In this document: one piece after another, positions 1 to 39,260 of the stretch | How positions within the stretch are numbered: position 1 is the stretch's first letter | How the letters are laid out: each line of letters begins with the position of its first letter | Assembly (NCBI RefSeq): GCF_022848905.1 | Contig: NZ_JAFIRA010000038.1 | Location: 1 to 39,260, forward strand | From: Thermostichus vulcanus str. 'Rupite' | GTDB lineage: Bacteria; Cyanobacteriota; Cyanobacteriia; Thermostichales; Thermostichaceae | Direction: 5' to 3' | Length of the DNA: 39,260 nucleotides | Program-made: the position numbers and the translations under genes | The notes under the pieces: generated by a model | Seen by the model: the letters and a program-made list of their open reading frames with translations, nothing else | Databases searched by the model: none | Told to the model about the DNA's origin: nothing

Positions 1-114
1 GAGCAGTTCGTTTGCCAGTTCGGTTGTCGCACAAACCGTCTGGTTAAACATCTCTGCTTTGACCGCATTGAGGTCAAGAAACTTGAGCTTGAGTGTGGTG
101 GTGACCCGTTTCAT
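1..114 (-). CDS. tnpB: TnpB (IS200/IS605 family), N-terminal part only
   Basis: The minus strand reads from an ATG at 114 into MKRVTTTLKLKFLDLNAVK..., the usual start of IS605-type TnpB, the RNA-guided endonuclease carried by these elements. Only 38 residues are visible; the gene runs off the left edge, so neither the RuvC catalytic residues nor its integrity can be judged. It is divergent from the broken tnpA that starts a few bases to the right, which is the IS605 arrangement. Family assignment rests on the N-terminal pattern and on the neighbouring tnpA remnant and end hairpin. Confidence 0.75.
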   Translation of the reverse strand, partial: MKRVTTTLKLKFLDLNAVKAEMFNQTVCATTELANELL

Positions 115-129
115 GGGGACTATTGTACG

Positions 130-326
130 ATGGAAATCGCGTCTGACCATGTTCACCTTTTGGTTGAAAGGCGTTGAAGGGACGGTCGTCTCGTGTTCTC
201 AGGCAAGAGTTTCCAGAATTGCTTAAACTGCCCAGCTTGTGGACACATTCCTATGGGTTTGACACAACTGGAAAGATTAGCTCTCAGACGGTGCTGGACT
301 ACATCAATGCCCCACACCACGGCTGA
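130..326 (+). pseudogene. tnpA: Degenerate IS200-type transposase tnpA
   Basis: Two separated TnpA pieces are visible. The first (about 130-174) encodes MEIASDHVHLLVE, which carries the HUH-type motif context DHVHLLV of the Y1 transposase. The second (192-326) encodes the C-terminal part, with FPELLKLPSLWTHSYG and ending NAPHHG-stop. They lie in different frames and the middle of the protein, including the region expected to carry the catalytic tyrosine, is missing. The gene is therefore an internally deleted, frameshifted relic and cannot make an active Y1 transposase by itself. Divergent tnpB at 1-114 and the hairpin at 350-370 complete the picture of an IS605-like element. Confidence 0.85.
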
Positions 327-344
327 ATCAATTCAGCCTGCGCT

Positions 345-375
345 TATATCCCCCGGTTAGAAACCGGGGGCTTTA
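345..375 (+). mobile_element. IS200/IS605 terminal hairpin
   Basis: A perfect 9-base stem (350-358 CCCCCGGTT, 362-370 AACCGGGGG, loop AGA) sits in the context CGCTTATAT...CTTTACGC, the usual look of IS200/IS605 ends recognised as single-stranded hairpins by TnpA. It marks the element end beyond tnpA. The element stops about 20 bases from the 3' end of the tRNA-Gln gene. Confidence 0.75.
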
Positions 376-393
376 CGCTGCTTTTCGTAAAGA

Positions 394-465
394 CTGGGGC
401 AGATGGATTCGAACCACCGAATGGCGGGACCAAAACCCGCTGCCTTACCGCTTGGCGATGCCCCA
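394..465 (-). tRNA. tRNA-Gln (anticodon UUG)
   Basis: Reverse complement 465 to 394 folds as a 72-nt tRNA. The acceptor stem TGGGGCA pairs with TGCCCCA and the discriminator is G. The anticodon stem-loop GCGGG-TTTTGGT-CCCGC carries anticodon TTG, and the T arm contains GGTTCGAATCC. The CCA end is not encoded. It lies downstream of the FHA gene on the same strand, and the remains of an IS200/IS605 element begin just beyond its 3' end. Confidence 0.96.
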
Positions 466-554
466 ACTCAAGCGCTTAACCAATTTAGCGATGCTGCTTT
501 GCCTCTGTCAACAGATGAGATTGGATCCCTTGGGTTGAACCGAGCTGGACAACC

Positions 555-1130
555 CTACAAGTCAGACTCCGCCCGAATGGATCCCGATCCCCGGCGAGGG
601 TCTTCCGTAATGCCGGAAATAAATGGATTGGGCACATGGGGAATACGAGCCACCTCGAAGAAATAGGCCCGTATCTCCGGCCCAAAGTAGATCACATCCC
701 CGCTCTTCAGGTAATGAGTAGCCACCCGCGTCCCGTTGACAAACACCCCATTGGTACTGGATTGGCCGCGCCGGTTGCCATCGATCAAGCAATAGGTAAA
801 ACCTGTACGACTGGATTTGGTGGGCACCCGCACCAGATAAGCATGGCGACGGGAAACAAAACGATTAACGATTTGCAGGGCATTGGAGGGATCCCGTCCA
901 ACTGCGTAGGCAGCTTCCCGCAAAATGTAGCTACAGGGCCTGAGGGGATGACAAATCGACAGCGTGAACTCTGGGTAAGACAGCGGCTGCTCCGGTATCC
1001 GATCAAACAACTCCTCCGACCTATCCGAATCTTGACCGGCTGGAAGATCTACCCCGCCAATCTCAGTAACCGAAGTAAAAACGTCATGTGGCAATGGCTT
1101 CTCCCCCTCAACGCTAAGCAATGCCCACAT
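555..1130 (-). CDS. FHA-domain protein
   Basis: A 191-residue protein whose second half is a forkhead-associated domain, the phosphothreonine-binding module. The core is recognisable: VGRDPSN at strand 3, SRRHA (the Ser/His of the phosphopeptide site), then STNGVFVNG and SGDVIYFG. The first 60 residues are unlike any domain I know. Start chosen at ATG 1130; an in-frame TTG directly before it (1133) is also possible, with GGAG 7-10 bases upstream. It lies 170 bases downstream of metG on the same strand. Partner kinases are not in this window. The FHA call is firm; the biological role is unknown. Confidence 0.85.
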   Translation of the reverse strand: MWALLSVEGEKPLPHDVFTSVTEIGGVDLPAGQDSDRSEELFDRIPEQPLSYPEFTLSICHPLRPCSYILREAAYAVGRDPSNALQIVNRFVSRRHAYLVRVPTKSSRTGFTYCLIDGNRRGQSSTNGVFVNGTRVATHYLKSGDVIYFGPEIRAYFFEVARIPHVPNPFISGITEDPRRGSGSIRAESDL

Positions 1131-1300
1131 CAAGTTATGTCTCCATTCAGGACGTCGGAGCCAACCCCTACCACCCCTGTAGGGTTCATAGCACAGAATG
1201 CTTTTCCGTAGGTTGACAGAGAACCCACGAACAAGAAGTACAGGGATAACTCATTCTCCCTAAAACTTATGAACCAAGCAAAGCCCTTGTCTACCCTTGA

Positions 1301-2851
1301 CTATTCTTTGACTATCCTCTGAAAAACAGGGGTGGGGGACTGGGGTTCTTGCTCGGCGGGGAGTTGTCCCCAGGTGGTGTCGGGATCCCAGCGCAGTTGA
1401 GTGGCATCGGTGAGCTGAAAGCCCAGTTGTTGCAAGATTTTCAGGCTAAGATCCGGAACCACGGGGGAGAGCAATACGGCTACCCAGCGCACACTTTCTA
1501 GGACGGAGTAGAGGATCTCGGCCACCTGTTCGCTTTTCCCCTGCTTGTGCAACGTCCAGGGGGCTTGTTCATCCAGATATTTGTTGCTGGCCTGGGCCAG
1601 ACTGAGGGTTTTTTGGGCGGCCAAACTGAGATCCAGCCGCTCGTAAGCCTCAGCCACAACAGGGGTGAGGGTTTGGGCCAAAGCCTTGAGGGGGTTATCC
1701 TCCGGAATCCCGACAGAGGGAATGCGGTAGTCCCGGTATTTTTTGAGCATGTTCAGGGTGCGGTTGAGCAGATTGCCCAGGTCATTGGCCAAGTTGGCAT
1801 TGAGCACATCGATAAAACGGCTCTCACTAAAATCTCCATCTTTGCCCAGTTCGATTTCTGTCAAAAAGTAGTAGCGCACGGCATCCGGGCCGTACTGCTG
1901 GGTCAGCTCAAAGGGATCCAGAGTATTCCCCAGGCTTTTGCCCATTTTCATGCCATCTTTGGTGAGGAACCCATGCCCAAAAACTTGTTTGGGTAGGGGT
2001 AACCCGGCAGATAGAAGCATGGCCGGCCAGTAAATGGCGTGGAAGCGAACGATATCTTTACCGACGAGGTGCACATCGGCAGGCCAGTAGCGGCGCAGGG
2101 CATTGGCCAAGGTGGGTTCATCGGCGGGATCCAGAGCGGCACTGAGGTAGTTAATCAGGGCATCAAACCAGACATAGATGGTTTGGCTGGGATCCGTCGG
2201 GAAAGGGATCCCCCAGGAGACGCTGGGGCGAGAAATGGAAAAATCCCGCAGGCCCTGTTTGACAAAGCTGAGCACCTCGTTGCGGCGGCTCTCCGGTTGA
2301 ATGAATTCGGGATGCGTGGCGTAGAGGGTTTCCAGTTTCTCTTGGTAGCGGGAGAGGCGAAAGAAATAGTTTTCTTCATCTTTCCATTCCACTTTTTTGT
2401 TGGGGTGGAGCGGGCAGAAGCCCCCTTCGAGGAGTTCGTCTTCGTCTTTGAACTCTTCACAGGAGACACAGTACCAGCCCTGTTGCCGCCCGGTAACAAT
2501 ATCCCCTTGCTCCCAAACCCGCTGAAAAAATTCCCGCACAATCGCTTTATGACGGGGATCCGTGGTGCGAATAAAGCGGTCATGGCGGATATTCAGGAGC
2601 TGCCAGAGCTTGACAAACTCGGTAGAGAGTTCGTCACAGTGCTGCTGTGGTGGGATCCCGCGTTCTTCGGCGGTGCGTTGGATCTTCTGGCCGTGTTCGT
2701 CGGTTCCCGTCACCATGAGTACATCTTGACCCCGCAGGCGGTGGTAGCGGGCGATGGCATCCGCGATCATCGTGGTGTAGGCACTGCCAATGTGAGGGGC
2801 GGCGTTGACGTAGTAGATCGGGGTGGTGATGACAAAAGTGGGATCCGGCAT
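1301..2851 (-). CDS. metG: Methionyl-tRNA synthetase
   Basis: Class I aminoacyl-tRNA synthetase that charges tRNA-Met. The N-terminal Rossmann fold starts TPIYYVNAAPHIGSAY, with HIGS in the HIGH position. The zinc-binding insert has the CVSC and CPLH pairs, VWFDAL follows, and KMGKS (about residue 302) stands for KMSKS. The C-terminal anticodon-binding helical domain follows. At about 516 residues it is the short, Thermus-like form without the C-terminal tRNA-binding EMAP domain. Start taken at ATG 2851; a TTG two codons upstream (2857) is the alternative. No strong Shine-Dalgarno is seen, which is common in cyanobacteria. Confidence 0.97.
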   Translation of the reverse strand: MPDPTFVITTPIYYVNAAPHIGSAYTTMIADAIARYHRLRGQDVLMVTGTDEHGQKIQRTAEERGIPPQQHCDELSTEFVKLWQLLNIRHDRFIRTTDPRHKAIVREFFQRVWEQGDIVTGRQQGWYCVSCEEFKDEDELLEGGFCPLHPNKKVEWKDEENYFFRLSRYQEKLETLYATHPEFIQPESRRNEVLSFVKQGLRDFSISRPSVSWGIPFPTDPSQTIYVWFDALINYLSAALDPADEPTLANALRRYWPADVHLVGKDIVRFHAIYWPAMLLSAGLPLPKQVFGHGFLTKDGMKMGKSLGNTLDPFELTQQYGPDAVRYYFLTEIELGKDGDFSESRFIDVLNANLANDLGNLLNRTLNMLKKYRDYRIPSVGIPEDNPLKALAQTLTPVVAEAYERLDLSLAAQKTLSLAQASNKYLDEQAPWTLHKQGKSEQVAEILYSVLESVRWVAVLLSPVVPDLSLKILQQLGFQLTDATQLRWDPDTTWGQLPAEQEPQSPTPVFQRIVKE

Positions 2852-2897
2852 GGGCAATCGGCAAAGCGTTCTCCCATGATAGAGGGCGGGGATTCAG

Positions 2898-3155
2898 ATG
2901 CGAACAGACTCGATTTTCTACCAACTGTTTCAGTCGTTCCCTTCACTTTTGTTTGAACTGTTGGGACTCGATCCTGGTTTGGGATCCCAGTATCGGTTCG
3001 CCTCTCAGGAAATCAAAGAGACTGCTTTCCGTTTAGATGGAATCTTTTTACCCAGTCAAAGGGAAATTCCTCTTTATTTGGTAGACTCCATTCGGCTTGC
3101 CAGAAGATCGGTGTTACACTTGTTCATGAAGTCTCTCAGGTTTTGGTGGCGCTAG
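2898..3155 (+). pseudogene. Truncated Rpn/DUF2887 family nuclease relic
   Basis: The first ~55 residues (MRTDSIFYQLFQSFPSLLFE, then a segment with EIKETAFRLDGIFLP) match the N-terminus of the cyanobacterial DUF2887 branch of Rpn recombination-promoting nucleases (PD-(D/E)XK fold), which are normally about 250-290 residues. Here the frame drifts into unrelated sequence (RSVLHLFMKSLRFWWR) and stops at 85 residues. The conserved VEVQFQ-type strand after the DGIFLP segment is missing. I therefore call it a decayed copy; a very short expressed peptide cannot be excluded. It fills the gap between metG and the SDR gene. Confidence 0.7.
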
Positions 3156-3189
3156 CACCGATGGAGCGCATTCCAAAGCCTTGTTCTGA

Positions 3190-3921
3190 ATGAGTTTTGA
3201 CGCAAAGATTCCGCAGGGGGCGCTGATTACAGGCGCCAGCCGGGGGATTGGCAGAGCTGTAGCCTTAACCTTAGCCCAACAAGGGATCCCTGTAGCCCTA
3301 GTAGCCCGTTCTCACCCCGATTTGGTGGCAGTGCAGACGGAGATTAAGGACTTGGGGGGTAGAGCGGAGGTTTACCCCATTGACCTATCTGATTTGCCCG
3401 CATTGCCCCAGCGGTTGCAGTCTCTGCTGGCGGATTTTGGCCCGTGCGATGTCTTGGTCAATAATGCGGGTATGGCCTACGTTGGCCCCTTGGCAACTTT
3501 ATCGTTATCGGATTGGCAGCGGGTGATCGACCTCAACCTGACGGCGGCCTTTCTCTGTGCGCAAGCGGTACTTCCCGGTATGCGCCAACGACGCTTCGGC
3601 ACCATTGTCAACGTCGTCTCCATTGCGGGTAAACGCGCCTTTCCCGATTGGGGAGTCTACTGTGCCAGCAAGTTTGGCTTAATGGGCTTTTCTCAAGCTT
3701 TGGCGGAAGAGGAGCGACAACACGGCATTCGGGTCACCAGCCTCTGCCCTGGCTCTGTCGATACCCCAATTTGGGATACGGACACCGTTGCTGTCCGTTT
3801 CGATCGTTCCAAAATGCTTTCGGCGGAATGGGTGGCCGATCTCATCGCCTACATTGTGCGCTTACCCAGCGGTGCAGTAGTAGAAGATCTCACTCTGATG
3901 CCTACGGCTGGGATCCTCTAG
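3190..3921 (+). CDS. SDR-family oxidoreductase
   Basis: A 243-residue classical short-chain dehydrogenase/reductase using NAD(P)H. TGASRGIG (residues 14-21) is the dinucleotide motif, NNAG is at 91-94, and the catalytic Ser144, Tyr157 and Lys161 (YCASK) are all present. ATG at 3190 follows directly after the TGA that closes the upstream relic frame. folE begins 75 bases downstream on the same strand. The substrate cannot be read from sequence; FabG-like and pteridine-reductase-like roles are both compatible. Complete and apparently functional. Confidence 0.9.
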   Translation: MSFDAKIPQGALITGASRGIGRAVALTLAQQGIPVALVARSHPDLVAVQTEIKDLGGRAEVYPIDLSDLPALPQRLQSLLADFGPCDVLVNNAGMAYVGPLATLSLSDWQRVIDLNLTAAFLCAQAVLPGMRQRRFGTIVNVVSIAGKRAFPDWGVYCASKFGLMGFSQALAEEERQHGIRVTSLCPGSVDTPIWDTDTVAVRFDRSKMLSAEWVADLIAYIVRLPSGAVVEDLTLMPTAGIL

Positions 3922-3996
3922 ACTTACCCAACTGTTCTGCAGTTGTGCCGCTCTATTCCTCTTGTACACAAGCTTCGTTCAATAAGGAACACGCTC

Positions 3997-4683
3997 ATGA
4001 CCCTTGCTCAATCCGGATCCGGTTCACAGTCTCGCCTGAACGACAAAAACAGTCTCAAATCTCGGGTAGTACGCGATCTGTCTAACCTTGTGGACGAAGA
4101 GTCCAGAGCGGATATCCCCGATCCGGCCATGGTGGAAGCCGTGGAGACTTTGCTGCGAGGCATTGGCGAGGATCCCAAGCGGGAAGGGTTGGAAAACACC
4201 CCAAAACGGGTGGCTCTGGCCCTGAAATTTTTGACCAGTGGCTACCAGCAATCTTTAGACGAGTTGATCAACGGAGCCATTTTTGATGTTGGCCATGACG
4301 AGATGGTGTTGCTGCGGGATATCTCCATGTTCAGCCTATGTGAGCACCACATGCTGCCTTTCATTGGCAAGGCTCATGTGGCCTATATCCCCAAACAAAA
4401 GGTGGTTGGACTAAGCAAAATTGCTCGCATTGTGGAGATGTATTCCCGCCGTCTCCAGGTGCAGGAACGTCTCACCCGACAGGTGGCGGAAGCCCTGATG
4501 GAGGTACTGGATCCCTATGGTGTGGGGGTGGTGATGGAAGCCAGCCACATGTGCATGGTGATGCGCGGTGTCCAAAAACCCGGCTCCTGGACTGTGACCA
4601 GCTCCATGGTGGGTGTGTTTCAGGAGGATCCCCGCACTCGTGAAGAATTTCTCAGTTTGATTCGCCATCCGGCCAGTTTTTAG
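3997..4683 (+). CDS. folE: GTP cyclohydrolase I
   Basis: Converts GTP to 7,8-dihydroneopterin triphosphate, the first step of folate and pterin synthesis. The 228-residue protein has the zinc ligands Cys115, His118 (CEHH) and Cys186 (SHMCMVMRG), plus the conserved QERLTRQ and GVVMEA segments. Start at ATG 3997 is supported by AAGGAA eight bases upstream; the open frame extends to 3943 but that extra N-terminus is not family-like. The SDR gene lies upstream on the same strand, possibly co-transcribed. Confidence 0.97.
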
Positions 4684-4796
4684 GGGGTCTTGAGGTACTA
4701 TCTGCAAAGCATTGCCTTAGTAAGGGTTAAGCTTGTCGCCGGACGGGGAATACTAGCGTAAGATCGACGCAAATTCTGCCGGAAGTGAGGCCCGTT

Positions 4797-6239
4797 ATGA
4801 GTGAAGTCAGCCCCGAGAGCCAATTTCCCACTGACTTAGACTCCGACTGGAAACCCCCCACCCCCCCTGTGATGCAACGTCCTTCGCGTCCGGCTGCCTA
4901 CACACCGAAAGTGGAGCCCCCCACTCAACTGGATCCCGTGATGGGTTCAGGGGCAGCTTCTCCCCAAGATGCGATTCGCGCCGGGGCGATCATGGGTCGT
5001 CCCATTCCTCCAGGCGTGGCTGCAGCACCTCCCCAGATGCCAATGCCTGGCCTGGGGTCTGCACCCAGTGCTGCTCCTGCAGGTATGCCCTTTGCTCCGC
5101 CGGCCCGTCCAACCGCTTCTGGACGGATCCCGATGATGCCTGCGACGCCTCGCGGTGCTGCTGGAGCGCCCTCCTCAGGATTGACGCTGCGCCAGCTGGT
5201 GCAAGAGGCTTACGACAATGGCTATTCCGACATTCACTTGGGGGTGGGAGAAGTTCCCCGGTTTCGGGATCGGGGGCAGATGCTCTTGACCAACTACCCG
5301 GTCACCACCACTGAGATGTTCTACGGCTGGTTACGGGAAAGCCTACCTGAGAGTCAAATCCGCCAGTTTGAGGAATGCCTAGAGCTGGATACAGCCATTC
5401 AATACGAGAACTTGGTGCGTTGCCGGGTCAACTGCTTCGTTTCCCTACTTGGCCCCGCTCTGGTGATGCGTCTGATCCCACTAAAAATTCTGACTTTGGA
5501 GCAGTTGCGCGCACCAGAGGTTCTGAAGCGCATCTCTGAAGAACACAAAGGCTTGGTGCTGGTGACTGGCCCAACGGGATCCGGTAAATCCACCACCTTG
5601 GCTGCCATGGTGGACTACATCAACTCCAATTTTCCCAAACACATCATCTCCATCGAGGATCCGGTGGAATTTGTCCATCAAAGTAAGAAATCCATGATCC
5701 GGCAGCGGGAAGTCGGGATCCATACGCTGGAATTTGCCAATGCCCTTAAAGCCTCTCTCCGGGAAGATCCGGATGTGATCCTGATTGGGGAGATGCGGGA
5801 TCGAGAAACCGTGGACATCGCGCTGAAGGCCGGTCAAACCGGTCACCTTGTTTTTGGCACTTTGCACACCAACAGTGCTGTTCGTACCATTGAGCGCTTG
5901 CTTGGGATCTACAAGCCCGAAGAACAAGAGCCGATGCGTTTACAGCTGTCAGAAACCTTGGTGGCCATCATCGCCCAAACCTTGGTACGCACCACCGATG
6001 GCAAACGAGCCGCTGCCCATGAAATTCTGCGCAATACCGACGCCATTCGGGACTACATCAAGCGAGGTGCGGTGGATGAAATCGAGGAGTTGATCGCCGA
6101 GGGATCCTATGAAGGAATGTGTACGATGAACCAGTCTTTGTTTAACCTTTACCAGGAGGGGCGCATTACGGAAGAGGTTTGCCTAGAGGCTGCTCCCCGT
6201 CGCAATGAGATGGCCCAATGGCTGCGAGGCCGGATTTGA
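4797..6239 (+). CDS. pilT: PilT-type retraction ATPase with proline-rich N-terminus
   Basis: Hexameric type II/IV secretion ATPase of the PilT class, which powers type IV pilus retraction for twitching or phototaxis. Walker A GPTGSGKST is at about residues 258-266. The Asp box (ISIEDPVEF), Walker B (DVILIGEMRD) and His box (GHLVFGTLHTNSAVRT) follow in order. The PilT body begins near residue 128 (LTLRQLVQEAYDNGYSDIHL). Before it lie some 125 residues rich in Pro, Ala and Met, absent from proteobacterial PilT. The C-terminus ends at RGRI. Start is ATG 4797 with GAGG upstream; GTG 4785 is the alternative. Cyanobacteria often have two PilT paralogues; which one this is was not resolved. Confidence 0.9.
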   Translation: MSEVSPESQFPTDLDSDWKPPTPPVMQRPSRPAAYTPKVEPPTQLDPVMGSGAASPQDAIRAGAIMGRPIPPGVAAAPPQMPMPGLGSAPSAAPAGMPFAPPARPTASGRIPMMPATPRGAAGAPSSGLTLRQLVQEAYDNGYSDIHLGVGEVPRFRDRGQMLLTNYPVTTTEMFYGWLRESLPESQIRQFEECLELDTAIQYENLVRCRVNCFVSLLGPALVMRLIPLKILTLEQLRAPEVLKRISEEHKGLVLVTGPTGSGKSTTLAAMVDYINSNFPKHIISIEDPVEFVHQSKKSMIRQREVGIHTLEFANALKASLREDPDVILIGEMRDRETVDIALKAGQTGHLVFGTLHTNSAVRTIERLLGIYKPEEQEPMRLQLSETLVAIIAQTLVRTTDGKRAAAHEILRNTDAIRDYIKRGAVDEIEELIAEGSYEGMCTMNQSLFNLYQEGRITEEVCLEAAPRRNEMAQWLRGRI

Positions 6240-6329
6240 TCCTGTTCTAACCCTATGGGAAGGCGGCGTTAGGTCAGGTAAAGATCGCTTGAGGGAATAG
6301 CCGCCCTGCCCTAAACTGAGAGCAATTGG

Positions 6330-6356
6330 CAGTGCTGGCTTGGCCAGGCTGTGTTT
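6330..6356 (+). terminator. Possible hairpin terminator after pilT
   Basis: CTGGC-TTG-GCCAG stem with an outer CAG/CTG pairing, followed at once by GTGTTTT. It lies between the pilT stop and the apcD start, so it could end pilT transcripts or sit in the apcD leader. The T run is short. Confidence 0.4.
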
Positions 6357-6414
6357 TCATTCATTACCGATCATTCAGATTTAGATAAAGCTAGAAAACA
6401 GGAGACCCCCTACG

Positions 6415-6900
6415 GTGAGCGTGATCAACCAGATCATCGAGAGTGCAGATGACCAGCTGCGTTATCTCTCGGTCAGCGAACTTCAAGCTGTTAAAGACTA
6501 TATGACCACTGGCGAAAAGCGCTTGCAAATTGCTCAGGTGCTGACGGAGAACAGAAAGCGCATCATCGACCAAGCGCAAAAGCAACTGTTTAGCAAGCGG
6601 CCCGAATACAGACAACCGGGTGGCAACGCCTATGGCGACAAGCGCTACAACCAGTGCTTACGGGATTACGACTGGTACTTGCGTCTGGTGACTTATGGCA
6701 TCATTGCCGGGAGCAAAGAGCCGATAGAGTCCATCGGGTTGGTCGGGGTGCGGGAGATGTACAACGCCCTGAATGTACCCATTCCTGGCATGATCGATGC
6801 GATTGTGTTCCTGAAGGAGGCGGCCCTCAGTTTGTTGGAGCCAGCTGCGGCTGCGGAAGCCGCCCCCTACTTCGACTACATTATCAATGCGATGGGATAA
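6415..6900 (+). CDS. apcD: Allophycocyanin-B alpha subunit (terminal emitter)
   Basis: A 161-residue phycobiliprotein of the phycobilisome core. It closely follows ApcD rather than ApcA: it starts SVINQIIESADDQLRY, keeps PGGNAYG, and has the YNQCLRDYDWYLRL segment with Cys81 as the phycocyanobilin attachment site. ApcD is a low-energy emitter that passes excitation to photosystem I or II. The GTG start at 6415 gives a family-typical length, with AGGAGA about ten bases upstream. It is monocistronic here, with a clear terminator downstream. The convergent NblB-like HEAT gene also concerns phycobilisomes. Confidence 0.95.
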   Translation: MSVINQIIESADDQLRYLSVSELQAVKDYMTTGEKRLQIAQVLTENRKRIIDQAQKQLFSKRPEYRQPGGNAYGDKRYNQCLRDYDWYLRLVTYGIIAGSKEPIESIGLVGVREMYNALNVPIPGMIDAIVFLKEAALSLLEPAAAAEAAPYFDYIINAMG

Positions 6901-6939
6901 ATGCTCGGGGCAGTCCTTTCACCCCCTTGGAGAGCTTTG

Positions 6940-6966
6940 GCCTGCCTTCCTTGGGCAGGCTTTTTG
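6940..6966 (+). terminator. Rho-independent terminator of apcD
   Basis: GCCTGCC (6940-6946) pairs with GGCAGGC (6954-6960), loop TTCCTTG, followed by TTTTT. It lies about 40 bases after the apcD stop, in the gap before the convergent NblB-like gene. Confidence 0.85.
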
Positions 6967-6983
6967 TTGAGAAAATCCATATC

Positions 6984-7667
6984 TTACAGGGATCCAAGGG
7001 CATGGCGGGCATGAATAGCCACCTGTTCCTGCGGATCTTGAGCCAGACGAGTCAATCCGGGCCGGGCGGCTTCTGTCCCCAATCGGCCTAAGGCAATACA
7101 GATGCGATAGCGCAATTGCCAATCATCCGAATCAATCAAGGGATCCAAAAAGGGAATGGCACGGGGATCCCCCAAATCCCCTAAAGCGGCTGCCGCTGCT
7201 GTGGAGATCAGCTCGCTTTCTCCCTGTAAGGCTTGCACCAAGGTATCGAAGGCCTCCGGATTGCCCAGTTCCCCCAGGGCTGCCACAATGCTGAACTGCA
7301 CCAGCCATTCCTTTTCTCGCTGGTAAGCCGCCAACAAGTCCGTCAGAGCTTGCGGTTGTTTCAGATCACCCAAAGCTGCCGCCGCCGCTGCCCGCACATC
7401 AAATTCCGGATCCTGCTCAAGAGCTTGGCGTAGGATCGGCAAAATCGGGGCGGGATCCACCCCAGAAACGGTGCCCATCTGGCTAATGGCGGCATAACGC
7501 ACACGGGCATTTTCATCGGTGACAGCCCGATGCAGCAGCGTCAGGGTTTCTTCCCCAGGCAATTGCCGGGCCAAATTGACCGCGCGCAACCGATCCCCCA
7601 AATCTTGAGAGTTCAGCAACTCCAGTAGATCCGCTAGCGTCGGGGGATCCCCAGCGTTTGCTTCCAT
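6984..7667 (-). CDS. HEAT-repeat PBS-lyase-like protein, NblB candidate
   Basis: About 227 residues made almost wholly of HEAT/PBS-lyase repeats. Repeating units such as VRYAAISQMGT, VRAAAAAALGDL, VQFSIVAALGELG and LRYRICIALGRLG are spaced by about 30-35 residues. The family includes bilin lyase subunits CpcE/PecE and NblB, which is needed for phycobilisome degradation under nutrient stress. Length and the N-terminal GDRLRAVNLARQL segment fit NblB better than the larger CpcE. ATG 7667 is preferred over GTG 7673, with GGGAGA upstream. It is convergent with apcD and divergent from rpsO. HEAT assignment is sure; the NblB role is inferred. Confidence 0.8.
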   Translation of the reverse strand: MEANAGDPPTLADLLELLNSQDLGDRLRAVNLARQLPGEETLTLLHRAVTDENARVRYAAISQMGTVSGVDPAPILPILRQALEQDPEFDVRAAAAAALGDLKQPQALTDLLAAYQREKEWLVQFSIVAALGELGNPEAFDTLVQALQGESELISTAAAAALGDLGDPRAIPFLDPLIDSDDWQLRYRICIALGRLGTEAARPGLTRLAQDPQEQVAIHARHALGSL

Positions 7668-7760
7668 AGCCACTTTCTCCCAACAACATTCTGCGGCGAT
7701 AGCAAAGGCCGAAAAGCCAGTGTTATCATCTGTAAGCAGTGCATCACTCTCTACGATCTT

Positions 7761-8036
7761 ATGGCCTTATTGCAGCAAGAGAAGCAGGAGATCATCGACG
7801 GCTACCAGCTTCATGAAACCGACACCGGTTCCGCCGATGTTCAGGTGGCTCTGCTGACCAACCGCATCAACCAGATCTCTCAGCACCTCCAAAAAAACCC
7901 GAAAGATTTCAACTCCCGCCGCGGTTTGTTGATGATGATCGGCCGCCGCAAGCGGTTGCTCAGCTACATTGCTAAGCACTCTCCCGATCGTTTCCGTAAC
8001 TTGACCGAACGGCTCAACATCCGGGTGAAAAAGTAA
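7761..8036 (+). CDS. rpsO: 30S ribosomal protein S15
   Basis: A 91-residue S15, close to the usual 89, binding the 16S rRNA central domain. Diagnostic segments are TGSADVQVALLTNRI, LQKNPKDFNSRRGLL and GRRKRLLSYI. The ATG at 7761 is preceded by an 87-base divergent promoter region shared with the NblB-like gene. PAM68 follows 44 bases downstream, a neighbourhood I recall from other cyanobacteria. Confidence 0.98.
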   Translation: MALLQQEKQEIIDGYQLHETDTGSADVQVALLTNRINQISQHLQKNPKDFNSRRGLLMMIGRRKRLLSYIAKHSPDRFRNLTERLNIRVKK

Positions 8037-8080
8037 GGGCGCTACCAGAGCACTATTCAGAGCTATTCGTGTGAGTCAGT

Positions 8081-8539
8081 GTGAGTAAACCTGTGGGCAA
8101 ATCCAGCCGCTACTCCTCCAAGGTCTCTTCCAAAACCTCCCGTCGCCGCTCTGCCCCCAGTTCTGCTGCCGCTCCGGTGGAGAAGGAGTCGTTAGTCCCC
8201 ATTCCGCCTGAAGTTAGTCGTCGGATGGTGCGTCGGATGCTAATTTTTTGTGGGATCCCTTCTGGGATTGGGTTGAGCAGCTTCTTTGTCAACTACTACC
8301 TACTGGTCAACCACGTGGTAGCTTTGCCCAGCTATTTCACCCTAGTTGAGTCGCTAGCTTGCTTTGGCTTGGGTTTTTTAGGCATCAGCTACGGTGTGTT
8401 TTCGGCGTCCTGGGATCCGGAGCCGGGATCCCTTTTGGGCATTGGGGAGTTTCGACGTAATCTCGGTAATACGCTCAAGCAGTGGCGAGCATCCGCCGCC
8501 GCCCCTGACTCTTCTGACTCTGGAGAGACCTCATCATGA
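8081..8539 (+). CDS. PAM68-family photosystem II assembly protein (DUF3464)
   Basis: A 152-residue protein with a basic Ser/Arg-rich N-terminus (residues 1-30) and the PAM68 pattern: IPPEVSRRMVRRM, two hydrophobic segments (about 52-74 and 86-108) and FGLGFLGISYGVFSASWD. PAM68 proteins assist early photosystem II assembly at the thylakoid and chlorophyll insertion. The GTG start at 8081 was chosen for family-like length. It is placed right after rpsO. Its TGA overlaps the ATG of a DAHP-synthase relic (ATGA). Confidence 0.88.
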   Translation: MSKPVGKSSRYSSKVSSKTSRRRSAPSSAAAPVEKESLVPIPPEVSRRMVRRMLIFCGIPSGIGLSSFFVNYYLLVNHVVALPSYFTLVESLACFGLGFLGISYGVFSASWDPEPGSLLGIGEFRRNLGNTLKQWRASAAAPDSSDSGETSS

Positions 8540-8718
8540 TTGTTGGGATGAAAAGTGGCAGCCCAATGGAGGAGATCGAGCAGCTCAGCTAGCCATTTTC
8601 CCAAATGGGCCTGACTCCAGAAAAGATCGTCGGCAAAGACAGGGTGGTGATCGGCTTGGTGGGGGATACCGCTAGCCTAGATGAGCTGGAGATTCAGCAG
8701 TACGGCCCCCCTTCATAG
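8536..8718 (+). pseudogene. Relic of DAHP synthase N-terminus
   Basis: From ATG 8536 one frame reads MIVGMKSGSPMEEIEQLS, an in-frame TAG, then QMGLTPEKIVGKDRVVIGLV with GDTASLDELEIQQ after it, and a stop at 8716-8718. This matches the first ~60 residues of the class I DAHP synthase of cyanobacteria (the regulatory-type AroF/AroG with an N-terminal ferredoxin-like domain), normally about 340-350 residues. The barrel domain is absent. With an internal stop and a missing catalytic domain this is a remnant. Its ATG overlaps the PAM68 stop codon, so the intact gene was probably once translationally coupled to PAM68. The 160 bases that follow hold only G-rich unassigned sequence. Confidence 0.8.
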
Positions 8719-8882
8719 AAGTCAAGTTCTTGTGGGGGGGAGGGGGAGCTTACAAGCCGCTTGCGGTCGCCGTCTGAAGCCCTAGGGGTTGGGGTGGGAT
8801 CCCTAAAGCCCAACGAACCCTCGCAAGGGAATCTCCTTCCTCCTTGCCGCTTACAATGGGGTCGGCATTCTGGGCGTCAACG

Positions 8883-10085
8883 ATGAAATTGGCCTACTTC
8901 GACTGTGCAGCAGGTATCGCAGGCGATATGTGCTTGGGGGCGTTGCTGGATTGTGGGGTGCCGCTGGAGTACTTGAACCAGCAGCTGCAAGCTTTGGGGC
9001 TAGAAGGGGAATTTAACCTGCAGGTCAATCGGGTGCAGCGGTGTGGTCAGCCAGCTTTACATGCGGTGGTGGAGGCGCTCGGATCCCATAGAGAGGAACA
9101 CTCTGCCCGTCACTGGCCGGAAATCCAATCTCTGATCGAGGGATCCCGGTTGGCCCCGGCAATTAAGGCCCGCAGCCTGGAGGTGTTTTACAAGCTGGCG
9201 CAGGCGGAAGCAAAGGTGCATCAAATGCCGCTGGAAAAAGTCCACTTTCACGAAGTGGGGGCGGTGGATGCCTTGGTGGATATTGTCGGTACCTGCATTG
9301 GCCTGGATTGGCTTGGGGTGGAGCAGGTGCTGTCTTCCCCTCATCCGATTGGGGGGGGCTGGGTGAATACAGAGCATGGCAAGCTGTCGGTGCCTGTACC
9401 AGCGGTGATCGAGCTGTGGGAAATGGCCCGTGTGCCTGTGTTTAGCAATGGGGTGGAAGCGGAGTTGGTCACGCCGACGGGGGCAGCCTTGGCTGTAGCT
9501 CTGGCCGAAGACTTTGTCCCCTGCCCACCGATGCGGGTGGAGAAGGTGGGGCGCGGTGCGGGCACCCGTGAGCTGCCGATCCCGAATGTGTTGCGCCTCT
9601 GGATTGGTGAGACTGCTGGTGGCGAACTAACGGAAACAGTTTCGGTGTTACAAACTCAAATCGACGATCTCAACCCTCAGGTGATTGCTTACACCTGTGA
9701 GCAGTTATTAGCCCTTGGGGCCTGGGATGTCTTTACGCAGCCAGTCACCATGAAGCAGGGGCGACCGGGGGTGCTGCTGACGGTGATCTGTCCACCGGAT
9801 CGGGTGCCCGAGTGTCAAAACCTGATCTTCCGAGAAACCACCACCCTAGGGATCCGCCATGCTCAAGAGCAACGGACTTTGCTAGAACGGGTGATCGAGC
9901 GGGTGGAAACCCCCTATGGCTTGGTAGATATAAAGGTGGCCCGCCACCATGGCCGTATCGTCAATGCTCAACCGGAGTTCCGGGACTGTGCTGCCCGCGC
10001 CCAGGAATATCGAGTACCGGTACAGACGGTGTGGTTGGCGGCTCAGTCGGTTTGGCAGCGGCGCCACCAAGGGGATCCCACCTGA
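8883..10085 (+). CDS. larC: Nickel-pincer cofactor biosynthesis protein LarC
   Basis: LarC inserts nickel into the pyridinium-3,5-bisthiocarboxylate mononucleotide cofactor, using CTP. The 400-residue protein starts MKLAYFDCAAGIAGDMCLGA as the family does and contains KVHFHEVGAVDALVDIVG, PIGGGWV and ELVTPTGAALA. The C-terminal domain has QTQIDDLNPQ and METTTLG-like RETTTLGIR. The start is ATG 8883; the open frame reaches 8844 but those residues are not family-like. In Lactiplantibacillus larC is split by a programmed frameshift; here it is one continuous frame. larB, larE and larA are not in the window. Confidence 0.93.
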   Translation: MKLAYFDCAAGIAGDMCLGALLDCGVPLEYLNQQLQALGLEGEFNLQVNRVQRCGQPALHAVVEALGSHREEHSARHWPEIQSLIEGSRLAPAIKARSLEVFYKLAQAEAKVHQMPLEKVHFHEVGAVDALVDIVGTCIGLDWLGVEQVLSSPHPIGGGWVNTEHGKLSVPVPAVIELWEMARVPVFSNGVEAELVTPTGAALAVALAEDFVPCPPMRVEKVGRGAGTRELPIPNVLRLWIGETAGGELTETVSVLQTQIDDLNPQVIAYTCEQLLALGAWDVFTQPVTMKQGRPGVLLTVICPPDRVPECQNLIFRETTTLGIRHAQEQRTLLERVIERVETPYGLVDIKVARHHGRIVNAQPEFRDCAARAQEYRVPVQTVWLAAQSVWQRRHQGDPT

Positions 10086-10113
10086 GAAAAGCTTTTGGGT
10101 GAGGGTCAGCAGG

Positions 10114-10206
10114 ATGGAAGTGCTACGAAGGGGTGGAAGGGTGGATCGCCGCTATTGGGAGTATTGGCAACAAGCTCAAGCCCGACAACTCCGAATGCAG
10201 AACTAG
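10114..10206 (+). CDS. Small ORF upstream of HepT-like gene
   Basis: ATG 10114 opens a 30-residue frame (MEVLRRGGRVDRRYWEYWQQ, then AQARQLRMQN) that starts 29 bases after larC and overlaps the 5' part of the HepT-like frame. HepT-like genes are often preceded by a nucleotidyltransferase antitoxin gene, and the basic, Gln/Arg-rich helix could be the N-terminal stub of one, but no nucleotidyltransferase motif (GSxxxG) is present. It may equally be non-coding. Low confidence. Confidence 0.25.
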   Translation: MEVLRRGGRVDRRYWEYWQQAQARQLRMQN

Positions 10207-10598
10207 AACTGTTCTACGAGAGTCTTGCCCTGAAACTCCACAACTTTTATACAGGCTGTGAGCGCATTTTTCGTCTGATTGCGATGGAGATGAATGGGGG
10301 CTTGCCTGCTGGAGCTGACTGGCACAAGCACCTTCTCGACCGGATGAGCGATGAGCGCCAAGGTCGTCCAGCCGTATTATCGGCCTCGACAGCCTCCGCA
10401 TTACAGGAATTTTTGGGGTTCCGACAGGTTGTTCGCAGTGTGTACGGCTATGAGCTGGATCCCGAGCGCATTGCCCTATTGCTCAGCCACTATCCGGATG
10501 TGTGGCGAGCCTTAGAACAGGATCTGCGACAGTTTGGAGCTTGGTTGCGGGCCCTTGCGGATCAACTGGAAACTTCACCCGACTGGGATCCGCCTTAA
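10155..10598 (+). CDS. HepT-like HEPN-domain protein, orphan
   Basis: An all-helical protein of the HepT-like HEPN family found in cyanobacteria, typically the ribonuclease toxin of a two-gene module. Family segments are FYTGCERIFRLIA, LPAGADWHKHLLDRM, RPAVLSASTASALQEFLGFR and VYGYELDPE. The HEPN catalytic motif R-x4-H-x-Y reads R-QVVR-S-V-Y (about 10422-10445), so the histidine is replaced by serine. The frame opens at TTG 10095; I place the start at TTG 10155, but no convincing ribosome-binding site decides it. No recognisable antitoxin is adjacent. Probably an inactive or non-nucleolytic member. Confidence 0.7.
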   Translation: MGVLATSSSPTTPNAELELFYESLALKLHNFYTGCERIFRLIAMEMNGGLPAGADWHKHLLDRMSDERQGRPAVLSASTASALQEFLGFRQVVRSVYGYELDPERIALLLSHYPDVWRALEQDLRQFGAWLRALADQLETSPDWDPP

Positions 10599-10701
10599 CC
10601 CAGCTTCTGCCTTCCATTTGCTTTTGATGAACGCAGTTTGGGATCCCTGGCTGCTAGCCTGGGAGATGGCAATGTAACCCCCTCTCTCGAACGACAAAAA
10701 G

Positions 10702-12696
10702 ATGGAATCCCAAACCTCGCAATTTAACTTTGACCGCAGACTTTGGAATCGCTTTATCACGGTGGCTCAGCCCTACTTTTATCCGGTGGTGCGGCGTGGG
10801 GGCTGGATCTTCTTGGGTTTGCTGGCAGCGGCCATGGTGTTCGTGGTCGCTTTGATGTTTTTTGTCGAGATTGGGGTGACACTGGCGGGTCAGGCTCTGT
10901 TCCCGGAGTTTTTTACCAATGTAGCGGCAGGGCTGGTGGCCCAGACCGAAAGAAATTTGGTCTCGCCGGTTCTGTGGGTAGCGGCAGTGAGCTTGGGCCT
11001 GAGCAGCCTCTGTTTTGTGGCGGTATGGCGACAGATTCACCAACGTTGGGTGCAGTGGGTGCTCCTCACCTTTTTGCTGTTCCTCTCCCTGACGGTGAAC
11101 CGCCTGAATGTGATGATTAGCTTCATCTTCCGGTTTATCGACACGGCTCTCCAACAAAAAGAAGAACCGACCTTCTGGCAATTTTTAATTATTTATGGAG
11201 TGCTGATCATCTCAGCGATTCCAATTTTGGTGATCTACCGATATACCCGCCTCAAATTGGGCCTGTTTTGGCGAGAGTGGCTGACCCAATATTTTCTGGA
11301 TCGCTACTTTGACCAGCGGGCTTATTATGAGCTAGATTCCAACGCCGCCAATACCGAAATTGATAACCCTGACCAACGGATGTCGGAGGATGTCCGCTCC
11401 TTTACGGGTACAACCCTTTCGTTTCTGCTGGATATTCTCGACTCGATTCTCACCCTCTATGCTTTCACGGGCATTCTTTATGGTATTTCTCGGCCTCTGG
11501 CTCTGGGATTGGTAATCTATGCCACGGTTGGGACGGGGATCGCCATTTTGGCGGGTCGTAAGCTGATCAAGATTAACTTTGATCAACTGCGTTACGAAGC
11601 TGACTTCCGCTACAGCTTGGTACATGTGCGGGATAACGCGGAGTCGATAGCATTTTATCAAGGGGAAGGCCAGGAACTCAGGCAAATTCTGGAGCGGTTC
11701 GGTTCGGCACTGCGCAACTTTAACTTGTTGATCATTTGGCAGGCTGTCATCGATATCTTTCAGTACGCCTACAACTATTTCACCCGTATTGTGCCCTATG
11801 TGATCGTCGCCCCCCTCTACTTCAGCGGCGTGCGAGACTTCGGCACCATTACCCAAGCCACCATCGCCTTTAGCCAAGTGTTGAGCGCTCTGTCAATTGT
11901 GGCCAACCAGATTCAGAGCATTTCCAGCTTTGCCGCCGGGATCAACCGTCTTGGGGCCTTTCACGAGTCTCTTGAGGATCCGGCTCTGCGCTACACCAGG
12001 GATCGGGAGAGCACCATTCAAACTCGCATCGCCCATCAACTGGCGCTCAATAATGTCACTTTGCTCACCCCCAATTCTGAACAGACCCTGGTGCGGGATC
12101 TCTCCTTTGCCTTGGAAGCAGGCCAACGGCTACTGATCGTTGGGGTGAGTGGCAGTGGGAAAAGCTCTCTGCTGCGGGCTATCGCCGGATTGTGGACGAA
12201 TGGCAAGGGATCTATAACCCGACCGGACACCGAAGAGATGCTCTTCCTGCCCCAGAAGCCCTACATGTTGCTGGGATCCCTACGGGATCAACTGCTTTAC
12301 CCGATGCGTCGGCAGGATCTCACGGATGAGGATTTGGTACGGGTGCTCAACCAGGTGAATCTGGGCGGGCTGCCGGAACGGTTGGATGGGTTTGATGCTG
12401 AGAAGGACTGGGCCAACACCCTGTCTCTGGGGGAACAACAGCGACTGGCCTTTGCCCGCATTTTGATTACCCAACCTCGCTACGCCATTCTGGATGAGGC
12501 CACCAGTGCCCTGGATGTGGCCAATGAAAAACTCCTCTATCTACAACTGCAACACTTGAACACCACCTACATCAGCGTCGGGCACCGCCCCAGTTTGTTG
12601 GCCTACCACGACCTGGTGTTGGAGCTACAAGGTGGCTCTGCTTGGCAGTTGTGGTCAGCAGCAGAGTACAGCGCTCACCTGGCGATGGCCAGTTAA
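10702..12696 (+). CDS. ABC transporter, fused membrane and ATPase domains (SbmA/ABCD type)
   Basis: A 664-residue half-transporter. The N-terminal ~440 residues form the ABC_membrane_2 domain with about six membrane spans (first at about 30-55) and the family segment FWREWLTQYFLDRYFDQRAY. The ATPase follows: Walker A GVSGSGKSS (about 481-489), signature LSLGEQQR (about 575), Walker B YAILDEATSALD and switch His SVGHR. Relatives are E. coli YddA, SbmA/BacA-like and peroxisomal ABCD proteins. It should work as a homodimer in the cytoplasmic or thylakoid membrane; the substrate is unknown. ATG 10702 gives a normal N-terminus. It lies 128 bases upstream of sir on the same strand. Confidence 0.92.
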   Translation: MESQTSQFNFDRRLWNRFITVAQPYFYPVVRRGGWIFLGLLAAAMVFVVALMFFVEIGVTLAGQALFPEFFTNVAAGLVAQTERNLVSPVLWVAAVSLGLSSLCFVAVWRQIHQRWVQWVLLTFLLFLSLTVNRLNVMISFIFRFIDTALQQKEEPTFWQFLIIYGVLIISAIPILVIYRYTRLKLGLFWREWLTQYFLDRYFDQRAYYELDSNAANTEIDNPDQRMSEDVRSFTGTTLSFLLDILDSILTLYAFTGILYGISRPLALGLVIYATVGTGIAILAGRKLIKINFDQLRYEADFRYSLVHVRDNAESIAFYQGEGQELRQILERFGSALRNFNLLIIWQAVIDIFQYAYNYFTRIVPYVIVAPLYFSGVRDFGTITQATIAFSQVLSALSIVANQIQSISSFAAGINRLGAFHESLEDPALRYTRDRESTIQTRIAHQLALNNVTLLTPNSEQTLVRDLSFALEAGQRLLIVGVSGSGKSSLLRAIAGLWTNGKGSITRPDTEEMLFLPQKPYMLLGSLRDQLLYPMRRQDLTDEDLVRVLNQVNLGGLPERLDGFDAEKDWANTLSLGEQQRLAFARILITQPRYAILDEATSALDVANEKLLYLQLQHLNTTYISVGHRPSLLAYHDLVLELQGGSAWQLWSAAEYSAHLAMAS

Positions 12697-12824
12697 GGAA
12701 CGCAGCAGATTTCTTGGCATTCTCTAACAAGATGTTGCGGCTCTACGCCTCACTGGACGCAGCCCAATCGAGGTGATAGTTTGTTTTCACAGGTATTCCG
12801 ACCGGATTACCGGAGGATAAACAC

Positions 12825-14591
12825 ATGAGCTCCGTCGCTGCATCCGAAGTTAAGCGTTCCAAGGTTGAACAGATCAAGGAACAGAGCCATTTTTTGCGGG
12901 ATCCCCTGCTGGAGGAACTGGCCGAAGACACCACCCATTTCAGCGAAGCTGCTGTTCAGGTGCTCAAGTTCCACGGTACCTATCAACAGGATGACCGGGA
13001 TACCCGCCAGCAGCGACGACAGGAGGGCCGAGAACGGGATTACTCCATGATGTTGCGCACCCGGATCCCCGGCGGGCATGTGCCCCCGCAGCTGTATCTG
13101 ACCCTGGATCGGCTGGCGGATCAATACGGCAACGGCACCCTCAGGGCCACGACGCGACAGACCTTTCAGCTCCACGGGATCCTGAAAAAGAATCTCAAAG
13201 CCACCCTAGCCAGCATTCTGCACCAGATGGGATCCACCCTGGCTGCTTGCGGTGATGTCAACCGCAATGTCATGGCCCCCGTCGCCCCCTACAAAAACCG
13301 CCCGGCCTACCGCTATGCCCAAGAATATGCCCGCAAGTTGGCGGATTTGCTAGCCCCGAAAACCTCCGCCTACTACGAAATCTGGGTGGATGGTGAACCC
13401 ATTCCCATCCCGCCCGTGGATGAAGATGTCTTGGTCGCGCAAGAATTTGTCGGCCATGGGGTGCGCCTGGAAGGACCTGAACCCCTGTATGGCCCGGTCT
13501 ATTTGCCGCGCAAGTTCAAAACAGCCATCACTGTGGCTGGAGAAAACACGGTGGATGTCTATTCCCAAGATTTGGGCCTCATCGTCCTCACCGATCGCAA
13601 AGGCAGTCTTAAGGGCTTTAACATCGTAGTGGGTGGGGGGATGGGCCGTACCCACGGCAAAGAAGAAACCGAGCCGCTCCTAGCCCAAAAGCTCTGTTTT
13701 GCTCCACCAGAGTCTGTCCATCAGATTTGCCAAGCGATTTTGGCGGTACAGCGGGATCACGGCAACCGTAGCGATCGCAAGCAGGCGCGGCTGAAGTATT
13801 TGGTCAGGAAGTGGGGGATCCGCAAGTTCCGCCGCGTGGTGGAGGAGTATGTTGGGGAGAAACTGCAACGGTTCCGCCCCTTGCCCAAATTTGTCCCCAA
13901 CAGCGATGACTACCTGGGTTGGCATGAACAGGGGGATGGCCGTTGGTTTTTGGGGATTTCCATCGAGAATGGCCGCATTCAAGACAGCCCGACTCGGCAA
14001 CTGAAAACGGCGCTGCGCCGGATCACTGAAGCTTTTTCCTTGCCCTTGCGGGTGACCCCCACCCAGGATGTGTTGCTGATTGATATCGAAGACCGGCAAC
14101 GGGATCTGATCAACCAGATCCTCAAATCCCATGGGGTACTCTCCAAAGAAGAAATTCCCCAATTGGTGCGGCTGGCGATGGCCTGTCCTGCTTTGCCCAC
14201 CTGTGGCCTGGCGATTACCGAGTCGGAACGGGCTTTGCCCGGTTTAATCCGCCAGTTGGATCGGCTGTTACAGGAGCTGGAGTTGCAGGATTCTCCTTTT
14301 TTGGTGCGCATGACCGGCTGCCCCAATGGCTGTGCCCGCCCCTATCTGGCGGAGTTGGGGTTGGTGGGATCCACGCCAGAACATTACCAAGTGTGGTTGG
14401 GAGCCAGCCCCGAGGGGGATCGCCTTGCCCAAGTCTTTCAGGAACGGGTTCACATCGATCAGATTGTCCCGCTAATGCGATCCCTGTTGCAGCTTTACAA
14501 ACGGGAGCGCTATCCCCAGGAAGCCTTCGGAGACTACTGCCACCGAGTTGGGATCCCCTATTTGCAGGCCCAGATCCCACAAACCGTTTAA
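12825..14591 (+). CDS. sir: Ferredoxin-dependent assimilatory sulfite reductase
   Basis: Reduces sulfite to sulfide with six electrons from ferredoxin, using siroheme coupled to a 4Fe-4S cluster. The four cluster ligands are clear: Cys454 and Cys460 (CPALPTC), Cys499 and Cys503 (CPNGC). The first cysteine pair is in a sulfite-reductase rather than nitrite-reductase context (CGLAITESER). The duplicated ferredoxin-like halves are evident (LRATTRQTFQLHGI; the second half near LRVTPTQDVLLIDI). At 588 residues it lacks the NADPH-flavoprotein partner. ATG 12825 has GGAGG nine bases upstream, among the best ribosome-binding sites in the window. Confidence 0.95.
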   Translation: MSSVAASEVKRSKVEQIKEQSHFLRDPLLEELAEDTTHFSEAAVQVLKFHGTYQQDDRDTRQQRRQEGRERDYSMMLRTRIPGGHVPPQLYLTLDRLADQYGNGTLRATTRQTFQLHGILKKNLKATLASILHQMGSTLAACGDVNRNVMAPVAPYKNRPAYRYAQEYARKLADLLAPKTSAYYEIWVDGEPIPIPPVDEDVLVAQEFVGHGVRLEGPEPLYGPVYLPRKFKTAITVAGENTVDVYSQDLGLIVLTDRKGSLKGFNIVVGGGMGRTHGKEETEPLLAQKLCFAPPESVHQICQAILAVQRDHGNRSDRKQARLKYLVRKWGIRKFRRVVEEYVGEKLQRFRPLPKFVPNSDDYLGWHEQGDGRWFLGISIENGRIQDSPTRQLKTALRRITEAFSLPLRVTPTQDVLLIDIEDRQRDLINQILKSHGVLSKEEIPQLVRLAMACPALPTCGLAITESERALPGLIRQLDRLLQELELQDSPFLVRMTGCPNGCARPYLAELGLVGSTPEHYQVWLGASPEGDRLAQVFQERVHIDQIVPLMRSLLQLYKRERYPQEAFGDYCHRVGIPYLQAQIPQTV

Positions 14592-14616
14592 GGCAACCCC
14601 TCTCTGGTGCGGGTCC

Positions 14617-15636
14617 TTAAAAGCGAGACCAAGCCCGCAGCCATTCCCGTAGCGTTTCCAGCCATCCGGTCGGCTGGGTCGTTGCTAAAGGGGATCCGGT
14701 GACCGAGTCTTCTTTGGGAAGTAAGTTGGCCTGTCTGGGATCCACGGCATAAACCTGAATGGTCTTGGCGTTGGGGGAGGGTTTCACGGGGTGCGCCTGC
14801 ACTTGCGAGAGTTGCTCCTTCACCGCTCGATACACAGGTGCAGAGATCAACAACTGGGAACTGAGCTCCCCATTGGCGGACTCTAGCCAGGTGGCAAAAT
14901 TCACCGATTTGCCAAAGGCAGAAACCCGTTGTGGGTCTTGAGGATCGATATTCAGCAAAATGGTTGGCCCATAGTGGATCCCGAGAGTGAGACTGACCTC
15001 TGGGTAAGAGAGTTCCCGCAGCGTGGTGTTGAGGTTGGCCACCGATTCCAGGAGAGCTAACCCCGTTTGTAGGGCTTGCTGTACTGCGTCCTGAGGATTC
15101 TGAGGATTTTTGAGGCCAAAAAGCGCCAGGCTTTTGAAGCCGCTGTGGCTGGCCAATACCCCCTGATACCGCTGCACGAGCGCACCCATTTGGGTAAAGT
15201 AGCGGCCCAAGGTATAGACAATGTCGTAGGGAAAGTTATCTTCGTCAAAGGTGGCCATCCCCCGCAGAGAAGCACTGAGAATGGCTGCGGAAACTTGGCT
15301 ACCCATGGACTGAGCCCGCAATTGGTGCTGGGCTACCTCCACATCTTCCCTGTCGAGGACTAGCCGTTGCAGCGTCACATCTCCGGTGATGCGAGTTTGG
15401 CAGGCCAGCCGGATATGAACAGGTAAATCTAGCCGTTCCGCCAATTTCTTCTCGGCTGGAGTCATGCTGCGACAATGTTCGCTGCCTTCCAGGATCATGA
15501 TGCGACAGGTGGAGCAGGCGGCATTGCCTCCACAGGCATGGGCATGGCGCACCCCTGCATTGAGAAGGTTTTCCAGAACTGTGTGGAGAGGGCTGGCCTC
15601 AACTACGAGGTTGTCGGGGCGACAAGTAATCCGCAT
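14617..15636 (-). CDS. 2Fe-2S ferredoxin fused to degenerate class III cyclase domain
   Basis: A 339-residue two-domain protein. Residues 1-95 are a plant-type ferredoxin fold with cluster cysteines 35, 41, 44 and 79 (CGGNAACSTC and LACQ). Residues 110-290 align with adenylate/guanylate cyclase catalytic domains (AILSASLRGMATF, LGIHYGPTILLNI, AFGKSVNFATWLES). However, both metal-binding aspartates are lost: the SDIRG position reads SASLRG (Ser123) and the GDG position reads GFK (Phe167). The transition-state Arg is Trp250, though Asn246 remains. Cyclase activity is therefore unlikely; a redox-responsive binding or regulatory role is possible. ATG 15636 has GGAG seven bases upstream. It is divergent from the TPR gene. 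Confidence 0.85.
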   Translation of the reverse strand: MRITCRPDNLVVEASPLHTVLENLLNAGVRHAHACGGNAACSTCRIMILEGSEHCRSMTPAEKKLAERLDLPVHIRLACQTRITGDVTLQRLVLDREDVEVAQHQLRAQSMGSQVSAAILSASLRGMATFDEDNFPYDIVYTLGRYFTQMGALVQRYQGVLASHSGFKSLALFGLKNPQNPQDAVQQALQTGLALLESVANLNTTLRELSYPEVSLTLGIHYGPTILLNIDPQDPQRVSAFGKSVNFATWLESANGELSSQLLISAPVYRAVKEQLSQVQAHPVKPSPNAKTIQVYAVDPRQANLLPKEDSVTGSPLATTQPTGWLETLREWLRAWSRF

Positions 15637-15773
15637 CGTTGGCTCCAGCAAAAGAGACTTTACAAGAACACCTAATCCCAATACGGAGCTGCCTCCGGTT
15701 TGGATACGTTTTTCCTCAACTGACCGCCACAACTCAGATGATAGAGTACAGAAAAGTCTGTGCGAGCCGTTTC

Positions 15774-16619
15774 ATGCCTCAGTCCAAACCCAATGAATCT
15801 CCGATCCGCAAACTATTCAAAACCCTGGTGTTGGTGATTGGGCCGCTGATCCTGCTCAGCTTCTCCTTTGGCCCGTTGTTGCAAGCTTTTGGGCCGTCCA
15901 GTTCGGCAGATACCAGCTTGGTCACCGAGCAACTGCAAACGGAAGCCGATGGCTATCGAGCCGTGCTGGAGCGGGAGCCTGATAACCGCATTGCTCTGGA
16001 AGGGTTGATCAACACCCAATTGCAGTTAAATGAGCCAGAGGGGGCAATTGAGCCGCTGAAAAAGTTGGTGGAACTTGAGCCAGAAGATCGGGGCCTGCGG
16101 GGCTTTTTGGCCCAAATCCAACGGGAAACCGGCGACCTTGAAGGGGCGGTCGAACAATTGCAAATCCTCTACGACGGGGATCCCCGCGACAGTCAGGTTT
16201 TGCAGGAGCTGGCCAGTACTCAGGTGATCTTGGGCCGCAACTCAGAGGCGATTGCCCTGTTGGAAAATCACCTCAAGGAGGTACCGGAGGATCATGATGC
16301 CCGTCTGCAATTGGCTTTTGTCTATGCCCGTGACAACCAAACTGACAAAGCAACTGCCCTTTATGATGAGATGATCGCGGCGGATCCCAGTGATTTTACG
16401 CCTGTGTTGGGTAAGGCGATGGCCCTCAGTTCTGCAGAAGATGAGACGCTACGGGCACAAGCGCCAGAGCTGTTTGATCAAGCCGCCCGCTTGGCCCCAC
16501 CCCAACTTCGGGAACAGATCGAGCGGGAAGCAGCACTCTACGCTCAGTTGAATCAGCCCCAACCTGTTGAGAATCCTGTCCTGGAAAGTGAAGACCCTGA
16601 GAGCACCCCGACTCCATGA
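15774..16619 (+). CDS. Membrane-anchored TPR protein
   Basis: 281 residues: a short cytoplasmic N-terminus with basic residues, one membrane helix at about 16-38 (LFKTLVLVIGPLILLSFSFG), then tetratricopeptide repeats from about residue 60 to 235 (for example EGAIEPLKKLVELEPEDRGL and EGAVEQLQILYDGDPRD). The tail is Pro/Glu-rich and ends PESTPTP. TPR domains are protein-binding scaffolds; the partner is not evident. The upstream frame extends to 15639, but ATG 15774 is the first start that places the charged N-terminus before the membrane helix properly. Its stop overlaps the start of the next gene (ATGA), so both are one operon. Confidence 0.85.
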   Translation: MPQSKPNESPIRKLFKTLVLVIGPLILLSFSFGPLLQAFGPSSSADTSLVTEQLQTEADGYRAVLEREPDNRIALEGLINTQLQLNEPEGAIEPLKKLVELEPEDRGLRGFLAQIQRETGDLEGAVEQLQILYDGDPRDSQVLQELASTQVILGRNSEAIALLENHLKEVPEDHDARLQLAFVYARDNQTDKATALYDEMIAADPSDFTPVLGKAMALSSAEDETLRAQAPELFDQAARLAPPQLREQIEREAALYAQLNQPQPVENPVLESEDPESTPTP

Positions 16620-17041
16620 ATGGACTCCCCAGACCTTCCCGCTCAGCGATAGGGATCCCTATAGGCTTGCTCATGCTCCTGTTGCCCGCTTGTCGAGATT
16701 CGACAGAATATATGCCGATCAACCCGCAAGCCTTTCGGGAACAGTACAATCTCTCTGGCGCATCCGAACCGGCCCAGATCGGGATCCAGCTGTTGCAGCG
16801 CTACCGCCAGGAGCCAGAAGGTCGCCAAGGGGAGTCTCTGCACATTCGGTATTTACCTGACCAGAAGGCGGAGATTCTCTTGACTATTGAGGGCTTGGCT
16901 GATGATTCGGTGCAGGGGAAGCGTTATCGCCTAGAAATGGGCTGGACGGAAGCCGGTTGGCAGATGGAAACCGTGGGATCCCAGCAGCGCTGTTGGCCGG
17001 GGCGTGGACATCCAAACTGGTCGAACCAACCCTGTGTTTAA
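16616..17041 (+). CDS. Predicted small lipoprotein of unknown function
   Basis: 141 residues. The N-terminus has basic residues, a hydrophobic stretch (IGIPIGLLMLLLPAC) and a lipobox LLPAC with Cys26, so it is predicted to be exported and lipid-anchored. The mature part is polar with Tyr/Gln-rich segments and two Cys near the C-terminus (QRCWPG and QPCV) that might form a disulfide. I recognise no domain. The ATG overlaps the TGA of the TPR gene, which implies translational coupling and a shared envelope-related job. Confidence 0.75.
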   Translation: MNGLPRPSRSAIGIPIGLLMLLLPACRDSTEYMPINPQAFREQYNLSGASEPAQIGIQLLQRYRQEPEGRQGESLHIRYLPDQKAEILLTIEGLADDSVQGKRYRLEMGWTEAGWQMETVGSQQRCWPGRGHPNWSNQPCV

Positions 17042-17135
17042 GTGGCAACTGCGGGATATCCGTGACCAAAACTGCAAAATCAGGGATCCCCTTTGCCCTA
17101 AAATCCACAAGCACTCACGTTAATGCTGCAACACA

Positions 17136-17840
17136 ATGACATCCATGAAAACGGTACTGGTCACTGGGGCAAGTCGCGGGCTGGGGTTGGAATACGTCAA
17201 GCAACTGGTGGCCAAGGGCTATCGGGTTTTTGCCGCTTCTCGCCAACCGGTGGAGGCTCTGAGCAAGCTGGCCTTTGACTTCCCTGATCAGGTGGAGTGG
17301 GTGCCGTTGGATGTGACCGATGAGGCTTCCATTCAAGCCGCTGTAGCCGCCGTAGGGGCCAAAACCCCCCAGTTGGATATCTTGATCAACTGTGCTGGGC
17401 TGGGGGAATGGCTCACCTTCGGCCAAACCCAGAAAGAGCCTTTTATGAGGATTCTGGAAACCAACACTGTTGCACCGGTCATGGTTACCCAGGCGTTTTA
17501 CCCATTGCTCAAGGCAGCAGGCACCAGCATTGTTGCCAACATGAGCTCTTTAATTGGCTCGATTGCCCACAAGCCCATTTTGGTTAAGGGGGGCTATGCC
17601 TACTCCGCCAGTAAAGCAGCCCTGAATATGCTTACCAAGTACATGTCGATTGAGTTGGCCCCGGATGGGATTATCTTGGCAGCCCTTAGCCCTGGCTGGG
17701 TGAAAACGGATATGGGCGGGCCAGATGCCCCCCTCACGGCACCGGAATCGATTGCTGGGTTGATCAAAGTGATTGAAAAGCTTACCCCCGAGTTGACCGG
17801 GCGCTATTGGCACTACGATGGCTCCGAGTTGCCCTGGTGA
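17136..17840 (+). CDS. SDR-family oxidoreductase (C-factor-like)
   Basis: 234 residues, a classical SDR with TGASRGLG (10-17), NCAG (85-88), catalytic Ser138 and the YSASK motif (Tyr156, Lys160). Overall pattern (GLEYVKQLVAKGYRVFAASR, LSPGWVKTDMGG) is that of the short C-factor/CsgA-like SDRs. Substrate unknown. ATG 17136 is used; ATG 17145 (three codons in) would also serve. It is convergent with the LysR gene, 69 bases away. Confidence 0.9.
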   Translation: MTSMKTVLVTGASRGLGLEYVKQLVAKGYRVFAASRQPVEALSKLAFDFPDQVEWVPLDVTDEASIQAAVAAVGAKTPQLDILINCAGLGEWLTFGQTQKEPFMRILETNTVAPVMVTQAFYPLLKAAGTSIVANMSSLIGSIAHKPILVKGGYAYSASKAALNMLTKYMSIELAPDGIILAALSPGWVKTDMGGPDAPLTAPESIAGLIKVIEKLTPELTGRYWHYDGSELPW

Positions 17841-17909
17841 GGATCCCGGCTTTGGGGGCTGACAAGGATCTGAACGGAAGTAGGCCGGCCCAGGTACTTC
17901 TCCATCTGC

Positions 17910-18833
17910 TCATGGGGGAAAAGATGGGGCAACCACCTGTTCAAGCAGGTCTTCAAAGGCTTGGGCGGCGCGAGAGGTATAGCGTTGTCGATGTTTGAGC
18001 AGCAAAAAGGGGCGTTGCAGAGCATCCGATCCAGAGGTTAGGGGCACCGCCTGTAAGTCTCCCAAGCGGACTTCATTGCGGATCATCATTTCTGAGATCG
18101 CAGCGGCAGCGGATCCCTGGCTCACCAGAGCTTTCACCATTTCCCCACTTTGCAGTTGCAAGATCACCGATAGAGACTCCGGTGGGATCCCCCATTGGGC
18201 GAGGGCGGCTTCAAAGTGTTGTTGTGTGCCAGATCCCGGTTCCCGCACAATCCAGTCGGTTGTTGTCAGCTCGGCAATAGAGACCTCCCGCCGATGGAAC
18301 CAAGGGTGTTTCGGCCCAACGATGACGCAAAGGCGATCCCAGCCGATGATTCGCTGCTCCAGCTGGGTTTGATCCTCTGATCGCACCACCCCTTCCACCA
18401 AACCCAAATCAAAATCTCCCCGCAGAACCCCTTCACCAATGGCTTCGGTATTGGCCAGGGTGCAATGCACTCGTATGCCCGGATAACGCTGCTTGTAGGT
18501 GCTGATGCGATAGGGCAGCCAGTAGTTGCCGATGGTGAGGCTGGATCCCAGGTGCAGCTCCCCCATTTGTAACTGGTTGAGCTCCCGCAAGCCCTGTTCC
18601 AGTTGGTGAACTTGGTCGAGGATTTGTTGGGCGTGGGTCTGCAGCCAACGTCCGGCTTCGGTTAATTCCACCCGACGCCCCAGGCGGTGAAACAACCGGC
18701 TCCCGTAGCTGCGTTCCAGGGTTTGGATGGCAGCACTGACGGCAGGTTGGGTGATGAATAGGGCGGTGGCGGCACGGGTGAAATGCAGATGCTCCGCTAC
18801 AGCCAGAAAGATGCGCAGTTGTTCTAAGGTCAT
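17910..18833 (-). CDS. LysR-family transcriptional regulator
   Basis: 307 residues. The winged helix-turn-helix is at 1-60 (MTLEQLRIFLAVAEHLHFTR, ITQPAVSAAIQTLE, LFHRLGRRVELTEAG). The linker helix and the periplasmic-binding-like effector domain follow (GELHLGSSLTIGNYWLP, VEGVV, IVREPGSGT). It is transcribed divergently from the TauE/SafE permease with a 111-base shared region. By the usual LysR rule it probably regulates that gene and itself. The effector is unknown. In sequence style it is CbbR/CysB-like, but subfamily cannot be fixed by eye. Confidence 0.93.
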   Translation of the reverse strand: MTLEQLRIFLAVAEHLHFTRAATALFITQPAVSAAIQTLERSYGSRLFHRLGRRVELTEAGRWLQTHAQQILDQVHQLEQGLRELNQLQMGELHLGSSLTIGNYWLPYRISTYKQRYPGIRVHCTLANTEAIGEGVLRGDFDLGLVEGVVRSEDQTQLEQRIIGWDRLCVIVGPKHPWFHRREVSIAELTTTDWIVREPGSGTQQHFEAALAQWGIPPESLSVILQLQSGEMVKALVSQGSAAAAISEMMIRNEVRLGDLQAVPLTSGSDALQRPFLLLKHRQRYTSRAAQAFEDLLEQVVAPSFPP

Positions 18834-18944
18834 CGGCGTGACTCAGGATCATCATCTCAATTTATCGTTTTTAGAAAAAAAACTATTTGCTCTTATGAAT
18901 TGCCTCCTTTACTGTCAAGACAGAGTTGTATCATTGGTGGCATC
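18834..18944. promoter_or_regulatory. Divergent LysR/TauE control region
   Basis: AT-rich stretch between two divergent starts. An imperfect dyad, TTATCGTTTTTAG and then AAAAAAACTATTTG (about 18861-18891), stands out against GC-rich surroundings and includes spacings compatible with the LysR consensus T-N11-A. Operator role is inferred only. Confidence 0.35.
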
Positions 18945-19697
18945 GTGACTTGGTGGTTAACCTTTTTGGTGGGCTGTGGGATTGGCTTCTGTGCCGGAAT
19001 GTTTGGGTTAGGCGGTAGCTCTTTGGGCACACCCCTGCTGCGTCTGCTGGGAATGCCTGCCCTTTTGGCCTTGGCGAGTCCTCTGCCGCTCACCCTGCCC
19101 AGTGCGTTGGGAGGGGTGGTCACGTTTCAAAAGCAAGGCTTAATTCATTGGCCGGTGGTGGGTCGGACGGTGGCTTGGGGGATCCCGGCGGTGGCCTTGG
19201 GGTCTTGGACGACGAAGTTTGTGCCGGGGGTGGTGCTGATGCTGCTGACGGCGGTGTTTATTTTGGGGATTGGAGTGTACGGTGTCAGCGGCTTACGGGG
19301 TTTCTTGCCGAGCGAAGGAGAAAAGCAGTTGCACCTGGAGCGGATCCCGGTGGGTTCGGTGCTGCTGAATTTCCTCAACGGGGTACTGGCCAATGGGGGT
19401 GGGTTGGTCTTGGTGCCTTTCTACCAGTTGGGGGTCGGACTGGATCTGCGGGGTGCTTTGGCCAGTTCTTTGGCTTCAGTGGCATTGTTGGCGATCCCAG
19501 AGATTTGGGTACACAGCAGTCTCGGCCATATTGATTGGGGCACCACCTTCTGGCTGGGGTTGGGGGTGTTCCCCTTTACGGTGTTAGGAGGCAAATTGGC
19601 TCTACGGCTATCCACGCCCCTGCTGACCCGCCTGTACGGAGGATTTTTGGTAGTGCTGGCCCTTTACTTTGGCATTCGGGAGATTCAGCAGTTCTAG
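18945..19697 (+). CDS. TauE/SafE-family anion exporter
   Basis: 250 residues with about seven to eight hydrophobic segments and the internal duplication typical of the family: GCGIGFCAGMFGLGGSSLG in the first half and NFLNGVLANGGGLVLVPF in the second. These permeases move sulfite, sulfoacetate or other organic anions across the cytoplasmic membrane. GTG 18945 is the likely start; a TTG at 18900 would add residues unlike a membrane N-terminus. The divergent LysR gene suggests substrate-controlled expression, and a sulfite reductase gene lies 4.4 kb away, but a sulfite substrate is not proven. Confidence 0.88.
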   Translation: MTWWLTFLVGCGIGFCAGMFGLGGSSLGTPLLRLLGMPALLALASPLPLTLPSALGGVVTFQKQGLIHWPVVGRTVAWGIPAVALGSWTTKFVPGVVLMLLTAVFILGIGVYGVSGLRGFLPSEGEKQLHLERIPVGSVLLNFLNGVLANGGGLVLVPFYQLGVGLDLRGALASSLASVALLAIPEIWVHSSLGHIDWGTTFWLGLGVFPFTVLGGKLALRLSTPLLTRLYGGFLVVLALYFGIREIQQF

Positions 19698-19776
19698 AGG
19701 TTTGCCCGGGATCCCGGATCGCCCGCCTGTGCAGGTTCGTGAGTGAAGCTTGGGATTTCTTTTGTTTTTCTGGATA

Positions 19777-19821
19777 CCAGGACATGATATGAATGTAAAG
19801 CTTCTTTAAGTTCTGTCCTGG
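19777..19821 (+). repeat. Inverted repeat in desA leader
   Basis: CCAGGACA (19777-19784) and TGTCCTGG (19814-19821) are perfect 8-base complements, separated by 29 AT-rich bases that include AAGCTT. They sit 18 bases before the desA start codon. As RNA they would form a stem ending just upstream of the ribosome-binding region; as DNA they could be an operator. Confidence 0.6.
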
Positions 19822-19839
19822 AACCACGGATCCGAATTC

Positions 19840-20883
19840 ATGACCTTATCTTTGCCTCCACGTTCTCTGGCGCAGCAGGATACTCAGCCCCTCCCAGAAA
19901 ACCTCAGCACCATTCTCAAGACGTTACCCCGCCAGTGCTTTGAAAAAAATCCTCTCAAAGCCTGGATCTCAGTCCTAATCAGCCTGTTCTCTGTGGCCTT
20001 GGGCTATGCCGCCATCACCTTTCTGCCCAGCTTCCTGCTACCCTTTGCCTGGATCTGGACGGGTACGGCCTTAACCGGGCTGTTTGTATTAGCCCACGAC
20101 TGCGGACATCGCTCTTTTGCCAAACGCCGCTGGGTGAATGACCTGGTGGGCCATGTGCTCATGTTGCCTCTAATCTATCCTTTCCATCCTTGGCGTATTT
20201 TGCACGACCGCCATCACCGCTTTACCAATCAATTGAAGCAAGACAACGCCTGGGAACCCTGGACGCAGGAGGCTTTTTTGGCCAGTGTGCCGGCGATACA
20301 GTCGCTGTATCGGGGATTGCGAGGCTACTTTTGGTGGACGGGATCCATCATTCATTGGCTAACCTTGCACTTTGATTTGCGTCAGTTTTCCGAGCAAGAA
20401 CGCCCCAAGGTGCGGTTGTCCATTGGAGTTTGTTTGGGATTTGCCTTGGTCTTTTTCCCGCTGCTCTTCTACTGGACAGGCGTGTGGGGTGTGGTCAAAT
20501 TTTGGCTGTTGCCCTGGTTGGTTTATCACTTTTGGATGAGCACCTTCACCCTGGTTCACCACACCGATGCCGGAATCCCTTTCCAACCCGCCGAGCGCTG
20601 GAATGCTGCTACAGCTCAACTGACGGGCACCGTTCATTGTGATTACCCCGGTTGGGTAGAGTTTCTCTGCCACGACATCAATGTCCATATTCCCCACCAT
20701 ATTTCGGTGGCCATTCCCTCCTACCATTTGCGCTTGGCACAGCGGAGTTTGGAGGAAAACTGGGGATCCCATCTGCAAAAACGGCACTTTTCCTGGGCTT
20801 TGATGCGGGACATTGTGCACCACTGTCACCTCTATCATCCTCAGAAGGCTTATCAGTCTTTTTCGGATTTGGATCAGGATTGA
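19840..20883 (+). CDS. desA: Acyl-lipid delta-12 (omega-6) fatty acid desaturase
   Basis: 347-residue membrane di-iron desaturase that introduces a second double bond into membrane-lipid acyl chains. The three histidine boxes are HDCGH (86-90), HDRHH (122-126) and HIPHH (283-287). The HDCGHRSF and HIPHHI contexts are those of cyanobacterial DesA rather than DesC or DesB. Hydrophobic spans lie at about 41-80 and 193-240. ATG 19840 is used; upstream reads GGATCCGAATTC directly before it, a natural sequence here. It is convergent with the phosphoesterase gene, 30 bases away. A leader inverted repeat may be relevant to its control. Confidence 0.92.
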
Positions 20884-20884
20884 G

Positions 20885-20907
20885 CTCAGATTTAGGGCAA
20901 TTCTGAG
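20885..20907. terminator. Weak hairpin between convergent genes
   Basis: CTCAGA (20885-20890) pairs with TCTGAG (20902-20907) in the 30-base gap between desA and the phosphoesterase gene. There is no T run, so it is only a possible shared terminator. Confidence 0.3.
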
Positions 20908-20913
20908 ATCCTG

Positions 20914-22125
20914 CTAATCCCGACACAGGGATCCAATCCGACCTTGACAGGTGGCGATTTCTTCAGGGCTAAGGGCATCCCAGTTCACATCCCGACGCAG
21001 CACCAAGCCGTTGTGTCCAGTGATGAAACGGGGCAATTCCGCCTGCTCGATCACGCTCAGATCCCGCATGTGATAGGTGGTGTAGTAGGTGATATCCGGA
21101 GTCGCAAAATCTACATCGACTAGGGTAAGAGTCTTGCGCGGCGGCAGGGGACTATCCAGGAGAGGTCGGGGGCCGGAGCCGAGGATGCCGCAGTGGAGCA
21201 GTTGCAGTTTGCCTTTGTGGCCGGGGTAATAGCCGTGGTGGTGGCCACTGATGTAGGTGTGGACGCGGTACTTCTCCAGCAGGGCGCGTTTGGCATCCGC
21301 CTCTAGCAAGACTTCCCCCGGATCGTTGCGCCCAACGGTGATGGCGTAGAGGGGCAAATGTCCGATTACAATGCGCAGTTTGGCCGCTTGCGCCCGTTCG
21401 CTCGCCAGTGCCGCTTCAGCCCATTCCATCTGTTCGGGTGGGATGAAGTTACAGGTGGCATCCCAGGTGAGGTAGAACACATCGTCTTTTTCAAAGGTGT
21501 AGTAGAAGGGGAAGTCCCCCCGATCCACAAAGGTCAGGCCCGGATCATGGGCCGGATCGTTCCAAAATTCGCGGGCCAGATCCCGTTCTTTTTGAAAGAG
21601 AAATCCGCCTCGTGTGGAACGGGCACAGGAGGCATCGTGATTGCCTAAGGTAAAACCATAGGGGATCTTTGCCTCCCGGATGGGGCCTGCCACATGCCGG
21701 TCAAAGGCCGCCCACATGGCCCGGATGCGTTCTTCGGAAAGGCGGGGATCCTGTCCCGCCACCATATCTCCTCCCCCCAAGACAATATCCGGCTGAAAGT
21801 AGGGGATGAGCCCAATGCCGCGATCCACTTCCGGGTCGTACTCCACTGAGCCATAGGCTGCATTCATGTCGCTAATCACCAACAGGCGCAGATCTCGGCG
21901 GGGGGGAATAAACAGGCCATTGGGGGCAGCCGGGTGGGCCACCACTGTAGCAGTGGGAACAGGGGTGGGTGGGGGCGGCGTAGGTGAGGATCCCGTCGCT
22001 TGGGCTGAAGGCATTGGTGTAGGAGATACAGAAGAAGCCTGCTGCCGACTGGCCAGATAGGCCCCTGCCATTCCACTGCCACTGGCTAACCCCAACAGAC
22101 CCAGCATGAGTTTGCGCCGTTGCAT
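20914..22125 (-). CDS. Exported calcineurin-like metallophosphoesterase
   Basis: About 403 residues. The N-terminus MQRRKLMLGLLGLASGSG is a Tat-like signal peptide. A Ser/Pro/Thr linker (about 33-60) and then the metallophosphoesterase core follow. Metal ligands are in ISDMNAAYG, GGGDMV, GNHD, VIGHLPLYA and GHHHGYYPGH. The fold uses two metal ions to cleave phosphate esters; substrate unknown. The frame stays open up to 22431, but the region before 22125 lacks protein-like character and would hide the signal peptide, so ATG 22125 is preferred. Export suggests periplasmic phosphate scavenging or envelope turnover. Confidence 0.87.
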   Translation of the reverse strand: MQRRKLMLGLLGLASGSGMAGAYLASRQQASSVSPTPMPSAQATGSSPTPPPPTPVPTATVVAHPAAPNGLFIPPRRDLRLLVISDMNAAYGSVEYDPEVDRGIGLIPYFQPDIVLGGGDMVAGQDPRLSEERIRAMWAAFDRHVAGPIREAKIPYGFTLGNHDASCARSTRGGFLFQKERDLAREFWNDPAHDPGLTFVDRGDFPFYYTFEKDDVFYLTWDATCNFIPPEQMEWAEAALASERAQAAKLRIVIGHLPLYAITVGRNDPGEVLLEADAKRALLEKYRVHTYISGHHHGYYPGHKGKLQLLHCGILGSGPRPLLDSPLPPRKTLTLVDVDFATPDITYYTTYHMRDLSVIEQAELPRFITGHNGLVLRRDVNWDALSPEEIATCQGRIGSLCRD

Positions 22126-22578
22126 TGGCCTGATTGCCCCAACTCTCCAGGGGTATTTTAGAAAATGAATTCCGAGCTGGCGAATCGAAGAGGGGTAGGG
22201 AGCAAGTTTGTGTTTGTGCAGATCAGCCGAGAGGAGAAGGGGAGGATTTTGGCCGACAGGATTTGAGACAGACCCGTTTACCGTTTTTCCCAACTTCATA
22301 GGGGATTTGAGGTAGCCTAAAATCCCGGCAGACAGGAGATCCATCTGTATGCGCTGGAGTAGGGAAAGGACTTTGCCCCGCAGCGGGAGGTGTCGGGAAA
22401 AGCTGTCTTGATAGTTGTCAACAGTTGTCAATCGTTGTCAGAATCGTTTCTCTCTAAGAATTAGGCACCAGCTAGCTTCGACATAATATTAAGGTATGTT
22501 TATCTCTGAGTTTCAATGCTAGCCTAGAACTAATAGGTAATTGCCTATCTCAGACTTAGTATGACCTGAGGTTACCTC
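22126..22578. promoter_or_regulatory. Divergent leader region, phosphoesterase/fur
   Basis: 450 bases without a gene. It holds the triple decamer repeat at 22411-22440, an AT-rich segment at about 22470-22560 with a short dyad ATAGG-TAATTG-CCTAT (22533-22548), and the inverted repeat over the fur start. These are plausible control elements for the Fur-family gene. The left half shows nothing recognisable. Confidence 0.4.
22411..22440. repeat. Three tandem decamers with core GTTGTCA
   Basis: ATAGTTGTCA, ACAGTTGTCA and ATCGTTGTCA follow each other without gaps, so the invariant GTTGTCA core recurs every 10 bases, one helical turn. They lie 139 bases upstream of the Fur-family start. Such phasing suits cooperative protein binding on one face of DNA. 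Read on the minus strand the cores contain TGACAAC, partly like a -35 box. Confidence 0.7.
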
Positions 22579-22579
22579 A
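22567..22579. promoter_or_regulatory. Inverted repeat overlapping fur start codon
   Basis: TGAGGT (22567-22572) and ACCTCA (22574-22579) form a perfect 13-base dyad around one T. The left arm holds the only Shine-Dalgarno-like bases (GAGG) and the right arm ends on the A of the ATG. It may be a DNA operator or a tiny RNA stem that masks the ribosome-binding site. Confidence 0.5.
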
Positions 22580-23028
22580 TGCCTCGTCCACTGGATTCTT
22601 TAGAAGCGGCTCTGGAGCGTTGTCGTGAATGTAATCTGCGTTTGAGCCGACAGCGTCGGTACATTCTGGAGCTATTGTGGCAATGTGGCGAGCACCTCTC
22701 CGCCCGTGAAATCTACGATCGCCTCAATCAGCAGGGCAAGCCGATTGGCCACACCTCTGTCTATCAAAACCTGGAAGCCCTAGCCAGTCATCATGTTGTC
22801 GAGTGTTTGGATCGAGCGGAAGGACGCCGCTACGGCAATCGCACTCATCCCCATAGCCATGTCAATTGCTTGGATAGCGGCCGCATTTTGGATGTGGATG
22901 TCCAATTGCCCCCCGAGTTATTGGCCCAGGTGGAGCAACAAACCGGCACGCAGATTCAGAGCTATCGGATTGAGTTTTTCGGGGTAGAGGGATCCCCACC
23001 TTCCGCATCAACTCCATCCAATTCTTGA
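22579..23028 (+). CDS. Fur-family transcriptional regulator
   Basis: 149 residues. The N-terminal winged helix (LRLSRQRRYILELLWQCGEH, GHTSVYQNLEAL) and the metal-sensing dimerisation domain with HPHSHVNC are clear. The structural-zinc pair normally C-x2-C reads C97-LD-S100 and no C-terminal Cys pair exists, so that zinc site is absent. The pattern (RILDVDVQLPPELLAQVE, YRIEFFG) resembles the PerR/FurC-like branch of cyanobacteria, linked to peroxide response, but Fur or Zur function cannot be excluded. It ends one base before the convergent DUF255 gene, so the two 3' ends abut. Confidence 0.9.
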   Translation: MPRPLDSLEAALERCRECNLRLSRQRRYILELLWQCGEHLSAREIYDRLNQQGKPIGHTSVYQNLEALASHHVVECLDRAEGRRYGNRTHPHSHVNCLDSGRILDVDVQLPPELLAQVEQQTGTQIQSYRIEFFGVEGSPPSASTPSNS

Positions 23029-25131
23029 TCAAGCTCGGTTTTGGCCTTTGCTGATTTGCGATTGTACCTGCTCCAGGGAATGGGCGGGAGCTAGACACTT
23101 GCTGCCCCAACACACCAGCCCCACAGCCCCCTCAGGTAGGGGGTCGGCCTCCGTGGGCAGAGTAAAGGCAGTCGTGGGCCAAGATTGCTGCTGAAAGGTG
23201 GAGAGGTGTTCCGCAGGCAGAGTTACCTTGACCAAATTGGCATACCAGTCCAAACCCGTAAACAGGCTGGGGCAGGAGCGGGGTTGGGTGCTCATCATGT
23301 GAGCAAAGGTTTTTAAGCCTTCTTCCGCGCGTTCCAAATAATCCGGATCCCCCGTCACAGCGCTGAGGCGGGCCAGATTGGCGATGGCAATCCCATTGGC
23401 GGCAGGGGTGGCATTGTCCTGAAACTCTTTTTCCCGCACCAAGAGTTCGGGGGCACTTTGGGCATCGCTGACAAAATAGCCGCCGGCAACCGGATCCCAC
23501 AGTTGGCTGTCCATTTCCCGCTGAAGGTTGACAGCAGCTTCTAACCAATACTCGGCAGAGGGAGTCCCCACCAATGGTAGGCAGGCTTGATGCAGATCCA
23601 GGAGTGCTTTGATCAACAGGGCATAATCTTCCGACTTGGCAGGAACCTCGGCTATGCCATCGTAGTTCACCCGCAGCAGGGATCCCGTTTCGGGGTGACG
23701 CTGCTGGCTGAGGATAAACTGGGCCGCCCGCAGCGCCATCTGCAGATATTCCTCGGTACCAAATACCTGATAGGCCCGTGCCAAGCCGGAGATCATCAAG
23801 CCATTCCAGGACACAATCATCTTCGTATCGGTTACCGGCGGGATCCGCCCTGGCCAGGGATGGAGGCGGGCCGATTGGGCATCCACTGCCGGCGGAAAAG
23901 GCTCTCGTTCATCCTGATTACCATAGCGGGCCCGAAACAGATGGGTCTTGAGAGCACTTTCTACCGCAGCCGGTAGCTCACCCCCCTGTTTGCGCTGCAA
24001 AACCAGGTAGCCGGGTCGATCTGGAAAGTTCCCCCCCGGCGATAGGTCAAAAGCCTGTTGCAGAGCGCGGAACCCCTCATCCCCCAGCAACTCCTGCAAC
24101 TCCTGCCACCGCCAAACATAAAACTCCCCTTCTTCCGGCTCCCGATCCTCAGGTTTGGCAAAGCTATCGGCATCCTGGGCCGCGTAGAAATAACCGGCAG
24201 GGGCTGTCATCTCCCGTGCCAACCAATCGATCGTCAGCTGCACCGCTCGCCGAATGGCGGCATCTTGGATCCCTTGCGCCCACAGATCCGAGAGAAACTC
24301 CACAATCTGCCCATTGTCGTAGAGCATTTTTTCGAAGTGGGGTACCGTCCAGGTGGCATCAACGGTATAGCGATGAAATCCGCCCGCCACATGGTCAAAA
24401 ATTCCTCCTAAGACCAGGGCCATTCCCCGTTCCTTCGCCCGTTCCAGGGCGGTTGTTGAGCCAGGGATCCCGTCTGCACTTTCAAACCGCGCCGAGCGCA
24501 GTACCAACTGGGCATAGGGCATCATCGGGAACTGCTGCACCGCCCCAGTACTGGACACCAAGGGCTGGATTTTCTGGATCCCGGAGCGCAGCAAATCCGT
24601 AGGAACCGTATCTTCAGGCACCAACTCGCTAAGGGTGGTGAGAGCCGCCAAAATTTGGCCCTTCATGTCTTCAATCTTGTCTTTTTCCTGCCGGTAAAAC
24701 TGCAGAATTCGTTGCAGCAGAGCCAGAAACCCCGGACGACCAAAGCGCGGCTCCACCGGGAAATAGGTACCTGCATAGAAGGGCACCAAATCGGTGGGGG
24801 CCAGAAACACATTCAGAGGCCACCCCCCTTGCCCACTCATCAACTGCAGCGTTTGCATGTAGATGCTGTCCAGGTCAGGGCGTTCCTCCCGATCCACCTT
24901 GATGGGCAAAAAGTGTTCATTCAAGAAAGCAGCAATCTCGGGGTTGGAGAAAGCCTCCCCTTCCATAACCGTGCACCAGTGGCAACTGGAGTAACCAATC
25001 GACAGAAAAATCGGCTTATCTTCGGCACGGGCTTTCTCTAGGGCCTCCGGGATCCAAGGCCACCAATCCACCGGGTTCTCGGCGTGCTTACGCAGGTAGA
25101 GGCTGGGGCTAGTGGCGAGGCGATTGGTCAT
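23029..25131 (-). CDS. DUF255 thioredoxin-like protein (YyaL/SPATA20 family)
   Basis: About 700 residues, full length for the family. The N-terminal thioredoxin-like domain begins MTNRLATSPSLYLRKHAENP, followed by VDWWPW, with the invariant SSCHWCTVMEGEAF (CxxC) and QGGWPLNVFLAP. The large C-terminal (alpha/alpha)6 barrel resembles six-hairpin glycosidases (TKMIVSWNGLMISGLARAY). Biochemical function is not established for bacterial members. ATG 25131 gives the conserved N-terminus; a TTG eight codons upstream is less likely. Its last base adjoins the last base of the Fur-family gene. Confidence 0.9.
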   Translation of the reverse strand: MTNRLATSPSLYLRKHAENPVDWWPWIPEALEKARAEDKPIFLSIGYSSCHWCTVMEGEAFSNPEIAAFLNEHFLPIKVDREERPDLDSIYMQTLQLMSGQGGWPLNVFLAPTDLVPFYAGTYFPVEPRFGRPGFLALLQRILQFYRQEKDKIEDMKGQILAALTTLSELVPEDTVPTDLLRSGIQKIQPLVSSTGAVQQFPMMPYAQLVLRSARFESADGIPGSTTALERAKERGMALVLGGIFDHVAGGFHRYTVDATWTVPHFEKMLYDNGQIVEFLSDLWAQGIQDAAIRRAVQLTIDWLAREMTAPAGYFYAAQDADSFAKPEDREPEEGEFYVWRWQELQELLGDEGFRALQQAFDLSPGGNFPDRPGYLVLQRKQGGELPAAVESALKTHLFRARYGNQDEREPFPPAVDAQSARLHPWPGRIPPVTDTKMIVSWNGLMISGLARAYQVFGTEEYLQMALRAAQFILSQQRHPETGSLLRVNYDGIAEVPAKSEDYALLIKALLDLHQACLPLVGTPSAEYWLEAAVNLQREMDSQLWDPVAGGYFVSDAQSAPELLVREKEFQDNATPAANGIAIANLARLSAVTGDPDYLERAEEGLKTFAHMMSTQPRSCPSLFTGLDWYANLVKVTLPAEHLSTFQQQSWPTTAFTLPTEADPLPEGAVGLVCWGSKCLAPAHSLEQVQSQISKGQNRA

Positions 25132-25244
25132 AGACACACCGAGCTGTGCTTTCAAGCTAGCGCGTCCTCCTGCTGAGGCCGACTGTTATTCAAGATACAC
25201 TTTTTGCCGTCAACCCATGCCTAAGCCGCAAGGGATCCCTGAGG

Positions 25245-25748
25245 TCAGGCTTGCCGTTCTTCACTGGCTGGGGTTAAGAACTCAAGCGAGCGCCCGTGGA
25301 GAACCAGCGTAGTGCTGGTATTTTCCACAAAGCCAATCCGTTCGTAAAAACCCCGCTGGTGGGTGGTGAACAGGTAAACTCGCTCCACCGATTGCAGGTG
25401 CGGGTGGCTGATCAAGGTTTCCACCAACTTGCGCCCAATCCCTTGGCGACGGTAATCGTGATCAACCACGATATCCCAGATCACGGCTCGGTACACCCCG
25501 TCGGAAGTGGCACGTCCAAAGCCGATTAAGCGTTCTCCATCCCAAACGCTAACCACTGGATGGCTGTGGGCAATGGCTTGCTCCATCTGTTCCCGTTGGC
25601 GGTTTTGAGCCCAAAAGGCATTGCGGTTAAACAGCGGAATCAGCTGATCCAAATCCAGCTCGGCACGATCCAGAGAAAAGCGAATGTTGCGGTTATCCAC
25701 CGGTTGATGGGGGATAGCAGCCATAGGCTCAAGCGAGGGATCCAACAT
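25245..25748 (-). CDS. GNAT-family N-acetyltransferase (Ycf52-like)
   Basis: 167 residues. The GNAT core is visible: VVSVWDGERLIGFGRATSDG, AVIWDIVVDHDYR, the acetyl-CoA P-loop RRQGIGRKLVE, and FYERIGF near the C-terminus. The strong similarity of FNRNAFWAQ and TSDGVYRAVIWD to the plastid ycf52/NSI group suggests protein or serotonin-like amine acetylation, but substrates are unknown in cyanobacteria. ATG 25748 used; an internal ATG at 25724 is possible. It is 57 bases downstream of the SRPBCC gene on the same strand. Confidence 0.88.
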   Translation of the reverse strand: MLDPSLEPMAAIPHQPVDNRNIRFSLDRAELDLDQLIPLFNRNAFWAQNRQREQMEQAIAHSHPVVSVWDGERLIGFGRATSDGVYRAVIWDIVVDHDYRRQGIGRKLVETLISHPHLQSVERVYLFTTHQRGFYERIGFVENTSTTLVLHGRSLEFLTPASEERQA

Positions 25749-25805
25749 CAGACAAGCCTTAGGGGTTAGAAAAAAGTAAGGTTGACAGGCAAAACAAGGG
25801 ATGAA

Positions 25806-26273
25806 CTAACTGGCTGAGGCATTTTCAGCGGTCGGCTCCGGGTGCTCCAGGGCATAGGCCTTAAAGCGTTCCAGATCCGCCTGGATTGTACTCTCCACCA
25901 CTTTGCCCACAAACAAGCCATCCAAAATTTTGCCAATAATCCCCGGAATCTTGTAGGCAACCGACAGCTTGACGATGGTGCTGCCCTTGCGATCGTAAAA
26001 CCGCAGCGCACCACGATTGGGCAAGCCTTCCACCGAGTTCCAGCCAATGTGTTGGTGTTTCACCACCGTGTGGGTACGAGAAATCCAACTGAAGGTGAGG
26101 CCGCGCGTGTCCAACGTCCAACGGGACAACTCCTGATCCAACAGTTCCACCGAGCGGATCCACTTCATCCAACGAGGCATCAGGGAGAGATTGGCCCACA
26201 AATCCCAAACCTGCTCAATCGGAACAGGCACCTCCACCTGACAGGTATGCTCTAACCAATCGGATTCAGACAT
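25806..26273 (-). CDS. SRPBCC-family (cyclase/dehydrase-type) protein
   Basis: 155 residues with the START/Bet-v-1-like helix-grip pattern: VEVPVPIEQVWDLWANLSLM, PRWMKWIRSVEL, SWISRTHTVVKHQHIGW, RGALRFYDR and a long C-terminal helix ending in an acidic tail. Such domains bind hydrophobic ligands such as quinones, carotenoids or lipids. Cyanobacteria have several of unknown ligand. ATG 26273 gives the usual short lead; the frame continues to 26327 but adds Cys-rich sequence not typical of the family. It may be co-transcribed with the GNAT gene. Confidence 0.85.
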   Translation of the reverse strand: MSESDWLEHTCQVEVPVPIEQVWDLWANLSLMPRWMKWIRSVELLDQELSRWTLDTRGLTFSWISRTHTVVKHQHIGWNSVEGLPNRGALRFYDRKGSTIVKLSVAYKIPGIIGKILDGLFVGKVVESTIQADLERFKAYALEHPEPTAENASAS

Positions 26274-26415
26274 AGGGCCTCGCGTGCAGCATCCAGCAAA
26301 ATCTATCTGTTCGGTTTGCCTGTTCACCAGACAGAGCCTCCAGATGGGATCCCTGCCTTTACAAAATTTTATATCGACCTAAGATAACATTATTGGCCTT
26401 GTGAACGTCTTGGAA

Positions 26416-26449
26416 CCTGTGCTTTTCAGCAACACCACTTTTTCACAGG
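26416..26449. repeat. Short inverted repeat in DUF502 leader
   Basis: CCTGTG (26416-26421) and CACAGG (26444-26449) flank 22 bases, between the divergent SRPBCC and DUF502 genes. An AT-rich stretch before it (26358-26395, TTTTATATCG...GATAACATTATTGG) is a likely promoter zone. Function of the repeat is unknown. Confidence 0.3.
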
Positions 26450-26571
26450 CCGGTTGCGACTTAGGCGCGTGAGGGCAGAGGCAGAAGCCGGATATCATGG
26501 TTGCCATCTGCAAGCCTCACTTGCACTACTTCGCTCTATCCCCTCGTTTGACTCACCGGAACAACCTCACC

Positions 26572-27348
26572 ATGGTTTCACAGTGGAAGCAGCATCTCAA
26601 GAACTATTTTGTGGCGGGGTTGCTGGTGGTGATCCCGTTGGCGACCACAATTTGGCTAACGGTGGAGGTGGCCACCTGGAGTATTGGCTTTCTCACCAGC
26701 ATTCCCAAGCAATTTAACCCGATCCAGGGACTGCACCCGATTTTGATCAACCTAATTGACCTAGGGGTGGGCCTATTTACCCCCATTTTGTTCATCCTGT
26801 TGATCGGGTTTATGGCCCGCAACATCGTCGGCCAGTGGCTGCTGAGCCTGAGCGAACAACTGCTGCATGCTATCCCGGTTGCAGGGTTGGTCTACAAAAC
26901 TCTGAAGCAACTGCTGAGTGTTCTTTTGGCCCCCAACAATCAGCGGTTCCGGCGCGTGGTGCTGGTGGAATATCCTCGCCCCGGTATTTGGGCTTTGGCT
27001 TTCGTGACGGGCACGGTACAAACTCCCATTCGTCCCGATAGCCCGCAGCGCTGCCTTAGCCTTTTTGTGCCCACCACGCCCAACCCCACCACAGGCTGGT
27101 ATGCGATTGTGCCGGAGGAGCAAACGGTAGAGGTGTTCATGCCGATTGAGGATGCTATTAAGATGCTCATTTCCGGCGGCATTGTCACTCCCGAAAGCTT
27201 TGAGGCCGGGTTGCAAAGACGGGAAGGAGCCTTGGCGGTGACATTGCCGAATCTGCGGGAGTTGGTGGAGCAAGAGCGGGCCACAGGTGCTCACACGGAC
27301 GAGTCAGCCCCTTCCGAAAGGGCTTTTGAGGCGGATCGGGCTCTCTAG
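26572..27348 (+). CDS. DUF502 membrane protein
   Basis: 258 residues. Two membrane regions near the N-terminus (about 11-35, FVAGLLVVIPLATTIWLTV, and about 63-85, GVGLFTPILFILLIGFMARN) precede a soluble domain with the family segments VYKTLKQLLSVL, RRVVLVEYPRPGIWALAFVT and PTTPNPTTGWYAIVP. DUF502 proteins are widespread in bacteria and plants (COV/LCV in Arabidopsis) but their biochemical role is not known. ATG 26572 places the basic MVSQWKQHLKNYF directly before the first helix; the frame upstream to 26497 is open but unlike the family. Confidence 0.9.
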   Translation: MVSQWKQHLKNYFVAGLLVVIPLATTIWLTVEVATWSIGFLTSIPKQFNPIQGLHPILINLIDLGVGLFTPILFILLIGFMARNIVGQWLLSLSEQLLHAIPVAGLVYKTLKQLLSVLLAPNNQRFRRVVLVEYPRPGIWALAFVTGTVQTPIRPDSPQRCLSLFVPTTPNPTTGWYAIVPEEQTVEVFMPIEDAIKMLISGGIVTPESFEAGLQRREGALAVTLPNLRELVEQERATGAHTDESAPSERAFEADRAL

Positions 27349-27375
27349 CTTGAGAAGCTATGCAGCAGGATAGGA

Positions 27376-27414
27376 GGGAACGGAGCCCACGCCACTTTGG
27401 GTCTGGCTCCTCCC
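27376..27414. terminator. Strong hairpin between convergent genes
   Basis: GGAGCC (27382-27387) pairs with GGCTCC (27405-27410), extended outside by GGGA/TCCC across a small bulge and inside by CCCA/TGGG. It lies in the 78-base gap between DUF502 and the TIGR03792 gene, so it can act as a bidirectional terminator although a T run is lacking. Confidence 0.5.
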
Positions 27415-27426
27415 TAGGTCAACTTG

Positions 27427-27738
27427 TCACGCCCACAACTGATACTCTTTCACCTGCTCTAGCCGGACATAAAACGGCTGCATGGCTCGATCCAGGGCCT
27501 CAACCTTTTCTGGAGGGAAAGCTTTCCAGTCGGCACGGCTGGCCCAGTGGATGATGATGTGCACCAATTCGGCATCCTCCCCATCCAACCAAGTTTCCTT
27601 GCGCAAAAAACCGGGATGCTCCCGCAGCGGGGATCCCCAAATCTGCTCATCTTGCCTGAGAAATTCTGCTTGGCCAGAGGGGAGAACGCGAAAGCAGAGG
27701 TGTTCGATGGTGATTGGGCTGGGTTGAGGGGCAACCAT
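27427..27738 (-). CDS. TIGR03792-family cyanobacterial protein
   Basis: 103 residues of the small, cyanobacteria-restricted TIGR03792 family, which looks like a ferredoxin-like alpha/beta (ABM-type) fold: ITIEHLCFRVLPSGQAEFLR, IWGSPLREHPGFLRKETWLD and HIIIHWASRADWKAFP are conserved. Function unknown. It starts 12 bases after the uracil-DNA glycosylase stop, so the two are very probably one transcript. Confidence 0.85.
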   Translation of the reverse strand: MVAPQPSPITIEHLCFRVLPSGQAEFLRQDEQIWGSPLREHPGFLRKETWLDGEDAELVHIIIHWASRADWKAFPPEKVEALDRAMQPFYVRLEQVKEYQLWA

Positions 27739-27750
27739 AGAGGGGATCCC

Positions 27751-28497
27751 TTAAAACTCTGGTTCCTCATCTGTCGCTGGGACTTCGGTGAGTTCCAGAT
27801 ACTTTTGCTTGACCGCTTGAATATCCTGCCACATCAACCACTTGGGACTGCCGGGGGTGCGAGCTTGATTGCGCAACAAATAGGCCGGGTGAAAAATCGG
27901 CATACACCAGCGCCCCTGCCACTGTATCCATTCCCCCCGTATTTTCGTGATGCCGCGCTTATCTCCCAGGATCGAGCGGACAGAGGTCGCCCCCGTCAGC
28001 AGAATAATTGCCGGATCCACCAGCCGAATCTGCTCCAGCAGGTAAGGCCGACAGGCATCCATTTCCTCGGCGGTGGGCACACGGTTGTTGGGGGGGCGAC
28101 ACTTAACCGCGTTGCAGATATAGGTATCCCGCTCGGGATCCAACCCCACGGAGGCGAGGATTTTATCCAGTAACTGGCCCGACTTGCCCACAAAGGGTAG
28201 CCCCTGCAGGTCCTCGTTTTCTCCTGGCCCTTCCCCGATAATCAGGATCTTCGCCTTGGGATTGCCCCGTTCCACCACCACATGGGTACGACCTGCCGCC
28301 AACTCACAGCGCTGACAGGCCAGGCAATGCTGTTTCAGTTGTTCCAGGTGGGTGTAGGTTCCGGGTGGGATCGGCACTTGAGCTGACAAAGGGATCCGCT
28401 GCCAATCGGGAACAGCCTCTTGGGCAGGAGCAGCGGGTTGAAACTCCTCTCCAAATAAGCTGGGCTGAATCTCCGAGGTTGGTTTTTTGGCCGCCAT
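27751..28497 (-). CDS. Uracil-DNA glycosylase, family 4 (4Fe-4S)
   Basis: 248 residues. Removes uracil from DNA; important where heat speeds cytosine deamination. Diagnostic features are the Fe-S cysteines in CQRC (61-64), in CNAVKCRPPNNR and in DACRPYLLEQI, motif A GEGPGENEDLQGLPFVGKSG and motif B HPAYLLRN. The first ~45 residues are a low-complexity extension (SLFGEEFQPAAPAQEA) beyond the usual ~200-residue core. ATG 28497 used. It is followed by the TIGR03792 gene in the same transcription unit and preceded by the coiled-coil gene 77 bases upstream. Confidence 0.93.
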   Translation of the reverse strand: MAAKKPTSEIQPSLFGEEFQPAAPAQEAVPDWQRIPLSAQVPIPPGTYTHLEQLKQHCLACQRCELAAGRTHVVVERGNPKAKILIIGEGPGENEDLQGLPFVGKSGQLLDKILASVGLDPERDTYICNAVKCRPPNNRVPTAEEMDACRPYLLEQIRLVDPAIILLTGATSVRSILGDKRGITKIRGEWIQWQGRWCMPIFHPAYLLRNQARTPGSPKWLMWQDIQAVKQKYLELTEVPATDEEPEF

Positions 28498-28574
28498 TGC
28501 AAGTTGCAGTTCCCTTGTGCAGCGATCTTCGGTTGCCCCTCTAGGCTTGTCAAGTTATCAGCCTCTCGTGAGCT

Positions 28575-29480
28575 TTAGGCTGCTTGAGGGTTCGCCTGCC
28601 CGGAAAACTCCGAAATAAACTGATCGATCTCCCGCAGAATGCGCTCGGTTTCGGAAAGAGAAGAAGGCAAGGTTTCCAACACTTGCTCGTCTGCTTCCAT
28701 CGCCCGTTCTGCCTCTTGGAAGGTCATCATTGACCCATCGCTGAGCAACAGTTCCAACTCATTGAGCGCCACCATGGCCAGTTGTTGTTCGGTGCGATGC
28801 AGTTTGCCCTGTAACGCTTGCAGCTCCTCTTCTTGAGCGTGCAGATTGGCTTCCGCCCGTTCGGCACGGGTGGTGGCCAGTTGGGCGATTTGCTGTGCTT
28901 CTTCCCGTTGTGCTTTCAGGAGGCTGATCTCCTGTTCGGCCTGGGCCAGCCGCTCTTGTAGGCTGTAAATCTGTTGCTCCCGGTCTCCCAGTGTGCCCTC
29001 TAACTGACGATTCCGAGCTTCGATTTCCTGACGAGCAGTGTTGGCTTGGGCCAGTTGTTCTCTCAAGTCTGCTATCTCATCTCCTAGGTGGGTCAACTGA
29101 CTTAACCGTTCCAAAATTTGAGCATTTTCTACTTCCAGTTTTTCGATCAGGGCTTGCGCGCTCATGAGTTCGGTTTTGGTAGAATCCAGCTCACCACAGA
29201 CTTGATCGTAGTTGGCGATCAATTCGCCGATTCGGGTTTCCTTAACGTGCAATTCTTCCCGTAATGAGTTGAGCCAGCGGTCGCTTTGCTCCATCCGTTG
29301 CTGTAGAAGGGGAAGCTGGGTCAGAGCTTGCTGGGCGGTGCTGAAAAAGCTGAACAGTCCCTTGCAGCGGCGCTGTAGGTTGCTATGGGATTGATCCAAC
29401 TTGTCAAAGGCTTCATTCAGGGAGAGATAGGCCTCGCACAGTTTCATGTAGCGGCGGGCCACGGAAGCAGCATGATCCAT
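28575..29480 (-). CDS. Coiled-coil protein of unknown function
   Basis: 301 residues. The N-terminal 70 (MDHAASVARRYMKLCEAYLS, followed by a Phe-rich FSFFSTAQQA) are helical. From about 75 to 245 there is an uninterrupted heptad pattern rich in Leu, Glu and Gln (IGELIANYDQVCGEL, IYSLQERLAQAEQEISLLKA). The C-terminal ~60 residues are acidic with no heptads. No enzymatic motif is seen. ATG 29480 is the first start giving a soluble N-terminus; the frame extends to 29570. Similar proteins in cyanobacteria are annotated only as hypothetical; a cytoskeletal or scaffold role is guesswork. Confidence 0.75.
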   Translation of the reverse strand: MDHAASVARRYMKLCEAYLSLNEAFDKLDQSHSNLQRRCKGLFSFFSTAQQALTQLPLLQQRMEQSDRWLNSLREELHVKETRIGELIANYDQVCGELDSTKTELMSAQALIEKLEVENAQILERLSQLTHLGDEIADLREQLAQANTARQEIEARNRQLEGTLGDREQQIYSLQERLAQAEQEISLLKAQREEAQQIAQLATTRAERAEANLHAQEEELQALQGKLHRTEQQLAMVALNELELLLSDGSMMTFQEAERAMEADEQVLETLPSSLSETERILREIDQFISEFSGQANPQAA

Positions 29481-29927
29481 AGATAGAGTCCAGATTAGGG
29501 GGTGCCGTGTCCATTTTATGCCGTTCATTTTATCGGCCAGACCTGGAAAAGGGGGCATTGGATACAACAATCCTGGACTTAATTGACCTTTAATATGGAT
29601 GCCTGAATCTTACCTGCCTGGGATTGCTCTCTGCTTTGCTCAGAGAGGGATTGAGCTGCTCGCTCACCCTCCATCCAAACCCACACAAAGGGTTCCCAGC
29701 TTGCAGCCATAACCCTCTGCAATCTGCACATATTCTGCACATATAGTGGTTAAAACCAGAAGATATTCAGCAAAGACACTAGATACGGAAGATACGGGAA
29801 AAGTCTCTCACCGAGGGATCCTTTCCATCTCAAGGGTTCTCCCCAACAAGCGACCCCGCAAGGATAATACGAGTGGGTTAGGCTTGAGCTCACCAAACCC
29901 CTCTCGCCTATACCCTGCTCTAGCTCT
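29481..29927. promoter_or_regulatory. Divergent intergenic region before M1 peptidase
   Basis: About 450 bases with no convincing gene. It contains a perfect 11-base tandem duplication, a near-repeat AGATACGGAAGATACGG (about 29782-29798) and no stem with a T run. It must hold promoters for both the coiled-coil gene and the aminopeptidase gene, but no consensus box is clear. Confidence 0.35.
29723..29744. repeat. Tandem 11-base repeat TCTGCACATAT
   Basis: Two perfect, adjacent copies (29723-29733 and 29734-29744), preceded by a partial CTCTGCAA. It lies 184 bases upstream of the aminopeptidase ATG. One helical turn of phasing suggests a protein-binding site or a slippage product. Confidence 0.7.
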
Positions 29928-32549
29928 ATGACCCAACTGGATGCCCACACCTGGAACCTGATCTTCGGCGGACTGGATACGGAAAGCAAATACAAGCCCT
30001 TTGCCCTACCGGGTTCTCGCCCCCACTACACCCCGGATCGTCCAGGGCAGGTGCAGCATATCCGCTTGCAGTTGGACTTGGATCTGGAGTCTGAGATCGT
30101 CTTGGGCCACTGCCAGATTCGCTTGCAACCCGTTCGGGCCGGGATCCACACCTTGAAATTGGATGCGGTGCGCCTTGGGATCCAATCGGTACAGGTGGAT
30201 GGGGAAGCGCAAACCTTTACAGATGATGGCGAGAGCCTCCAGATTCAGCTCAGCCAACCCACTGGTGAGGATCCCCTTACCCTGGAGATTACCTACCGTC
30301 TGGAAAAGCCGGAACGGGGCCTCTACTTCATCAAACCCAGTGCCCACTACCCCAATAAACCCGTGCAAGTGTGGACGCAAGGGGAAGATGAAGATTCCCG
30401 CTATTGGTTCCCCTGTTTTGACTATCCTGGCCAGTTGGCCACCTCCGAATTGGTGGTGACGGTGCCGGATCCCTACCGGGTCATATCCAATGGCCGTTTG
30501 CTGGCGGTGGAGCAACTGCCGGGGGGCAGAACCCGTTATCACTGGTACCAAGAACAGGTACACCCCACCTATTTGATGACCCTGGCTGTGGGCGACTTCG
30601 CGGAGATTCAAGACCATTGGCAAGGGATCCCGGTTACCTATTGGGTAGAAAAAGGGCGTGAGGCAGATGCCAAGCGATCCCTGGGTAAAACCCCCGCCAT
30701 GATCGAGTTTTTCTCCAATGCTTTTGGCTACCCTTATCCCTACCCGAAATATGCCCAGGTGTGTGTGGCAGATTTTATCTTTGGCGGCATGGAAAACACC
30801 TCCACCACCCTCCTCACCGATCGCTGCTTAATGGATGAACGGGCGGCTTTGGATTATCTGTGGACGGAGTCATTGGTGGCTCACGAACTGGCTCATCAGT
30901 GGTTTGGGGATCTGCTGGTGATCAAGCATTGGTCCCATGCCTGGCTCAAAGAAGGGATGGCCACCTATGCGGAGGTGCTTTGGGAGGAATATACCACTGG
31001 CTATGAAGAGGCTGCCTATCACCGCTATCAAGACCAACAGGCCTACCTCAATGAAGACAGCAACCGCTATCGTCGCCCAATGGTAACCCATATTTACAAA
31101 GAAGCCATCGAGCTCTACGACTGTCACATTTACCAGAAAGGTGGCTGTGTCTATCATATGATTCGGCACCAGTTGGGAGATGATCTGTTTCAAAAGGCGA
31201 TTCAAACTTTTGTTCACAATCACGCCCACCGCACCGTCGAGACCATCGATCTGTTGCGGGCAATCGACCAAGCTACCGGCCAAAATCTGGCCCCTTTGTT
31301 TGACCAATATGTGTTCCGTGGTGGTCATCCCGACTACAAGGTTGCCTACAGCTGGGATCCCGATACAAATCTGGCCAAAGTTACCGTCACCCAAACCCAG
31401 GATAAAGAGTATTTATTCGATCTGCGCATCCCGATTGTGTTCGGGTTTGTCAGTAAATCTAGCCCCGTTCCCAAGCTAAAAACCTTCACTGTGCGTATTC
31501 ACGAAGCCGAGCAAAGTTTCTACTTCCCCCTGGAAGAAAAACCCAGCTTTATCAGTTTTGATCATGGCAACCACACCCTCAAAACCGTGGAACTCACCTA
31601 TGGGATCCCGGAACTGAAAGCTCAGCTCTACCATGCCCCTGATTCCATTGCTCGCCTGCTGGCCGCGCAGGCTTTGGCCAAAAAAGGGGGAGTGGAAGTC
31701 GTGCGTGCCTTAGAAACTGCCCTCAAGCAGGAGCCCTACTGGCATGTGCGGGTGGAAATTTGCAAAGCCCTGGGCAGCCTCTCTCTGGATCAAGCTTTTG
31801 AGGTGTTGCGATCTACCCTTCAGGATCCCAGCCCCCATGTGCGCAAAGCGGCCATTGAAGCCCTGAGCCAACAGAAATCCCTGGAGAACTTCCAAGTGAT
31901 TCGGCCCTTCCTGGAGCAGGGGGATCCCAGCTATCAGGTGGAAGCGGCAGCAGCCGTGGCTCTGGGTACCATTGCCGGCTCAACCTTGGAACCGAAACCG
32001 CAGGAAGCCGAGGTGGTAGCTCTGTTCCAAACCGCCCTGGAGCAAAAGGCGGGCTGGAATGAGGTGGTGCGGGCCGGAGTCCTGTCTGGCTTGGCCCAAA
32101 TGAAGCGTTCGGAAAAAGCCCTGGACTTGCTTTTGCAGCATACCCAGTTGGGGATCCCACAACCCTTGCGCTTGGCAGCCATCCGCGCCTTAGGCACCTA
32201 CGCCTCCGATCAAGAAAATCCACGGGTTCTGGAGTGTTTGGGGGATCTCTGCCGCGAGACTTCCTTCTTTACCCAAATGGCGGTGATTACGGCCCTGAGC
32301 CAACTGAACAGCCCGAAAGCCATCCCTCTCTTGCAAAGCCTGGGTACACAGGATGGCCGCATTGAACGGCGCATCAATGAAGCCATTCAAAAGGTGCAAT
32401 CCCGTTTGGGGGGTGAGCAATCCACGCAACAATTGCGAGAAGAACTGGATCAACTCAAGAAAAGCCATCAGGAATTGCTCAGTCGCATCGGTTCTTTGGA
32501 AGCCAAAGCGGGATCCCCCCCAGCCAACGGCACATCTTCACCCAGCTAG
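29928..32549 (+). CDS. M1-family aminopeptidase with C-terminal HEAT repeats
   Basis: 873 residues. Zinc-dependent exopeptidase removing N-terminal residues from peptides. The N-terminal beta domain is followed by the substrate-anchoring FGGMENTSTT, the zinc site HELAH (319-323) and Glu342 (KEGMATYAE), spaced exactly 18 residues as in M1. The catalytic Tyr is likely in YQKGGCVYHMIR. From about residue 565 to 820 the usual ERAP-like C-domain is replaced by HEAT repeats of the PBS-lyase type (VRAGVLSGLAQMKRSEKAL, VRKAAIEALSQQ). The end is a short coiled coil (REELDQLKKSHQELLSRIGS). The start ATG 29928 lacks an obvious ribosome-binding site. Confidence 0.92.
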   Translation: MTQLDAHTWNLIFGGLDTESKYKPFALPGSRPHYTPDRPGQVQHIRLQLDLDLESEIVLGHCQIRLQPVRAGIHTLKLDAVRLGIQSVQVDGEAQTFTDDGESLQIQLSQPTGEDPLTLEITYRLEKPERGLYFIKPSAHYPNKPVQVWTQGEDEDSRYWFPCFDYPGQLATSELVVTVPDPYRVISNGRLLAVEQLPGGRTRYHWYQEQVHPTYLMTLAVGDFAEIQDHWQGIPVTYWVEKGREADAKRSLGKTPAMIEFFSNAFGYPYPYPKYAQVCVADFIFGGMENTSTTLLTDRCLMDERAALDYLWTESLVAHELAHQWFGDLLVIKHWSHAWLKEGMATYAEVLWEEYTTGYEEAAYHRYQDQQAYLNEDSNRYRRPMVTHIYKEAIELYDCHIYQKGGCVYHMIRHQLGDDLFQKAIQTFVHNHAHRTVETIDLLRAIDQATGQNLAPLFDQYVFRGGHPDYKVAYSWDPDTNLAKVTVTQTQDKEYLFDLRIPIVFGFVSKSSPVPKLKTFTVRIHEAEQSFYFPLEEKPSFISFDHGNHTLKTVELTYGIPELKAQLYHAPDSIARLLAAQALAKKGGVEVVRALETALKQEPYWHVRVEICKALGSLSLDQAFEVLRSTLQDPSPHVRKAAIEALSQQKSLENFQVIRPFLEQGDPSYQVEAAAAVALGTIAGSTLEPKPQEAEVVALFQTALEQKAGWNEVVRAGVLSGLAQMKRSEKALDLLLQHTQLGIPQPLRLAAIRALGTYASDQENPRVLECLGDLCRETSFFTQMAVITALSQLNSPKAIPLLQSLGTQDGRIERRINEAIQKVQSRLGGEQSTQQLREELDQLKKSHQELLSRIGSLEAKAGSPPANGTSSPS

Positions 32550-32703
32550 ACTCCAACTAGACTGCGGTGCAGAATGGCTTTGGGGTTGTTTTCTGGGCAG
32601 TTGCGGCTACCATTACACCTTGAATGCTGCCGTGGGAGGCTCCCCCTTACAAAAGAGGGCAGGCTGTCAAAAGGCGAGCTGTATCCAAGGATGGGGAAAA
32701 GTC

Positions 32704-33237
32704 ATGTTCCAGCGTGTTGCTCTCGGCTCTGCTGCATTGGGGCTGCTTTTGGCCGTGCAGGTCATGCCCAGCCACGGATTTGGAGAGCCTCGGGTGGTGC
32801 CCGACACCAGCTTCTATTTCGATAATCACCGCTTTGATCGCTACCCGGATGCGATTGTGGTGCGGGTGGTGGATGGTGAGACCTTGGTGGTGCAAATTCA
32901 AGGGGAACAGAAAATGCGCCTGATCAAGCTGGCAGGCATCGAAGGCATCAGCTCGGAAGAGAACCCCTACCACCAACAGGCGATTGAACTGATGCGTGAG
33001 CGCATCCTGTACCGCACCGTCAAACTGGAGGGGGATAAGCTGCTGCGTAACGAAGATGCCACAGGCTTGGTGGAAGCCTACGTTTGGTTAGAAGGCCACC
33101 AGATGAATGCGATGTTGGTGCGCAATGGCTTGGCGCGCATCGTCCCCTACAGCCACAACATTAAGTACGACAGCTACTACGGTGGTCTGCAGGAAAGAGC
33201 GCAACAGGATCGTCTCGGCATTTGGAGCCGCTTCTAA
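32704..33237 (+). CDS. Exported SNase-like (thermonuclease) protein, active site eroded
   Basis: 177 residues. A signal peptide (MFQRVALGSAALGLLLAVQV) precedes an SNase/OB-fold domain (VVRVVDGETLVVQIQ, MRLIKLAGIE, LVRNGLARIVPY). Compared with staphylococcal nuclease, Arg35 and Glu43 equivalents remain (Arg72, Glu80). The calcium ligand Asp21 is Glu59, Asp40 is Ala77, and the catalytic Arg87 is Thr120. Nuclease activity is therefore doubtful; a non-catalytic binding role is possible. ATG 32704 follows GGATGGGG. Its 3' end overlaps the open frame of the CCB gene. Confidence 0.83.
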   Translation: MFQRVALGSAALGLLLAVQVMPSHGFGEPRVVPDTSFYFDNHRFDRYPDAIVVRVVDGETLVVQIQGEQKMRLIKLAGIEGISSEENPYHQQAIELMRERILYRTVKLEGDKLLRNEDATGLVEAYVWLEGHQMNAMLVRNGLARIVPYSHNIKYDSYYGGLQERAQQDRLGIWSRF

Positions 33238-34019
33238 CCAGCTTCGCCAACACTGGGAAAAGTTGTAACCTGAACTTAGACCTCTTTTTACCTCTTACGT
33301 TTGCTTTGCCAGTCGAATCCTCTCCAACCTCCAGGGATCCGAATCGTTGGCTGAGGCGATTGCCCTTATTCGCGGGCATTTTGGGTAGCGGCCTACTGGT
33401 TTTGAATCGGCTGCTTTTTACGCCAGAATTGTCCACCAGTCAGTCGCGCTCGGATGCTTTGGGGATCCTCCTCAGTGCTTTGTTGATTTTGACCGGACTC
33501 CTCTGGCAGCAGATCCAACCGATTGCTCCCAAAACCATCCCCCTACAAGGGATCCCGGGCCTCGACTGGCACCCTGGCTTATCGGAGGCTGCCAAGCTGG
33601 AGCTGGCCTGGGCCTCCCATACCCTACTGACCACCACTGCTGCTCGCACGGTACTGGTTTGGGTCGAGGGACAAACCCTGCTGCAACGGGGTCTACTGGC
33701 TAGTGCCGGACAGTTGCCTCAGATTGAGCCCAAGAGCATTCTGCAGCGGGTTTTGCGGACGGGCCGACCTGTTTACCTGGTGGACTTGAAGTTGTTTCCA
33801 GCCCGAGCTGAATTTGATCGGATTTTACCCACGGGATCCCAGGCGGTACTGTGTCAGCCGATCGGAGAAACGGGGTGCCTGATTTTGGGCAGCGATACTC
33901 CCCGCAGTTTTACCCAACGGGATCAGTCTTGGATTGCCGCTATTGCCAGCAAGTTGGAGGTCGTACTTGCGGGGGAAGTTACACAAACCATGACGGAATC
34001 CTCTCTAGAGTCACCCTAG
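33222..34019 (+). CDS. Cofactor assembly of complex C subunit B (CCB2/CCB4-like)
   Basis: CCB proteins attach heme c(i) covalently to cytochrome b6. The protein carries two membrane helices (LPLFAGILGSGLLVLNRLLF and ALGILLSALLILTGLLW) and the GAF-like C-terminal domain, with segments RSDALGILLSALLILTGLLW, LELAWASHTLLTTTAARTVL and LILGSDTPRSFTQRD. The frame opens at TTG 33222, inside the SNase gene; TTG 33306 is another candidate and there is no ATG before the conserved part. Start uncertain, family firm. Downstream is the hairpin-rich non-coding stretch. Confidence 0.83.
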   Translation: MEPLLTSFANTGKSCNLNLDLFLPLTFALPVESSPTSRDPNRWLRRLPLFAGILGSGLLVLNRLLFTPELSTSQSRSDALGILLSALLILTGLLWQQIQPIAPKTIPLQGIPGLDWHPGLSEAAKLELAWASHTLLTTTAARTVLVWVEGQTLLQRGLLASAGQLPQIEPKSILQRVLRTGRPVYLVDLKLFPARAEFDRILPTGSQAVLCQPIGETGCLILGSDTPRSFTQRDQSWIAAIASKLEVVLAGEVTQTMTESSLESP

Positions 34020-34522
34020 ATGAAGTTGGAATCAGGGTTTGAGGAAGCTACAAAAAATAGAGATCTTCAAGATCTTCTAACAGGGATCCTCTAGCCCTTA
34101 ACTCCATGCCAGGGATCCCCCTTAAATAATGCAATCCAAAAGCAGGGGGCAGCCGTATCGAGGATAGCGGAAATGAGGATTGGCTCAGAGCGCGAGTTGG
34201 GTTCTGGAGGTGGGATCCTGTGCAAGCGACAGTAGTATTGATCTACGCGCGGACGGGTCAGCCGACTGGATACTACCGACAAGGAGTGCATGGGTTTGCG
34301 TTCAAATTTGCACGCAGACAAGAGAGGGAGCCGCAACCCATTAGGATAAAGTATGGTTTCAGGAACGTGCTGCATCTACAGCACCCTCTTGCTAGAAACG
34401 ACCTACGGTCTACGCAGCCCTGTCGTGACGGCGGGAACCGCGCGACCCAAAAGGTCATCAAGTCTATCTTCTTCCTGCGCCGCACCCCGGCGCGCTTCGT
34501 TGTGGGGCTAGATGCTGGCTCT
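34020..34522 (+). ncRNA. Hairpin-rich leader or RNA candidate before ECF sigma gene
   Basis: 500 bases between CCB and the sigma gene. Stems seen on the plus strand: 34061-34067/34069-34075 (AGATCTT, dyad around one C); 34232-34238/34270-34276 (GTAGTAT/ATACTAC); 34290-34300/34332-34341 (ATGGGTTTGCG/CGCAACCCAT, 10 pairs with one bulge); 34367-34372/34379-34384 (GTGCTG/CAGCAC); 34400-34410 (GACC-TAC-GGTC); 34431-34441 (GCGG-GAA-CCGC); 34444-34456 (GACC/GGTC); 34477-34482/34488-34493 (GCGCCG/CGGCGC). The stems do not match any riboswitch, tmRNA, RNase P or SRP RNA core that I know. The sigma reading frame is open upstream to 34220, but those residues are not sigma-like. Could be a leader of the sigma mRNA or a separate RNA; only inference. 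Confidence 0.4.
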
Positions 34523-35104
34523 ATGTCTGATGTTCCTCGGCTGAGCGATTTGCCCTCTCGCAGCGATTCTGAGCTGATTGAGGCTCTCAAGGCTGGGCAA
34601 GCTACCGCTCTCAGTGTGCTCTACGACCGTTATGCCGGGTTGGTGTACGGGCTAGCCCTCAAGATCATGGCCAATGCCACCGATGCTGAGGATTTGACGC
34701 AGGAGGTGTTTGTCACCCTCTGGCGAAAACCCAGCTATGATGTGCGGCGCGGATCCCTGAGCAGCTTTCTGTGTGTGTTGACCCGTTCTCGAGCCATTGA
34801 CCGTCTCCGTTCCAAGGGGAGCAAACAGCGCTTTTTGGAACGCTGGCAGCCTATTCTCAGCGCCGACACCCTGACGCCAGCTCCTTTTGAACAGATTTCC
34901 ATTGAGGAACGTCGTCAGGTGGTGCAGGAAGCCCTCAGCCAATTGCCCGAAAACCAGCGGCAGATTCTGGAGTTGCTCTACTACCAGGGGTTAAGCCAGG
35001 CGGAAGTTTCCCGACAATTGGGGATCCCCTTGGGAACCGTCAAAACCCGCTCTCGCCAGGCCCTCTTCAAATTGCGTGGATCTTTGCAGCCCCTTCTCCG
35101 TTGA
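34523..35104 (+). CDS. ECF-type RNA polymerase sigma factor
   Basis: 193 residues. Region 2 (LYDRYAGLVYGLALKIMANA, DAEDLTQEVFVTLWRK, then SSFLCVLTRSRAIDRLRS) binds core polymerase and the -10 element. Region 4 (LPENQRQILELLYYQGLSQA, SRQLGIPLGTVKTRSRQ) is the -35 helix-turn-helix. Regions 1 and 3 are lacking, so it is a group 4 (ECF) factor. ATG 34523 gives a standard N-terminus. Nineteen bases downstream begins an anti-sigma gene of the RskA type, which marks it as SigK-like in control logic. Stimulus unknown. Confidence 0.93.
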   Translation: MSDVPRLSDLPSRSDSELIEALKAGQATALSVLYDRYAGLVYGLALKIMANATDAEDLTQEVFVTLWRKPSYDVRRGSLSSFLCVLTRSRAIDRLRSKGSKQRFLERWQPILSADTLTPAPFEQISIEERRQVVQEALSQLPENQRQILELLYYQGLSQAEVSRQLGIPLGTVKTRSRQALFKLRGSLQPLLR

Positions 35105-35123
35105 GTTATGTTTGCCCGCTTTT

Positions 35124-35912
35124 ATGTCTGAATTGTCTGAATCTACCTCTGAATTTGAAAATGAAATGGGCCAGGGTCAAGCCAACGAAGACCTGGCAGG
35201 CTACCTGCTTGGGGATTTGCTTCCCGAAGAGGCCCGTGCCCTGGAAGAACGCCTGCAACAGGATCCCCAGTTGGCGGTGGAATTGCGAGCGTTACAGGAG
35301 ACCCTGGAATTGTTGCCCTACGGCTTGCCCGGGGTGATCCCGCCTGCGGGTTTACGAGACAAGGTTTTGGCGGAAGTGGGTTTGGCAGAAGCACCCCTGC
35401 CCCTTCAATCTGCTTTGCCTGCGCTGCCAGCCAGTCGGTTCAAGGCTTGGTGGCGGTGGTTGGCCGGCCTAGTGGCGGTGGCTTTGGTGCTGCTGGGTCT
35501 GGATAATTGGCGATTGCGTCAATCGTTGCAACTGGCCCAATTGGAATCGGTGCAAGAGTTGGCCAACCTTCTGCAACAACCGGGATCCCGTCTGGTGAAT
35601 TTGCAGGGTGAGACTGGGGTGGCCAACCTGCTATTCCGGGTTGGGGAGTGGCAGGAGGTCGTTTTGGCCGCAACCCATCTACCGCAACTGGCCTCGGGGG
35701 AGCGCTATCACCTCTGGCTGAAGCTGGACAACGGCGACATTCTCTACTGTGGCGATTTTCAAGTCGATGCTTACGGCTCAGCGATTGTGGCGATGCGCCC
35801 GCCTCGCACCCCGCCCAGCGGAACCCGTGCCCAAGAACTGTGGATTACGGCCCAAGTCCCCACCAGTCCCCGAGAGCCGCGGGGAGAACCCGTCTTGACA
35901 GGCAAGGTCTAG
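35124..35912 (+). CDS. RskA-like membrane anti-sigma factor
   Basis: 262 residues. The cytoplasmic N-terminal anti-sigma domain (DLAGYLLGDLLPEEARALEE, RALQETLELLPYGL) sequesters the ECF factor. One membrane helix lies at about 113-133 (WWRWLAGLVAVALVLLGLDNW), and the C-terminal RskA domain (GERYHLWLKLDNGDILYCGD, PSGTRAQELWITAQVP) is extracytoplasmic. Release probably needs regulated proteolysis, as for M. tuberculosis RskA. No zinc HxxxCxxC motif is present. ATG 35124 is preferred over the upstream frame to 35076. Its TAG overlaps the GTG of the VanW gene by one base. Confidence 0.9.
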   Translation: MSELSESTSEFENEMGQGQANEDLAGYLLGDLLPEEARALEERLQQDPQLAVELRALQETLELLPYGLPGVIPPAGLRDKVLAEVGLAEAPLPLQSALPALPASRFKAWWRWLAGLVAVALVLLGLDNWRLRQSLQLAQLESVQELANLLQQPGSRLVNLQGETGVANLLFRVGEWQEVVLAATHLPQLASGERYHLWLKLDNGDILYCGDFQVDAYGSAIVAMRPPRTPPSGTRAQELWITAQVPTSPREPRGEPVLTGKV

Positions 35913-36571
35913 TGTCCACCCGCAATCGACGGAGATTGTTCTTGCTCATGGGGCCATTGCTGGCTCTACTGGCTTTGTGGTGGACGGATCCCACCCCGAC
36001 CACCCTCAGCCGCTACGTCACCTCTTTGCAGCAGCGCAGCGGATCCCAGATCCACAACATCCGCCTAGCGGCCCAGGCTTTGGATGGGGTTTACATTCAA
36101 CCGGGAGCGACTTTCTCTTTTAATCAGGTCGTTGGGCCGCGCCGCTTGGAACGAGGCTATTTGCCGGCGCCGGTGTTTATGGTGGCCGAAACCCTCGATT
36201 CCGTAGGGGGCGGAATTTGCCAAGTCTCTTCCAGTCTGTACAATGCCGCTTTGCTGGCAGGGCTGGAGGTGGTGGAGCGACATCCCCATTACACTGTTGT
36301 GGAGTCCGTGCCTGCCGGATTGGATGCCACCGTTTGGTATGGGCTGGCGGATCTGCGGTTGAGGAATCCTTTCCCTTGGCCAGTAAGGGTGCGAGCAGAA
36401 ATCCAAGGGCAGCATCTGGCGGTATCGGTGCTGGGGCGGGGATCCCGACAAGTGGCTCCAGTTCCTTCTCTGCAAGTGCAGCACCATTGGTTAGATGAGC
36501 AGCACCTCCAGGTGAGTGTGTATCGCGGGGATGAACGCCTTTCCCAGGATCGCTATGTGATTCCTCGCTAG
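35912..36571 (+). CDS. VanW-family protein
   Basis: 219 residues. The N-terminus is basic (STRNRRRLFLL) followed by a hydrophobic span (GPLLALLALWW), so it is anchored or exported. The VanW core is clear: YIQPGATFSFNQVVGP, ETLDSVGGGICQVSSSLYNA, and LRNPFPWPVRVRAE. VanW proteins occur with vancomycin-resistance clusters and in cell-wall contexts; the biochemical activity is unknown. GTG 35912 overlaps the anti-sigma stop codon (TAGTG), so the three genes sigma, anti-sigma and VanW are almost certainly one operon. The gene ends 3 bases before convergent tilS. Confidence 0.88.
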   Translation: MSTRNRRRLFLLMGPLLALLALWWTDPTPTTLSRYVTSLQQRSGSQIHNIRLAAQALDGVYIQPGATFSFNQVVGPRRLERGYLPAPVFMVAETLDSVGGGICQVSSSLYNAALLAGLEVVERHPHYTVVESVPAGLDATVWYGLADLRLRNPFPWPVRVRAEIQGQHLAVSVLGRGSRQVAPVPSLQVQHHWLDEQHLQVSVYRGDERLSQDRYVIPR

Positions 36572-36574
36572 GAT

Positions 36575-37570
36575 TTAAGAAATTCCCGGATCCCTCCAAA
36601 TCAAATCCTCTCCTTGTACCTCTATCCACCCGCCACCCGGGTAATCGGGAGTACGGCTGCCACGGCCCATGGGCAGCAAACGGATCCCAGCCTCCACCTG
36701 GGCAAAGCTGGGGTGATGAGGCAATACCTTTTCCAGAAACTGGAATAAAATCTGCCGCTGAACCGCTAAAGGAGCCTTCCGCAAGGGATCCCGCAACAGC
36801 CTGGGTGGATTTGACTGGTACACCACTGGCCAAAGTTGGGTGGCTTGCGTCAAGACCACCTCATGTTCGGCTGCCAGCAAAGAGGCCAGCCGGTTCAAAG
36901 CCAATTCCAATTGAGGATTGAAATGCTCCCGCAAATAAGGGATCACCTCCAGGCGCAGGCGATTCCGGGCATGGGCTAAATCCTGATTGCTGCGATCCGG
37001 CCAGACGGGTAAGGAATAGGCTTGGCAAAACTGCTCGGTTTCTGGACGGGAAACCTCCAGTAAAGGCCGAACCAAACGCGGAGAATCGGGATCCCGAGCC
37101 TCCACAGGGCGCTGCCAATCCAGGCTGGTTAACCCAGACACTCCTGTACCCCGCAGCAAGTTGAACAAGAAGGTTTCCGCTCGGTCGCTGGCAGTATGCC
37201 CAGTCACCACAGCAGAACACTCCCAAGCCTTGGCCCATTTGGACAGTTGTTGGTAACGCCAAGCCCTAGCCCCCGCCTCATCCCAACGGATTGGATCAGC
37301 CGTTTCCACCGCATGGGGTAGGCCCTGCTGCTGCAGCCATTTCTGTAAGAATTGAGCACAATCGGTTTCATCCTCCGACCAGCGGTGATCACAGTGGAGG
37401 ACAAATAACTCCCAGCCCCAGCGGGGTTGTAAATCCTGCAGAATCTTGAGCAGACAAAAGGAATCCTGGCCACCCGAAAGCCCAATGAGCAGCCGCTGAC
37501 CGGGGTAAAAAAGGTGTTTCTGTCGGATGGTGTGCTGGACTCGCAGGTGCAGCGGAGAGAGCCTGGCCAC
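36575..37570 (-). CDS. tilS: tRNA(Ile)-lysidine synthase
   Basis: 331 residues. Changes C34 of tRNA-Ile(CAU) to lysidine, using ATP and lysine, so that AUA is read. The PP-loop SGGQDSFCLLKIL (SGGxDS) is at about residues 31-43, with HCDHRW and VTGHTASDRAETFLFNLLRG downstream. The short form without the extended C-terminal domains is common in cyanobacteria. GTG 37570 is the start; it lies 37 bases after hrcA on the same strand, so the two may be co-transcribed. Confidence 0.94.
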   Translation of the reverse strand: MARLSPLHLRVQHTIRQKHLFYPGQRLLIGLSGGQDSFCLLKILQDLQPRWGWELFVLHCDHRWSEDETDCAQFLQKWLQQQGLPHAVETADPIRWDEAGARAWRYQQLSKWAKAWECSAVVTGHTASDRAETFLFNLLRGTGVSGLTSLDWQRPVEARDPDSPRLVRPLLEVSRPETEQFCQAYSLPVWPDRSNQDLAHARNRLRLEVIPYLREHFNPQLELALNRLASLLAAEHEVVLTQATQLWPVVYQSNPPRLLRDPLRKAPLAVQRQILFQFLEKVLPHHPSFAQVEAGIRLLPMGRGSRTPDYPGGGWIEVQGEDLIWRDPGIS

Positions 37571-37607
37571 GGTGACACCGGATCCGCTTTAAGCGCAACG
37601 GAGTTTC

Positions 37608-38774
37608 TTAAGCAAGGGCGCGGGTGAGATGAGAGGCCACTGCCTGTACCGCTGCAATACTGCGCTCGTAGGCCATCCGGGTTGGCCCCAACAGGGTAAC
37701 CGTACCGAGGGGGGAAGAGCGCCGGTGATAGGTGGAGGCGATAACTGTGCAGTGGTGCAAAGACTCAAGAGGATTTTCACTGCCAATGTAAATGATCACA
37801 GGGATCCTGGGGTGATGGGGATCCTCTTCTCTATTGCCTTCCTCCTCATCGATGGAGCCTGCTGTTGTTTGGGGCTGTGGTGTTACCCCGCCCATAGGAG
37901 GCAGCCCAATCATCCCCTGCAGTTGCTGGGATCCCTCCTCGATCAACTGCACCACCGCCTGGACTTGCTGGGCCTGGGAAAACTCCGGTTGCCGCATCAG
38001 CTCAGTCATCCCGGCACTAAACACCTGCCCAAGGGGGGGCTGTAGATACCGTTGCACCACAGAGCGCAGCAGTTGTTGGAGCCAATGGCCGTAGGTACGA
38101 AATTCTTCGTCTAGCTTCAGCCAGCTCAAGTCCTGCAATTCTGCAAAGGTTTTGCCCCGCAGCTTTAGGGTGAGGAAGTTGCTGAGTAGCTGGAGTTCGT
38201 CTTCTAGCCGGTCACTGGGCCACTCCGGTGGGCTGACCATGGCTGAGTAGGTTTGGTAAGAGTCAGTTACCACCAATACCATCACCCGCCCCGGGGATAC
38301 CGCCACCAACTGCACATGATGAATGGCAACCACCGGCCCCTGTGGAGGCGTGATCAGGGCAATACAGCCGCTCAAGTGGGCCAGGAGCTGAGCCACCCGC
38401 TGCAACAAACTGTCCAAGTCATCGCCCAATTGCCGATTCAGCTGCTCCATCAACCGTTGCAGGGCAGGATGAGGAGCTGGCTGGGGTGTATCGTAAGGGA
38501 TCCCAGTGCTGTGGGAGGAAGGTGTAGCTAGCAGATCGTTGACATAAACCCGATAGCCAAAGTCGGAGGGGATCCGGCCTGCGGAGGTATGGGGCTGAAA
38601 CAATAACCCCACCTGTTCGAGGGTAGCCAGGTCGTTGCGAATGGTAGCTGTACTTACCCCTAGGTCATAGGATTGGGCCAAGGTTTTGGATCCCACAGGC
38701 TCAGCCGTGGCGATGTAGCTGCGCACCGTTGCCCACAAGATCTTTCGCTGTCGGGGAGTCAGTTTAAGTCTCAT
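37608..38774 (-). CDS. hrcA: Heat-inducible transcription repressor HrcA
   Basis: 388 residues. The N-terminal winged helix (MRLKLTPRQRKILWATVRSY, DLGVSTATIRNDLATLEQVG, HTSAGRIPSDFGYRVYV) binds CIRCE operators (TTAGCACTC-N9-GAGTGCTAA) of groESL operons. The C-terminal GAF-like and dimer domains follow (GSENPLESLHHCTVIASTYH, PLGTVTLLGPTRMAYERSI). About 30-40 residues longer than typical, because of an acidic loop (DEEEGNREEDPHHPR) near residue 310. No CIRCE occurs in this window. ATG 38774 used. Confidence 0.95.
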   Translation of the reverse strand: MRLKLTPRQRKILWATVRSYIATAEPVGSKTLAQSYDLGVSTATIRNDLATLEQVGLLFQPHTSAGRIPSDFGYRVYVNDLLATPSSHSTGIPYDTPQPAPHPALQRLMEQLNRQLGDDLDSLLQRVAQLLAHLSGCIALITPPQGPVVAIHHVQLVAVSPGRVMVLVVTDSYQTYSAMVSPPEWPSDRLEDELQLLSNFLTLKLRGKTFAELQDLSWLKLDEEFRTYGHWLQQLLRSVVQRYLQPPLGQVFSAGMTELMRQPEFSQAQQVQAVVQLIEEGSQQLQGMIGLPPMGGVTPQPQTTAGSIDEEEGNREEDPHHPRIPVIIYIGSENPLESLHHCTVIASTYHRRSSPLGTVTLLGPTRMAYERSIAAVQAVASHLTRALA

Positions 38775-39194
38775 GGCTACTCAGAAAGCAAAGTCAGTAC
38801 GTTATCAAAGAGGAACCACCAAATCGCTCTACGATAAATCAACTTGGGGCTTGATTACGAATCCATATGAACCTTTACGTCTATTTTGACTCTTTTAAGA
38901 TGAAGTTGTGCCTGAAAATGACGGAGGAGTCAATCATTCATTGGCCGTTACAGCCTTTCAATGCTCCGCAGTCGCGTGTCGCGTAGCATTAGCGTTGCGT
39001 AGCAACAATGCCTACGGCAGGCTGCGCCAACCCTAAAGTGAACGTGGGTTTGCCGCAACAACGATAGTGTCCCTAACCCATTTCAAAAAGGTTACAGTGC
39101 TCCGCTAGATTCTGGGGTGGAGGCAGCCTGGGGTGACAGGGATCCCCTGCAAACGCTACAACAAAAGCTGTACCGCGGTCTGGAGAAGATGCCC
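38775..39194. promoter_or_regulatory. Divergent hrcA/ssb intergenic region
   Basis: 420 bases. The left half is AT-rich, with no promoter consensus that I would commit to; it holds only a short unconvincing frame around 38900-38990. The middle carries a GCGTAGC repeat block. The right 100 bases lead to ssb and include one GGGATCCC. No CIRCE element was seen, so autoregulation of hrcA through this region is not supported. Confidence 0.35.
38971..39030. repeat. GCGTAGC-type dispersed repeat block
   Basis: GCGTAGC occurs twice (38981-38987 and 38997-39003), with GTTGC-GTA-GCAAC (38994-39006) as a small hairpin and related ATGCCTACGGCAGGCTGCGCC after it. This composition is typical of the intergenic repeats of many cyanobacteria. 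It lies in the hrcA/ssb gap. Confidence 0.55.
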
Positions 39195-39260
39195 ATGAGC
39201 CTGAACCTGGTCACCCTTGTGGGTCGAGCCGGTATGGATCCTGAGGTGCGCTACTTCGAG
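39195..39260 (+). CDS. ssb: Single-stranded DNA-binding protein, N-terminal part
   Basis: ATG 39195 opens MSLNLVTLVGRAGMDPEVRY, the conserved OB-fold start of bacterial SSB, with GGAG nine bases upstream. An ATG two codons before (39189) is less well spaced. Only 22 residues fit in the window. It is divergent from hrcA. Confidence 0.88.
   Translation, partial: MSLNLVTLVGRAGMDPEVRYFE

Follow-up and report, generated by a model that had tools for sequence, protein, structure and literature searches.

A gene of Thermostichus vulcanus str. 'Rupite' encodes a 2Fe-2S ferredoxin (Fer2) domain fused to a class III cyclase domain that is almost certainly catalytically dead. The most probable reading, to which we give a probability of roughly 0.55, is that the protein is a redox-controlled regulator making no cyclic nucleotide, in which the cyclase part would form a non-catalytic dimer and the flank of the former active site would offer a partner surface. 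The gene lies in a stretch of 39,260 nucleotides, analysed as a whole and hereafter called the window, and its parts are positioned as follows.

14617–15636, minus strand: Fer2/class III cyclase-like fusion gene, 339 residues plus stop, ATG at 15636.
15364–15636, minus strand: 2Fe-2S ferredoxin (Fer2) domain, residues 1–91, with a Pfam Fer2 match and four cysteines.
15313–15354, minus strand: linker helix from ferredoxin to cyclase, residues 95–108 (helix 96–108 in the AlphaFold2 model).
14737–15300, minus strand: class III cyclase homology domain without metal site, residues 113–300, from Pfam Guanylate_cyc, the AlphaFold2 model and fold matches.
15268–15270, minus strand: Ser123 codon, first metal aspartate position, from alignments to Cya2 and to intact Fer2-cyclases.
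15223–15252, minus strand: FDExNF(P/H)YD segment, residues 129–138, specific to the dead clade.
15136–15138, minus strand: Phe167 codon, second metal aspartate position, from the same alignments.

A longer open reading frame that starts from a TTG and extends to 15732 was set aside in favour of the ATG at 15636, because full-length orthologues align from that same methionine and the upstream start is dispensable. The Fer2 domain, of the vertebrate/ISC type, matches PF00111 over residues 8–84 (E 4.9e-10; 39.6 bits for a curated cut-off of 21), and its nearest solved structures are ferredoxins of the ISC/adrenodoxin type, such as 1i7h. Its four cluster cysteines, announced as intact in the original prediction, do follow the pattern C35-x5-C41-x2-C44-x34-C79 and are invariant in all sequences tabulated (100% in all groups). 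In addition, Cys55 is conserved across all cyanobacterial members and a further cysteine near residue 5 (Cys5 in the window) is aligned in 26 of the 30 dead-clade members. A disulfide or a role beside the cluster is possible. The second half of the protein matches PF00211 (Guanylate_cyc) over residues 117–280 (E 1.9e-9; 37.8 bits for a curated cut-off of 21.9).

The residues required for catalysis are lost from this second half. In the alignment to Synechocystis Cya2 (2w01), the best match among solved structures, Ser123 and Phe167 occupy the positions of the two metal-binding aspartates, Asn246 corresponds to the transition-state asparagine and Trp250 replaces the arginine. The register is unchanged in the alignment to intact Fer2-cyclases, which places Lys243 at the aspartate of the GD motif. 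Hence, the four substitutions and the retained asparagine described in the original prediction are confirmed. A register with hidden metal aspartates, which would have overturned it, was found in none of 30 homologues; Asp131, although fixed throughout the dead clade, lies eight residues past the position of the first aspartate. With 40 homologues as input, AlphaFold2 yields a confident cyclase fold (mean pLDDT 90.2, pTM 0.82), the outcome of a structure prediction that had been suggested as a check. Foldseek and VIA-align 2 match residues ~110–305 of the model to the catalytic domains of CyaB, CyaC and Cya2, with Z scores of 22–24 and an rmsd of 2.5–3.0 Å over ~190 residues. The cyclase part is therefore predicted to fold while its chemistry is missing. 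A predicted difference concerns the stretch directly after the strand of the first aspartate: a modelled intact relative has a short helix there (its residues 133–138), where the model of the window protein has a loop.

The protein belongs with the soluble Fer2-class III cyclases of Microcoleus, Leptolyngbya, Chloroflexi, Rhizobium and others: the domain order is the same, the length is similar, all are soluble, homology runs over the full length (roughly 30–42% identity in the examples compared) and the dead clade stands beside the intact cyanobacterial members in the tree. These enzymes keep both metal aspartates, the GD motif, the asparagine and the arginine and have no FDExNF(P/H)YD segment, whereas the window protein is the opposite at each point except Asn246. 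Ferredoxin-domain class IIIb adenylate cyclases, such as Rhodopseudomonas palustris Q132R4, also carry a 2Fe-2S ferredoxin N-terminal to a class III catalytic domain, but they possess a haem-type membrane anchor, a cytochrome b-like unit of six helices (PMC4821796). In contrast, the window protein has no metal site and nothing before the ferredoxin, which begins at the protein start, and its AlphaFold2 model contains no anchor region. On the other hand, the solved catalytic domains of CyaC from Arthrospira (Spirulina) and of Cya2 have the fold in common with the window protein, but they have no ferredoxin and hold the active-site residues that it is missing.

When contigs were scanned for relatives, a single-protein query returned no match and an alignment query returned matches. 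Of 388 cyanobacterial genomes, 52 contain full-length Fer2-cyclase fusions (54 genes), whose scores are well separated from those of ordinary cyclases; many other phyla and rhizobial plasmids carry such fusions too. Among distinct sequences, 30 have neither metal aspartate and 76 have both, with no intermediates; three rhizobial plasmid relatives, checked for loss outside the dead clade and not as a census, retain both. By our count, the dead form makes up 29 of the 54 cyanobacterial fusion genes. It is spread over at least eight families of cyanobacteria (f1, f8, f15, f17, f23, f24, f27 and f31), and the closest named relative of the window protein is that of Synechococcus sp. M44_DOE_062. 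Two genomes hold one copy of each form (G191, with L131/L177 and L164; G318, with L045/L146 and L149), which fits distinct roles. The patchy occurrence of either form among the 388 genomes counts against the redox-regulator reading.

Some members of the family deserve separate mention. One dead-clade gene that falls inside the cyanobacterial clade (L048, 1291–2295) lies on a contig binned as Chloroflexaceae, so that the contig was probably mis-binned or the gene transferred. Four dead-clade members (L169, L170, L085 and L094) have long branches and a more divergent cyclase part. In L085, Pfam gives no significant cyclase match, which also counts against the redox-regulator reading, yet Asp131 and Phe135 are present. 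The position of residue 163 usually holds the substrate-specifying lysine. At this position, the 27 intact cyanobacterial Fer2-cyclases (L018–L025, L051–L164) have Asn (18), Val (8) or Ile (1), and they may themselves be non-canonical cyclases.

A tree of 72 sequences, with its root on the members from outside the cyanobacteria, groups the dead form into a single clade (support 100/99) nested among the intact Fer2-cyclases. Removing the columns of the catalytic motifs leaves this clade undivided (SH-aLRT 97), as does, with lower support, restricting the tree to the Fer2 domain (94). Because this holds in the three trees, a single loss of the metal site, in an old lineage of cyanobacteria, is the most likely course; several independent losses are supported by none of them. 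Within the genus, dN/dS is 0.06–0.10 for Fer2 and 0.10–0.19 for the cyclase part. For the cyclase part in Pseudanabaena it is 0.035–0.12, close to the 0.06–0.10 of intact Microcoleus copies, individual values being rough as dS is saturated in wider pairs. These ratios indicate that both domains of the dead form are under purifying selection. Overall, the nested clade and the selection on it uphold the earlier view that a cyclase descended from intact 2Fe-2S fusions has lost catalysis and kept its redox domain.

Conservation is redistributed in the dead clade. Both metal aspartates are absent from all its members (0/30, versus 27/27 and 37/37 in intact relatives), and the Phe-Thr after the first aspartate, the base-side threonine and the GK.G motif found at the C-terminus of intact members are no longer conserved. 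The GD aspartate is retained in 14 of 30 members, the asparagine in 18, the arginine in 20, and asparagine and arginine together in 12. Within the Fer2 domain, identity hardly differs between the dead (0.62) and the intact group (0.63), and the linker helix is conserved equally or slightly better in the dead clade, whereas identity in the cyclase part drops to 0.43 vs 0.65. Segment 129–138, whose motif takes the place of the first active-site element, goes the other way, with 0.74 in the dead clade vs 0.66 in the intact relatives; once the sequences are dereplicated at 60% identity, the values are 0.75 vs 0.59. Two of its residues, Asp131 and Phe135, never vary (30/30), at positions where intact relatives have Ser or Ala and mostly Leu or Pro. 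A second, weaker rise in conservation is seen near residues 202–213 (LNxxLxxLSY). Such newly fixed residues beside a dead site are the strongest indication of a new function and speak against mere decay.

Slow decay, with the cyclase part surviving as a relic that serves only the folding of the ferredoxin, would agree with its faster divergence relative to intact relatives and with the loss of the gene in one species. It is nevertheless hardly credible, given a cyclase-part dN/dS of 0.04–0.19, reading frames that are open throughout, the heightened conservation of segment 129–138 and the spread over so many families. As far as sequences can tell, the dead form is probably a regulator and not a product of decay. 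Class III cyclases act as dimers, and their N-terminal sensors work through a short helical element. In the redox-controlled regulator proposed here, the cyclase-fold domain would dimerise in the same way, the state of the 2Fe-2S cluster would be transmitted through the linker helix to this dimer, and the remodelled segment (Asp131, Asn134, Phe135) would dock a partner protein or another ligand in place of metal-ATP.

The genes around the fusion bear on what such a partner might be.

15774–16619, plus strand: divergent neighbour encoding a TPR protein (Pfam TPR), ATG at 15774.
16616–17041, plus strand: neighbouring open reading frame encoding a small protein with a lipobox-like N-terminus.
12825–14591: nitrite/sulfite reductase gene, adjacent to the fusion.

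The divergent TPR and lipoprotein-like genes of the original prediction thus exist, the product of the second having no Pfam or NCBIfam match. Their proposed partnership with the fusion is unsupported, because adjacency of the TPR gene is confined to the genus, the lipoprotein gene is covered in one relative only and another genome keeps the TPR gene without the fusion. In detail, the TPR gene adjoins the fusion in 5/5 fusion-holding genomes of the genus; G007 and the other families lack this arrangement, and TPR homologues are sited elsewhere in other genomes. Nucleotide alignment to the window covers the lipoprotein gene in one of four relatives (G003). In the complete genome of a sixth member of the genus (G001), the reductase and TPR genes are joined directly and the fusion is cleanly absent (L188, ~8590–8700). 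The fusion is hence dispensable in one species, a point against the redox-regulator reading, as is the fact that a search for conserved gene neighbours of the fusion across families found none. A shared regulatory element was also considered in the divergent intergenic stretch. Its clearest block, ATGATAGAGTACA, directly precedes the TPR start and probably belongs to the TPR gene, since it is near that start and is present also in the fusion-less genome. At 17910–19697, fairly near the reductase gene, the genes for a LysR-type regulator and a TauE/SafE protein (sulfite exporter family) are divergently oriented.

Alternatively, the fusion could be an ordinary electron-transfer ferredoxin on a dimerising scaffold, with a dead cyclase domain that only docks it to a redox enzyme or pairs two ferredoxins. 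Fer2 is the best-conserved part of the protein and resembles electron carriers of the ISC/adrenodoxin type, and segment 129–138 could be the docking site. We consider this rather unlikely: the same Fer2 is tied to a signalling enzyme in the intact ancestors, and the reductase is not a conserved neighbour, adjoining the fusion in only 3/5 fusion-holding genomes of the genus (the window, G004 and G005).

It is still less probable, and in our judgement doubtful, that the protein is the regulatory half of a heterodimeric cyclase whose other half is an intact class III enzyme present in the same cell, in the manner of C2 with C1 in animal adenylyl cyclases. Retention of both transition-state residues in part of the dead clade would suit such a pairing, as would the two genomes with both Fer2 forms and the presence of other cyclase-domain genes in the dead-clade genomes checked. 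However, the window protein itself has no arginine, the one clear other cyclase of its genome is an FHA-cyclase of different make-up, and G001 still has a cyclase-domain gene although it is fusion-less.

The original prediction had offered two roles, a redox-sensing regulator or a nucleotide sensor. The first agrees with a dead cyclase that has kept its redox domain. The second, an emptied pocket that would bind a nucleotide or cyclic nucleotide without metal, can invoke the retained cyclase fold, but becomes very unlikely because the metal aspartates, the Phe-Thr after the first of them and the base-side threonine are gone, together with the GD aspartate and the arginine in this lineage; the GK.G motif conserved in the intact group is lost as well.

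The redox-controlled regulator is thus the reading that we retain. In a wider formulation, an ancient signalling enzyme of the cyanobacteria would have become a non-catalytic redox switch on a single occasion, with FDExNF[P/H]YD replacing the metal-ATP loop and reading the state of the cluster out to a partner; this is tentative, and we rate it at slightly less than even. Pseudokinases and other pseudoenzymes are recognised regulators. Within the scope of our literature search, which had most subscription journals outside it, neither a description of a soluble dead Fer2-cyclase clade nor any conserved clade of pseudo-cyclases bearing a redox sensor domain was found; the main text of the survey PMC2447327 has nothing on inactive or ferredoxin-linked cyclases. 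For members of the dead clade, the automatic annotation 'adenylate/guanylate cyclase' is misleading. With its single origin, its new invariant residues and the two genomes that hold both forms, this clade offers a direct test of the conversion of a second-messenger enzyme into a redox regulator in oxygenic phototrophs.
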